A DNA stretch of 64,000 nucleotides from Candidatus Tectimicrobiota bacterium (lineage in GTDB: Bacteria > Tectomicrobia > Entotheonellia > Entotheonellales > Entotheonellaceae). The stretch lies in assembly GCA_026005175.1 (NCBI GenBank), contig BPKO01000004.1:248001-312000 (forward strand). The letters run 5' to 3'. Position numbers and translations under genes: made by a program. Below, piece by piece: positions 1-64,000 of the stretch. Under the pieces are notes generated by a model, which saw only the letters and a program-made list of their open reading frames with translations, was not told the DNA's origin and did not search any database. Positions within the stretch are counted from its first letter, which is position 1. Each line of letters opens with the position of its first letter.

Positions 1-752
1 TCCATGACGATCGTCTCGTCGGCCTCGGGAAAGCGCTCCTTGTTGGCAAACGCCGGCCGGTCGTCGATCACCTTGACGCGGAAACCGGCCAGCTTGGCGG
101 CACGCACCACGAAGAAAGAGACGTGGCCGCCGCCAAAGACGTAGACGGTCGGCGTGGGCAGGATGGGCTCCAGAAAGAGGCGCACCGCCTCCCCGCTTTC
201 GCTCGTGTAGTCCAGGAGGGCAAACTGCTCGCCTTGCAGGATGGTGCGGCCCTGCTCCTGCACAAACGCCTCCAGCGCCGGGTCGCCAAACGAGCCCACC
301 ACGCGGCCGTCGTCGCACAGCAGCAGCTTGCGCCGCCCCTGGGGGTAGCGCGGCAAGTCGCTGAGAATGGTGGCCAGGGTGCCGCGGTGGCCGGTTTCTT
401 TGAGCTGCAAAATGGTGCGGAAGATCTCCACCCCCTGCTCGGGCAGGGGCTCGGTGAGGATCTCCACGATGCCGCCGCAGTTGAGGCCGCTTTCCCCGGC
501 ATACTTCTCGGTGAGGATGAACTGCTGGATGCGGCTCTTGCCCTCCTCCATCACCCGGCAGGCTTCGGCCCACACGTCGGCTTCCAGACAGCCGCCGCCA
601 ACGGTGCCCACGATTTTGCCCTCCGGGGTGACCAGCATCTTGCTCTTTTCGCTCATCGGCAGCGAACCTTTCGAGGCGATGATGGTCGACATCGCCCCTT
701 TTTCGCCGCGTTCCAAAAGCGCGATGGCGGTTTTGAAGACCTCGTCGATCAC
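1..752 (-). CDS. XdhC/CoxI family protein (3' end truncated by window edge)
   Basis: Reverse-strand reading gives IDEVFKTAIALLERGEKGAMSTIIASKGSLP...VGGGCLEADVW...VYVFGGGHVSFFVVRAAKLAGFRVKVIDDRPAFAN, typical XdhC/CoxI motifs; GTG start at 752. The listed 68..502 ORF is the wrong frame. Confidence 0.8.
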   Translation of the reverse strand, partial: MIDEVFKTAIALLERGEKGAMSTIIASKGSLPMSEKSKMLVTPEGKIVGTVGGGCLEADVWAEACRVMEEGKSRIQQFILTEKYAGESGLNCGGIVEILTEPLPEQGVEIFRTILQLKETGHRGTLATILSDLPRYPQGRRKLLLCDDGRVVGSFGDPALEAFVQEQGRTILQGEQFALLDYTSESGEAVRLFLEPILPTPTVYVFGGGHVSFFVVRAAKLAGFRVKVIDDRPAFANKERFPEADETIVM

Positions 753-785
753 GGCGGCATCCTCCTTTCCAGGGCCCTGCTTTTC

Positions 786-2480
786 TCATCCTAGCGCAGG
801 TGCCGGAGCAAGGCAAGCCTCGCCCGCCAGGGCACGGGTGTACTCGCGCTGCAGCCGCTGCTGCTGGCGGTCGCTGGCCAGGAAGTCCCAGGGCAGGGCG
901 GCGCCAGGGGAAAGCGGCGTGCACACGAAGCGCTCCCAGTCAAAGTCCAGCTCGCGGGCGGCACGGCGCCAGTCGCCCCCCAGGCGGTGGGTGGCCAGCA
1001 AGAACGTGCGCAGGCGGCGGTCGCCGCGCGCCAGCACCGCCTCCAGGTAAGCGCTTTTTAGGCTTTCGTGCTTGAGGCGGATGTGCGACTGCGGGCGCAA
1101 GGCGCGGCGCAGGGTGGCCAGGCGTGCCTCCACCAGGCGCGGCGGCGCCATGGCGCACCACTGCAAGGGGGTGGCCGGCTTGGGGATAAAGGGGTTGACG
1201 CTCACCGTCAGCGTGCCCAGGGCGCCGCGGGCGCGGCCGTAGCGCACCATGAGGTGCCAGATCTTAAAGACCAGGGCCACCAGCTCCTGCACGTCCTCTT
1301 CGCGCTCGGTGGGCAAGCCGATCATCGAGTAGAGCTTCAAGTCGCGGATGCCTTTGGCCAGCAGGCGCTCGACGCCGCCCAGGATGTCTTCCTCGCTGAG
1401 CTCCTTGCGGATGAGTTGCCGCAGGCGCTCCGAGCCGGCCTCCGGGGCCACCGTGCAGGAGCGCACGCCGCTTTGCACCATGGCCTCGATGAGCACCTCG
1501 GGCATGCGGTCCATGCGCAGCGAGGAGATGCTGATGGCCACCTCGAGGGCGAGCAGCCCTTGCACCACCTCGGCCAAGTGGCGGTAGTCGCCGGTGGCGG
1601 AGCTGATGAGGCCCACGCGGCGCAGCGGCGGATGGCCGCTGGCGCGGTCGCGCTCTTGCTGCGCCCGCACCAGCCCCAGCACCGTCTCGGCCGGCAGCTG
1701 GCGGAACTTGGGGTAAACGTAGCCCACGGTGCAAAAACGGCACTTCCACGGGCAGCCGCGGGTAATCTCGACCAGCAGGGTGTCGCTGAACTCGGTGTCG
1801 GCGGTGAGCACCGTGCTGTAAGCCGGCCACTTGGCAAGATCGGTGATTTTGCGCGGCGGCAAGGCGGCGCAGGAGGCCTCATGCAGGCGCGGCACGTAGA
1901 CCCCGGGCAAAGTGGCAGCCCGGCGCAGGTGCTCCTCCCGCGGCGCGTCCAGGGTGTCGTGTAGCAAGTCGAGGTAGTCGTTGACGGCCTCTTCCCCGTC
2001 GCCCAGGATCATGAGGTCGACGAAATCGGCCAAGGGTTCGGGGTTGAGGTACGTCACGGCGCCGCCCAGCAGCACCAGGGGATGGCGGGCGTCGCGCTCG
2101 GCGGCCAGCAGCGGCAAGTGGGCCAGCTCCAGCAGCCGCAGCACGTGCAGGTAGTCGTTTTCGTAAGAGACCGAAAAGCCGATGACGTGAAAGTCGGCAA
2201 GCGGCCGCTGCGACTCCAGGCTCACCAGCGGCGTGCCGGTGCGCCGGTACCAGGCCTCTTCCTCAGGATCGGGCAAAAAGACGCGCTCGCACAGGGTGTC
2301 GGGCCGCAGGTTGATCACCCGGTACATGGTCTGCAGGCCCAAATTGGACATCCCCACAAAGTAGGTATGGGGGTAAGCGAGGGCAACGCGGAGGCGGGCC
2401 TGCCCCGGGTCTTTGCGCAGCGTACCGCGCTCGCGCCGCAGGCGCTGGCGCGCCCGCTGGCGGGCATCGAAACGGGTCAT
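786..2480 (-). CDS. B12-binding/radical SAM protein (TIGR03960-like)
   Basis: 564-aa ORF with ITRGCPWKCRFCTVGYVYPKFR (CxxxCxxC) and a B12-binding-like N-terminus. Confidence 0.85.
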   Translation of the reverse strand: MTRFDARQRARQRLRRERGTLRKDPGQARLRVALAYPHTYFVGMSNLGLQTMYRVINLRPDTLCERVFLPDPEEEAWYRRTGTPLVSLESQRPLADFHVIGFSVSYENDYLHVLRLLELAHLPLLAAERDARHPLVLLGGAVTYLNPEPLADFVDLMILGDGEEAVNDYLDLLHDTLDAPREEHLRRAATLPGVYVPRLHEASCAALPPRKITDLAKWPAYSTVLTADTEFSDTLLVEITRGCPWKCRFCTVGYVYPKFRQLPAETVLGLVRAQQERDRASGHPPLRRVGLISSATGDYRHLAEVVQGLLALEVAISISSLRMDRMPEVLIEAMVQSGVRSCTVAPEAGSERLRQLIRKELSEEDILGGVERLLAKGIRDLKLYSMIGLPTEREEDVQELVALVFKIWHLMVRYGRARGALGTLTVSVNPFIPKPATPLQWCAMAPPRLVEARLATLRRALRPQSHIRLKHESLKSAYLEAVLARGDRRLRTFLLATHRLGGDWRRAARELDFDWERFVCTPLSPGAALPWDFLASDRQQQRLQREYTRALAGEACLAPAPALG

Positions 2481-2657
2481 GGCGTAAGGTCCTCCTTTCC
2501 GTCTCCCAATTATACGGGACGGCGGCGGGGGGCGTCACCTGCGGCCTCAAGTTGGCCTCTTGGCTGCCGATAACGCCTCCAGGGGCGTTTGACATGCCCC
2601 GGCACGTTTCTATAATGGAAACAGGACAGGAGTCATCAGCGTGAGGACACGTGCGGT

Positions 2658-3188
2658 ATGGACGTACCACGACGACCGGCGCCGATTCCGGAGGGGCATC
2701 CGCTGCGGCACCTCTTTCGCCGCCTGACGGAGGCCAGCTTCGAGCAAGTGGGCATGCCGGACCGCGACTTGATGACGTACGTGACCGGCCTGCTCATCGA
2801 TTTTACGCACGTCGACAACCTCTACCGCCGCGACGCCACCGGGCAGCGTCTCGAGTACGTGGTCGACTTTCTCATCGAGAGCCGGCGGGGCGACACCGCC
2901 CACGCGCGCGAGACGCACAAGCACCTGGGCGACTTTGCCCTCTTCATGGTGGGCATGTTCCCCGAGAGCCTGCGGCGGCGGTGGCGCGCCGTCAGCCCCG
3001 ACTACTACGTGGCCCACGGCAAGCAAGCCTACTCCACGGTGTCGGAAATCGACAGCCCCAAGCCCAGCGCGGCGCTGTTTCGCAAGCTGGCGGCGCACTT
3101 TGAGACTTGCGTGCTGGCGCTCAACGTCGAAAAGACGTGGATTCGTGACGCCTTTTACCAGTACCTGATGCGGCAGCTTTTAAGCTGA
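2658..3188 (+). CDS. Conserved hypothetical protein
   Basis: 176-aa ORF with good codon structure, no motif recognised. Confidence 0.6.
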   Translation: MDVPRRPAPIPEGHPLRHLFRRLTEASFEQVGMPDRDLMTYVTGLLIDFTHVDNLYRRDATGQRLEYVVDFLIESRRGDTAHARETHKHLGDFALFMVGMFPESLRRRWRAVSPDYYVAHGKQAYSTVSEIDSPKPSAALFRKLAAHFETCVLALNVEKTWIRDAFYQYLMRQLLS

Positions 3189-4604
3189 GCGCCGCGTGAG
3201 GACGGCCACGCACTCCACGTGATACGTTTGTGGGAACATGTCGAGGGGCTGCACGCCGGTGATGTCGTAGCCCAGCTGGTGCAGCCGCTGCAGGTCGCGC
3301 GCCAGGGTAGGTGGGCTGCACGAGACGTAGAGGAGGCGCGGCACGCGCAGGCGCGTCAGGGCCTCCAGGGCTTCGGGGCGGCAGCCGGCGCGCGGCGGGT
3401 CGAGGACGGCCAGGTCGGGCCGCAGCCCCGCGGCCAGGTAGCGGCGCAGGAGGCGCTCCACCTTGCCGGTGCGAAACGTGCAGTGGGAGAAGCCCAGGGC
3501 CTGCGCCTGCTGCTGCGCCAGGCGGGTGGCTGCGGGCTGCACCTCCACGCCGTAGAGGCGGGCGCAGTAAGGCGCCAGGGCAAAGGCAAGGGCGCCGCTG
3601 CCGCTGTAAAGATCGAGCACCACCTCGTCGCCCCGCAAGGCGGCAGCCTCGCGTAGCAACTGGTGCAGGCGTTCGGTCTGGGCCGTATTCACCTGGGCAA
3701 AGGTGTGCGGGGTCAAAGGGAGCAGGTGCTCCCCAAAGCGCTCGTAAATCACCCCGCGCCCGCCCACCACCACGGTGTCACCGGCAAAGAGCGCCGGCGT
3801 CTGGCGCCGCTTGTGGTGCAGGCAGAGGCCGCTGGCCAGCGGCTGCAGCGCCTGCCACAGCGCCGCCGCCGTGGCCGCCGGCAAGGGCGCGCTCACCACC
3901 AGCGTCACCAGCACGTCGCCCGTTCTCTGTCCCACCTGCACCTGCACTTGCTGGAGCACCTGGCGCAGCGGCGGCAAGGCGGCGGCCAGGGCCCGCACCT
4001 CGGCCATGGCGGCCTCGGCGCGCGGGTCGCTAAGCAGGCAGCGCGGCACGTCGAGGATGCGCTGCCCGTGGCGGTCCAGCAGGCCCAGGGCGCCGCGGGC
4101 GGCGTCGTAGTGGTAGACCATCTTGTTGCGGTAGGCCAGGGGCTGGGGGCTGGGCAGGGTAGGCGCCACGGGCACCTCGGGCAAGTGGCCCAGGCGCGCC
4201 AGGCTGTCGCGCACCAGCGCCGTTTTGACCTCCAGCTGCCGCGCGTAGGCAAGGTGCTGCAGGTGGCAGCCGCCGCACTCGGCATAAAGCGGACAGGGCG
4301 GCGTGACGCGCCAGGGGGAGGCCGTAAGCAGCTCGACCACCTCGCCTACGGCCCAGTGGCGCCGCTGCGCCACCAGGCGCACGCGCACCACGTCGCCCGG
4401 GGCGGTGCGGGGCACAAAGACCACCAGGCCGTCGCAGCGCCCCACCCCGTAGCCGCCGTAGGCCTGTCGCTCAATGGCGACAGGGGTGGGAAGTGGCGGC
4501 GCCTGGACCGCGGTCGGGTTTTTGGCTATCTTCCTGCGACGAACCGGCACGACGATGCTCCACGCCGCGGAGGACGCCATGGGTTTTGCACTTGCCAACG
4601 CCAC
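3180..4604 (-). CDS. rlmD: 23S rRNA (uracil-5-)-methyltransferase RlmD/RumA family (start uncertain)
   Basis: CPLYAECGGCHLQHLAYARQLEVK Fe-S cluster motif, LDLYSGSGALAFALAP SAM motif, LDPPRAGC and YVSCSPPTLARDL. Confidence 0.85.
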   Translation of the reverse strand: MALASAKPMASSAAWSIVVPVRRRKIAKNPTAVQAPPLPTPVAIERQAYGGYGVGRCDGLVVFVPRTAPGDVVRVRLVAQRRHWAVGEVVELLTASPWRVTPPCPLYAECGGCHLQHLAYARQLEVKTALVRDSLARLGHLPEVPVAPTLPSPQPLAYRNKMVYHYDAARGALGLLDRHGQRILDVPRCLLSDPRAEAAMAEVRALAAALPPLRQVLQQVQVQVGQRTGDVLVTLVVSAPLPAATAAALWQALQPLASGLCLHHKRRQTPALFAGDTVVVGGRGVIYERFGEHLLPLTPHTFAQVNTAQTERLHQLLREAAALRGDEVVLDLYSGSGALAFALAPYCARLYGVEVQPAATRLAQQQAQALGFSHCTFRTGKVERLLRRYLAAGLRPDLAVLDPPRAGCRPEALEALTRLRVPRLLYVSCSPPTLARDLQRLHQLGYDITGVQPLDMFPQTYHVECVAVLTRRSA

Positions 4605-5253
4605 GGCCTACGCCGTGGCCATGGCCTACCTGGAAGCCACGATTGTCGTCTATTTGCGACGCCTCTACTATCCCGAGGGTTTTACTTTCCCGCTCAAAGT
4701 CATCGACCTGCCCACCATGTGGCTCGAGCTCGGCCGCGAGGCCTGCACCCTGGTGATGCTGGCCACGGTGGCCATCGCCGCCGGCCGCAGCCGCGCCGGC
4801 AAGCTCGCCTTTTTCCTTTTTCTTTTTGGCGTCTGGGACATTTTCTACTACGTCTGGCTCAAGGTCTTTCTCAACTGGCCCCCTTCCCTGCTCACCTGGG
4901 ACGTGCTGTTTCTCATTCCGGTGCCCTGGGTGGGGCCGGTGCTGGCGCCGGTGTGCGTGGCCCTCACCATGATCGGCATGGCGCTGGTGCTGTTGCGCCT
5001 GGAGGCGCGGGGGCCGGTGCCGGCCGCCGGCGCCGGGGTGTGGCTGGCGCAGGGGGTAGCCGCCCTGGCGATCATCCTTTCCTTCACCCTCGACGTGCTG
5101 CCGCGCCTGGCCCCGGCGCGCCTCGAGCAGTGGGTGCCCACGGCCTACCGCTGGTGGCTGCTCTTTGCCAGCCTGGCCCTGGCCATCGGCGCCTTTGGCC
5201 GCTGGGCCGTGCAGGCCTGGCGGGCGCAGAAGCCGGCGGTGCCCCAGCGTTAG
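4579..5253 (+). CDS. Integral membrane protein, unknown function
   Basis: Multiple hydrophobic segments (FFLFLFGVWDIFYYVWLKVFLNW, VAALAIILSFTLDVLP). Confidence 0.6.
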   Translation: MGFALANATAYAVAMAYLEATIVVYLRRLYYPEGFTFPLKVIDLPTMWLELGREACTLVMLATVAIAAGRSRAGKLAFFLFLFGVWDIFYYVWLKVFLNWPPSLLTWDVLFLIPVPWVGPVLAPVCVALTMIGMALVLLRLEARGPVPAAGAGVWLAQGVAALAIILSFTLDVLPRLAPARLEQWVPTAYRWWLLFASLALAIGAFGRWAVQAWRAQKPAVPQR

Positions 5254-5681
5254 ACGTCGAGCACCACGCAGGCCTTCCACCCGCTTGGCGTCTGCGCCAG
5301 GGAAAAGCGGTGCAGGGTCACCGCTTTTACGTCCACGCGCAGCTGGTGGCGGCTTGGGTCGAGACGCTCGCCGCACGCCTCTGCCTCCAAGGTATGCACC
5401 CCGTCGGCGGTGCCCAGGCGCACCTGGGGCACGCGTAGCAGCAGCTGCTCGGCGTCCTTGTAGTAAATGAGCTCTTGCAAGAACGTAAAGAGCAGCAAGT
5501 CGAGCGCCTCGTGGCGCAGGCGCAGCGGGCGGCGCACTTGCGGGCGCACGCTCTGCGGGTCCTCCACCATGGCGCAGAGCACCGCTTCCGCTGCGGCCAC
5601 AAACGTCTCTTCCAGGGTCTCGCCCCAGGCCTCAAAGGCCAAGTCGGCTATGGCGACGTCGTCGAGGAAGGCGAAGGGCAT
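5250..5681 (-). CDS. Archease family protein
   Basis: MPFAFLDDVAIADLAFEAWGETLEETFVAAAEAVLCAMVED...VKAVTLHRFSL; follows rtcB in an overlapping operon. Confidence 0.85.
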   Translation of the reverse strand: MPFAFLDDVAIADLAFEAWGETLEETFVAAAEAVLCAMVEDPQSVRPQVRRPLRLRHEALDLLLFTFLQELIYYKDAEQLLLRVPQVRLGTADGVHTLEAEACGERLDPSRHQLRVDVKAVTLHRFSLAQTPSGWKACVVLDV

Positions 5682-6562
5682 GGCTGTTCGCACCCTTTGA
5701 GGTCCGCTACCAGCTGCGCCTCCGGCAGCCGCCCGCGCGGGCCGATAAACACCAAGGTGGTGGCTTCGGCAGCAAACGGCTCCAGGTCCCAGCGGCCGCA
5801 GACGTAGTTGAACAAGTAAGTCTCTCCTTCCAGGCACACAAAGCCTTTGGCGCGCACCACCGCCGCGGGGTCGAGGCGGGCGATCACTTCCTCGAAGCAC
5901 GCGCGCCCCAGGGGAGCCGTGCTCTCGTAGAGGCAGGACGCAAACTCCGGCTGGTGCACGTGCTGCGGCGGCGCCACGCGGCGCGTGCGGCCCAGGCCAA
6001 AGAGGAGGTCGGGGTCGACGCGGCCGTACTGGGTGCGCACCAGCGCCGCCACCTCGTTGACGCGGCGCAGGCGCGCTTCCACATCGGCCAGCTGCGCCGC
6101 GCTCACCAGGTCGGTCTTGTTGAGCACGATGAGGTCTGCTGCTTCCAGCTGCAAGCGCTCGGTGTGGCCCAGGGCCGGGAAGCGCACCAGGGCATCGGCG
6201 TCGGCCACCGTCACCACGCCGTCGAGGCGCACCTGAGGCAGGCTTTCCTGCACCGAGAAGATGAGTGCGTCGGGCTCGGCCACCCCGGTGGTTTCCACCA
6301 CCAGGCGCTGCGGGGCCACCGTGGCGAGGATCTCTTCCACCGCCGCCTCGAACTCCCCCAGCAGCGAGCAGCAGACGCAGCCGCCGCCCAGCTCGGCCAG
6401 GCGCACGTTTTTGCCCTCGATGACGCGGCTGTCGATAGCCACCTCGCCAAACTCGTTCATGAGGATGGCCAGCCCCTCGGGCACGGTGGCGATGAGGTGG
6501 CGCAGCAGCGTCGTCTTGCCGCTACCCAGGGCGCCGGTGATAAGCGTCATGGGGGTGCGCAC
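5648..6562 (-). CDS. COG0523/CobW-family G3E GTPase (putative metallochaperone)
   Basis: Walker A GALGSGKTTLL, CxCC motif GGGCVCCSLLGEF, VVETTGVAEP, VLNKTDLV. Confidence 0.9.
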   Translation of the reverse strand: MRTPMTLITGALGSGKTTLLRHLIATVPEGLAILMNEFGEVAIDSRVIEGKNVRLAELGGGCVCCSLLGEFEAAVEEILATVAPQRLVVETTGVAEPDALIFSVQESLPQVRLDGVVTVADADALVRFPALGHTERLQLEAADLIVLNKTDLVSAAQLADVEARLRRVNEVAALVRTQYGRVDPDLLFGLGRTRRVAPPQHVHQPEFASCLYESTAPLGRACFEEVIARLDPAAVVRAKGFVCLEGETYLFNYVCGRWDLEPFAAEATTLVFIGPRGRLPEAQLVADLKGCEQPCPSPSSTTSP

Positions 6563-6565
6563 GGC

Positions 6566-8011
6566 CTAGCCCTTGACGTTGCCCAGGGGGGTAAAGCGCA
6601 CCACGCGCTTGCTGATGCCGGCCAGCTCCGTGGCTTCCACCACGTCGTCGATGTTCTTGTAGGCGCCGCCGGCCTCCTCGGCCAGCCCCGACCAGGAAAC
6701 CGAGCGCACGTAGATGCCGCGGCTTTCCAGCTCGCGCTGCAGCTGCTGGCCGCGCCACTGCTTGCGGGCGCGCGTGCGGCTCATGGTGCGGCCGCTGCCA
6801 TGCGCGGTGGTAAAAAACGTCTGCGCGCCCGCAGGCACCCCCACCAGCAAGTAGGAGCCGGTCTCCATACTGCCGCCGATGATCACCGGCTGGCCCAGCT
6901 CGCGGTAGCGCGCCGGCAGCCCTTCCAGGCCGGGGCCAAAGGCGCGGGTGGCCCCTTTGCGGTGTACCAGCAGTGTTCTTTCCTGGCCGTCCACCACGTG
7001 GCGCTCCAGCTTGGCGGTGTTGTGGGCCACGTCGTAGACCATGTGCATGCCCAGGTCCTCTGCCGAGCGGCCAAAGACGCTGGAGAAGACCTCGCGGATG
7101 CGGTGCAGGATCACCTGGCGGTTGGCAAACGACATGTTGATGCCGCACTTCATGGCGGCAAAGTAGTCCTGGCCTTCGGGGGAATCAAACGGCGCGCAGG
7201 CCAGCTCGCGGTCGCGGATGGTGATGCCGTACTTGCTCTGCATGACGCGCAGGAAGACCTGCAGGTAGTCGGTGGCCACCTGATGGCCAAAGCCGCGGCT
7301 GCCGCAGTGGAACATCACCACCACCTGGTTGGGGATGGTGATGCCAAAGCGGCCGGCCAGCTCGGGGTCGAGGATGTGGGCCTGCTGGATTTCGAGGTAG
7401 TGGTTGCCCGAGCCCAGGGTGCCGATCTGGTTGTAGCCGCGGTCTACGGCCTTGTCGCTGATTTTCGAGGCGTCGGCGCCGGCGATGCAGCCGCCCTCCT
7501 CGGTGAGCTCCAGGTCTTCTTCCCAGCCGTAGCCCTGGCGGATGCACCAGCGGGCGCCCTCTTCCACCACGCGGCGGAACTCCTGGCGCGAGATTTTGAC
7601 AAAGCCGGTGCAGCCCACGCCGGCCGGCACCCGCTCGTAGAGGCGGTCGACCAGCGTTTTGAGGTGGGGGCGCACCTCCTCCACGGTGAGGTTGGTCAGC
7701 ACCAGGCGCATGCCGCAGTTAATGTCAAAACCGATGCCGCCGGGCGAGATGACTCCGCCCTGGGTCACGTCCATGGCCGCCACGCCGCCGATGGGAAAGC
7801 CGTAGCCCGAGTGGCCGTCGGGCATGCACAGGGCGTACTTGACGATGCCGGGCAGGGTGGCCACGTTGGTGATTTGCTCGAAGACCGCTTCGTCCATGTC
7901 GCGAAACAGCTTTTCCGTGGCGTAGATGCGGGCAGGGACGAGCATCCCCTCCTTGGCCGTGGGGGGAATTTCCCAGATGTACTCGCCGATGCGGCGCGCC
8001 AGTGAACGCAT
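6566..8011 (-). CDS. rtcB: RNA-splicing ligase RtcB
   Basis: 481 aa; GGVISPGGIGFDINCGMRL, GTLGSGNHYLEIQ, VMFHCGSRGFGHQVATDYL, TAHGSGRTMSRTRARKQW. Confidence 0.95.
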   Translation of the reverse strand: MRSLARRIGEYIWEIPPTAKEGMLVPARIYATEKLFRDMDEAVFEQITNVATLPGIVKYALCMPDGHSGYGFPIGGVAAMDVTQGGVISPGGIGFDINCGMRLVLTNLTVEEVRPHLKTLVDRLYERVPAGVGCTGFVKISRQEFRRVVEEGARWCIRQGYGWEEDLELTEEGGCIAGADASKISDKAVDRGYNQIGTLGSGNHYLEIQQAHILDPELAGRFGITIPNQVVVMFHCGSRGFGHQVATDYLQVFLRVMQSKYGITIRDRELACAPFDSPEGQDYFAAMKCGINMSFANRQVILHRIREVFSSVFGRSAEDLGMHMVYDVAHNTAKLERHVVDGQERTLLVHRKGATRAFGPGLEGLPARYRELGQPVIIGGSMETGSYLLVGVPAGAQTFFTTAHGSGRTMSRTRARKQWRGQQLQRELESRGIYVRSVSWSGLAEEAGGAYKNIDDVVEATELAGISKRVVRFTPLGNVKG

Positions 8012-8174
8012 AGTCCAACCCCTCCTTGCGGGACGGCGTAGGGTATGGGGTGCAGCACTTTTCAGTGTTTCGCTGGCAGGGGGCGTTTGTCAAGGGGGCG
8101 AGGGCTTTTGCCGCCGCAGGGCTTGCGCTATGCTAGGCGCGGTGAGGATGCGACGCGAGAAGAAGGAGACCGGC

Positions 8175-9149
8175 ATGCGTGCGGTGGCGTTTACCGAGAC
8201 GGGGGGACCGGAGGTGCTGCGGGTGATGGAGCTGCCCGACCCGCAGCCCGGCCCCGGGCAAGTGCGCCTGCGGGTGGCGGTGAGCGGCGTCAACTTTCGC
8301 GACATCGGCGTGCGCAAGTACGGCCGCGCCGAAGGCAGCCGCGTGCCGGAACCGGTGGTCACCGGCATCGAAGCGGCCGGCGTCGTCGACGCCCTGGGCG
8401 AAGGCGTCACCCACCTGCGGCCAGGGCAGCGTGTGGCCACCATCTGTCCTGGCGGCGGCTACGGCGACCTGCTGGTGGTGCCGGCGGCACAAGTCATTCC
8501 CTTGCCCGACAGCGTTTCCGACCTGGTCGGGGGCACTTTTGCCATGACTGGCCTTACGGCCTGGCACCTGCTGCACACCGCGGCGCGCGTGCAGCCGGGC
8601 GACACGGTGCTGGTGCACGCCGCCGCCGGCGGCGTAGGGGTGATGCTCTTGCAGCTGGCGCGCCGCTGCGGGGTGACGGTCCTGGCCACCGTGGGCTCGG
8701 CGGCCAAGGCGGAGACGGCGCGGCGCTTTGGCGCCGATGCGGTGATCAACTACCGCGAGCAGGACTTTGCTGCCGCGGTGCGTGAGCTCACCGGCGGCCG
8801 CGGCGTCGACGTGGTCATCGACGGCGTGGGGGCCACCACCTGCCGCGGCAACCTCGAGGCCCTGCGCGTCTTTGGGCGGCTGGTGAGCTTTGGCCGCGCC
8901 TCGGGCGAGCCGCAGCTGGGGCTGGCCGAGCTGCAGCAAAAGAGCCTGCAGTGGGCCTACTTTGGCATTTTCCACGCCTGGCAGCAGCTCGAAGTGTGGC
9001 AGCGCGGCGTGGCCGGCCTGCTGCCGCTGGTAGCCAGCGGCGCCGTGGACCCCTACGTCACCGAGACCTATCCGCTGGCGCAGGCCGCCGAAGCGCACCG
9101 GCGGCTCGAGCAGCGCCTCACCCAGGGCAAGCTGGCGCTGCTGCACTGA
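8175..9149 (+). CDS. Zinc-type alcohol dehydrogenase / quinone oxidoreductase family protein
   Basis: MRAVAFTETGGPEVLRVMELPDPQPGPGQV...VLVHAAAGGVGVMLLQLARRCG. Confidence 0.9.
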   Translation: MRAVAFTETGGPEVLRVMELPDPQPGPGQVRLRVAVSGVNFRDIGVRKYGRAEGSRVPEPVVTGIEAAGVVDALGEGVTHLRPGQRVATICPGGGYGDLLVVPAAQVIPLPDSVSDLVGGTFAMTGLTAWHLLHTAARVQPGDTVLVHAAAGGVGVMLLQLARRCGVTVLATVGSAAKAETARRFGADAVINYREQDFAAAVRELTGGRGVDVVIDGVGATTCRGNLEALRVFGRLVSFGRASGEPQLGLAELQQKSLQWAYFGIFHAWQQLEVWQRGVAGLLPLVASGAVDPYVTETYPLAQAAEAHRRLEQRLTQGKLALLH

Positions 9150-9154
9150 GGCGC

Positions 9155-10015
9155 TCAGGGCCGCGCCTGGCGCTGCATCCAAGCCTCGATTTCCTGCCGG
9201 AAGAGGCGCAACCGTTGCGGCGCGCTGCGCAGCGCTGCGAGCACCTGGCCCAAGTCAATGGTCACGTACTCGTGGACCAGCACGTTGCGAAAGCCACCGG
9301 AGCCTCGCAGGCGGCCGTAGAGCTCCGCAGAGATCACGCCGGCCGCTTGCAACTCCGACAGCAGGGCCTCGTAACTCGTTGCCGTTCTGCCGTACGCCTG
9401 GCTCAGGATGGGATCGGCAACGTGAAAGACCACCGAGAGCCCTGCCAGCAAGCCGCGCTCTATCGTCCAGCGCAGGCTGAGATTCGTCGTCAGTTGGGCC
9501 TCGGTCGTCTCCCGGTACTTTTCCAGCTCCTGGGCGATGCGCTCCAGCTCGGCCAGGGCATGGGCCAAGAACTCGGGTCGTAAGGTCATACGCCCCTCCC
9601 GGGCGGCGTTGGCGGCAGGCCCGCGGGGTTCCTTAGGGGGACGGCGGGTGCGCTGCGCCAGCTCCCGCCACTGTGCGCGTTTGCCGGCTTCAAAGCGGGC
9701 GCGCTCGAGCGGCGACCGCTCCAGAATGCAGCGCCCTGCAAGAATGTCCGCCACCAGGTAAGGCGGTGCCAGGCGAAGGTCGACCACTTCCAGCCGATCC
9801 GTCTCCAGGGCCAGCGACAGATCGGCATAGAGTTCGGGGTAAGAGAAAGGGGGCTCCGGGAGCACCGCGATATCCACGTCCTGAGGGGAGGCGGCCGCTG
9901 CGGCTGCTGAGCCAAAAAGATAGGCCAAGCGCACGGGATGGCGCCGCAACACCGCCGGAAGCTGCGCCAGGCACGCCGCAGCCTTTTCTGCCGGTGGCGC
10001 GTGCGCTATGCTCAC
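9155..10015 (-). CDS. Fused MNT nucleotidyltransferase - HEPN (HepT/DUF86-like) protein
   Basis: N-terminal LFGSAAAAAASPQDVDIAVL (GSX9DXD, MNT-type); C-terminal RNVLVHEY (RX4HXY HEPN motif). Single uninterrupted frame; internal ATG at 9590 preceded by GGGAGGGGCGT. Confidence 0.8.
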   Translation of the reverse strand: MSIAHAPPAEKAAACLAQLPAVLRRHPVRLAYLFGSAAAAAASPQDVDIAVLPEPPFSYPELYADLSLALETDRLEVVDLRLAPPYLVADILAGRCILERSPLERARFEAGKRAQWRELAQRTRRPPKEPRGPAANAAREGRMTLRPEFLAHALAELERIAQELEKYRETTEAQLTTNLSLRWTIERGLLAGLSVVFHVADPILSQAYGRTATSYEALLSELQAAGVISAELYGRLRGSGGFRNVLVHEYVTIDLGQVLAALRSAPQRLRLFRQEIEAWMQRQARP

Positions 10016-10032
10016 AGCAAGGGGAGGAAGCC

Positions 10033-10983
10033 ATGACCACCTACCTGGTCGTTAGCGGCGGCGGCGCCCACGGCGCCTTTGCCGTGGGTGCCCTCAAGGC
10101 CCTGGCAGCAGCCGGCGTGCGCTTCGACGGCGTGGTGGGCACCTCCACCGGGGCGCTCATCGCCCCCCTGGTGGCCACCGGCGAGCTTGACTTGCTGGAG
10201 GAGATCTACACCTCGGTGCGCACCCGCGACATCCTGCGCTGGTGGCCTTGGAACCTGCTTGCCGTGCGCGCCTGGTACTCTACGGGGCCGCTCGAAAAGC
10301 TCATTGCCCGCCAGCTCACCCCCGAGCGCTACGCGCGGCTTTTGGCCTCGCCCACCCAGGTGTGGCTGGCCACCGTGGCTTTGCAAAGCGGCCAGGTCAC
10401 CTACTGGAACCCCAGGCAGGGGCCGGGAGGCCAGCCGCTTTCGCTGGAGGTCTTCCGCCGGGCGCTTCTGGCCTCGGCCAGCCAGCCGGTGCTCATGCCG
10501 CTTCAGGCCATGCCCGACGGCTTGCAGCATGCCGATGGCGGCCTGCGCGAGATTGCCCCCTTGCGCAAGGCCATCGACGAAGGGGCCGAGGCGATCTGGG
10601 CGGTGGTGCTGACCCCGGCAGCGCCCTCCTTGCGCCGGGAGCCTTACCGGTCGGTTTTGGCCATTGCCGGGCGCACCCTGGACTTGCTTTTGGCCGAGAT
10701 CGTGGCCGGCGACGTGCACACCGCTACGACCATCAACGCCGTGCTCGACTGGCTCGAGGCGCTGCGCGGGCGCTTGGCGGCCCACCTTGCGGCAGACGAG
10801 CTTGCGGCGCTCTTTGCCGATTTTCCCCTTGCCGGCAAGCGGCTGCTAGAGCTGCACCTGCTTAGGCCCGAAGCCGAGCTGCCCGGCAGCAGCCTGCGCT
10901 TTGATCCTGGCTTGATGCGTGAGATGGTGGCGCAGGGAGAAGCTGCGGCGCGGCGCTACCTTGCGCGCTGCGGCGTCGTGTAA
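10033..10983 (+). CDS. Patatin-like phospholipase
   Basis: MTTYLVVSGGGAHGAFAVGALKAL...GVVGTSTGALIAP (GXSXG) and DGGLREIAP. Confidence 0.9.
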   Translation: MTTYLVVSGGGAHGAFAVGALKALAAAGVRFDGVVGTSTGALIAPLVATGELDLLEEIYTSVRTRDILRWWPWNLLAVRAWYSTGPLEKLIARQLTPERYARLLASPTQVWLATVALQSGQVTYWNPRQGPGGQPLSLEVFRRALLASASQPVLMPLQAMPDGLQHADGGLREIAPLRKAIDEGAEAIWAVVLTPAAPSLRREPYRSVLAIAGRTLDLLLAEIVAGDVHTATTINAVLDWLEALRGRLAAHLAADELAALFADFPLAGKRLLELHLLRPEAELPGSSLRFDPGLMREMVAQGEAAARRYLARCGVV

Positions 10984-11223
10984 CCGCCTTTGACGGCCTT
11001 CGCGAGGCACTGTGCCTTCCCATGGTCTGAACTTTTCCGCGCTCTCGTGTAGGGTACTATCGGCGACAACCCGGATCACCGCTGTCGCAACCTTTCGGCA
11101 AGCTGCCGGCTCGTTTCGGCCTCCCGCTCCAGTTCCTCATCCGGATAATCAATCACCGCTGAGTCGCTGCTGCATGAAGGCCGCCGGGCCTGGGCCTTCG
11201 AGGGCGGCTTTGCTGGCGACCTT

Positions 11224-11244
11224 CACGATTCAAGACCTGACCCC
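11224..11244 (-). repeat. REP-like element GGGGTCAGGTCTTGAATCGTG (reverse orientation)
   Basis: cacgattcaagacctgacccc; same sequence at 37590, 58467 and near-copies at 38356 and 59492. Confidence 0.75.
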
Positions 11245-11339
11245 GTGCCCTCTTGCAGCACTGCCGCAGCGGGTTTACGATCTGAGCGTCGTCCATGGCG
11301 TGCTTCTTACCGTGAGCTTGCACCTTGGGAGGGGTTGAA

Positions 11340-11612
11340 GTGGCAAAAGCCTCCAGGAGAGTAAAGCATCCCTATGTGGTTTCCCGCAAAGACTACTGTG
11401 GAGGCAGTCCGATCATCAAAGGGACAAAGTTCCCTGTGCGCGCGGTGGTGAACTATATTCTCAAACAGGGAATAACGCCCGAAGAACTGGTGAAAGAATT
11501 TTCCCATCTGACACTCGCTCAGGTCTACGATGCGCTGTCGTATTATTATGACCACGAGGAAGACATCGAGAGAGAGCTTCAGGAGTACACGGAAGCAAAG
11601 CTGAGACCATAA
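11340..11612 (+). CDS. DUF433 domain antitoxin-like protein
   Basis: VVSRKDYCGGSPIIKGTKFPVRAVVNYILKQGITPEELVKEFSHLTLAQVYDALSYYYDH; GTG start after GGGAGGGG. Confidence 0.8.
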   Translation: MAKASRRVKHPYVVSRKDYCGGSPIIKGTKFPVRAVVNYILKQGITPEELVKEFSHLTLAQVYDALSYYYDHEEDIERELQEYTEAKLRP

Positions 11613-11977
11613 TGGTTAGACCTGCTCTTCTGCTGGATGAAGATGTCCGGGTTGTCCTGGCAGCGATCTTACGGCAGCGGGGCTATGATGTCGTCCATGT
11701 TTTGGAGGTTAACCGAACAGGGAAAAGCGATTCTGAACAACTGGCCTATGCCGTGCGCCAGAGACGGGCCATACTGACCCATAACATCCGCGATTACCTG
11801 CTTCTTGACCGGGGCTATCAGGTGCAAGGGAAAGAGCACCACGGTATTCTCGTTTCGGATCAAGTTCCCTTGAGAGAGTTATTACGCAGGACTCTGCGAT
11901 GCCTGAGCCGGTACACGGCAGAGGAGCTGCGCAACCAAGTGATCTGGTTGCAGGATTTCAAAGCGGGGCAACCGTAG
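11612..11977 (+). CDS. DUF5615 PIN-like toxin-family protein
   Basis: MVRPALLLDEDVRVVLAAILRQRGYDVVHV...ILTHNIRDYLLL; starts at the stop of the DUF433 gene. Confidence 0.8.
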   Translation: MVRPALLLDEDVRVVLAAILRQRGYDVVHVLEVNRTGKSDSEQLAYAVRQRRAILTHNIRDYLLLDRGYQVQGKEHHGILVSDQVPLRELLRRTLRCLSRYTAEELRNQVIWLQDFKAGQP

Positions 11978-12453
11978 GACTCCTCCCCAGTGACTCCCGT
12001 TGCCGAGGACATAGCCATCTATCCCCGGCCTCCGCCCGTTGCCAAGCGGAGGCGCCGCTCTTGCGCGCTGCCGGCTTCCCGCTTCCTCTGGGACCGCCGG
12101 CACCAGGGCCGGTCTTACGTCCCGTCCGCAGGCGTTTTGCGTCTCCGGTCCACTCTCGGCGACGGCGGCCACCAGGGCCGCAAGATTTCGCGCCGCGTTC
12201 TCTCCTGCTCGACGGGAAAGCGCGCGGCGCAGCGGCTGACCGCCTCGCAAATGGTGTAGCACCACTCACTGCCCGTGGGCAGGGTGGAGGTCTGCTCACA
12301 AGCAGGGCCCCCAGCAAGCTGCTCAGGCCCCAAGACAGCGCTGGCCCTGCCCTCAGGCCCTTCCTTTCGGTCTCCATCCTCCCTCTATTCCTCTCACATC
12401 CACTGATGCACGCCCTTTTCCTCGCCAGGTGAGTTTTCGGTTTGTTTATCTGA

Positions 12454-15400
12454 TTATCTGACAAACTTCCATCAGGTAAAAACTTCCAACAGCATGGTCA
12501 CAGAGGAGAAGAGACAGTGATAGCATACCGGTCTTAATCCCTTCTTCATCAGGTCAAAACTTCCAACGGGGAGTTTCTGGAGGAAAACACGGGGAGCATC
12601 ATACAGGTCTTAATCCCTTCTTCATCAGGTCAAAACTTCCAACGTTACTTACGGTGCGGCGCGCATCGAGGAGCTAGGCAGTCTTAATCCCTTCTTCATC
12701 AGGTCAAAACTTCCAACCGAGCTGCTCGATGCTACCGTCTCCCTCACCCGCATCCTCCACCGCGTCTTAATCCCTTCTTCATCAGGTCATCGGTTCGAAC
12801 ATTGGCTGATTGAATAAGGATAAAGGGAAAAGATATGACACCAATGTCTTAATCCCTTCTTCATCAGGTCATCGGTTCCAACGATACCGCTGGCGGTCTG
12901 ACTCTAGTGCAAAAAGAAGCAGGGGTCTTAATCCCTTCTTCATCAGGTCATCGGTTCGAACACGATGTCGGTGCATGCTTTGCCTTCGGCGGCCTGCCGG
13001 CGCCGCTCGTCTTAATCCCTTCTTCATCAGGTCATCGGTTCGAACCCGTTGGCACAGACGTGCCAGGAAATCCACTGCCGTCTTAATCCCTTCTTCATCA
13101 GGTCATCGGTTCGAACATTAGACGCAGATTGCGGACACTCTGAAGCAATATTTATCAGTACGTCTTAATCCCTTCTTCATCAGGTCATCGGTTCGAACGC
13201 TGCAGCATGACTATGCTATGCCGTGACCACTTGCGTCTTAATCCCTTCTTCATCAGGTCATCGGTTCGAACAGCCGAGCCGTCCTACGGATCGGCAGCCG
13301 GCCGCGTCTTAATCCCTTCTTCATCAGGTCATCGGTTCGAACCCGTGCACAGCTGGGCGATGCTGCCACGCGCTGCGCGTCTTAATCCCTTCTTCATCAG
13401 GTCATCGGTTCGAACGCCGCAGGCTTGCCACGTCGAGTCTGCGACTGGTCTTAATCCCTTCTTCATCAGGTCATCGGTTCGAACTAGCATGGCTGCGCTC
13501 CCTGGCGGCGGCGACGAAGCGTCTTAATCCCTTCTTCATCAGGTCATCGGTTCGAACCCCGCTCAGCGCATGTAGCCGCTACGCCGTCTTAATCCCTTCT
13601 TCATCAGGTCATCGGTTCGAACGCCGCTCTATGCTCCTACCGAGTCAGCCGGCCGGCGTCTTAATCCCTTCTTCATCAGGTCATCGGTTCGAACGCCGCA
13701 GGCATAAAGCACACGATCGAGTCTGCGACGAACTAGTCTTAATCCCTTCTTCATCAGGTCATCGGTTCGAACCCCGGCCTGACTGCGGACCTCGCGCGAG
13801 CTGGCGCAGTCTTAATCCCTTCTTCATCAGGTCATCGGTTCGAACGCTCTCACGCTCCTGGGGCGGGCCCCGTGGCCGCACGTCTTAATCCCTTCTTCAT
13901 CAGGTCATCGGTTCGAACACTCGGGGTCAGCAATCCGGCAGAGCCCATGTATCGCGGGTCTTAATCCCTTCTTCATCAGGTCATCGGTTCGAACACACTG
14001 CCGGCCCGGGCGCACCCGGGTGCCAGCAGAGTCTTAATCCCTTCTTCATCAGGTCATCGGTTCGAACATGACTGTGACAAAGTGGGAGTGCGCTCGTCGA
14101 TGCATCAGGTCTTAATCCCTTCTTCATCAGGTCATCGGTTCGAACCACGGCATCATCGGCTACGGACCGGACGCAGGTGCAGGGTCTTAATCCCTTCTTC
14201 ATCAGGTCATCGGTTCGAACTCCTGCGGCCCACGTGGCGCACCGCCAGCCTGTGTCTTAATCCCTTCTTCATCAGGTCATCGGTTCGAACCCGATCTCGC
14301 GCCAGACAGCAGCGGTATCTGCACTTGTCTTAATCCCTTCTTCATCAGGTCATCGGTTCGAACCACCTCCAGCCAGCACTTGTGCGACACGGAGTGAGAT
14401 CGTCGCGTCTTAATCCCTTCTTCATCAGGTCATCGGTTCGAACGTCTTGTGGTCGTATCCTTGGATCAGTCCTTGCAAGAGGTCTTAATCCCTTCTTCAT
14501 CAGGTCATCGGTTCGAACTGTGAGGGCAGATCTGGGTGGTGCTTAGCGATGACGTCTTAATCCCTTCTTCATCAGGTCATCGGTTCGAACGGCCTGCTCC
14601 ATGGGTAGCAACCTCAAGCGTCTTAATCCCTTCTTCATCAGGTCATCGGTTCGAACTCTTTCCAAATGCGGCGTGGCTCACCGGCAGGCGTCTTAATCCC
14701 TTCTTCATCAGGTCATCGGTTCGAACACCTTGGCAGGGGATATATGTTGGACCTTGTCTTAATCCCTTCTTCATCAGGTCATCGGTTCGAACATCTGGTA
14801 CGGACGGGCGTGACAACGTTTATGCATCGGGTCTTAATCCCTTCTTCATCAGGTCATCGGTTCGAACAGGCGATGGAGCTGCTGGCGCGGCAGGCCCAGC
14901 GCAGGACGCGGTCTTAATCCCTTCTTCATCAGGTCATCGGTTCGAACAGGAACTGGCGGAAAAAGTGGTCATCCGCGTGCGGCGTCTTAATCCCTTCTTC
15001 ATCAGGTCATCGGTTCGAACCATCCCGGGTGGCCGCTCGACTGCACCGAGCGCCGGAGGTCTTAATCCCTTCTTCATCAGGTCATCGGTTCGAACCGGAT
15101 CACGCTGCGAGGGACGATGACGAGGCCAGAAGTCTTAATCCCTTCTTCATCAGGTCATCGGTTCGAACGGAGCTCTGCGGCAGCTGCGCGCCTGCATGGT
15201 CTTAATCCCTTCTTCATCAGGTCATCGGTTCGAACTCAGGTACCAGGCTGCTAGAGAGAACGCAGCTGCGTGTCTTAATCCCTTCTTCATCAGGTCATCG
15301 GTTCGAACCCGTCGCGAGCCACTGGTCACCGTACTAAAATCAGTCTTAATCCCTTCTTCATCAGGTCATCGGTTCGAACTGGGTCTAGTAGGAGGGCGAC

Positions 15401-16674
15401 CAGCGCTGGCAGGTCTTAATCCCTTCTTCATCAGGTCATCGGTTCGAACTGACAGCTCTATCGGCAGAAGTCAACGTGATACGTCTTAATCCCTTCTTCA
15501 TCAGGTCATCGGTTCGAACCCTCTGGCTGCATCCTATGCGACACTGTGCGATATGGTCTTAATCCCTTCTTCATCAGGTCATCGGTTCGAACCACATGGA
15601 CGCGTCGACGACTGAGCACTGCAGAAACCGTCTTAATCCCTTCTTCATCAGGTCATCGGTTCGAACACGTGGCCATCTGTGCGTCAGCTTTGGGATAGTC
15701 GAGTCTTAATCCCTTCTTCATCAGGTCATCGGTTCGAACCCTACCTATCGGCTTGATCCCTTCGGTCTTACGCCTGCGTCTTAATCCCTTCTTCATCAGG
15801 TCATCGGTTCGAACGTCTGGCCAGCTTGAGATGAGCAGCGCACGTCGTCTTAATCCCTTCTTCATCAGGTCATCGGTTCGAACACTCCGCGCCGCGTAAC
15901 TCACTCGAGATCCTCGTCTTAATCCCTTCTTCATCAGGTCATCGGTTCGAACCAGTATCGGCGCTACCGATCATCCGCCGATTGTCTTAATCCCTTCTTC
16001 ATCAGGTCATCGGTTCGAACTCACGGCGCCTACGGCGCGTCGTTGCCGCGGCAGGTCTTAATCCCTTCTTCATCAGGTCATCGGTTCGAACGACATGTCA
16101 GAATATCCTGACGATGCGTCATGGACTAAGGGTCTTAATCCCTTCTTCATCAGGTCATCGGTTCGAACTCGTCAAGTTGCTGAATCGGGCTGCCTAGCGA
16201 ACGAGATGTCTTAATCCCTTCTTCATCAGGTCATCGGTTCGAACTACTCGTACGTGTCGCACGTAGGATGAGTGGGTCTTAATCCCTTCTTCATCAGGTC
16301 ATCGGTTCGAACGGACCACGTACTGCTGCTAGCCAAGGCCCTGACGGCAGTCTTAATCCCTTCTTCATCAGGTCATCGGTTCGAACGACTCATGCCGCCG
16401 CAATCTACCATCCGCAGTCTTGTCTTAATCCCTTCTTCATCAGGTCATCGGTTCGAACCCGTGACACATGCAGCGTCGCGCGATGCAGAGGAGTCGTCTT
16501 AATCCCTTCTTCATCAGGTCATCGGTTCGAACAGGCCATTGACGCGATCATGCCAGTCGGCCTTGCTGTCTTAATCCCTTCTTCATCAGGTCATCGGTTC
16601 GAACCCGCAAGTCCGATGAAGAGCGTCCAAGTCTGCCGTCTTAATCCCTTCTTCATCAGGTCAAAACTTCCAAC
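12454..16674 (-). CRISPR. CRISPR array: 57 intact 37-nt repeats plus one degenerate terminal repeat (12454-12490); 57 spacers of about 28-47 nt. Probable transcription on the minus strand.
   Basis: Repeats read by eye. Internal + strand repeat GTCTTAATCCCTTCTTCATCAGGTCATCGGTTCGAAC; repeats 1-3 (12531, 12607, 12681) and the last (16638-16674) end in AAAACTTCCAAC. On the minus strand the 3' tag is ATTAAGAC. The left terminal repeat is degenerate at its minus-strand 3' end, consistent with a leader-distal end. Confidence 0.97.
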
Positions 16675-16880
16675 AGTAGGCCCCGGAAGGGCGCACGCAT
16701 TGCCGAGCCGCGCTGCCCCACTGCCTAACCTGCCTCCATGCCCCTTGCCGGCTCCCTTTCGGCGGCGTTTTCCACGCCGGGGAGAAAGCAGTTTCTTCCA
16801 CAATTTCAAGGCCTTGTCGGCAATGCCTAACCTCCCCCGGGGAAGCGGGCAGCCGGCGGTTAGACACCGCCATGACCGGC
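16675..16880 (-). promoter_or_regulatory. Putative CRISPR leader region
   Basis: Noncoding segment between cas2 and the non-degenerate end of the array. Confidence 0.45.
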
Positions 16881-17161
16881 TCACAGCACGTACACGGACT
16901 CATCTCGGTAAACCTTCCCCTGTCCAAGCGTACGGATTTTGTCGCGGCAGCTTTGGCAAAGAAAATAAAGGCGCACGTCGTCGGCAGCCGGATCGATGAC
17001 GCGCTGGAGCCGCGCGCAGAGCCGCTCCAGCCGCGTGGCGTGGTCGAGCTCCATTTCAAACACGCTGCGCTGGGGGCCCGATCGCCAAAGTCTTCGAGGA
17101 TTTTGGCAACTTTCAGGCGGCGCTGGTCGTCGCTGATGTCGTAAGCCACCACGTAAAACAT
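16881..17161 (-). pseudogene. cas2: Cas2, one apparent frameshift near the C-run at about 17080
   Basis: [28 protein letters not shown] in one frame, then [42 protein letters not shown] in another. The break lies at GGGCCCCC, so sequencing error is possible. Confidence 0.8.
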
Positions 17162-17441
17162 CCCCTGCCTCCTCTTTACCACCGTAGCACAAATGGCACG
17201 TACGGCTCGCCGCGCGTCAAATGCGCTGCCAGGCGCTCGGCCTGGCGCCGGAAGCTCTTGCGCAGCGTGGTGGTTTCTCCAGAAAGACGATCTGTGAACT
17301 CGCGGTTGAGGTGCTCTTCGTAGGCCCCGGAAAAACTTCCCCAGCGACTGCCGCCGCAGCCGCACGCCCCCGTGCTGCGCGTCAGCAACAAAATCCTCGG
17401 GCTGCATCACCCGCAGGTTCGCCAGGTTCAGTACCAGCCGG

Positions 17442-19028
17442 TCAACTGCCGGCACCCGAAACTCCTCCAGCAGGTCCAGCGCCAGCGAAGGGCGGCCATA
17501 GTCGAGCTGGTGATAAAACCCAGTAACCGTTCAGGTGGGGCAAAGGATTATGCCGCTGCCCGCTGGCATGCGCAGGTCGTCTGTGGGCAGCAAGGAGGGT
17601 GCCGCCTTCGCCCCGCAAAGCCGCCTCACACGCGCCGGTGAGATAAGCAAGGGGATTGCGACGTTGCTGCTTCAGCGTGGTAACCACCGTCATCATGGAC
17701 TCGACAAAGCGCGACCCCTGCGCACTCTGCGTCCCAAAGCTGCCCTTGCGCCAAAGCACCCCAGGACGCAGCGCCCGCTCGGCCGCGTTGTTCGTCGGCT
17801 CCACCCCCTCCAGGTGCACAAACGTCCACAAGGCCTGATGCAGCTTCAGCAGCTCCCGGCAGACCCCTGCGGTCTTGGGGTGGCCACAGCGGGTGCCAGC
17901 TTCCAGCAGCTCTTCGACTTTGCGCCGCACCGGGGTCATGTAATTGCGAAAGCTCGAGCGCTTCAGCGTCCCGTCGCGCACCCGGTGCCACCAGTGAAAC
18001 ATCCGATGGGCCTCGTCGCGCAGGGCTTCACCAAGCTCCTGGGAGCGGCCACCGCGTGCAATCATCGCTTCGATATCGCGCAGCAGATGCGCCCAGCACA
18101 GCTGCCGCCAGCGCACCGGGTACCAATTGTAAGCGCTAAAGCGATCCGTCACCAGGATGCCTCGAAACGGCTTGCCCAGCAGCTCGCGCACCACTTGCCC
18201 CCCACGCGACAAGCGCACCAAGAACACCGTCACCCCCTCTGTCACGGCCGCCCACAGCCAAGCTCGCTGCCGCCCCTGGCGCCAGCCCGTTTCGTCCATC
18301 GACACGCTGGCCTGCTGCTGCACATAAGCCCGCGCTTCTGCCACGGGCACCGCCACGGCCTGGGCAGTGGCCGCCTCCAGGGAAGGGATGGTCCCCAAGC
18401 TCATCGACACGCCAAAGAGATCGTCCAGCAGCTGCTGCGTGGTGCGCTTGGAGAGGCGATAGGCCCCCGTACACAGCGCCACGAGGGCCTGCACCCGCGG
18501 CCCATAGACCCCGCTTGGGACTCCCTCAGGCCATGCCGCCCGCGTGGTGGCTCCGCAGGCCGCACACACCAACTGATGCACCTGATACTCGGTCACCACC
18601 GGCTTGAGGGGAGGAATTTCGACAACTTGATGCCGCTGCGGCTGCGGGTCTTCGCCCGCCAGGGGCTGCTGACAACGGGCGCATGCCTTGGGCTTGAGCG
18701 GGATCACCACATCCACGTCTTCCATGGGCACCAGCGTCCGGGTCTGCCCCGGGTGACCGGGCTGTCCCCCGCGACGCCGTCCACTGGGCTGGCGACGTGG
18801 TCGCTGGCGCGCGGGCGGATCACTCGAAGGTGGCCGCGACGAGGTGCGCGAGTCCTGCTGCACGCGCTCCCGCAGCTCCTGCACGGTGGCCTCCAGCGCC
18901 GCCACACGGGCTTCGAGCGCGAGGATATAGTCCTGCGCTTCGCGCGGTGTACGATGCCAGATCTCAGGAGGTAAAGGTAGATGCATTGCCATGGAGCGAT
19001 CATACGGCATCAACAACGGGTGTGACAA
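17442..19028 (-). CDS. IS66 family transposase (ORF reads out through the IS end into cas1 sequence)
   Basis: [97 protein letters not shown]. Confidence 0.93.
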
Positions 19029-19056
19029 GACGAATTTTGGGAACCTGAACGGTTAC
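17523..19056 (-). mobile_element. IS66-family (single-ORF, tnpC-only type) insertion sequence, 1534 bp
   Basis: 14-bp perfect terminal inverted repeats GTAACCGTTCAGGT (17523-17536 / 19043-19056); 8-bp target duplication AAAACCCA at 17515-17522 and 19057-19064. Confidence 0.95.
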
Positions 19057-19913
19057 AAAACCCAAGGTAAGGGTCGTAGCCCATGGCATCGAGCAGGCTG
19101 GTAAGCTCGGCGTTGACCAGGACGTAGCCAAAGGAAAGCAGCGCGTTGACCGGATCGGTAGGAGGACGACGGCGACGGCCAGGGAAGGCCAGCTCCTGAC
19201 GGCAGGGCCCAGCCCGAAGCCCTGAAAGTACGTGCGTGCCGCCGTGCCTTCCAGCCCGCGCAGGGCCTCGAGGGTGGGCACAGCTTCGATGCGGCGCAGC
19301 AGGCGCTGCAGTTCCTGGCGGTAGGCGTCGAACCCGCGCTCGGGATAGTTGCGGTGCTGGCGCGTCAGCAGCGCCAGGGCATTTTCGACTTTCCCCCGCA
19401 CGAACGCCCGCGCCAGAGCCAGCGCCCGGGCCGGATCCTGGCCCTTCTGGTACTGCGCCATGCGCAGCAACACGTTTTTGGCTTTGGGTGGCGTAAGCTG
19501 CCCCCGCAAACGGCCGCTCATCGACAGAAAGGCGAGCTCGATGCCGTGCTCGAGCAACGCGATGAGTGCCGGCGTGGTGAGGTGTACGGTGCCAAACACG
19601 AGGATGGTGTCGAGCTTGAAGCACTCGATCTCCAAGAGCTCCTGCCCTTCTTTCTCGACGATCAGCCGCTCGCCCGTTTTGCGCACTACGGCCCCCTGCT
19701 CGGTGAGATAAAGCGTGGCCATTCTTCCCCCTCATTGCCAGGAGGCTCACGCCGGCCCCCCGGCAACCAGGGCCGAAACTCGCGGTAGTCGCGCTGCCAC
19801 ACGCCGCTGTCGATGAGGCGCTCGTAGCTCTGGTCGCTGTGGCGCGCCAGCTCGCAGACGCGGAGGCTTCCGTCGTCGGCTTCGAAAAAGAACAGCCGTT
19901 CATCGCTGCCCGC

Positions 19914-19947
19914 GTCTCAATCCCTTCTTCAGGTCAAAACCTCCAAC
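19914..19947 (-). repeat. Solitary variant CRISPR repeat between csm5 and cas1
   Basis: GTCTCAATCCCTTCTTCAGGTCAAAACCTCCAAC (34 nt); matches the array-end repeat except for lack of CAT and two substitutions. Minus-strand form ends ATTGAGAC. Confidence 0.85.
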
Positions 19948-19967
19948 GCTCGGGATAGTGCGCATGC

Positions 19968-21317
19968 TCAGCCCTCCTGAGGCACCAGCTGCACCCATCC
20001 CAGCGCCCAACGCGCCGCGCCGTCCTCGTAGGCCACGCGGCGCGTCTTAGGAAAGGGCGCCGTATGATCAAGCTGCCCCGTGCGCGGCACCGCCCCCAAG
20101 CGATACCGCTGGCGCAGCGCCTGGAAGCCGTTGTCCCCCAGTACTGTCCGGGCCAGGTCGCCCAGGGTCTTCATTTCCCAGCCCCCGCCCCAGCCCACGT
20201 TGAGCAAAAAGCCTCCCTCTGGCAGCGCAACCAGGGTGGCTTCCAGCTCGGCGTAAAAGTCGCGCAGCGGCTCAAGCCCGTGCTCGGTATAAAACGCTTT
20301 CTCTGCGGCAATCAGCGCCCGGGCGTAGGCATTGCAGGTGCGGGCTAGCTGCCGCACCGCCTCTTCCCTGGCCCCGCGCAGCCGCAAGTCGCGGTTGGCC
20401 GCAGGCGAAAAGAGAAAGACGTCGAGGCCAATGGCCACGCGCAGCGCCGTATCGGGCAGCAGCCACTCGACAAAGGCCTTATATTCCCCGTCTGCCTCGC
20501 GCTTCTCCACCAGGCGCTGGCCGCGCAGGGTATAGGTCCACACCAGCCCTACGGCCAGCCGCTCGAGGCCGCAGGCCGTGCTGTCCTGAACCTGTACCGC
20601 CCGCATGAGGTCGTGGTTGGGCGTGCGTCCCAGGAGCTCGCGCTCGACGTCCTGGGCCAGCCACTCACGGCGGCGCCCCAGGCCTTGCAACCGCTGCTGC
20701 AACCGGCGCCAATCTCTCTGAAGCGCCCCTTCGCGCACGCCACAGAGGCGATACAGGGTCTGCTGGTAATGCTGTGCCTGCTCGCGCCCAACCAGCTCGG
20801 CCAGGATGGCACGGTGGGTTTCCGCGTCCTCGAAGGCCCGCTGCTGCCGGAGCTTGTTGAGCAGCTCGTCCTTGAGCTGACAGAGGGTCAGGTACTGCCG
20901 GAGAAAGGCCTGGTGCTCGGCACTGTCTTTGGCCAGGGACCAGAGCACGGCGGTGCGCACCGCGCCCTTGACCGAGGTGCCAGGCAGGTAGGGCTGCCCG
21001 TAGGCGTCCTTGATGGCCTCGCGGATGGGCACGCGGGCGGGGTCCTCCGGACAGCGCAGGGTATACGCTGCCACCGCCTCCGGTGGCAGCTGGCGGGCAC
21101 GCAGCAGGTCGAGCCAGGCAAAATCCCGCGCGTCCATGGCGCGGGCTAGCGCAGCGGCGTCCAGGCCGTGAGTTAACACCCGCTCGAGGTCGATACGGTG
21201 CCACTGGCGGTCGGCGTATACGCCGTCGAAGTGGCCAAGCTGTACTCCGCTGCCCACGTGTACCGGGCTGAGACAGGTCAGCATATAGGTGGTAGTGACT
21301 TTGATCTCCTGTGTCAT
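19968..21317 (-). CDS. csm5: Type III-A CRISPR RAMP protein Csm5
   Basis: MTQEIKVTTTYMLTCLSPVHVGSGVQLG...YLPGTSVKGAVRTAVLWSL; operon position. Confidence 0.9.
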   Translation of the reverse strand: MTQEIKVTTTYMLTCLSPVHVGSGVQLGHFDGVYADRQWHRIDLERVLTHGLDAAALARAMDARDFAWLDLLRARQLPPEAVAAYTLRCPEDPARVPIREAIKDAYGQPYLPGTSVKGAVRTAVLWSLAKDSAEHQAFLRQYLTLCQLKDELLNKLRQQRAFEDAETHRAILAELVGREQAQHYQQTLYRLCGVREGALQRDWRRLQQRLQGLGRRREWLAQDVERELLGRTPNHDLMRAVQVQDSTACGLERLAVGLVWTYTLRGQRLVEKREADGEYKAFVEWLLPDTALRVAIGLDVFLFSPAANRDLRLRGAREEAVRQLARTCNAYARALIAAEKAFYTEHGLEPLRDFYAELEATLVALPEGGFLLNVGWGGGWEMKTLGDLARTVLGDNGFQALRQRYRLGAVPRTGQLDHTAPFPKTRRVAYEDGAARWALGWVQLVPQEG

Positions 21318-22348
21318 TTCTTTACCCCTACGGGAAAGGCGTACCCGTAGCGCCACACCGCGTGCGGGCAGCGCTCTGGCTTGACGCTCACCAGCCGCCC
21401 GAGACGCATGCCCTCAGGGCGGGGGAAAAGCGAGCCCTCGGCAAACATCCACACCATTTGCCGCCGCAAATTGGCAGCCTCTGGCGAAGTGACCCACCCG
21501 CGCCGCGGCATGAGCTCGTACGCCGCCCCTTCTGCCAGCAAGATGGCAAGCTCTTCGCGGCGCGGGCACAGGGGAGAGAGGGTAACAAAGTGCGAGGCGG
21601 CCTCGGCTTCGGGCAGGGGTTCCTCCCGCACCGGTTCCAGCTCGAACAGTCCCCGGCCGGCGCCGCGCTCCCCGCCCAGGCCGCTGTCGCCCAGCAGCCG
21701 CAGGCAGGCCTCGAACCGCTGCCGCAAGCCGTCCCCGTGGTCCTGGTTGAAATCCACGGCAAACCACAACCCCACCCCGGGAGCGAACCGCACCTCGCCA
21801 AAGTGCCAGATCTCCGAAGCCTGGGTGAGGCGGTCGAGGGTCACCCGCGGCACCACGGCCTCCTTCCACAAGACGATGTCCTCCGTGGCGTCGTCGGTCC
21901 ACGGCGCCAGCGCCGCTTTCTCCACCTCGCTCACCCACACGGTGCCGCCGTTGAGGCAGTGCTTCTTCTCGAAGCGCAGCGCCTCGCCGCTGACCAGTGC
22001 CGCAAAGACCCGCTCGGAAACCCAGCGCACGCGCTTAAACGCCTTTTCGTCTTCGGCCTCGAGGTGGCCCAGGCGGGCCAGCGGCTTCGGGAACAGGCGC
22101 ACCTCTCCGGCATAGGGAAACGCCGAGCTCAGCAGAAATGGCTCGCTTCCGGCTTCGGCCTCGGTAAACCAGTCCAGCACGTCCTGCTCCAGAGCCTCCA
22201 CGCCGTAGAGCGTGCGCCAAGCCATGCACAGGGCGCTAAAGAGGGTATCGGCCGGCACGTGGGTGCGCGTTGCCTCCAGCCCTACCCCGCGCTCGCCAAT
22301 GTGCAACGGCGCGCGGAAATGCAGACGATAGGTGACAAATTCGGCCAC
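21314..22348 (-). CDS. csm4: Type III-A CRISPR RAMP protein Csm4
   Basis: MAEFVTYRLHFRAPLHIGERGVGLEATRTHVPADTLFSALCMAW; GLGGERGAGRGLFE. Confidence 0.9.
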   Translation of the reverse strand: MAEFVTYRLHFRAPLHIGERGVGLEATRTHVPADTLFSALCMAWRTLYGVEALEQDVLDWFTEAEAGSEPFLLSSAFPYAGEVRLFPKPLARLGHLEAEDEKAFKRVRWVSERVFAALVSGEALRFEKKHCLNGGTVWVSEVEKAALAPWTDDATEDIVLWKEAVVPRVTLDRLTQASEIWHFGEVRFAPGVGLWFAVDFNQDHGDGLRQRFEACLRLLGDSGLGGERGAGRGLFELEPVREEPLPEAEAASHFVTLSPLCPRREELAILLAEGAAYELMPRRGWVTSPEAANLRRQMVWMFAEGSLFPRPEGMRLGRLVSVKPERCPHAVWRYGYAFPVGVKK

Positions 22349-22353
22349 TGTCC

Positions 22354-23187
22354 TTACTCCTGGAGCAGCTTCTGGATCCTCTCCGCATAGGCCTGTGGCT
22401 GTAGCTCAGCCACCGTCAGGTTTTCGGCCAGAGTCTCCAGGCCTTTTTTTCCCTCGTAGTAACCATGCGGTTTGCACACCACATGGATGTTGCGGAACGC
22501 AATCTTCCCCGCTCCGCGCGAGCCGTACCCTCCGAGGTAGTCGTCCTCCAACAGCTCCATGGCCTTGAAGACGTACTGGAGCCATGCCACATCACTTTCC
22601 CACCCCTGGCCGTTGAGGGCGTAAATTCCGTAAACGAGCTCGAACGGCGCGAATATCGCCCCAGCCGGCACCCGCTCGTTTTGCCGCGGCACTGCTGCCG
22701 AGGTGATGCGGTCGATGGCCGCTTCCCATTTCACCTCGGTAAACGGCAAGTCCGTCTTAGCGCGACGCAAGCGTTCGGTCGCTTCATGATCGGCCGCCAG
22801 ATGAACATCGCGTACCAGGAGCCGCGCGGGCTTGAGCTGCGACCAACTCCGCCGCTCTCGTTCCCCTGGGGTGACCCCGAAGATCTGACAAACAGCGCAG
22901 TTAGAGTATTTGTCCTCGTTGTCGCAAACGTGCACCCGTACCTTCGGCTCCTCTCGACGAATGTCATGATTCGCCTCGTTGCCGAAGTGCCTGTCCAGCA
23001 ACGAACGCATTTTCCCGCGCAGAGACGACCCCGGAATGTAGGGCTCGCGGCTTACGGGATGGCGAATAATGGGATTGTCGATTCCGCCAATATCAAGCCC
23101 CGCTGCCGCTCCCCCGATATGGAGTCCCGTCACTGCCTCTACCGAACCGCTAATAATCACTTTGCCCTTTAATGTCAGGCTCGCCAT
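22354..23187 (-). CDS. csm3: Type III-A CRISPR RAMP protein Csm3
   Basis: MASLTLKGKVIISGSVEAVTGLHIGGAAAGLDIGGIDNPIIRHPVSREPYIPGSSLRGKMRSLLDRHFG. Confidence 0.95.
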   Translation of the reverse strand: MASLTLKGKVIISGSVEAVTGLHIGGAAAGLDIGGIDNPIIRHPVSREPYIPGSSLRGKMRSLLDRHFGNEANHDIRREEPKVRVHVCDNEDKYSNCAVCQIFGVTPGERERRSWSQLKPARLLVRDVHLAADHEATERLRRAKTDLPFTEVKWEAAIDRITSAAVPRQNERVPAGAIFAPFELVYGIYALNGQGWESDVAWLQYVFKAMELLEDDYLGGYGSRGAGKIAFRNIHVVCKPHGYYEGKKGLETLAENLTVAELQPQAYAERIQKLLQE

Positions 23188-23200
23188 GGCATCCCTCCTT

Positions 23201-23590
23201 CTATCTGCCGCCGGCGGCTTTGTGATAGGCCAGAATAGCCTCGAAGAAATCGACGAATCTTGTAAATTTCTTCTCGTCATCTCCGACTTCGTCGATGGCC
23301 CATGACAAAACGTCTTTCAATTCTCTAGCCCCCTGCACATTCGCCCGGGCCGCCGCGTAGGCGAGTTTTGGCTTCAGCAACACAAATTCTCCGGCATCAA
23401 AACCACGCATTTCCATTTGCTTGACCATGCCGTATATGTTACGGATCTGGCTTGTCGTCAATCCGGTCCGCTGCAATCGCGGTCCGAGTCTTTCGGCTAC
23501 CTGGACAAGGACCTTTCCTCCCTGGCGAATGACCTGCTGAACTTCCCCCTGAGACAACGATTCTCCTCCCCTTGGCTCCTGTCTAGCCAT
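23201..23590 (-). CDS. csm2: Type III-A CRISPR small subunit Csm2
   Basis: LTTSQIRNIYGMVKQMEMRGFDAGEFVLLKPKLAYAAAR...FTRFVDFFEAILAYHK. Confidence 0.9.
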   Translation of the reverse strand: MARQEPRGGESLSQGEVQQVIRQGGKVLVQVAERLGPRLQRTGLTTSQIRNIYGMVKQMEMRGFDAGEFVLLKPKLAYAAARANVQGARELKDVLSWAIDEVGDDEKKFTRFVDFFEAILAYHKAAGGR

Positions 23591-23593
23591 GGC

Positions 23594-26136
23594 CTATTCC
23601 TCCCTTGTCAGTAGGGCGACCCAGCGTGCGAGCACGTGCAGGAGGGCGATCAGCCCCTGGGACTCGCGCAGGATCGCCTGTCCGAGCGCCTCGATGGTGG
23701 CGTTGTGCGCCGGGTAGCGCTCGCCAAAGCGGCTCAGCTGGTACACCAGGCGCCAGCGCCAGCGGTCGTACTGAATGGCCTCTTCGATCTGCGCCAGGGT
23801 GGCCTGTCCCTGGCGCTGCAGCCGCCGCTGATACTTGGCGTTTTCCTCGTACAGGGCGTAGATCTCCGAAAGGCGCGTCAGAAAAGCGCGCGGCAGGGCT
23901 GCCGCGCCGTTTTGCAGCATGGCCTGGAGCTTCTCTTTCCACTGCGCCACTTCCGCAAACTGCTCCCAGCCGAGCGGCGTTTGCAGGAAGCACAGGGCGT
24001 CTTTGGCCCCGGCCATCGGGGCGCCGCAACGCCTTCGCATACTTGGCGTTGTCAAGAGTGTCCTTGGCGTTGTTGGCCAGCTGGTAGAGCGGGAACTTCT
24101 GGTGCTCGATGGCGATGCCGCCCGAGAGGGTCACGTGGTCGCCGCCGACGAACCGCCGGAAGTCGTCGCGAAGGCGCCGTGCCACTTCTGGCAAAACACT
24201 CCAGGCGCCGACGAGGAACAAATCGTCACCGCCGGCGTAAATAAGGTACAGGGTGTCTTCTTTACCGCGGGAAAAGCTGTTGTACTCGCGGCACACCCGT
24301 GGCACCCAGGCTTCGAAAAAGAGCCGCAGCGACTCGCTCAGGGTGCTCATGCGCGAGATGGTGGCTTCTTTGCCCAGGCCGCGCCGGAAGACTTCGCCCA
24401 GGCTGTCGACGTCCATGCGCAGCACCCCCAGCCACTCGACCCCCTGGGAGGCCTTGGCCAAGTCGCTGAACTCGGCGATGACCTCTTCGCCGTTGTCTCC
24501 GCGCTTGAGCGGCGTGGCACCGGCCAGCAGGCGGAAGTCGTAGCTCACCGGCAAGTCGCCCCAGCGAAACCGCTGCACGACTTCCTCAGAGAGGAACGCT
24601 ACCGTGTCGAGGACATACACGGTGGCCGCCGTGGCCCCGGTGGGGCGAGGCACCGCTTCATCTGCCTGCACCAGCCAGGCCTCGGCGCCAAAGGCCCGCA
24701 GGGCGTGGCGCCAGTCGCCGTGAGGCGGCGGCTCGCTTTCGGCAACCGTAAAAAGGACGAGGTGGGTGGGCTGGCGCAAGCGCTTCCCGAGGTCTTCGAA
24801 GCCGCGGCAGTGCTGGCACTTGCGCACGCCTTCTTCCACTTCGAGCGTGCCCTCGTTGTGGCAGACCTGGCAGGTGTCTGCTGCGGTGGTGCCGGCCTGG
24901 CGGGCGGTAAACAGGTTCTCGTGCATGGCCTCGGGCCCCAGGTCTGCCCACTTGCGCTGCTTGCGCTCGCCGACGCGCCGCGAGACCTCGTCCCACTTCG
25001 TGGCAAAAGCGTTGCCACCGGCCTCTTCTTCGAGAAAGTCCCGCGCCGCCACCGGCACAAAATCCACGGTCAGGAAGAGGTCGCCGCGGTGGGCGGCCCA
25101 CAGCTTGCGCGCAATCTCCTGCCGCAAGCCGTCCAGCTGGCGCACGGTTTCCTGGTACGGGAGAAGGAGGTAAAAGTGGCCGCCGCCGGCAAAGAGCAGG
25201 TTCACGGGCGGCAGGGCAAAGCGGCGCAGCAGCCAGTGGGCAATCACTTCAGTGAGCAGCTGCAAGTAAAACGAGCGCCCGCGCAGGCCGCGGGCGGCGC
25301 CGCTGCTGGTGAGCAGGTAGAGAAAGTCCTGGGTGCCTGAAATGTCCCCCTTGACCAGGGCGCACAGCGGCCGCTCCAGTAGCGCCGCTTCGCGCGGCGT
25401 GAGGGGCTCCTTCTTGAACAGCCGCGTCAAGGCGTCATACAGGGTCCGCACCTCGTCTTCGGCCAATCCCTCCCGCACCAGGCAGGCGGCAATCGCCGCC
25501 GTGGTCTTGAGGTGGTGGTAGAGCGAGATGTCGGGAACGATGTCGCGGCGCGTGTCGGAGGGAATGGCCCAGGTGTACTTGTGTAGCAGCGCCAGCAGGG
25601 TCACCACGTCGCCGCGCGGCACGCGGGCCATCTCGGCGGCAAAGTCCTGCCACAGCGCGCGGTACGCCGCGGCCGAGCCGGCCATTTCGGGATGCGGAAA
25701 AAGGGCGTCCTCTTCGAACGACAAGGCGCGCAGCGTGTGGTAGCGCGGCCCCTCGGCGCTTCGCCCGTCCCACTGGACGCGCGACAAAACGGTGCGCAGC
25801 GTGGTTTCTGCCCGGCCGCGGGCGCCCTCGGTGTCGCCTTCGGCTTCGGCGCGTTCGTTGGCCGAGAGACGGTCGGCCAGGCTCACCAGCAGCTCGTCGT
25901 GCAGCTCGGGGCCGTGGTGCTTGAGCACCAGGCGCCGCAGCGAGCCGGCGTCGAGCGGCCAGCCAGACAACTGCTCTTCGACAAACAGGGCACTGCAGGG
26001 CTCGTGGCTGTAGCGGGCCCTCGCGGCGAAACCCTTCGGCCCACGCGGGCAGGGGCTCGAAGGTGCGCTCGCGAAACTTGCCGATGTCGTGGAGCAGGGC
26101 GCCGAGGGTGATGAGCACTTGGTCTTCATGCCTCAT
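23594..26136 (-). CDS. cas10: Cas10/Csm1, apparent frameshifts at about 26020 and about 24020
   Basis: HD motif GALLHDIGKF at N-term; GDISGTQDFLYLLTSSGAARGLRGRSFYLQLL; zinc-type CxxC pairs CQVCHNEG/CQHC; GGDD in YAGGDDLFLVGAW; C-terminal QAMLQNGAAALPRAFLTRL in a third frame. Confidence 0.92.
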
Positions 26137-27118
26137 GGCGAACTCCGTCGTGCTCTAGGACGTACTTGCCCAGGCCAAAGCTGCTGCCTTTGCCCACGTG
26201 GACAAAGGTGCCCAGCTGCAGCAGGGGCAGGAAGGGCTGCCAGGGGCCGCGGTAAGTGACTTTCCCGATGACGCCGCCCAGCTTCATGCGCGTGTCCTGG
26301 CGGGCCGAGTAGCGCTCCCAGTCGTACCAGCGCAGCCGCTGCGCCACCGTTTCGACCTCGCTGGCCTGGGCAATCAGGCCGCGAAAGTCCAGCTCCAGCG
26401 CCGCGCCGCAGTGAAAATAGGCCAGGTTGGCCAGCCGCCGCAGCAAGGCGCGCACGAGCACGTGAAAGTCCAGGCGATCCGTCAGGGCCCCGCCGTAGAC
26501 CAGGCGCGCCGGGGTAAGAAAGCGCAGGGTGAGCAGGGAAGACGTCGCCAGGACTCCAGGCGCGACGAGCTCCCGCGCTTCGAGGGCGCGGTAGCCGCTG
26601 CGCAGCGTCTGGTCCTCTCCACGGTAAATCACCACTTCCTGCCCTCCCGGCGCCAGCCAGGCGACCGTTTCCACCGCAAAGCGCCCCCGCCCTTTGCCCA
26701 GCCCGTGCTGTGCCCCTAGCCGCTCGAAGGCGTAGATGAAATAGGGCAGATAGTCGGCGCCGCGCCCGATCAGGGTGCAGTCAAAGCTCAGGGTCTCGCC
26801 CGGCGCATAGCGCGTTTTGGCCTCTAGCGGCGGCAGCAGCACAAACGGGTGCGGGGCGGCAACGTACTTGCGCATGCGCGTGGCCCCCTCGGGCACCGGC
26901 GTGTCAAAGACGTAGGGATAGGCACAGCGGGACCGCAGCAGGCAGCGCTGGCAGTCGCGGTGCTCGACGACGCACACCGTGTCTTTGAAGACCGCCCCAA
27001 AGCCCCCGCGCAGCGTCGATCCCTTGTAGCGCGGCAAGTGCAGGGCCGTCTGCGCCCGCAAGACAAAGCGCACGGGCAACAGCTTTAGCACTTGCCACGG
27101 CTCATCCACCGGTATCAC
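26126..27118 (-). CDS. cas6: Cas6 family pre-crRNA processing endoribonuclease
   Basis: LHLPRYKGSTLRGGFGAVFKDTVC, CQRCLLRSRCAYPYVFDTP, GKVTYRGPWQPFLPLLQLGTFVHVGKGSSFGLGKYVLE. Confidence 0.92.
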   Translation of the reverse strand: MIPVDEPWQVLKLLPVRFVLRAQTALHLPRYKGSTLRGGFGAVFKDTVCVVEHRDCQRCLLRSRCAYPYVFDTPVPEGATRMRKYVAAPHPFVLLPPLEAKTRYAPGETLSFDCTLIGRGADYLPYFIYAFERLGAQHGLGKGRGRFAVETVAWLAPGGQEVVIYRGEDQTLRSGYRALEARELVAPGVLATSSLLTLRFLTPARLVYGGALTDRLDFHVLVRALLRRLANLAYFHCGAALELDFRGLIAQASEVETVAQRLRWYDWERYSARQDTRMKLGGVIGKVTYRGPWQPFLPLLQLGTFVHVGKGSSFGLGKYVLEHDGVRHEA

Positions 27119-27329
27119 CGGCCAACCCCCTCCCTTTAGCCCTCACCGGCCAGGGAGACCTTCAGGGTACTCAACGACAAGCTGCTTCACGGTTCTTCTC
27201 CTCTTCGATGGCGCCGGCAGTGGGCCAGCAGGTTATTTTCCCCTCGTTCCGCAGCGTGGGGCCTTCCCTTCACCGCGGCCGGTGATCGAACCCCTCCACT
27301 TTGCCGCTCGTGGGGGAGGCGTCGATCCC

Positions 27330-28580
27330 TCACGCCCACAGCGCCGCAAAGCGCGGCAGTGCCGCTTCTTCGAGGCCCAGCAGCTCCATGAGCAGGGCGC
27401 GAAAGCGCCGGTAGCCGCCCTCGCCCACCGGATCCTCGCCGTGCCCCAGCGGCGACTGGTTGCGCAGGCCAAGCAGCTTCACCACCTCGTCTTGCCGCGC
27501 CATAAAGGCCTGCCCCAGGGGGTCGCCCAGGGCCGCCAGCAGGCGGTAGGCGGCCATGAGCGGCACCTTGAGCTTGCCGTCGCGGGGGTCGCGGTAGCGC
27601 TGCGCGTACTCCGCGCGCAGCGCCTCGGGCAGCTGCTCGGGCGATACGTCTTCGGTGTGAATGCCGTAGTGCTGCCGCAGGCGAAAGCGGGCAGCGCGCT
27701 CTAGAGCGCTGTAGAGGCGCGCCACGGCGTCTTCGTACTTGCCTTCGCGCTGCGCGCGGCGGTCGGCGTTGGCAATGAGGTCGGCAATGTAGGCTTCGTC
27801 CCGGCTCTCGGACCGCGTCAGCTGCTGCAAAAAGGCCAGGTTGGCTTCCATCTCCTGCACCCCCTGCCGCAGCGCCGCCCGCCCTGCCCCCTGGGCGTAG
27901 GGCTTGAGAAAGCGCAGGGCCTGCCCCAGCTTGGGCAGGGCGTCGCGGTGGCGAAAGTTGTCCCAGTCGCAATAGGCCGCCGCAGCACTGGCCAGGGCGC
28001 GCATCACTTCCTGCTCCTGCGGCTCGAGGTGGCCCTGCAGGCGCTCGAGCTCGCGCCAGGCAATTTCGTAGCGCGCGGTGTCCCAGTAAAGGCGCAAGCG
28101 CTGGCGCTCTTCTTCGGCCCACTCGCGCCAGGGGTTGTGCACACGGAGCATGCGCTCGCGCCCGCCGATGACCACCCCCACGCCGCCTTTGTCGCGCGCC
28201 ACGCCGCCAACGTAGCTGTAGCGGTGCGCGCGCCGCAGGGTGGCCAGCACCAGCGCCGCCGACATGGTCTTGGTGCCGCCGGTATAATCGACCACCAGCG
28301 TCTCTTCGCTCACCCCCCACTGCGCCAGCTTGGCCGGCAGCTGCTCGCGCAGCACGCGGTAGCAGACGCCAAGGTCCTCGGCGTCCGGCGTGACAAGGCG
28401 GTCGCTGTCGGCGTAGCGGTAAGTCAGGGCGCGGATGACGTCCTGGATCTGCGGCGCCGTTTCAGTAGAGACAAAAAAGAGCACGTAGGCCGGCTGCTGC
28501 TGGTTGAGGCTGTAAATCACCGGCTCAGGACTGCCCCCCAGCGACAGCAGCATGGCGCGGCACGTCTCGGGTTCGCTCAT
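27330..28580 (-). CDS. CARF-HEPN type III ancillary protein (TIGR02710-like)
   Basis: LVVDYTGGTKTMSAALVLATLRR (CARF-type); AVARLYSALERAARFRLRQHYGI; HEPN-like LRNQSPLGHG (RX6H). Confidence 0.85.
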   Translation of the reverse strand: MSEPETCRAMLLSLGGSPEPVIYSLNQQQPAYVLFFVSTETAPQIQDVIRALTYRYADSDRLVTPDAEDLGVCYRVLREQLPAKLAQWGVSEETLVVDYTGGTKTMSAALVLATLRRAHRYSYVGGVARDKGGVGVVIGGRERMLRVHNPWREWAEEERQRLRLYWDTARYEIAWRELERLQGHLEPQEQEVMRALASAAAAYCDWDNFRHRDALPKLGQALRFLKPYAQGAGRAALRQGVQEMEANLAFLQQLTRSESRDEAYIADLIANADRRAQREGKYEDAVARLYSALERAARFRLRQHYGIHTEDVSPEQLPEALRAEYAQRYRDPRDGKLKVPLMAAYRLLAALGDPLGQAFMARQDEVVKLLGLRNQSPLGHGEDPVGEGGYRRFRALLMELLGLEEAALPRFAALWA

Positions 28581-29098
28581 GCTTCTTCCTCCTGCCGGGC
28601 CAGCCCGGCCACGTAGCCCCCGTGCAGGGTGGTCCAGAACTCGTAGCGCCCCTGGTTGAACTGGTAGACCTTGACCGGCACCCAGTTGTCAAAGAGGGCG
28701 CCGATGGCGCAGGCCACGGCCAGGGGACAGGACAGAAAGAGATGCACCTCGCTGACCCCTTCGTCTTGCAGGCGGTTTTTGAGTCCCTGCAGCTCCAGCA
28801 GCAGCCGCGGCACTTCAGCCGGCGTCAGGCCGCGGGCGCGCTGCACTTCGTAAATGCGCATTCCCGGCCCCAGGCCGGCGCAGAAGTCTTCTACCGCCGG
28901 CCGGATGCGCGTGCCGGCCAACGACACCGCCAGCGCTGCCGGCCGCGCCGAGGTGATGCCTTCGAGCTGGCGCAGGTGCCGGCGCAGCCGCCGCGCCCGC
29001 GACAGAAAGTAGGCCGCGGTGCCCAGAAAGGGCACGGCGCTGACAATGCCCAGCAAGTCGGCCAGGTGGCCAATGTGGTCCCAGCTCAGCCAGTTCAT
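28577..29098 (-). CDS. N-terminal transmembrane + SAVED-like domain protein, putative cOA-responsive membrane effector
   Basis: TM segment LADLLGIVSAVPFLGTAAYFLSRARRLRRHL; SAVED-like block VSEVHLFLSCPLAVACAIGALFDNWVPVKVYQFNQGRYEFWTTL; 4-bp overlap with the CARF-HEPN gene. Confidence 0.72.
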   Translation of the reverse strand: MNWLSWDHIGHLADLLGIVSAVPFLGTAAYFLSRARRLRRHLRQLEGITSARPAALAVSLAGTRIRPAVEDFCAGLGPGMRIYEVQRARGLTPAEVPRLLLELQGLKNRLQDEGVSEVHLFLSCPLAVACAIGALFDNWVPVKVYQFNQGRYEFWTTLHGGYVAGLARQEEEA

Positions 29099-29191
29099 GC
29101 CGGGTCTCTCCCTTTCGTGGCAGGCGTGACCCAAGGGGCCAATGTACCCCGCGCCGGCGGCCATGGCGAGCAAAACAGCATTGACAAACCG

Positions 29192-30305
29192 TTAATTCTC
29201 CCGCAGGTGGATGGCGGCCGGCGGCAGGCGCAGCCCGTAGCGGGTGCGGCCGTACTGGCGCCGGCTGGCAATGGTGTAAAGCTCGGCCGGCGCCAGTACG
29301 GCCTGCCGCAGGCGGCGGTTGATGACCGCAAAGTGGGTGCGCACCGTGTCGCGCGGCAAGCCGTGCTGCCACTGCCGGCGCAGGCGCGCGACGTGCCCCG
29401 AGTGCGGCCCGTACAGCGCCGCGTAGCGCTGCAGCATCTCTTCGCGGCACGCCTCGAGCTCTTCGAGCAGCACCAGGCCGTCTTCTCCGGCGCCCCGCTG
29501 CCGCAGGCAGGCAAGCTGGGCGTAGAGCACCAGCTGCAGGGGCGGCAAGGCGACGCGGTGCGGGCCCAGGTGCAGGCAGCGCTGCGGCAAGTCGACCACC
29601 AGCGGCCCCGGCACCGGCAGGGCGGCCAGCGCCTGCTGCGCCTGCGCCGTGGCGGCGTCAAAGCCAGGCACCGCTTCACCGCCCAGCACCTGGCGCAGGC
29701 GCACAAAGGGAATCTCGGCGACGTCGACGCGCACCTGGCTGGCGTCGAAGGTCCTGCCGTCGCGGGCGCGCAGCAGCTGCGGCGTGCGCGGCGGATAGTA
29801 AAAGTCGGGGTGGGGCCTCGGCCGCCTCGCTCACCAGCACGTGCAGCAAGGTGTCCTGCGGCCGGCCATAAAGCTGCAGGGCAAAGCCAAGCAGCACCGC
29901 CTGCGTCTTGCGTCCTCCGGCAATCGAGCAGTGCAGGCGGGTGGCGGGATCGGCGGCCAGCCGCGCCACCAGGGCGGCAATCTGGTCGGCTACGGCGGCG
30001 CTGTCTTCCGGGGTGCGGATGTCGTCCAGGGGCTGGCCGCGAGCGTCGCTGAGCACTTGCAGCTCAACGGCAATGGCCGCCGCCTCGAGGCCGTACTCGC
30101 GACAGAAGGCGAAAAAGCGGCCCTCTTCGGGCGCAAGCAGGTGGGTGAGCAGGCAGGCCTGGCCGCGCCGCGTAGTGAGCACGTAAACGGCCGCCGGCAC
30201 CACGGGCGGGCGGCGCACCTGCGTCAGGTAGTAGAGCGTCTCGGTGATGACCTGAGGCGTCAGCCCGGCTACCGCCACCAGGATGTCGCGCACCTCGCCA
30301 GCCAC
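29192..30305 (-). CDS. CARF (NE0113/TIGR02584-like) protein with winged-helix-like C-terminus; apparent frameshift at about 29815
   Basis: MAGEVRDILVAVAGLTPQVITETLYYLTQ...RLHCSIAGGRKTQAVLLGFALQLYGRPQDTLLHVLV; second frame VALPPLQLVLYAQLACLR...RDTVRTHFAVINRRLRQAVLAPAELYTIASRRQYGRTRYGLRLPP. Confidence 0.78.
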
Positions 30306-30769
30306 GTGCCTGGCCCTTCTGGCGGCGGAAAGCCGCGGCGACGTTTCCGCCGCGCTGCGACGTGTGGTCCCCGTGTACCACAGACACGGCGGGCCGTCAA
30401 GTGCGCTGCCGGCAAGGCACGGGCGGAGAGGGTTTGCACCGGAAAGGTGTGCATGCTATACAAGTGGAGGGGAAAGGCTAGCGGGAGGAGGTTCCGGTGA
30501 AGCAATCCGCGATTCTCCAATGCTTAGAGGGCCTGGAAACGCAAGCTGGCAAAGCTGCGGAAGGCACTGACGGCACAGGCCCAGACCGCCAGGAGGCCAA
30601 GTCGTTGACAAGCGGGACCTTGGTCCCCACATTGACCGCGTTTTTCAAGAGATAGGCGTCTGCGCCCAGCCGATCGGCGCCGAAAAGGTGCAGCAACTGC
30701 TAGCTTCTTACCTTAAGCCCGAGGACAACGCCTTTAGCCGGGGTATTATCGAAATGCGCGGGGAGTAAG

Positions 30770-31250
30770 GTGACTTTCCACGTCTACTGGGATGCCAGCG
30801 CACTGGTAAAGCGCTACGCCCCAGAAAGCGGGACTCCCTTGGTCAACCGGATCTTTGCCGACATCCCCCTGGCACGCATGATGAGCCTCATCCTGGCGGT
30901 CGGCGAGGTGGTTTCCATCTTCGTCCGAAAGCGCAACGCCGGCCCTTATCCCCGAAGCGGCGTTCTCTCAAGCCCTGGCAGACTTCCGCGCTGAGGTAAT
31001 CGACTCCGAATTCCGCCTGCTTTCGGTAGAAAACTGGCTGCTCATCGACTCGCTCCCGCTTCTTGTCAGACACTCGCTTAACGCTACAGATGCCCTTGTC
31101 TTGAGCTCCGCCTTGCAAATGAAACGTTGGCTTGAAGGCATGGCGGTCCCAACTCGCCCTGGTGGCCTCGGACCGACGGCTGCTTCGGGCCGCTCAAGTC
31201 GAAGCGCTCCAGACGTTCAATCCTGAAACCGATCTGGCCTCCAAGCTCGA
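30770..31250 (+). pseudogene. PIN-domain (VapC-like) toxin, frameshifted
   Basis: MTFHVYWDASALVKRYAPESGTPLVNRIFADIP, then other frames AAFSQALADFRAEVIDSEFRLLSVENW...HSLNATDALVLSSALQMKR and LALVASDRRLLRAAQVEAL. Confidence 0.7.
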
Positions 31251-31312
31251 GCCATGGATCGGTAGTGGCACCGCTGGCAACGGCGATTAACCGCGCGCCT
31301 TGAGGCGACTTC

Positions 31313-32015
31313 TCACTCCGGCCCCTCTTTCCCCCACGGGCCGCGGCGGGTGGGCACTTCGAGGGCCTGCGCCAGGGCTTCCAGGAAGCGGCGGCGCGGC
31401 CAGGCCTCGGCACCAAAGCGCACCAGGTGCGGCGTGTAGACCTGGCAGTCGATGAAGTGAAAGCCCCAGGCGCGCAGCCGCTCGACCAGGTGCACCAAAG
31501 CCACCTTGGAGGCGTCGGGCTGCCGGCTGAACATCGACTCGCCAAAGAAGGCCGCCCCCAGGGAAACGCCGTACAGCCCGCCCACCAGGGTATCGCCGGC
31601 CCAGGCCTCCACGCTGTGGGCAAAGCCCAGGGCGTGCAGGCGGCCATACGCCGCGGCAAGCTCGCGGGTGATCCAGGTGCCGCGCTGGCCGCGCCGCGGC
31701 ACCGTGGCGCAGGCGTCCACCACCTGGGCAAAGGCGCTGTCCCAGCGCACCGCAAAGCGCCCCTGCCGCAGTACGCGGCGCAGGCGACGGCTGACGTGCA
31801 GGGCAGCCGGCCGCAGCACCAGGCGCGGCTCGGGGCTGTACCAGGCCAGCGGCCAGCCCTCGCCCCAGGGCCAGGGGAACAGCCCCTGGGCGTAGGCGGC
31901 CAGCAGCCGGCCCGGCCGCAAGTCGCCCCCCAGGGCCACCAGGCCCTCGGCGTCGGCGGTGGCCGGATCGGGAAAGGGATAGGCGGTCACCAGCCGCCGC
32001 AGCCACGCCTCCACT
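31313..32015 (-). CDS. aat: Leucyl/phenylalanyl-tRNA--protein transferase
   Basis: YPFPDPATADAEGLVALGGDLRPGRLLAAYAQGLFPW...WYSPEPRLVL...GVSLGAAFFGESMFSRQPDASKVALVHL. Confidence 0.92.
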
Positions 32016-32461
32016 ACTTGAACCCGTGCTCGGCCAGCTTCTTGCGCACTTCCTCGGCAAACTGCCGCCCCCAGGCCCTGCCCGGCAATGCGGCTTTCCT
32101 GGTTCATCAGCGGCAGCACGCTGCGCAGCTTCTGCCCCAGCGGCGACTGGTAAAAGGCAATGAGGCCCTTGACCTCGGCGTGGGTGAGGTAGCGGTCGTA
32201 AATGGGCACGATGGCCTCGGCCAAAAAGTCGTTGGCCCGCGCCTGCGTCTCCTGCAGGATCTCCTGCCATACCCAGGGCGGCACGTCTTCGTGGACGCGC
32301 CGGAAGCGCTCGATCACCTGCAGCGCCACCCGCACCCCGAGCTCCTGCGCCCCGGTGAGCGCGAGCAGCTGCTGGATGTCGGCGCGCTTGCCGGCCTCTT
32401 CGGCCCCCAGGGCCAGGGGCAGTAGCAGCCCCAGCAGCACAAACCACCTTGCGCCTCGCAT
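32010..32461 (-). CDS. DUF2059 domain exported protein (apparent frameshift near 32080)
   Basis: Signal peptide MRGARWFVLLGLLLPLALGAEE; ANDFLAEAIVPIYDRYLTHAEVKGLIAFYQSPLGQKL; alternate frame RQFAEEVRKKLAEHGFK*. Confidence 0.75.
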
Positions 32462-32608
32462 CCTTGACCCTCCTTCTCGTGCAGACGGGCTTTAGTGTAC
32501 CACACCCTTGCCCGGCGGGCGCCGCGGCGACAGCCCACCGGGAGCTGGTCCCGCGGGTGCGGCAGCTGGCCGAGCCGCCACTTTGCCGGCACGGTCTTCT
32601 AGGCGGCC

Positions 32609-34427
32609 TCAGGCCACCTCGCCGGGGTGCAGGGCGGCGTAGACGGCCCGCGCCACCGGCGCCGGCAGGCCGGGCACCGCGGTGAGGGCGTCGAGGGAGG
32701 CGGCCTGCAGGCCCTTGAGGCTGCCAAAGTGGCGCAGCAGCTGCGCCTTGCGCTTTTCGCCCAGGCCGGGAATGCCGTCGAGCAGGGAGTGGCGCAGCTG
32801 GCGGTGGCGCAGCCGGCGGTGGTAGGCCAGGGCAAAGCGGTGCGCCTCGTCGCGCAGGTGCTGCAAGAGGTGGAGCGCCGGCGCGTGGGCCGGCATGGAA
32901 ATGGCGTTCTTGCGCCCCGGCCGGTAGAAGCGGTCGACCTCGCCTTCCCGGCGCCCTTTGGCAATCGCCGCCACTTCCAGGTCGGCGATGCCCAGCTCGG
33001 CCAAGGCGCGCAGCGCCACCTGCAGCTGGCCTTTGCCGCCGTCGACGAGCAGCAAGTCGGGCAAGTCGCCTTCTTGCAGGCCGCGGCGGAAGCGCCGGCG
33101 CAGCACCTCGAGCATCATGCCGTAGTCGTTGGGCTGCGCCAGGGTGCGCACGCGGTAGCGGCGGTAGCGCGACTTGTCGGGCTCGCCGTCGGTAAAGCAC
33201 ACCAGCGAGCCCACCGCCAGGGTGCCGCCCAGGGTGGAGATGTCGCAGCACTCGATGCGCCGCGGCAGCTGCCGCAGCCCCAGGCGCCGCTGCACTTCTT
33301 CGAGGGGCCTGGCGGCGGCGCTCGCTGGGGTCGTGCTCTTTCTGGTACGTGAGGCGAGCGTTTTTCATCGCCAGCTGCACCAGGTGGTACTTGTCGCCGC
33401 GGCTGGGCACCAGCACCGCCACCGGTCGCCCCTTCTTCTCGCTGAGCAGCTCGGCCAGGGAGTCGGCTTCTTCCAGCGCACAGGGTAGCAGCACCTCGTG
33501 CGGGATGGCGGCGCCGTCGGCATAGTACTGGTTGATGAAAGAGCCCAGCACCTCTTCCACCGCCACCACCTGCTGGCGAAAGGTGTAGGCGCGGCCGCCC
33601 ACCAGCTGGCCGTGGCGCACGTTGAGGGTCTGGATCTGCACCGTAGAGCCTTCGACGTAGTAGCCAAAGGCATCCTGGTCGCGGTGCTTGAGGGAGCTGA
33701 CGTGCTGCCGGGCCATGGTGGCTTCGACCGCCTGCAGGCGGCGGTAGAGGCGCGCCGCCTCTTCAAAGCGCAGCGCTTCGGCGGCGCGGGCGATGTCGGC
33801 TTTGAGGCGGCGCACGATCTCGTCGCTGCGCCCTTGCAGGTGCAGGATCACCTGCCGCACCAGCTCGGCGTAGGCCTCTTCGGTGGTGTAGCCGGGCACG
33901 CAGGGGGCCACGCACTGGCCGATCTCGTAGTAAAGGCAGGGGCGGGTGCGGCTGTTCATGACGGCGTCGGTGCAAGAGCGGATGGGAAAGGCGCGGTAGA
34001 GGGTGCGCAGCGTCTCTTTGACCGCCTGGGTGGACGCATAAGGGCCAAAGTAAAGAGCCTTGTCCTTGCCCGGGCGGCGCACCACGGTGAGGCGCGGGAA
34101 GCGCTCGCGCGGGTCGAGGCGCAAGTGCACGTGGTTCTTGTCGTCGCGCAGGCTGATGTTGAAGCGCGGCCGGTGCTTCTTGATGAGGGTATTTTCGAGA
34201 ATCAGCGCCTCTTTTTCGGTGTCGGTGACCAGGAAGTCGATGGCCACCACGGTGGGCAGCCCCAGGCGGATGTGGAAGCGCGGGTCGCCGCTGCGCGAGT
34301 AGTACTGGCGCACCCGCGCCCGCAGGTTTTTGGCCTTGCCCACGTAGACGATGCGCCCTTGGGCGTCTTTCATCAAGTAGACGCCCGGAGCCTGCGGAAA
34401 GCGCTCGATTTGCTGGCGCAGCTCCAT
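32609..34427 (-). CDS. uvrC: Excinuclease ABC subunit UvrC (apparent frameshift at about 33300)
   Basis: MELRQQIERFPQAPGVYLMKDAQGRIVYVGKAKNLRARVRQYY; second frame RIECCDISTLGGTLAVGSLVCFTDGEPDKSRYRRYRV. Confidence 0.93.
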
Positions 34428-34437
34428 GGCCTGCTCC

Positions 34438-36461
<2,024 letters not shown>

Positions 36462-36591
36462 GCGCCCCTCCTTGGCCACTGTGGATGAGCCTGCTATCCC
36501 CCCTCACGGCCAGCTCTGGCAAGGATATGCTACAATCGGCCGCGGGGAAGCAAGGGGAGTTTTTCAACATTTTACCAACAGGAGGTGCGGC

Positions 36592-37581
36592 ATGAAACTG
36601 GCTTCCTTCCAGGTGCAGACCCCGGTGGGGCGCTTCGTGCGCATCGGCAGCGTGCAGGGCGAGCGGCTCATCGACCTGAGCTCGGCGTACGTGACCTTGC
36701 TGGCGCAGCAGGGCGAGCCCCAGCCTTATCGCCTCATGGAGGCGCTGGTGCCACCCGACATGCGGCGCCTCATCGAAGGCGGCGAGCGCGCCCTGGAGGC
36801 GGCGCGCGCTGCCGAGGCCTTTGCCGGCGAGGCCCTGGCCCGCGGCCAGCTGCCCGCAGGACCGCAGGGCGAGCAGCTGGTCTTTGCCCTGAACGAGGTG
36901 CGCCTGCTTCCGCCCCTGCCCCGTCCCAACTCGCTGCGCGACTGCCTGGTTTTTGAGAAGCACATGCGCCGCGGCTACGACGCCCTGGGGCTGGAGCCAC
37001 CGCGGGCCTGGTACGAGATGCCCGTTTACTACAAAGGCAATCCCTGCACCCTCCTGGGGCACGACGAGGACCTGGTGTGGCCGGCGTATACCGAGCGCCT
37101 CGACTACGAGCTGGAGCTGGCCTGCATCATCGGCAAGGAGGGGCGCGACATCCCGCCGGAGGAAGCCGACCGCTACATTTTTGGCTTTGCCTGCCTCAAC
37201 GACTTCAGCGCCCGCGACATCCAGATGCGCGAGATGCAGTGCCGCCTGGGGCCGGCCAAAGGCAAGGACTTCGGCACCGCCCTGGGCCCTTGGATCGTCA
37301 CCCGCGATGAAATAGGCGACTACCAGAACCTGCGCATGGTGGCGCGGGTCAACGGCGAGGTCTGGTCGGAAGGCAACAGCCGCGACATGTACCACTCCTG
37401 GGCGAACATCATCGCCCACCTCTCCATGGGCGAAACCCTCTACCCGAGCGACGTGGTGGGCTCGGGCACGGTGGGGCTGGGCTGTGGCCTGGAGCTGGAC
37501 CGCTGGCTCAAGCCCGGCGACGTGGTGGAGATCGAGATCGAGAAAATCGGCGTGCTGCGCAACCGCGTGGTCAAACCCTGA
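36592..37581 (+). CDS. Fumarylacetoacetate hydrolase family protein
   Basis: YYKGNPCTLLGHDEDLVWPAYTERLDYELELACIIGKEGRDIP...FACLNDFSARDIQ...GSGTVGLGCGLELDRWLKPGDVVEIEIEKIG. Confidence 0.92.
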   Translation: MKLASFQVQTPVGRFVRIGSVQGERLIDLSSAYVTLLAQQGEPQPYRLMEALVPPDMRRLIEGGERALEAARAAEAFAGEALARGQLPAGPQGEQLVFALNEVRLLPPLPRPNSLRDCLVFEKHMRRGYDALGLEPPRAWYEMPVYYKGNPCTLLGHDEDLVWPAYTERLDYELELACIIGKEGRDIPPEEADRYIFGFACLNDFSARDIQMREMQCRLGPAKGKDFGTALGPWIVTRDEIGDYQNLRMVARVNGEVWSEGNSRDMYHSWANIIAHLSMGETLYPSDVVGSGTVGLGCGLELDRWLKPGDVVEIEIEKIGVLRNRVVKP

Positions 37582-37589
37582 GACCCCAC

Positions 37590-37610
37590 GGGGTCAGGTC
37601 TTGAATCGTG
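37590..37610 (+). repeat. REP-like element GGGGTCAGGTCTTGAATCGTG
   Basis: Exact match to 58467-58487 and, reversed, to 11224-11244. Confidence 0.75.
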
Positions 37611-37686
37611 CCTCGCCAACTCGGCTTAACGGCCCGGTGGGGCGGACTGCAAAGGATCCTGTCTGGGCGCGCGTCTTTGAAACGGG

Positions 37687-38270
37687 CTACAGCAGCCCCA
37701 CCCGCCGCAGCACCTCGGCGACCTTGGGGTCGCCGGCCGCCAACTCCTGCAAGGCGCGCTCCACCCGCTCCTGGCGCACTTCGAGGCTCTGTGTGCGCCG
37801 CAGCGCCGGGCTCAGCGCCGTACGCCGGTCCCAAATGGCAAACCCGATGGTGGCGGCCACCACCCCCGGCAAAGGCCCCCACAATCCCCAAAAACAAAGT
37901 AGTGAGCTGCCCAAAGCGCCCCTCGACCTGCTCGAAGCGCTTGTCGATTTGCTCGAAGCGCCGGTCGACCTGCTCGAAGCGCTTGTCGATTTGCTCGAAG
38001 CGCCGGTCGACCTGCTCGAAGCGCTTGTCGATTTGCTCGAAGCGCTTGTCAACCTGCTCAAAGCGCCTGTCAACCTGCTCAAAGCGCTTGTCGATTTGCT
38101 CAAAGCGCTGTTCAAACCGCTTGCTCATCTCCTCCAGCTTCGTTTCGATGCGCACGAGCCGCTCGCGATCTTCCAGGGTATAGGGGACCGTCTGCGCTGC
38201 GAGACCCGCGGGCGCCCCCAGGCAAAGCAGCACCACGGCCAGCATGCCAAGGCCATGAATTCGCACGCAC
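37687..38270 (-). CDS. Exported coiled-coil protein with FEQ(I/V)D(K/R)R heptad tandem repeats (apparent frameshift at about 37870)
   Basis: MSKRFEQRFEQIDKRFEQVDRRFEQVDKR...; other frame ...WDRRTALSPALRRTQSLEVRQERVERALQELAAGDPKVAEVLRRVGLL*. Confidence 0.7.
37925..38115. repeat. Tandem 21-bp (paired as 42-bp) repeats encoding heptads
   Basis: Repeated GCGCTTGTCGATTTGCTCGAA / GCGCCGGTCGACCTGCTCGAA units. Confidence 0.85.
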
Positions 38271-38355
38271 CCTGCCCTCTTGCCCGTTTGTCGATGCTTC
38301 TGGCACCTGCCCCTGAACCTACCACAGGCGCCAGAGGCGCACAAGACACAGGAAG

Positions 38356-38372
38356 GGGGTCAGGTCTTGAAT
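38356..38372 (+). repeat. REP-like element GGGGTCAGGTCTTGAAT
   Basis: Same core as 37590, 58467 and 59492. Confidence 0.7.
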
Positions 38373-38398
38373 TATCAGTGGCGGCCGCTGCCGCTTGC

Positions 38399-39217
38399 TC
38401 AACGCCAGCGGCGGCAGAAGTCTTGTACCACCTGCACGAAGGCCGCGGGGTTGTCGAGCATGAGGTTGTGGTAGGCCCCGGGCACCGTGGCCAGCGCCCC
38501 ATGGCGCAGCGCCCGCGCCAGGCGCTCGGCGTTGGCCGCCGGCATGAGCGGGCTGTGCTCGCCCCGCACCACCAGCACCGGGCAGGCCACGCGCGGCAGC
38601 ACGTCCCACACCCGCACCGGCGGGTGATTCAGAGCGCGGCGGTCGAACTTGAAGGTCCAGGTGCCGTCTGCCGTCTGGCACACCGCCTGCTCGGCCAGCG
38701 CCCGCAGCACCTGCGGCGGTGCCACCGTCTCGGGCGGCTGCAAGCGAAAGCGCTGCACGGCCTCCTCGCGGGTGGCAAAGACGGGCTGCGGGCGGGTACT
38801 GGCCTGGTGCAGGCGGGCCAGGGCCTCGCCGTCGAGCTCGCAGAGCATGTCGGCCACCACCAGGGCGCGCAGTGCCGCCGGCTGCGTGGCGGCGTAGCAC
38901 AGGCCCACGTACCCGCCCATGGAGTGGCCAACCAGAATGACGTCTTCGAGGTGCCGCGCGGCCACCAGCGCCGCCAGGTCAGCGACGTAGGCTTCAAAGC
39001 GATAGTCCGGCGGCTCTGGCCGGCCGCTGTCCCCGTGCCCGCGCAGGTCAGGGGCAATAACCAAGCCGTCCTCGGCAAGCCGCGGCGCCACGCCGTCCCA
39101 CCAGTGGGCGTGGCAGCCGCTGGCATGCAGCAACAGCAGCGACCGCTTTCCCGCTTCTCCCCACTGCAAGTAGTGCAGCCGCAGGCCGTTTACGGTAAGA
39201 AAGCGTTCTTCGGGCAT
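38399..39217 (-). CDS. Alpha/beta hydrolase
   Basis: RSLLLLHASGCHAHWWDGVAPRLAEDGLVIAPDLRGHGDS...VILVGHSMGGYVGL. Confidence 0.88.
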   Translation of the reverse strand: MPEERFLTVNGLRLHYLQWGEAGKRSLLLLHASGCHAHWWDGVAPRLAEDGLVIAPDLRGHGDSGRPEPPDYRFEAYVADLAALVAARHLEDVILVGHSMGGYVGLCYAATQPAALRALVVADMLCELDGEALARLHQASTRPQPVFATREEAVQRFRLQPPETVAPPQVLRALAEQAVCQTADGTWTFKFDRRALNHPPVRVWDVLPRVACPVLVVRGEHSPLMPAANAERLARALRHGALATVPGAYHNLMLDNPAAFVQVVQDFCRRWR

Positions 39218-39231
39218 GGGGCGCTCCCTTC

Positions 39232-39684
39232 TCACGAGTCCGTGCCGAGCTCGGCGACGCGCGCGCCGCTGAGGTCTCTGAGTCGCCATGGGTTGATGGC
39301 AAAGAGGCTGTGCGCCGTGCCGGCGGCGGCGTAGACGGTGTCGTGGGCGAGCAGGGCGGCGTCCATGAATACCGGCAGCGGCGTGGCGTGCGCCACCGGT
39401 GGCACGCCGCCCACGCGGTAGCCGGTGAGGCGCTCGACGGCGGCAGCGCGCGCCGGGCGCACCTGCCGGGCGCCGCAGAGGGCGGCCAGGCGCTCTGTGT
39501 CGACGCGCCGGTCGCCGCCGATGAGCACCAGCAGCGGCCGGCCATCGGCCTCAAAGACCAGCGACTTGACGATGCAGCCCGGCGCGGTGCCCAGGGCGGC
39601 GGCCGCCTGCTGCGCGGTGTGCACGGGGGTGGCAAAGGTGTGCACCGGCACCGTACAGCCCCGAGCAGCCAGAAAGTCGCGCAC
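39232..39684 (-). CDS. YbaK/EbsC-type aminoacyl-tRNA deacylase family protein
   Basis: AAAALGTAPGCIVKSLVFEADGRPLLVLIGGDRRVD...GYRVGGVPPVAHATPLPVFMD. Confidence 0.88.
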   Translation of the reverse strand: MRDFLAARGCTVPVHTFATPVHTAQQAAAALGTAPGCIVKSLVFEADGRPLLVLIGGDRRVDTERLAALCGARQVRPARAAAVERLTGYRVGGVPPVAHATPLPVFMDAALLAHDTVYAAAGTAHSLFAINPWRLRDLSGARVAELGTDS

Positions 39685-39714
39685 ACCGCGCCGTGGCCGC
39701 TGCCTGCTCGCGCT

Positions 39715-40821
39715 TCATAGCCGCACCGGATGGGCGTAGCCGGTGAGCTCCACGTAGCCCGCCCCTTGCGTTTCTTGCCCCTGAAAGCGGCCGCGCACGC
39801 GCACGCGACCTTCCCAGTAAGTAATCAGGGTGCTGCTGTCGGTGATGAGCTCCTGCTCGGCCAGCACCGGCTCCAGGTGCAGCACCACGTCGAAGCGCGG
39901 CACGTAGAGCGTCCAGCGCTGCGGATAGACGGCGCCGCTTTTGGGACTGCGCCAGCGCTCGTGCGCCTCGACGCGAAAGTCGTCGCGGCGCAGGGGCACG
40001 GCGCTGCCGTCGGGCCGCACCAGGGTGCCGCTGGAAGCCGCATCGAGGCTGCCGTCGCGGCGCCGAATGTGGTAGAGCATGAGCTCGTGGTGGTTGTCGA
40101 GCTGCACGCTGAACCAGTCCCAGCCCACCTGCTCCTCGCTGAGCTGGGTGCTGCCAAACTCGTGGTCCATCCAGCTCAACCCGCTAACATCGAAGACGCC
40201 TTCTTCGGTGCGCAGCACCCCTTCGGTGTAGAGGCGGGTGAAGGAGTAGTAGTACGACGCCTGCCCTTTGCCCGCTCCCTTGCGGCTGAGGCCGCCCTCG
40301 CCGTGCAGCACCAGGGGCTTGAGGGGGGTGAGCACCAGGCGCAGCTCGTAGCCGGGAATGGCCCCCTGCAGGAAGTGGTGGCGGCCCAGGCGCTGCGCCA
40401 GCCAGTCCTCGTTCCACACGTGGTAGCGGCCCTCGGCGGCCCCGGCCACCCCCAGGGCGGCGCGGTTGCGCTTTTCGCCGTAGACGAAGCGCTGCCGCGC
40501 CTCGTCGGTGATCGCCATGTGCGCCAGGTAGAGCTGGTCGGCAAACCACTGCGAGGGGTTGAGGCTCAAGCCGGGGCGGTCGAGGCGGTGGCGGAAAAAC
40601 GTGAGCTGGTAGCCAAAGGTGCGCCCTGGCGCCGCGTGCAAGTGGCCGGTGTAGTACCACCACTCGGTCTGGAAGCCGGGATGGGCGCCGTGGTCGCGGG
40701 GAAATTCCCAGCGGTAGCCCGGCACCGCCTGCTGGAAGCCCAGCAGCGCCCCCTCGCCCGCGGCCAGCCAGAGGGCCACCCCCACCAGGCTGCCCACCAG
40801 GAACCAGAAGGATTTATTCAT
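39715..40821 (-). CDS. Lipocalin-like AttH/CrtC-type exported protein
   Basis: YRWEFPRDHGAHPGFQTEWWYYTGHLHAAPGRTFGYQLTFFRHRL...SGLSWMDHEFGSTQLSEEQVGWDWFSVQL. Confidence 0.85.
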   Translation of the reverse strand: MNKSFWFLVGSLVGVALWLAAGEGALLGFQQAVPGYRWEFPRDHGAHPGFQTEWWYYTGHLHAAPGRTFGYQLTFFRHRLDRPGLSLNPSQWFADQLYLAHMAITDEARQRFVYGEKRNRAALGVAGAAEGRYHVWNEDWLAQRLGRHHFLQGAIPGYELRLVLTPLKPLVLHGEGGLSRKGAGKGQASYYYSFTRLYTEGVLRTEEGVFDVSGLSWMDHEFGSTQLSEEQVGWDWFSVQLDNHHELMLYHIRRRDGSLDAASSGTLVRPDGSAVPLRRDDFRVEAHERWRSPKSGAVYPQRWTLYVPRFDVVLHLEPVLAEQELITDSSTLITYWEGRVRVRGRFQGQETQGAGYVELTGYAHPVRL

Positions 40822-43372
40822 ACTGGATCGCCTCCACCACGGGAACGCGTGCCGCCTGCTGCGCCGGCCGCCAGCTGGCGGCCAGGGTGGCCGCCACCAG
40901 AAGGACGAAGGCGGCAGCGGCAAACCATCCCGGCACGGTCAGCTGCAGCGTCCAGCCAAACACCTGGCGATTGATGACGTAAATAAGAATCAGGGCCAGG
41001 AAGAAGCCAGCCACCAGGCCGCTGCTGCCGCCCACCACCCCCATCAGCCCCCCTTCCAGCAGCACCATGCGCGCCAGGCGCTGCCGTGTCGCCCCCACGG
41101 CGCGCAGCACCCCCAGCTCGCGGGTGCGCTCCAGGATGGCCGCCGACAGGGCGGTGGTCACCCCGAGCAGGGCCACGGCAATGGCGATGATCTCCAGGGC
41201 GTACGTGACCCAGAAGGGCTGCGCCACCAGCTCCAGCACCCGCTCTTTGAACTTGCCGCGGGTCAGCACGTAAAGCGGGTAGCGGCCGGCAAAGTGGCGC
41301 TGGATGCGCTGCGCCACCTCGTCGAGGTCGGCCCCCGGCGCCACGAAGACGCCAAAGGCATCGACTTGCGGGTCGTCCCAAAAGGCAACGTAGGTGCGGC
41401 GGTTCATGGTGATGGTGCCGCGCTCCGAGGAGTAGTCGATGACCACGCCGGCAATGGCAAAGCGCTGCGGCCCGCGCGGGGTAGGCAGCACCAGGGTGTC
41501 GCCCACCCCAAGGCGGTAGCGGCGGCTGAAGTTCTCCGACACCAGCACCGCCTGCGCCTCGAGCACCTGGCGCATCGCCGCCTGGGGATCGCCGGCGGCA
41601 AAGGGATAGGTGCCGTAGCGCGCGTAGACGTCGAAGTCCACCGCCACCAGCAGCACGGGGTCGCCCCGGTACGTGATGTCGAGGGCGCGCGCGCTGTCGA
41701 CGTCGCGCACCCCGTCGAGGCGCAGCAGCTCGTCGCGCAAGGCGTGCGGCAGGGAAAGGCCACTGCGCTCGCCGCCGGGCGAGGCCTGGTGCACCAGCAA
41801 ATCGGCGCGCAGCGTCTGCTCTACCCAAGTGTAAACGGTGCGCTTGAAGCTCTGGATCATGATGGCGACGCTGATCATCATGGCAAAGCTGGTAAGCAAG
41901 GCCGCGGTGGCCACCGTGGTGCGGCGCAAGGCGTAGCGCAGGTTGTCGAGCGCCAGCAAGCCCTCCACACCGCCGCCGCGCAGCAGCAGCGGCCGCGCCA
42001 CCCCCAGCGCCCGCAGCAGCAGCGGCACCAGGCAGGAAAGCCCCAGCACCAGGGCCAGGCAGGCCAGATAGCCAAAGAGCGCCACCTCGCCCAGCGGCGG
42101 CAGCTGCGACAGGCCGTAGGCGGCGGCCAGCAGCCCCAGGCCCACCAGGGTCACCGGCCACACCGGCGCCTGGCGCGGCGTGTAGACGCCGCGCTGCTGC
42201 AGGGCGTCGAGGGGCGCCACGCGCAGGGCCTCGCGCACCGGCCAGGCCGCCGCCCCCAGGGTGGTGCCCAACCCCAGGGCCACCCCGGCCAGGGCGGTGC
42301 CCGGGGTGAGCACCAGGCGGTCGAGGTGCTCGCGCAGGAAGAGGGCGGTGATCGCCGGCGCCACCAGCCACAGCGCCAGGCGCGCCAGGAGCAAGCCCAG
42401 GCCCACGCCGGCCACGGACCCCACTGCGCCCAGGAGCAAGGCCTCGCCCAGGATGAGGCGCCGCAGGCGCCGGCGCGCCACCCCCAGGGCGCGCAGGATG
42501 CCCAGCTCGCGGCGGCGCTGCACCACGGCGCTGGTGGTGCTGTTGTAAATGAGGAACAAGCCGACGATGAGGGCGATGAGGCTCAGCGCCGTCAGGTTGA
42601 CGTGGAACGAGCGCAGCATTTTCTCCACCGTGCGGTTGCGCGCCTGCGGCCGCCGCACCTGTACCCCCGGCCCCAGACGCTGCTGCAGGGCGGCCTGCAG
42701 GGCGTCCAGAGGAAAGCCCGCCTGCGGCACCACGTCGATGCGGTCCAGGCGCCCCAGGCGGTGAAAGAGCAGCTGCGCGGCGGCGATGTCCATGACGGCA
42801 AAGTGGCCGCCCAGCGCCTCGGCAGCGCCGGTGGGCCGCAGCAAGCCGCGCACCACCAGCCGCCGCGTGCCCTGCGCCGTGTGCACGTGCACCGGGTCCC
42901 CCAGGCGCAGGCCGTAGCGGCGGGCAAAGCGGGTACTTAGCACGAGGGCGTCGGGCTGGGTGAGCAGGGCCAGGGGATCGCGGCGGTCGGTCTCCTGCCA
43001 GGCAAAGGTATAGTCGCGCACCGCGCGGTCGGTGACCAGGTCGATGCCGGCCACCAGCAGCGGCGCGCCCTCCGCTTCCTGCACCAGCACGTCGGCCAGC
43101 ACCAGCGGCGCGGCCGCCGCCACCCCCGGGGTGCGGCGCACCACGGTGAGCAGCCTTTCGTCGATGGGTGCCCCGTAGCCGGTGATCTCCAGGCTGGCGC
43201 GGCCGGCAATGGCGTCGACGGTGCGGGCAAAGGCGCGCAGGGTGCTCACGTTGGTCACCCGCACGGCGACGAAGACCGCCACCCCCAGGGCAATGCCGGC
43301 GGCTGCCAGCACGACGCGCCCGCGGTGCTGGCGCACGTGCGGAAGGCTGATCAAGCGCCACAGCGCCCACAT
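40814..43372 (-). CDS. FtsX-like ABC transporter permease
   Basis: 852 aa with two FtsX-like permease regions (GLFLIYNSTTSAVVQRRRELGILRALG; VTTALSAAILERTRELGVLRAVGATR). Confidence 0.9.
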   Translation of the reverse strand: MWALWRLISLPHVRQHRGRVVLAAAGIALGVAVFVAVRVTNVSTLRAFARTVDAIAGRASLEITGYGAPIDERLLTVVRRTPGVAAAAPLVLADVLVQEAEGAPLLVAGIDLVTDRAVRDYTFAWQETDRRDPLALLTQPDALVLSTRFARRYGLRLGDPVHVHTAQGTRRLVVRGLLRPTGAAEALGGHFAVMDIAAAQLLFHRLGRLDRIDVVPQAGFPLDALQAALQQRLGPGVQVRRPQARNRTVEKMLRSFHVNLTALSLIALIVGLFLIYNSTTSAVVQRRRELGILRALGVARRRLRRLILGEALLLGAVGSVAGVGLGLLLARLALWLVAPAITALFLREHLDRLVLTPGTALAGVALGLGTTLGAAAWPVREALRVAPLDALQQRGVYTPRQAPVWPVTLVGLGLLAAAYGLSQLPPLGEVALFGYLACLALVLGLSCLVPLLLRALGVARPLLLRGGGVEGLLALDNLRYALRRTTVATAALLTSFAMMISVAIMIQSFKRTVYTWVEQTLRADLLVHQASPGGERSGLSLPHALRDELLRLDGVRDVDSARALDITYRGDPVLLVAVDFDVYARYGTYPFAAGDPQAAMRQVLEAQAVLVSENFSRRYRLGVGDTLVLPTPRGPQRFAIAGVVIDYSSERGTITMNRRTYVAFWDDPQVDAFGVFVAPGADLDEVAQRIQRHFAGRYPLYVLTRGKFKERVLELVAQPFWVTYALEIIAIAVALLGVTTALSAAILERTRELGVLRAVGATRQRLARMVLLEGGLMGVVGGSSGLVAGFFLALILIYVINRQVFGWTLQLTVPGWFAAAAFVLLVAATLAASWRPAQQAARVPVVEAIQYE

Positions 43373-43376
43373 CGCC

Positions 43377-44069
<693 letters not shown>

Positions 44070-44088
44070 GCGCCTTCCTCCGGCCGCA

Positions 44089-45270
44089 TTACCATACTTC
44101 TCCGACGAGGCCCTTGAGGTAGCCGGTTTCGGGAATGGCCAGCACCTCGGGGTGGTGCAGGGCCTGGCCCAGGTGCTGGCGCACGATGAGCTGGCGCCGC
44201 GCGTCGGCAGCCGCTTCTGCCACCGTGGCCACGAAGCGCGCCCGCTCAATATAATAGGAACAGGTAAACGTGAGCAACACCCCGCCCGGGCGCAGCAGCT
44301 TCAGCGCGCGCAGGTTGATCTCCTTGTAGCCGCTGAGCGCCTTGTCGACGGCAGCGCGGTGCTGGGTGAAAGAAGGCGGGTCGAGGATGACCACGTCGAA
44401 CTGGCGCCCCTCGGCCACCAGCTGCCGCAGGCGGTCAAAGGCGTTGGCGGCTTCAAAGCGGCAGACGTGTGCCAGGCGGTTGAGTTCGGCGTGGTGGCGG
44501 GCCAGGGCGAGGGCCGCCTCTGACACCTCCAGCCCCAGCACCTCACCGGCGCCGGCTGCCGCGGCGTGCAGGGCAAAGGCGCCCGTGTAGCAAAAGGCGT
44601 CGAGCACCGCCGCGCCCGCGGGCACCAGGGCACGCAGCGCCAGGTGGTTGTCCATCTGATCGAGGTAAAAGCCGGTTTTGTGCCCGGTGGCCACGTCGAC
44701 GTCAAAGGCCAGGCCGTGCTCGGCGATGCGCACCGTGGTGGGAAAGGGCGCCGAGAGAAAGCCGCTGTGTAGCGCCAGGCCGTCGTTGCGGCGGGCGCTG
44801 TGGTCGTTGCGGGCGTAGACGTGGGGGATGCCGGTGAGCTCTTGCAGCAGGCGCACCAGCTGCGCTTGCTGCAAGTCCATGGCCAGCGAGGTGCACTGCA
44901 GCACCAGCACCTCGGCGTAGCGGTCCACGGTGAGGCCGGGCAAGCCGTCGGCTTCGGCGTGCACCAGGCGCAGGGCGCTGGCGCCGGGGTAGAGGCGCTG
45001 GCGGCGCGCCAGGGCCCAGGCGAGGCGCCGGCGCAGCAGCGCTTCGTCCACCGCCTCGTGCGGGTCGCGGGTGAGGACGCGCAGGCGGATCTTGGAGCGG
45101 CCGTTGTAGTAGCCGCGCCCCAGGAACTGGCCGCGGCGGCTGTAGCAATCCACCACCGCGCCGTCTTCGAGCGCGCCCTGGGCGTCCACGATTTCTCCCT
45201 CGTAGACCCAGGGGTGGCCGCGGCGCTGGCGCGCCTCGCCGGCCTTGTTTACAATGACGCGGGCGAGCAT
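44089..45270 (-). CDS. Class I SAM-dependent rRNA (cytosine) methyltransferase, RlmI/YccW-like
   Basis: MLARVIVNKAGEARQRRGHPWVYEGEI...VLDAFCYTGAFALHAAAAGAGEVLGLE...VVILDPPSFTQHR...TFTCSYYI. Confidence 0.88.
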   Translation of the reverse strand: MLARVIVNKAGEARQRRGHPWVYEGEIVDAQGALEDGAVVDCYSRRGQFLGRGYYNGRSKIRLRVLTRDPHEAVDEALLRRRLAWALARRQRLYPGASALRLVHAEADGLPGLTVDRYAEVLVLQCTSLAMDLQQAQLVRLLQELTGIPHVYARNDHSARRNDGLALHSGFLSAPFPTTVRIAEHGLAFDVDVATGHKTGFYLDQMDNHLALRALVPAGAAVLDAFCYTGAFALHAAAAGAGEVLGLEVSEAALALARHHAELNRLAHVCRFEAANAFDRLRQLVAEGRQFDVVILDPPSFTQHRAAVDKALSGYKEINLRALKLLRPGGVLLTFTCSYYIERARFVATVAEAAADARRQLIVRQHLGQALHHPEVLAIPETGYLKGLVGEVW

Positions 45271-45336
45271 GCTTGCCGTGCTCCTCTGCCGGTGGTTACG
45301 ATTATAGCCAAGCCTGAGCTGGGCGGAGGAAGGGCC

Positions 45337-46647
45337 ATGGCCGTAGAGCTGGAAACCATCGTGTCGCTGTGCAAGCGGCGCGGCTTTATTTTCCAAAGCA
45401 GCGAGATTTACGGGGGTCTGGGCGGGGCCTGGGACTACGGCCCGCTGGGGGTGGAGCTGAAAAAGAACCTCAAGTGCGCCTGGTGGCGCGACAACGTGTA
45501 TGCCCGCGACGACATGGAAGGGCTCGATGCCGCCATCCTCATGCACCCCCGGGTGTGGGAGGCCTCGGGCCACGTGGCCGGCTTTACCGATCCGCTGGTC
45601 GACTGCAAGCAGTGCAAGAAGCGCTTTCGCGCCGACCACGTCAGCGGGCCGGGCTGCCCCGAGTGCGGCGGCGAGCTCACCGAGCCGCGCGCAGTTCAAT
45701 TTGATGTTCAAGACCTATCGTCGGCCCGGTGGAGCGAGAGAAGCGGCCCTTGTCTACCTGCGGCCGGAGACGGCACAGGGGATTTTCGTCAACTTTCCAG
45801 AACGTGCTCGACTCGACGCGCGGCGAAGCTGCCCTTCGGCATCGCGCAGATCGGCAAAGCCTTCCGCAACGAAATCACGCCGCGCCATTTCACGTTTCGC
45901 ACGCGCGAGTTCGAGCAGATGGAGATCGAGTACTTCGTGCCCCCCGCGAGCGCCGACGAGTGGTTCGACTACTGGGTGAAGGAGCGGTACAGATGGTACT
46001 TAAAATACGGAATGCGACCAGACCACCTGCGCTTGCGCCAGCACGGCCCCGAAGAGCTGGCCCACTACGCCCGCGCCACGTACGACGTCGAGTACCGCTT
46101 TCCTATGGGCTGGCTGGAGCTCGAGGGCATTGCCCACCGCGGCGACTTCGACCTCAAAGCCCACGCCCAGGCCAGTGGCCGCAACCTGACCTACTTCGAT
46201 GACCGCACCCGGGAGCGCTACTTCCCTTACGTCATCGAACCCTCCGCAGGGGTGGACCGCGCCGCCCTGGCTTTTCTCGTCGACGCCTACCGCGAAGAGG
46301 AAGTGCGCGGCCGGCGGCGGGTGGTGCTGCGCCTGCACCCGGCCCTGGCGCCCATCAAAGTGGCGGTCTTGCCGCTGCTGCGCAACCGCGCCGAGGTAGT
46401 GGAGCTGGCGCGCAAGCTCTACGCCGACCTGCGCCGCCGCTTTCCCGCCGACTACAACGACACCGGCGCCATCGGCAAGCTCTACGCCCGCCAGGACGAG
46501 GTGGGCACTCCCTTCTGCGTCACCGTGGACGTGCAGACCCTGGAAGACCACCAGGTGACGGTGCGCGACCGCGACACCACCGAGCAGGTGCGCCTGGCCC
46601 TCGACCAGGTGGTGGCCTACTTGCAAGACAAGCTAGCAGTAGATTAG
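45337..46647 (+). CDS. glyS: Glycyl-tRNA synthetase (dimeric type), with frameshifts clustered at about 45690-45830
   Basis: [84 protein letters not shown]-terminal anticodon-binding region. Confidence 0.9.
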
Positions 46648-46651
46648 CACC

Positions 46652-47065
46652 GTGCGCGTGCTTCGCGTGGTGGCCGGGCTGCTGCAGCGCGGCGGCGCCT
46701 TGCTGGTGTGCCAGCGCCGGCCCGATGCCGCCTTCCCCCTGCTATGGGAGTTCCCGGGCGGCAAGGTGCGGCCGGGCGAGACCGACGAAGCGGCACTGCG
46801 CCGCGAGCTGCGCGAGGAGCTGGGCATCGCGGCGCGCATCGGACCGCTGCTCTACCACACCCGCCACGCCTACCCCGGGCTTTACGAAGTCGACTTGCGC
46901 TTTTTTGCCGTGCTTTCCTTTTGCGGCGAGCCGCGCAACCTGGCCTTTGCCCAGATCCGCTGGCTGCCGCCGGCCGCTCTTGCCGCTTTGCCCTTTCTGG
47001 CCGCCGACGCCGAGCTCATCGCCTTGCTACAAGAAGGCCGCCTCTCCCTGCCGCCTCAGGCGTAG
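46652..47065 (+). CDS. Nudix (MutT-like) NTP pyrophosphohydrolase
   Basis: LLWEFPGGKVRPGETDEAALRRELREELGI Nudix box. Confidence 0.92.
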   Translation: MRVLRVVAGLLQRGGALLVCQRRPDAAFPLLWEFPGGKVRPGETDEAALRRELREELGIAARIGPLLYHTRHAYPGLYEVDLRFFAVLSFCGEPRNLAFAQIRWLPPAALAALPFLAADAELIALLQEGRLSLPPQA

Positions 47066-47664
47066 CGCTGCTCGCGCCAGGGGTCGCCGTAGGGGTGGTA
47101 GCCGCGCTGTTCCCAGTAGCCGGGGCGCTCGTGCGCCAGAAACTCCAGGGCGCAGACCCACTTGACGCTTTTCCAGCCGTAGAGATGCGGCACCACCAGG
47201 CGCAGCGGGTAGCCGTGTGCCGGCGGCAAGTCGGCGCCGTTGCGCCGCCAGGCCAGCAGCACCTCGGGGCGTTGCAGGTCGGCCAGCGGCAAGCTGGCAC
47301 TGTAGCCGTTGGCGCTGTGCACCAGCACGTGGCGCGCTTCAGGCGCCAGGGGAAGCGCTGCCAGCACGTCGGCGCAGCGCACCCCTTCCCACAGATTGTC
47401 AAGGACGCTCCACGCCGAGACGCAGTGGAGGTCGGCGCGCACGCGCACCACGGGAAAGCGCCCGCCGGCGGTAAGCTCGCCATAGGTGAGCTGCGCCTCC
47501 GCCGCCACCAGGCCAAAAAGGCGCAGGCGCCAGCGCGGCGGGTCAAAGGGCGGAATAGGGCCCACGTGCAGCACCGGCAGGGTGGTGGCCAGGCGCTGCC
47601 CCGGCGGCAGCCGCTGGCGCAAGGCCAGGGTGGCGTCGATTTTGCGCTGCAGCCAGCGCCACAT
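47056..47664 (-). CDS. Sulfite oxidase-like molybdopterin oxidoreductase
   Basis: VRADLHCVSAWSVLDNLWEGV...LVHSANGYSASLPLADL...HGYPLRLVVPHLYGWKSVKWVCALEF. Confidence 0.85.
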   Translation of the reverse strand: MWRWLQRKIDATLALRQRLPPGQRLATTLPVLHVGPIPPFDPPRWRLRLFGLVAAEAQLTYGELTAGGRFPVVRVRADLHCVSAWSVLDNLWEGVRCADVLAALPLAPEARHVLVHSANGYSASLPLADLQRPEVLLAWRRNGADLPPAHGYPLRLVVPHLYGWKSVKWVCALEFLAHERPGYWEQRGYHPYGDPWREQRYA

Positions 47665-47748
47665 GGCTCCTCCGCAGGCGGTTGGCAAACTCGCGTGGCT
47701 AGCGTACCATAGCGGCGGCTCCCTGTCACGGCAAAGGAGGACGCCCCG

Positions 47749-48267
47749 ATGGACGTGTCGCTGGCCACCGCCCTGGCTTCTCTCACCACCGGCATTTACG
47801 TGCTCACCGCGCGCGCCGGCGGGGTGCAGCACGGCATGAGCGCTTCCTGGGCGACCCAGGTGTCGGGCGAGCCGGTGCTGGTCATGGCCGCCGTCGACCG
47901 CCAGCACCTGACGCACCGGCTCGTCCTGGACAGCGGCGCCTTTGGCCTCAACGTGGTGGGCCATCGCAGCCGGCACCTGGAGGACTACTTCTACAGCGCC
48001 CGCGCCCGCCACCCCGACAACCTCGCGCCGTTTGCCCTGGAGACGGCGGCAACCGGCACGCCGCTGCTGGCCGACGCCCTGGCCTCGCTCGACTGCCGCC
48101 TGGTGGCGCACTACCCTGCCGGCGACCACACCCTCTTTGTCGGCGAGGTGGTGGCGGTGCGGGTGCGCCAGGCCGACCGCCCGCTCACCAGCCAGGACTT
48201 GCCCTACGTCTACCTGGGCGGCAAGGTGCTCTTCGACCAGGCCAGCCGGCGGCCGCTTGCGCCCTAA
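47749..48267 (+). CDS. Flavin reductase-like domain protein
   Basis: TTGIYVLTARAGGVQHGMSASWATQVSGEPVLVMAAVD...FGLNVV. Confidence 0.85.
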   Translation: MDVSLATALASLTTGIYVLTARAGGVQHGMSASWATQVSGEPVLVMAAVDRQHLTHRLVLDSGAFGLNVVGHRSRHLEDYFYSARARHPDNLAPFALETAATGTPLLADALASLDCRLVAHYPAGDHTLFVGEVVAVRVRQADRPLTSQDLPYVYLGGKVLFDQASRRPLAP

Positions 48268-49271
48268 CCTGCCAGGCGCTGGCGTAGCTCGGCGATGGTG
48301 TACTGGCCTGGGGGCTGCTGCGCGGCCGCCGCCGCCTTGACCAGCTCCAGCAGCAGGCGGTTGTATGGCGTGGGCACCCCGTACTGCTGCCCCAGGCACA
48401 CGATCTCGCCGTTGAAGAAGTCGGCCTCGACCACGCCCCGGCGGTGGTAGAGGTCCTGCCACATGGAGGCGTAGCCCATGAGCTCGGGGTCCTTGGGCAC
48501 CTCGGGCACTTCCTCGAGGCGGCGCAGCTCGGCAATGCGCGCCGCGATCGACCCCATCCCCGGCGGGCCCTCGACGGCGATGCCGGCCGCCTGCAGCACG
48601 CGCAGCCCTTCCTCGCACACTTCGGCCATCCACAGCCGCGCCTCGGGGTGGGCGCGCGCTTCCTGGCTGCCCAGGCCGGTGAGAGCCATGGTGGCGTTGT
48701 TGAGGTTGTGCAGCAGCTTGTTCCACTTGTGGCGCATGATGTGGGGCGTGGTGTACACGGTGAGGTCGGTCTTGTCGAAAGCGGCCGCCACCGCCTGCGC
48801 CTCCGGGGTCAGCCCTTCAGGGTAAGCGCCCATGCCCAGCGGCCCGTTGCCGGTCTGCACCACCACGCCGGGGGTGAGGCACTTGGCGCCAATGAGCACC
48901 ATGACGCCATGGACGCGGGAAAAGAAGCGCGCCGCCACCTCCTCGTTGCGCACCCCGTTCTGGGCGCAAAAAACGGGCAGGTCGAGGTCGGTGGCCTGGC
49001 GCAGCTCGCGCACCGCTGCCTCGGTGTGGAACGACTTGACGCACAGGAAAATCACGTCTCCGGGGCGAAAGGCCACCTCACGGGCGTGCGGCACCGCCGG
49101 GAGGCGCAGGGTGTGGTTGCCGTGCACGCCGCGCAGCTGCAAGCCGTGGCGGTTGATGGCCGCCACCTGCTCGGGGATCTTGTCAATGAGCACCACCTCG
49201 TAGCCGGCCTTGGCCAGCTGGCCGCCGAGCACCCCGCCCAGGGCGCCGGCCCCGCAGATGACAAAGCGCAT
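48264..49271 (-). CDS. 2-dehydropantoate 2-reductase family protein
   Basis: MRFVICGAGALGGVLGGQLAKAGYEVVLID...VKSFHTEAAVREL...KWNKLLHNLNNATMAL. Confidence 0.88.
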   Translation of the reverse strand: MRFVICGAGALGGVLGGQLAKAGYEVVLIDKIPEQVAAINRHGLQLRGVHGNHTLRLPAVPHAREVAFRPGDVIFLCVKSFHTEAAVRELRQATDLDLPVFCAQNGVRNEEVAARFFSRVHGVMVLIGAKCLTPGVVVQTGNGPLGMGAYPEGLTPEAQAVAAAFDKTDLTVYTTPHIMRHKWNKLLHNLNNATMALTGLGSQEARAHPEARLWMAEVCEEGLRVLQAAGIAVEGPPGMGSIAARIAELRRLEEVPEVPKDPELMGYASMWQDLYHRRGVVEADFFNGEIVCLGQQYGVPTPYNRLLLELVKAAAAAQQPPGQYTIAELRQRLAG

Positions 49272-49304
49272 CGCCTCTCCTCCTCGCTGCCCGGCAGCGG
49301 CCGC

Positions 49305-50045
49305 TCAGGACGCCGGCAGCTGCCGCACGAAGTCGATGATTGCCTGCCGGTACGCGCCGGCGTGGGTGGCCAAAATGGCGTGCCCGCCGCCGACAAACGG
49401 CACCAGTGTGGCACGTGGTAAGGCGGCGTGCAAGCGCTGCGCTTCGGCAAAGGGCACCTCGGCGTCGGCGGTGCCGTGCAGGATGAGCGCCGGCGCCGTG
49501 ATCTCCCCCAGCCGCGCCGCCAGGGCGTCGCCGTGGCGGTAGTACGCAAGGTAAGTTTGCAGCGCCCCGGCCAGCGGCGCCTGCGGGGGCAGCAGCGCCT
49601 CGAGCTGCGCCAGCCCCGCTGCTCCCAGGGAGGCCAGCAGGGCGGCCAGGGCCGGCGGCGGCCGCAGCGTCTGCACCGCGGTGCTGGCCAGGATAAGCCC
49701 CAGGACGCGCTGCGGGCAGTCCAGCGCCGCCTGCAGCACCAGCGGGCCGCCGGCCGAAACGCCCATGAGCACGGCGCGTGGCACCGCCAGGTGGTCGAGG
49801 AGGGCAAAGAGGTCGGCGACGAAGGTGGCGAAGTGGTAGCCCGCCGGGGGCGCTTCCGAGGCGCCGGCCGCACGGCGGTCAAAGGCAATGACGCGGGCGT
49901 GGCGGGCCAGGGCCGGCAGGTGGATCTGGCGGAAGCGGGCGCTGCCTTGGCCGCCGCCCAGGCCGCCGTGCACGAAAAGCAGCGGCACCCCGCAGCCTGC
50001 CACCTCGTAGTACATGCGAAAGCCGTTGATCTGCGCGTAAGGCAT
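49305..50045 (-). CDS. Alpha/beta hydrolase
   Basis: MPYAQINGFRMYYEVAGCGVPLLFVHGGLGGGQG...VLMGVSAGGPLVLQ. Confidence 0.88.
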   Translation of the reverse strand: MPYAQINGFRMYYEVAGCGVPLLFVHGGLGGGQGSARFRQIHLPALARHARVIAFDRRAAGASEAPPAGYHFATFVADLFALLDHLAVPRAVLMGVSAGGPLVLQAALDCPQRVLGLILASTAVQTLRPPPALAALLASLGAAGLAQLEALLPPQAPLAGALQTYLAYYRHGDALAARLGEITAPALILHGTADAEVPFAEAQRLHAALPRATLVPFVGGGHAILATHAGAYRQAIIDFVRQLPAS

Positions 50046-50492
50046 GCGGCGATTATACCACGCCACTCTGGCAAGCGGCGCCGGCAGCCCTTAGCGCAAG
50101 CGCCCCCCGCCGTGGGTGAAGTCGCTCTCTACCCACATGAGCGGCGTGCCCGGCAGGCGCGGCTCGCCCCCCGCCCGGCTCGGCCAGCGCCCGGCCCGCG
50201 CGGCCAGGCGCCACCCCAGCCGCCAGAGAACGCCGGCCAGCCCCGCCGCCCTGCGCCACACAAGTACGTTCCCCACCCCTTGCCCTCCCCTTTGCCCAGA
50301 GGCCCGGCTTACAGCCTTGCAGGACAACATACCCCCGCGCGGCCTCCCTGGCGGTGATGCCGCTCACACGCCACCAGTTTCTGTGAATTTTTTACTTGAC
50401 GGCGTTTTTTTGCTTGTGTAGGAGAGGGGGGTGTGTTACAGGGCTGGATAGGCGGGTTTTGCGGCGGCGTCCCGTGCCTGGAGAGAAAAGGC

Positions 50493-52031
50493 ATGGCCAG
50501 GCGGTGGTGCTTTTTGCTCGTGGGCTTGCTGCTTGGGCTCGGCCTGGGGCGGCCGGCGGTGGCGCAGCGCGCCGAAGTGGAATACGCCAAGGGCATTGTC
50601 GCCTACGACCAGCGCGATTACTTAACGGCGCGCGACCACTTCCGCACCGTGGTGGCGCTTGAGCCGGCCCACGCCGACGGCTGGTTTTACCTGGGGCTGA
50701 CGCAGCTGCGCCTGGGGGAGGCTGCGGCGGCCGTCGAAGCGCTGGAGAAAGTGCGGCAGCTGGCGCCCGCGAAGCGCTACGTGCACCATCCCCTGGGGGT
50801 GGCTTACTTCCAGGCGCGCCGCTACCGCGAGGCCCTGGCGCAGTTTGAGGCGGCGGCGCGTTTTGATCCCAAGAAGGCCTCGACGCAGTTTTACCTGGGC
50901 TACACCCACTACCTGCTGCGGCACTACCGCCAGGCGCTGCCCTTTTTTGAGCGCGCCCGCGACCTGGATCCTGCCCTTGCCCCGGCGGCGCACTACTACC
51001 GGGGGCTGGTGCTTTTTGCCCTGGAAGACGACGCGGCGGCGCAAGAGGCCTTTGCGGCGGTGCGGGAAGCGGCGCCCGAGTCGCTGCTGGCGCAAAACGC
51101 CGAGCGCTACCTCGAGGCGCTGCGGCGCCGCGCCCGCCAGCAGCGGCTGCTGCAAGTCGAAGGGGTGGTGAGCTTTCAGCACGACGACAACGTCATCCTC
51201 GAGCCCAACGAGATCGAGATTGCCCGCCAGGCCGACCAGCGCATGGTCTTTGCCGCTCTGGGGCGGCTGCTGCCGCTGCGGCGGCCGCCGTGGCGCCTGG
51301 GCATCGAATACGCCCTGTTTCAGAGCAAGCACTTTCGCCTCGAGGACTTCGACATCCAGCAGCACCGCGGGCGGCTTTTTGCCCGCCGCAAGGGGTCGCG
51401 CTTGACCCTGGAGGCCAGCGCCGAGTACGCCTTTTCCCTGCTGGCCGGCGAGCGCTTCTTTGGTGCCTTCAGCGTGCAGCCGCAGGCCACGCTGTGGCAG
51501 AGCCGCCAGCTCTTTGCTACCTTTGGTGCTCGCTTTCGCCTGAGCGACTTTTTTATCGACTTGCCGCCCGAGCAGGACCCCAAGGTGCGCGACCGCGACG
51601 GCTGGACGGTGCGCGGCGGGGTGGACCAGTACGTCACGTTCTTGCAGCAGCGGGCTTACCTGCGCCTGGGCTATGCCTTTGAAGCCAGCCGCACCGAAGG
51701 CAGCGACTGGGAGTACGACAGCCACCAGGTGGCGCTGGGGCTGCACCTGCCGCTGTGGGGCGGCGTGGTGCTCGACGCCGAGGGGGCCTTCGCGCGGCGC
51801 GACTACCTGCACGTCAATTCTTTTGACGCCGATCCCCTGGCCATTCTTACCGCCGCGGATCGGCGCGCGCGGCAAGACGACCGCTTCACGGCGGCCGTGA
51901 CGCTGACGCGGGAGCTGGGGCGGTACTTTGTGCTCTCGGTGGCCTATGCCCACACCAGCAACCTCTCCAACCTGGCCTTTTTCGACTACCGCCGCAACAT
52001 CGTCACCGTGGCCCTCACCGGGAGGTACTGA
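50493..52031 (+). CDS. TPR-repeat exported protein with C-terminal beta-barrel-like region
   Basis: Signal peptide MARRWCFLLVGLLLGLGLGRPAVAQ; multiple TPRs; C-terminal alternating aromatic strands ending YRRNIVTVALTGRY. Confidence 0.8.
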   Translation: MARRWCFLLVGLLLGLGLGRPAVAQRAEVEYAKGIVAYDQRDYLTARDHFRTVVALEPAHADGWFYLGLTQLRLGEAAAAVEALEKVRQLAPAKRYVHHPLGVAYFQARRYREALAQFEAAARFDPKKASTQFYLGYTHYLLRHYRQALPFFERARDLDPALAPAAHYYRGLVLFALEDDAAAQEAFAAVREAAPESLLAQNAERYLEALRRRARQQRLLQVEGVVSFQHDDNVILEPNEIEIARQADQRMVFAALGRLLPLRRPPWRLGIEYALFQSKHFRLEDFDIQQHRGRLFARRKGSRLTLEASAEYAFSLLAGERFFGAFSVQPQATLWQSRQLFATFGARFRLSDFFIDLPPEQDPKVRDRDGWTVRGGVDQYVTFLQQRAYLRLGYAFEASRTEGSDWEYDSHQVALGLHLPLWGGVVLDAEGAFARRDYLHVNSFDADPLAILTAADRRARQDDRFTAAVTLTRELGRYFVLSVAYAHTSNLSNLAFFDYRRNIVTVALTGRY

Positions 52032-52034
52032 GCG

Positions 52035-52952
52035 ATGAAGACGCGCTGTCTGTGCGGCCTGGCCGTGGTGCTGGTGGCTCTGGCCGGCAGCGCCTGGGGG
52101 CAGGCGCCGGAGCGCATCGGCACCGTCTTGCTGGTCGAAGGGGTGGCCGAGGTGCGGGCCGAGGGGGCCACGGAGTGGGAGCGGCTGCGCTTTCGCGACG
52201 CGGTGTTTGTGCGCGACACGGTGCGCACGGCGGCCGAGAGCAAAGTCAAGTTCCTGTTGCGCGACGACTCGATTCTCACCTTGGGGGAGCGCAGCGAGCT
52301 GGAGCTCACCGAGTTCTTGCTGCGCGAGGGGCAGCGGCGCAGCATCCTCAGCCTGCTGGTGGGCACGGTGCGGGTGCTGACGACGCGCCTTTTCGGGGTG
52401 GGCTCCGAGCTCGAGGTGCGCACCCCCAACTCGGTGGTGGGGGTGCGCGGCACCGCGTTCATCGTGCGCTTCGTCCCGCCCGACACCACAGAAGTCATCG
52501 TCCTGGAAGGGGAAGTAACGGTGCGCCACCTGGAGGCGGCGATTCCTGGGGAAGAAGCGGTGCAGGCCAACTTCCGCTCGCGGGTACGCGGGGCAGCGCC
52601 GCCAGAGCGGCCCGAGCCGGTGACGCCCGACGAGCGGGCCCAGCTGGAGCAGGCGGTGCAGGCCATCGAGCAGGTACCAGAAGAAGTGCTGCCGACCGAA
52701 GCGCTCGAACCGGCAGGAGTGCCGCGCGGCGCCGAGGCCCTACCAGGGCCGCAGACCGAAGCGCCCTTGGAGACGGCCACCACCAGACCAGAGGCGCCGC
52801 CCGAACCGCCGGCCCCGGCGGTACCGGAGGTGGAGAGGCTGGCGAATCCAGAGACCGGCCTGCAGAGCGAGATCACCCCAGACACCTCACCGGCGGCAGA
52901 AGAGGTGATCTCGCGCTCGCGGCTGACGGTAAACGTGACGTTTCCGCGCTAG
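52035..52952 (+). CDS. FecR domain exported protein
   Basis: IGTVLLVEGVAEVRAEGATEWERLRFRDAVFVRDTVRTAAESKVKFLLRDDSILTLGERSELELTEF...NSVVGVRGTAFIV. Confidence 0.88.
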   Translation: MKTRCLCGLAVVLVALAGSAWGQAPERIGTVLLVEGVAEVRAEGATEWERLRFRDAVFVRDTVRTAAESKVKFLLRDDSILTLGERSELELTEFLLREGQRRSILSLLVGTVRVLTTRLFGVGSELEVRTPNSVVGVRGTAFIVRFVPPDTTEVIVLEGEVTVRHLEAAIPGEEAVQANFRSRVRGAAPPERPEPVTPDERAQLEQAVQAIEQVPEEVLPTEALEPAGVPRGAEALPGPQTEAPLETATTRPEAPPEPPAPAVPEVERLANPETGLQSEITPDTSPAAEEVISRSRLTVNVTFPR

Positions 52953-52962
52953 AGAATCGTCT

Positions 52963-55374
52963 ATGCGGTGGCTTGTGCATCTGAGGCGATACGCGGGGCT
53001 GTTGCTGTCCCTGCTGCTGCTGGCAGGCTGCCAGGGCGGCGGGGAGGAGGGAGGAAGCGGCACCGCCCGCCTGCGCCTGCGCATTGGCAGCACGGCGGCG
53101 GTACGGGCCACGGCGGCAGGGGTGCGGCAGCGCGCCGCCGGCATTCCCGCCGACGTGGCGGCGATTTTCCTGCGCGTCACCGTGGGGAGCGAGGACATTG
53201 AGGATAGCCCCTTTGAGATCCCCATAGCGACAGGGGAACTCAGCATCGACATCGACGCCAACGTGGCGCACGTGCTCACGGTGACGGCCCAAAACCAGCG
53301 GGGAGCGGTGATTTTTGCCAGCGACCCGGTAACCGTGACCCTGCCGCCGGGGGACGAAAAGACGATCACCATTGCCCTGGCAGCGGTGGAGGTGGTCACC
53401 CCGGTGGCCGAGCAGCGGGTGACCGCAGCAGCCGGGGGCGTGCTGGAAGTCATCGACCCGGATAGCCCACTCCGCAGCCTGCGCCTGAGCGTGCCGCCGG
53501 GGGCGCTGGCCCAGGACACCACCCTGCGGGCCGCCGAAGTGTACAACCCCCAGGGGGTGGCGGTGCTGGCCACCCAGGCCGGGGTCCTGGTCGAGCTGGG
53601 GCCCGACGGCACGGCGTTTGACCCGCCGGCAACCCTGGTCTTTCCTTACGACGAGGGCCTGGTGCAGGAGCTGGGGCTGGCGGAAGTCGACCTTCTCCTC
53701 TTTCGCTTCAACCCCGAAGCCGGCACCTGGCTGCCCTTGCCCGAGCAGGCCGTCGACACGGCCGCCAACGTCATTACCGCCCAAGTCACCACCCTGAGCT
53801 TTTACGGCGTCGGTGGCGGGCTGCCGGCAGCGCCGCCGGTGGCCCTTGACGACACCGCCACCACCCCTGAAGACACCCCGGTGACGGTCGCCGTGCTCGC
53901 CAACGACGGCGATCCCAACGGCGACCCCTTAAGCGTCACGAGCGTCACTGCGCCGGCCAACGGCACGGCGGCGATCAACCCCGACGGCACGGTGACGTAT
54001 ACCCCCAACGCCGACTTCCACGGCACCGACAGCTTTACCTACACCATCAGCGATCCTGGCGGCCTCACGGCGACGGCCACCGTCTCGCTCACCGTCACTC
54101 CCGTCAACGACCCGCCCCTGGCTCAGGACGACACCGCCACCACGGCCGAAGACACGCCGGTGACCATCGCCGTGCTGGCCAACGACAGCGACGTCGATGG
54201 CGATGCCCTCTCGGTGGCCAGCGTCAGCGCGCCCGCCAACGGCACCGCCACCGCCAACGCCGACGGCACCCTCACCTATACCCCTAACCCCAACTTCAAT
54301 GGCACCGACATTTTCACTTACACCATCAGCGATCCTGGCGGCCTCACGGCGACGGCCACCGTCTCGCTCACCGTCACTCCCGTCAACGACCCGCCCCTGG
54401 CTCAGGACGACAGCGCCACTACCGCCGAAGACACCCCGGTGACCATCGCCGTGCTGGCCAACGACAGCGACGTCGATGGCGATGCCCTCTCGGTGGCCAG
54501 CGTCAGCGCGCCCGCCAACGGCACCGCCACCGCCAACGCCGACAGCACCGTCACCTATACCCCCAACCTCAACTTCCACGGCACCGACAGCTTCACGTAC
54601 ACTATCAGCGACGGCCAGGGCGGCACCGCCACCGCCACCGTCTCGGTCACCGTTACCCCGGTCAACGATGCCCCCGAGGTCGAGCAGCCGGCCGACCAGA
54701 CCAGCGACGAAGGGGACACGGTGTCGCTGCAGATCGTGGCCAGCGACGTCGATGGCGATCCCCTGACCTGTAGTGCCACCGGCCTGCCGCCGGACCTCAG
54801 CATCGGCGCAGAGACATGCCGCATCTTCGGCACCATCGCCTTTGGGGCCGCGGCGGGCAGCCCGTACAGCGTCACTGTCACCGTCTCGGACGGCACCGCC
54901 AGCACCAGCGTCAGCTTCACCTGGACCGTCAACCCGGCCTGTCCGCCCAATGCCGTGTGCATCATCCCGTCTGCTGTCTCCGCCGCGCCCGGGACGGAAT
55001 TCACCGTCACGGTGCAGTACAACGCCGGGACCACCAACGTGGTTTCGTACCTGTTCGAGCTAACCTTCGACGCGACCGTGGTGCAGGTGGTGAGTATTAC
55101 CGGTGAGGCACCTTTTGATGCCGTGGCCACCAACGCCGCGGCGTTTACCAGCGGCGCGGTACGCTTTGCCGCCAACAACGCCACTTTTGCGCCGGCCAGC
55201 GGCCTGCTCACCCTGGCCAAGGTGACCTTTCAGGTGGTGGGCAGCACGGGAGACACCTCGACGCTGGCGCTGGGATTCCCACCCACCCCCGGTGGCACGG
55301 GGGTGGTGGTAAACGACGCGTTCGCGCCTATATCAGGCATCACCTTTATCGACGCTTCCGTAGAGGTGCAGTAA
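52963..55374 (+). CDS. Exported lipoprotein-like protein: tandem Ig/cadherin-like repeats and a C-terminal cohesin-like domain
   Basis: LLLLAGCQGG lipobox-like start; three VNDPPLAQDDTATTAEDTPVTIAVLANDSDVDGD... repeats; C-terminal PSAVSAAPGTEFTVTVQYNAGTTNVVSYLFELTFDATVVQVVSI...LTLAKVTFQVVG. Confidence 0.82.
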   Translation: MRWLVHLRRYAGLLLSLLLLAGCQGGGEEGGSGTARLRLRIGSTAAVRATAAGVRQRAAGIPADVAAIFLRVTVGSEDIEDSPFEIPIATGELSIDIDANVAHVLTVTAQNQRGAVIFASDPVTVTLPPGDEKTITIALAAVEVVTPVAEQRVTAAAGGVLEVIDPDSPLRSLRLSVPPGALAQDTTLRAAEVYNPQGVAVLATQAGVLVELGPDGTAFDPPATLVFPYDEGLVQELGLAEVDLLLFRFNPEAGTWLPLPEQAVDTAANVITAQVTTLSFYGVGGGLPAAPPVALDDTATTPEDTPVTVAVLANDGDPNGDPLSVTSVTAPANGTAAINPDGTVTYTPNADFHGTDSFTYTISDPGGLTATATVSLTVTPVNDPPLAQDDTATTAEDTPVTIAVLANDSDVDGDALSVASVSAPANGTATANADGTLTYTPNPNFNGTDIFTYTISDPGGLTATATVSLTVTPVNDPPLAQDDSATTAEDTPVTIAVLANDSDVDGDALSVASVSAPANGTATANADSTVTYTPNLNFHGTDSFTYTISDGQGGTATATVSVTVTPVNDAPEVEQPADQTSDEGDTVSLQIVASDVDGDPLTCSATGLPPDLSIGAETCRIFGTIAFGAAAGSPYSVTVTVSDGTASTSVSFTWTVNPACPPNAVCIIPSAVSAAPGTEFTVTVQYNAGTTNVVSYLFELTFDATVVQVVSITGEAPFDAVATNAAAFTSGAVRFAANNATFAPASGLLTLAKVTFQVVGSTGDTSTLALGFPPTPGGTGVVVNDAFAPISGITFIDASVEVQ
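54121..54678. repeat. Near-identical 279-bp tandem coding repeat (two adjacent copies; a more diverged copy upstream)
   Basis: GCTCAGGACGACA(C/G)CGCCAC... at 54121 and again at 54400 with few differences. Confidence 0.8.
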
Positions 55375-55378
55375 CCCT

Positions 55379-58300
55379 ATGGCGGTCAGTGGATCCGTAT
55401 CCCAACAAGGTGGTAACAACGCGGCATCACGTTTCCCGCTGCAGAGCTGCCCAACCATGCCCTCCCTTCATACACGCAGTGAGCCGTGGCAACGCATGCC
55501 CGGGAGAAAAGCCCGTAAGTTCATCTTTGCATGGGCTGTTGCCCTGAGTGCCGTGTTGCCAGTCATCGCCCATGCGCAGATTATGACGGCAGACCTCAAC
55601 ACCCTCACCTGCGGCGACCTCGTCAATACGCTGGCAGGAAGTGGGCTCACGATCCTCAATGCAACCTGCAAGGGGGCCAATGTTGCCCTTGGCACTTTCA
55701 CGGGTGGTGCAGAGATCATCGGCTTAGCCAATGGCATCATCTTGAGTTCTGGAGCCGTTGCCAGTGTGGCTGGTCCAAACACTGCCGATGATACGACAAC
55801 AAACAACGGCCAGCCAGGCGATCCAGACCTGGATAGCTTGATTTCAGGCTTTACAACCTTTGACGCAGCCGTGCTGGAATTTGATTTCATTCCCAGTGGC
55901 AGTACGGTCGTGTTTCGCTATGTCTTTGCATCAGAAGAATACAATGAGTTTGCTAATACTCCATTCAATAATGTCTTTGGATTTTTCGTCAATGGCGTCA
56001 ATTTTGCACTGCTTCCTGACGGTGTTACTCCAGTGGCAATCAACAACGTAAACGGAGGGGACCCTGACGAATGCTCTGATGCAGTTGACAATGACGGTGA
56101 TGAACTTGTAGATGATGCTGATCCCGATTGCACGACTCCCGGAGATAACATTGTTGGTGAAAACAATCAAAATTCGCAATTCTATATTAACAACGATTGC
56201 AGTGACCCTGACGGTGGGGAGCCATGCCCATTTAATATCGAGGCAGATGGATTTACAGTAGTACTAGAATTCATAGCTCCAGTCAATCCTGGACAAGTGA
56301 ACACCATAAAACTGGCTATTGCAGATGCAGGAGACAGTATCCTTGATTCCTGGGTGTTTATCGAAGCCGGTAGCCTCATGGCTGGAGAGATCTTCCTGAC
56401 ACCAGAGAGTGCAACCAATAAGGGTGGAACCACCCATACAGTGACGGCAACGATCCTTAGAAATGGCCTTCCATTGCCAGACCAGCCTGTGATATTCCAG
56501 GTTTTCTCAGGGGCCCAATGCGGGCAAATCGGGTATAGGAACCACAGATGCCAGCGGCAAAGCGGTTTTCACCTATACTGGAGATAGAGGCACAGGCACC
56601 GACAAGATACAGGCTTCATTTGTAGATACTGTAAGTGGGGAAACTATTTTTTCGAACATCGTCACCAAGCAGTGGGTGGCGCTGGTGGGGGACGTCAACG
56701 GCGACGGCGTTCGTGACGCCACGGATGCGCAGCTCATCCTGGATGTCCTGGTGACCGATGCCGGCTTGCTGCAAGGCCCAACGGCGTCAGGGCTGCAGGC
56801 GCTGGAGGCACAGCAGGCGGTGAATTTCTTGACAGCTGGCGACATGAACGCCGACCGCATCATCAACAACCTCGACTCGATCCTCATCTTGGGGGAGCTG
56901 GCCGGGCTGATTGCGCCGCCGCCCGACAACACGCAGATCACCGTGACCGACAACGGCGACGGCACCTTCACCATTGCCGGCGCTCCGGGAGCGGTACCCG
57001 GCGGCAGCACGGTGAACGTGTTCAATGCCGCCAGTGGCGAGAGCGTGGCAGTGATGGCTGCCGCCGACGGCAGCTTCAGCGCCACCCTCGCCGCCCAGCC
57101 CGGCGACCGCCTCGTGATCGACGTCGACGGCAGTCCGGCCAGGATTGCCGTGGTGGTGGGGGTCTTTGACGACTTCGAGACGCACGGGCTCGATCCTGCC
57201 AAGTGGGCCACGCTGGAGTTCGTCCGGGGGATCGATCCCGAAGACGGCGTGCTCGAGCTGGCGCTGGCTCGCCATGGCACTGATGGGAGCAATACGCTGC
57301 GGTTCGCCGATCCCGACGCCGTTACTGCCTTTCAGGCCGACGTCACGATCGGGGAATTTCACACCACCCTGCTCGGGCCGAGTGCTGGGGCCAAGCTGGT
57401 GGGGTTTTTCTACAACGACGGCACGCCCGGCGGGGGCAAAGCCGGCGAGGTCCTGGCGGAAATCGGCATTCGTCTTGAGGGTACGAACCTGGTGGTCGCC
57501 GCTTTCGTAGGGCGGTGCGACGACCCCGAGTGCGCCTCTTTGACCCCCCTCTTTTTCGACAACACGACGTTTGGTTCCGTGGCCGTAGGAGAGACCCACA
57601 CGCTGTCCATCGGCTTTTCTGAGGGTGTCTTTGTTTTCGGTTTTGACGGCAGCACCCTCGCCTTCGACCCGACGGCCCTTGCTCCCGTGAGCGGCCCTTC
57701 TCGGGTTCCCTTCAAGGGCCTCAGCACAGACATACAAGGAATCACCGGGGCTGATGCGGGCGCCTTTATCGAAGCAGAGTTTGACAACGTGCTTGTCAAT
57801 GGGGTCCTCTACGACGACTTTTCGTCCGACCACCTCGATCGGACAAAATGGGCGGATCAGGAGGCGGTGCGGGTCACTGACGCCGGCTTGGCCGTTTTGG
57901 CCCTCGGGCAATTCGGCCTCAACACGGCCAACCCCTTGCACGTGCGCAACCCCGGCGTTGTCACCGCATGGCAGGGCCGAAGTGACCGTGATCGAGGCGA
58001 GCCACTTCGGAGCCACACCGATGGCCGGGCTCGTGGGCAGCTTTTACAACGACGGCACGCCCGGCGACGGCAGCGTTGGCGACGTTGTGGCGGGGACGGT
58101 CATCCTGCACAACGGCAGCGAGCTGGTCGGGGCGTTTTTTGTGGCCCGGTGTAACGAGGCGACGTGCGCGGATCTCGAGCAGCAGACCCTCATCCACTTC
58201 GATGAGACCACCTTTGGGCCCGTCACCATGGGCGAGACGCACACGCTGTCTCTTGCCTTTGACGGGACCACCTTTGTCTTTGGGTTTGACGGGAAAACGG

Positions 58301-58449
58301 TGGCCGTCGATCCGACGGCAGCGGCGCCGGTTACCGGTCCTCCTAAAGTCCCCTTCAAAGGACTAGAAACCCGGATCTCCGGGGTCAGCGGCCCCGACGA
58401 GGGCGCCTCGATCATCGCCGCTTTCGATAACGTCGTGGTACAGCAGTAA
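55379..58449 (+). CDS. Exported choice-of-anchor-L-type protein with dockerin-like domain and two tandem LamG-like repeats; apparent frameshifts at about 56525 and about 57960
   Basis: LTILNATCKGANVALGTFTGGAEIIGLANGIILSSG...FVFASEEYNEF; dockerin-like GDVNGDGVRDATDAQLILDVLV...GDMNADRIINNLDSILILGELAG; two copies of DDF...LDxxKWA...GSFYNDGTPG...VGETHTLS. Confidence 0.78.
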
Positions 58450-58466
58450 AGAAAACTGCAAACCGT

Positions 58467-59509
58467 GGGGTCAGGTCTTGAATCGTGACGCAAAAGCAGG
58501 AGGCAAGTCTTGAAAGAACGTCTGGTGCCGTATCCACCAGCCTGGCGCCCTCTCAGGGGCCCGCGGTGCCGGATCAGCCGCCCGGCGGAACACCTCGCCC
58601 CCCTTCTTCCTGCCTCTCCTGTTCCACCTTCCTGACCAGCTTGCTCACCGTGGTGTAGTGCACCCCCAGATGCGCTGCAATCTCCCGCAGGGTGTAGCCA
58701 TACTCGACGTGCGCTGTATACATCAGCTGCGCCTTGGTGCCCGACGCCGACGCAAACAGGGGCCGCCAGCGGCGGCCGGGCCGCATACCGCTGCGTCCTG
58801 GGTATCTCCCGCAGGGTCACCCCCGGCTTGACCCGCGCCTGCAACCCCTCCACAAAGGTATCCCCACCAAAAAAGACCTGGCCCCGCAACGCCCCCCAGG
58901 GCGATGCCTGCCCCCTTCCCTCGTCCACAAAGGTCTTGTAGCGCCGCACTGCCTCGTCCCAGTCCGCGGCAAACTGCCCCAGCACCCACTCCACCGTCAA
59001 AAAGGCCGGCACGCTCTCCTCGCCGGCGGTGGCCCGGTAACTGCTCCATCTCCACGCCCCGGGCTGCGCGACGCTCCCAGCACGCACCGGATTTAAGACC
59101 ACATACCGGCACAGTTTCCAGCAAATGGTGGCCCTTTTCGACCACAATGGCCTTGTAGCGCCCCTGGAAAAGATGGCCAACTCGGCCATGGGTGCGGTTA
59201 AACCACTGCGTATAGACCCCGTTGAGCTGCCGCATGCCCCGCGACAGATTCCCCTCGAGGGTCTCAAGCAGCAAGTGATAGTGGTTGTCCATCAGACAAT
59301 AGGCGTGACACAGCCAGTGAAACCGCCTGACCACGGTGGCCAAAAGGCCCAAAAAGGCCTGCCGGTCGCTATCGGACAGAAAGATCGCCTGGCGGGCATT
59401 GCCGCGGGCGGTTACATGATACACTCCACCCGGATACTCGAGGCGCAAGGGTCTAGCCATGGCGTTGGCAAGGTAGCAGACCGGACCTTATATTTCAAGA
59501 CCTGACCCC
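58467..59509 (-). mobile_element. RAYT/REP-like element: Y1-transposase gene bracketed by inverted GGGGTCAGGTCTTGAA motifs
   Basis: GGGGTCAGGTCTTGAATCGTG at 58467-58487 and ATTTCAAGACCTGACCCC at 59492-59509 flank the transposase ORF. Confidence 0.75.
58574..59460 (-). pseudogene. REP-associated tyrosine transposase (Y1_Tnp/IS200-like) with C-terminal HTH; apparent frameshifts
   Basis: MARPLRLEYPGGVYHVTARGNARQAIFLSDSDRQAFLGLL...CLMDNHYHLLLETLEGNLSRGMRQLNGVYTQWFNRTHGRVGHLFQGRYKAI; other frame LREIAAHLGVHYTTVSKLVRKVEQE. Confidence 0.85.
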
Positions 59510-59520
59510 GCTCCTGGGAG

Positions 59521-60386
59521 GTGCAGATGATCACGGCAGTGCTCCTCTGCCTTCTCGGCGTTCTCGTCGTAAGCCCCGCCACGGCGCTGACGGACCGCGA
59601 GCGCGATGGCTTCCGCGGCCCGGTGCGCTTCGTGCGCGTGGAAAAGGCTGGCACGCCACAGCAGTCCCGGCGTCAGCACGCCACCTCCCCTACCCCTCTG
59701 ACTCCCGTGCTGTGGCAGACGCTGGCTTACAATTCCCAGGGCAACCGCACCGAGGCGGCTTTCTACAGCGACGATGGCACCTCGCGCTGGCGCTGGCAGT
59801 ACACCTATGACGCCCAGGGCCGGCGCCAGGAGCGCCGCAGCTACGACGACGACGGCACCTTGCGCTGGCGCTGGCGCTACGCCTACGACGCCCAGGGCCG
59901 CCTGCACAGGCAGCACGAGTACAACGGCGACGGAGAACTGGTGCGCTGGTGGCAGTACACGTACGACGCCCAGGGCCGAATGGTCGAGGGAAACTCACCA
60001 CGGCGCCGACGGCGCTCTGCTGTGGCGCTGGCGCTACACCTACGACGCTCAGGGGCCAGCGCACGTCCAAGGCCGAATACACCGCCCACGGCTTCCTGCT
60101 GCGGCAGTGGCACTACACTTACGACGCCCAGGGCCGCCTGCACGAAGAAACCCAGTACGGCCCCGGCGGCGTGCGGCTGTGGTTGAAACGCTATACCTAC
60201 GACGACCGCGGCAATCCGGCATCAGAGGAGCACTTCCGCGGCGACGGCACGCTGGTGGCCCACTGGCGCCATACCTACGCCTACGACGCCTGGGGCAACT
60301 GGGTCCGGCGGATCACCGCCGCGCAGCCCGCCGGCACCGCCACCCCGCAGGAAATGACCTACCGCCTCCTTACCTATTACGACTGA
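59521..60386 (+). CDS. Exported YD-repeat protein (compensating frameshifts at about 59985 and about 60055)
   Basis: Signal peptide MQMITAVLLCLLGVLVVSPATA; repeats WQYTYDAQGRRQERRSYDDDGTLRWRWRYAYDAQGRLHRQHEYNGDG...WHYTYDAQGRLHEETQYGPGG. Confidence 0.75.
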
Positions 60387-60446
60387 ACTTGGGCGCGGTG
60401 TCCGTCTGGAAGCCGGTTGGAGGAGGGAGAAAGGGTCTGGCCTGCC

Positions 60447-61067
60447 CTAGAGCAGGCCGTGTTTGCGGAGGGCTTCGTCTAGTGGTAAGGTGCCACGCGC
60501 ATACTCACGCAGGGCGGCTTCCAGGCGCTGTTCGCGGTCCTGGAGCTCCTCGAGGCGGCGCACCGCCGGCGCCAGGGCCGTACGCCGGTCCCACAGCACA
60601 AACCCGATCAGCGCAAACATGCCGCCAAACGTCAGCCCGAATCCCCACAGCAAGAACTCCTGCAGCTCGCCGATGCGCTTCTCCACCGCATCCATGCGCT
60701 GATTGACTGCTGCCAGCCCCTGCTCCAGCCGCCGGTTTACCGCAGCCACTTCTCGCCCAATACGCTCGTTGACCGCCGCCAGCCCCTGCTCGAGCCGCCG
60801 GTCCATCTGCTCCAGCCGCTGGGTGAGTACCGCCACTTCCCGCCCAAGGCGCTCGTTGACCGCCGCCAGCCCCTGCTCCAGCCGCCGGTCCACCTGCTCC
60901 AGCCGCTGCTGGAGCGCTTTTTGCCCTTCTTCGAGACGGGTCAGGCGCTCGACGATTTCCCGCCCCGTGATCGTGACTTCCTGCTCCTGTGCCCGGGCCG
61001 CCCCCAGCCACCCCACCAGGGCCAGCACACTCAGCCCGGCCGCCAGCGCCCGCCCGCATCGCATGGC
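60447..61067 (-). CDS. Exported coiled-coil protein, paralogue of the 37.7-38.3 kb gene
   Basis: Signal peptide; (L/M)EQxDRRLEQGLAAVNER repeats; C-terminal FVLWDRRTALAPAVRRLEELQDREQRLEAALREYARGTLPLDEALRKHGLL. Confidence 0.75.
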   Translation of the reverse strand, partial: AMRCGRALAAGLSVLALVGWLGAARAQEQEVTITGREIVERLTRLEEGQKALQQRLEQVDRRLEQGLAAVNERLGREVAVLTQRLEQMDRRLEQGLAAVNERIGREVAAVNRRLEQGLAAVNQRMDAVEKRIGELQEFLLWGFGLTFGGMFALIGFVLWDRRTALAPAVRRLEELQDREQRLEAALREYARGTLPLDEALRKHGLL

Positions 61068-61239
61068 CGTGCGTTCCTTCCTCCGCGGCGCGGCCAGGAA
61101 GACCCAAAGGCTCCGGGCCGCTACCACGCTTTTACCGCAGAACCCCTAGGGCGTCAACGGGCAACCCCTTGCCGCCGCCCGGCAAACCTGGTAGGATGGC
61201 CGGCGCAGACACGGCACGCCACCCTTGAGGAAAGGCACC

Positions 61240-62445
61240 ATGCGCACCCTGCTCCACGACATGCTGGTCGTCGACCTTACCCAGTTCGAAGCCGGCACCT
61301 CCTGCACCCAGATGCTCGCCTGGCTCGGCGCCCGCGTGATCAAAGTGGAACCGCCCCCCTGGGGCGATCCCGGGCGCTGGATCGGCGGCTCGACGGACAA
61401 GTCGAGCGACAGCCCCTACTTCATGCTGCACAACAACAACAAGCAGAGCATCACCCTGAACCTCAAGTGCGCGCAAGGCCTGGCCCTCTTCCGGGAACTG
61501 GTCAAGCGGGCCGACGTGGTGGCCGAGAACCTCGCCCCCGGCACCTTCGAGCGCCTGGGCTTTTCTTACGAAGTGCTCAAAGAACTCAACCCCCGCATCA
61601 TCTACGTCACCATCAAGGGTTTTGGCACTTCGGGCCCCTACCGGGACTTTAAAAGCTTCGACATGACCGCGCAGGCCCTGGGCGGCGCTTTTGCCGCCAC
61701 CGGCTTTGCCGAGGATCCCCCCACCTACCCCGGACCGGTGACCGGCGACACCGGCGCCGGCCTGCACGCCGCCATCGGGGTGCTCGCCGCTTACCTCGAC
61801 CGCAAGCGCACCGGCCGCGCCTACAAAGTGGAAGTCTCCATGCAGGAAGCGGTGGTGAACTTCATGCGCAACAGCTTCGTCCCCGTGCTGGAAAGCGGCC
61901 AGTCGCCGCCGCGCCAGGGCAACCGCAACCCGGCGTCGGTGCCGGGCAACGCCTTTGCCTGCCACCCCGGGGGACCCGATGACTACGTCTACATCGACGT
62001 GCCCCTCGCCGATACCGCGGCCTGGGAGGCCCTGGCGCGCCTCATCGGCCACCCCGAGCTCGCCGCGCGCTACCGCGATCCGGCAGCGCGCCTGGCCCAC
62101 CGCGAGGAGATCGAGGCGCAGGTGGCCGCCTGGGTGCGGCCGCAGACGCGCCAGCAGGCCATGCAGGCCTGCGCCCAGGCCGGGGTGCCCTGCGGCGCCA
62201 CCCTCAATACCCTCGAGCTGCTCCACGACCCGCACCTGCGCGCCCGCGGGGCGCTGGTGACGGTGCAGCACCCCGAATTCGGCCCCATCACCCTGCCCGG
62301 CTCGCCGATGCGGGTGAGCCCTGGCGGAGACCTCACCTACCGGCCGGCCCCCCTGCTGGGGCAGCACAACGCCGAGGTCTACGCCGAGTTCTTTGGCTTT
62401 GACGCGGCAAAACTGGAAGCGCTGCGCAAGGAGGGCGTGATCTGA
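61240..62445 (+). CDS. CaiB/BaiF family (type III) CoA transferase
   Basis: MLVVDLTQFEAGTSCTQMLAWLGARVIKVEPP...ADVVAENLAPGTFERLGFSYEVLKELNPRIIYVTIKGFGTSGPY. Confidence 0.93.
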   Translation: MRTLLHDMLVVDLTQFEAGTSCTQMLAWLGARVIKVEPPPWGDPGRWIGGSTDKSSDSPYFMLHNNNKQSITLNLKCAQGLALFRELVKRADVVAENLAPGTFERLGFSYEVLKELNPRIIYVTIKGFGTSGPYRDFKSFDMTAQALGGAFAATGFAEDPPTYPGPVTGDTGAGLHAAIGVLAAYLDRKRTGRAYKVEVSMQEAVVNFMRNSFVPVLESGQSPPRQGNRNPASVPGNAFACHPGGPDDYVYIDVPLADTAAWEALARLIGHPELAARYRDPAARLAHREEIEAQVAAWVRPQTRQQAMQACAQAGVPCGATLNTLELLHDPHLRARGALVTVQHPEFGPITLPGSPMRVSPGGDLTYRPAPLLGQHNAEVYAEFFGFDAAKLEALRKEGVI

Positions 62446-63662
62446 TGAGGGCGGGCGCAGACCGCAAGCCGCTGGACCCCCTGCTGGTGCTCGAGCTCAC
62501 CGAGGGGCAGGCCGGCGCCACCTGCACGCAGGTGCTGGCCTGGCTTGGCGCCCGGGTGATCAAAGTGGAACCACCCCAGGGCGAGCCCGGCCGCCGGGTG
62601 GGCGAGGGGGTCGATCCGCAGGTGGGTGGGGTCTTCTTCTTCCTGCACAACACCAACAAGCAAAGCATTACCCTCAACCTGCACCACCCCCGCGGCCCGG
62701 CGCTGCTTACGCAGCTGGTAGCCAAGGCCGACGTGGTGGTGGACAACCTGAAGCCGGGCACCCTGGAGCGCCTGGGCTTGCCGTACGCCCGCCTCCGCGA
62801 AGCCAACCCCACCCTCATCTACGCCACCCTCTCCGGCTTTGGCAGCGACGGCCCTTACCGCGCCTTTCCCTGCACCGAAGCGGTGGCGGAAGCCCTGGGC
62901 GGCGGCTTGGGCACCACCGGCTTCCCCCACCGGCCCCCTACCCTGCCCCGCAGCGACGCCGGCGAAAGCGGCGCCGGCCTGCACGCCGCCCTGGCTATTC
63001 TGGCCGCGGTGGCCGACTGCCTCGACACCGGCCGCGGCCACCAGGTGGAGGTGACGATGCAAGAGGCGGTGGTCAATCTGGTGCGCACCCGCCTGTGGCC
63101 GACCTACATCACCGGCAAGCCCTACCCGCGCCAAGGCAACGACTTGCTCACCGTGCCCGGCGGCACGTATCCCTGCAAGCCGGGCGGCCCCAACGACTAC
63201 GTCTACGTCTTTGTCCACCCCGACGTGCCCGCCATGTGGCACGGTTGCCTGCGCGCCATGGGCCGCGAAGACCTCATCGGCGACCCGCGCTACGAGGAGG
63301 CCCGCGCCCGCATGGCACGGCGTGAAGAAGTGGAAAAGCTCTTCACCGACTGGAGCCTAACCCTGGACAAGCGCCAGGTCATGGAAGCCCTGGGGCGCCA
63401 CGGGGTGCCTTGCGGCGCGGTGCTCGACAGCGCCGAGCTGCTCGACGACCCGCACCTGCAAGCGCGCGGCTTCTTCGTGCCGCTTGCGCATCCCCACTAC
63501 GGCCGCCTCTCCGTGCCCGGCTGCCCCATCCGCCTCGACGACACCCCTGCGGCGCTCACTCCTCCGCCGCGGCTTGGCGCCGACAACGCCGCGGTCTACG
63601 GCGAGCTGCTGGGCCTGACGCCGGCGCAGCTCGAGCAGCTACGGCACGAAGGGGTGATCTGA
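62445..63662 (+). CDS. CaiB/BaiF family (type III) CoA transferase
   Basis: LLVLELTEGQAGATCTQVLAWLGARVIKVEPP...NLKPGTLERLGLPYARLREANPTLIYATLSGFGSDGPY; tandem paralogue of preceding gene. Confidence 0.93.
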   Translation: MRAGADRKPLDPLLVLELTEGQAGATCTQVLAWLGARVIKVEPPQGEPGRRVGEGVDPQVGGVFFFLHNTNKQSITLNLHHPRGPALLTQLVAKADVVVDNLKPGTLERLGLPYARLREANPTLIYATLSGFGSDGPYRAFPCTEAVAEALGGGLGTTGFPHRPPTLPRSDAGESGAGLHAALAILAAVADCLDTGRGHQVEVTMQEAVVNLVRTRLWPTYITGKPYPRQGNDLLTVPGGTYPCKPGGPNDYVYVFVHPDVPAMWHGCLRAMGREDLIGDPRYEEARARMARREEVEKLFTDWSLTLDKRQVMEALGRHGVPCGAVLDSAELLDDPHLQARGFFVPLAHPHYGRLSVPGCPIRLDDTPAALTPPPRLGADNAAVYGELLGLTPAQLEQLRHEGVI

Positions 63663-63685
63663 CTCCGCAGCAAGAGGAGACCCTT

Positions 63686-64000
63686 ATGCCCGCCCGCACG
63701 CAGTCGCTTCCGGTCGATGGCCAGCCCATGGACGTCTACCTCTCTGCCCCCGAGGGCCCCGGCCCCTTTCCGGCGGTGGTGGTCATCCAGCACGCCGGCG
63801 GGGTGGACCCGTTTATCCGCAGCATCTGCGACCGCCTGGCGGCAGCCGGCTACCTGGCTGCCGCCCCCGACCTCTACCACCGCCTGCCGCCGCACCTCGA
63901 GCCCAGCGCCCGCCGGCAGCAGCTCAAGGACGCCGAAATCATCGCCGACGTCAACGCCACCGTCGACTTCCTGCGCCAGGACCCCCTCGCCGACGGCGCC
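63686..64000 (+). CDS. Dienelactone hydrolase family protein (3' truncated by window edge)
   Basis: VDGQPMDVYLSAPEGPGPFPAVVVIQHAGGVDPFIRSICDRLAAAGYLAAAPDLYHR. Confidence 0.85.
   Translation, partial: MPARTQSLPVDGQPMDVYLSAPEGPGPFPAVVVIQHAGGVDPFIRSICDRLAAAGYLAAAPDLYHRLPPHLEPSARRQQLKDAEIIADVNATVDFLRQDPLADGA

Follow-up and report, generated by a model that had tools for sequence, protein, structure and literature searches.

The CRISPR array of this Candidatus Tectimicrobiota bacterium carries two versions of its repeat in contiguous blocks, with a single leader-proximal repeat of the version found at the trailer end. The array, which lies in a window of 64,000 nucleotides (the whole stretch of DNA that was analysed), is most likely an uncommon but not unprecedented record of CRISPR array mixing, and not evidence of a new mechanism. 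With a probability of roughly 0.55, it is an ordinary type III-A array whose two repeat versions came to stand in blocks through leader-side recombination combined with normal adaptation.

A script run over the window located 57 exact copies of a 25-nt core, GTCTTAATCCCTTCTTCATCAGGTC, between positions 12531 and 16674, which bears out the invariance of these 25 nt claimed in the initial annotation. The other 12 nt of the repeat occur as AAAACTTCCAAC (hereafter A) in repeats 1, 2, 3 and 57 and as ATCGGTTCGAAC (hereafter B) in repeats 4 and 6-56; the degenerate terminal repeat also has an A end. The scan reproduces the distribution of the two ends described in the initial annotation, whose repeat list left implicit one variant, repeat 5, with the end ATCGGTTCCAAC, that is, B with one A-like base. 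Repeat 57 differs from its neighbours at 5 of 37 sites; of the five diagnostic sites, repeat 5 agrees with A at one (probability for a random substitution, 0.045). Six A-like matches were counted in the window vs 0 in 100 shuffles, and the repeat pattern cannot be a chance product. Since both repeat types stand in contiguous blocks, the array counts as a mixed-repeat array. Read from the trailer end, the order is A, A, A, B, B', B, whereas a simple gradient would be A, B', B, and the step from A to B comprises five substitutions without a full series of intermediates. In RNA folding, A can lengthen the stem with GUUUU:AAGAC and B cannot; as the z-score is only -1.9, no claim is made on a functional meaning of this difference.

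Table 1. Features of the CRISPR array and the adjoining type III-A locus (positions in the window).
Feature	Position	Strand	Remarks
CRISPR array, degenerate terminal repeat and 57 repeats of 37 nt	12454..16674	-	Minus strand gives the RNA sense; leader on the right; orientation by synteny
Degenerate trailer-end repeat	12454..12490	-	Core decayed; retains the A end
Repeats 1-3, A end AAAACTTCCAAC	12531..12717	-	Repeat scan
Repeats 4-56, B end ATCGGTTCGAAC	12764..16604	-	Repeat scan; repeat 5 differs by one base
Repeat 5, ATCGGTTCCAAC	12846..12882	-	Repeat scan
Repeat 57, leader-proximal, A end	16638..16674	-	Repeat scan and syntenic leader side
Leader, two AGGTTAG motifs	16675..16880	-	Homologous to the G002 leader; local score 72.3 vs a maximum of 68.6 in 300 shuffles
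cas2	16881..17161	-	Read in two frames, break at ~17069 in GGGCCCCC
cas1, C-terminal part	17179..17522	-	
IS66-family insertion in cas1, 1534 bp	17523..19056	-	Terminal inverted repeat GTAACCGTTCAGGT; target duplication AAAACCCA at 17515-17522 and 19057-19064
cas1, N-terminal and middle part	19057..19722	-	One frame break at ~19207
Solo repeat-like element, 34 nt, A-like	19914..19947	-	Between csm5 and cas1; not in G002
csm5	19968..21356	-	
csm4	21314..22348	-	
csm3	22354..23280	-	
csm2	23201..23590	-	
csm1/cas10	23583..26129	-	Frame breaks vs G002 near 26062 and 24012
cas6	26126..27118	-	
csx1 (CARF-HEPN; TIGR02710)	27330..28580	-	

The array belongs to a locus that lies wholly on the minus strand, in the order csx1, cas6, csm1, csm2, csm3, csm4, csm5, solo repeat, cas1, cas2 and array (Table 1). 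Its assignment to type III-A follows from cas10/csm1 with csm2-csm5 (NCBIfam TIGR02578, TIGR01870, TIGR02582, TIGR01903 and TIGR01899), accompanied by Cas6 and the CARF effector Csx1/TIGR02710. The adaptation genes are not intact, cas1 being interrupted by an IS66 element, but these genes are optional in type III-A and the assignment is unaffected. Adjoining csx1 and cas6, a SAVED-domain ORF at 28577-29173 suggests a second cyclic-oligonucleotide sensor of the locus, and a fused MntA-HepT-like ORF (nucleotidyltransferase and HepT) is found near the CRISPR locus at 9155-10015. The solo element has the same orientation as the array repeats and a 3-nt deletion in the core; it stands directly after an AGGAGG..ATG start and ahead of an open stretch of 50 residues. 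It may serve as a Cas6 site within the cas mRNA or be left over from an array.

The leader side was established by comparison with a genome of the same family (G002), in which cas6-csm1-5-cas1-cas2 is followed, ~200 bp on, by an array of GTCTGAAGTACTGCCCTGATGAAGAAGGGATTGAAAC with 20 repeats, uniform except for one trailing substitution. The locus in the window mirrors this arrangement, which places the leader to the right of repeat 57 and makes that repeat leader-proximal. In three arrays with the identical core from other stretches (L033, L039 and L043), cas2 and cas1 lie on the same side; together with the G002 synteny, this rules out a leader at the left end and gives independent support to the leader-side position that repeat 57 had been assigned. 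The two leaders align above shuffles and have two AGGTTAG motifs in common, and the capture of a foreign leader is thus not supported. Neither the array flanks nor the solo-repeat flanks gave an alignment above shuffles as a copy of the leader. The G002 locus resembles that of the window in gene order, in its homologous leader and in the conserved part of the repeat; it differs by having uniform repeats save one, no solo repeat between csm5 and cas1, and a cas1 in one frame.

The same genome gives a polarity to the two repeat ends. In RNA sense the repeats start with GTTGGAAGTTTT (A), GTTCGAACCGAT (B) and GTCTGAAGTACT (G002), and the G002 end is like A at 8 of 12 positions and like B at 6 of 12. 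The end of the solo element, which had been described as nearly A, agrees with A at 11 of 12 positions and with B at 6. Since the G002 end is nearer to A and both the terminal and the solo repeats are A-like, sequence comparison marks A as the ancestral and B as the derived version, the polarity already proposed in the initial annotation.

The insertion in cas1 is a member of the IS66 family by its transposase (profile NF033517; ORF listed as 17442-19028, minus strand), its terminal inverted repeats of 14 nt and its exact 8-bp target duplication, and three more near-identical copies are present elsewhere in the genome. Two other intact Cas1 genes occur in the genome beside unrelated arrays, and adaptation of this array in trans by them is possible. 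Frame breaks are also found in cas1, cas2 and csm1, several of these breaks sitting inside GG..CC runs. These frameshifts were set aside as proof of decay, because the housekeeping gene uvrB (34438-36451) is equally broken, over at least five frames, and GG..CC runs are inflated in every stretch of the genome examined (3-7% of blocks vs 0.7% in a relative). Both features indicate that the assembly contains systematic indel errors, a possible reason for its 77% completeness, and the frame breaks probably arose as errors in a consensus built from long reads. At the end of contig 9 of the same genome (L056 15782-19400), an array of GTCTGAAAGACCATTAGGCCCTGAAAGGGATTGAAAC shows a C run of variable length (3, 4, 6 or 8) in repeats dispersed along it, and the GG..CC artefact is again the probable cause.

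A consensus so rich in indel errors, with its GG..CC expansions, its broken uvrB and the breaks in csm1, cas1 and cas2, raises the possibility of an assembly or population chimera, in which reads from two strains, one of type A and one of type B, would have been fused at the repeats. The error pattern and the 14 contigs point to long reads, though, which would span the 4.2 kb of the array; the difference consists of five substitutions repeated in 53 units and not of indels; and A repeats at both ends (1-3 and 57) would need two independent joins. Such a chimera is therefore improbable.

An exact scan for the 25-nt core, with one genome per species, retrieved it from 15 further stretches of Gammaproteobacteria, Betaproteobacteria, Deltaproteobacteria, Acidobacteria and Nitrospira. 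The 12-nt ends varied among these stretches and were uniform within the array, the leader-proximal repeat included, in nearly all cases with several intact repeats. The division into core and end is thus generic: as a core common to several phyla goes with different ends, the 12-nt end is the freely varying part, which drifts between lineages, and the 25 nt the part that stays.

The recombination events and their order, as we infer them, start from the established rule that new repeats are copied from the leader-proximal repeat (cited in PMC3396285). Under this rule the 12-nt end of the template repeat would set the type of all later repeats, and the template would have passed from the ancestral A to B, which supplied ~53 repeats, and then back to A with no surviving addition. 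The best explanation of the return is that the template recombined homologously with an array or strain of type A, the conversion tract entering through the common cas2/leader side and stopping at repeat 57, where the spacers differ; a tract of this kind would require no crossover inside 25 nt. The exchange of the template would fall after the last recorded spacer. Repeat 57 may have stayed single because adaptation ceased (cas1 with IS66) or because younger A units were deleted between repeats, a deletion that would keep the leader-side end.

The initial annotation had held that, under standard adaptation, repeat 57 should match its neighbours. This objection falls away: repeat 57 does not match its neighbours, yet the rule asks for a match only where the last change of that repeat was followed by the uptake of a spacer, and the array obeys the rule as long as no surviving spacer is younger than the change. 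A single exchange that postdates the youngest surviving spacer suffices, so the adaptation rule is not contradicted. The same two changes of the template could in principle have occurred without recombination, by mutation in situ to B and an independent back-mutation of repeat 57, and repeat 5 does stand one step from B toward A. That five sites of a single 37-nt repeat should revert exactly, with nothing else changed, is very unlikely, and this course of events is remote. Since mutation offers no credible route to such a reversion, exchange with an A-type sequence is the preferred reading of the last step. The reading by leader-side exchange is favoured by the A base in repeat 5, the phyla-wide core with its varied ends, the IS66 in cas1 and the continuity of spacer length at the border of repeats 3 and 4; it is weakened by the lack of a donor among 5 genomes of the phylum, of a simple gradient and of full intermediates. 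The rarity of spacer rearrangements reported with SpacerPlacer, together with that of between-array recombination, for which Kupczok et al. are cited there, also counts against it (PMC11472070).

As for the donor, no second array with this core is present in the assembly, even at 3 mismatches; the two other arrays of the genome, on C4 and C9, have unrelated repeats, and an array within the same genome was therefore rejected as the source. No A or B repeats were found in the other genomes of the phylum (5 in all) or in viral contigs, and no pure A- or B-type arrays in the 5 phylum genomes, viral contigs, phages and plasmids. An A- or B-type sister array that could serve as donor was likewise missing among the 5 genomes of the phylum, and a pure-B array was found nowhere in the material searched, which covered few relatives (5 phylum genomes). 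Methylocaldum szegediense has, on its 25.7-kb plasmid MSZNORminor, a cas-less array with repeats of the same family (L067 9632-10720).

These searches bear on block replacement or insertion, by which a B-type stretch from another locus, plasmid or species would have entered through crossovers in the 25-nt cores of repeats 4 and 57. A single event of this sort would account for both borders and for all five substitutions, a core identical across phyla and the cas-less Methylocaldum plasmid array fit with it, and repeat mixing by recombination has been proposed for Pyrobaculum (PMC3396285). Against it, two crossovers within 25 nt of identity and a donor would be required, and a B-type array was found neither in the own genome nor in the 5 phylum genomes and viral contigs. 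The spacers speak in the same direction. The strongest change point of their length (permutation p 0.0005) follows spacer 8, the means being 41.7 and 35.4; it falls inside the B block and not at the A/B border. Spacers 4-8, the oldest on the B side, are similar in length to the A-side spacers 0-3 (p 0.54) but not to spacers 9-56 (p 0.009, post hoc). Length thus runs on across the border of repeats 3 and 4, which suggests uninterrupted growth of the array there, and the shift after spacer 8 is a weak argument against a B block of foreign origin having been attached at repeat 4. Block insertion is accordingly judged unlikely; of the recombination proposed in the initial annotation, the involvement of recombination as such stands, and block replacement through the core is neither its sole nor its simplest form. 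Spacers 12 and 16 (13379-13735) have TCGAGTCTGCGAC in common and both start with GCCGCAGGC, as if from related targets. A search for protospacers or related arrays in phages gave a single 29-nt match, at chance level.

Internal, or ectopic, integration would turn the history around: repeat 57 and spacer 56 would always have been present, and Cas1-Cas2 would have inserted new spacers at a B repeat behind them. The repeat next to the leader would then not be the template, and no second change would be needed for it to be ancestral. Ectopic acquisition has been described for type II-A (PMC7999890) and, with an altered leader, for Sulfolobus locus E (PMC4390879), whereas the array of the window is type III-A with a normal-looking leader. 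The conservation of this leader with G002 makes no misdirecting defect evident, a separate origin of the five B substitutions would still be needed, and spacer 56, with 33 nt, is not unusual in length. Such integration is quite improbable, and even less probability was given to the idea that in this type III-A system integration takes place behind a leader-proximal repeat which does not serve as template, so that the ancestral repeat and its spacer act as part of the leader, with the other type multiplying behind them.

Mixed direct repeats in blocks have been described for crispr1 of Pyrobaculum oguniense and crispr5 of P. neutrophilum, with recombination as the proposed cause (PMC3396285). 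The type III repeats of P. oguniense, like those of the window, differ in a 5' motif and are otherwise conserved; unlike the window, the text on Pyrobaculum holds no case of a lone leader-proximal repeat back to the trailer-end type (PMC3396285). Recombination between repeats and between loci was inferred in Sulfolobales, including Sulfolobus solfataricus (PMC4390879). Degenerate or variant terminal repeats have been reviewed (PMC8047081), and that of the window is degenerate in the RNA 3' part, as is usual (PMC8047081), which accounts for the trailer end only and not for repeat 57. What is new is that one leader-proximal repeat alone is back at the ancestral type, a detail of which no description was found in the literature examined.

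The observation is real, uncommon and informative, and most likely reflects ordinary recombination in a type III-A array with an interrupted cas1. If the reading by leader-side exchange is right, the variable end of the repeat would mark swaps of the template and date recombination against the order of the spacers, and a first repeat that differs from its neighbours need not imply non-canonical adaptation. If internal integration were true instead, the order of spacers in such arrays would not be readable as time.
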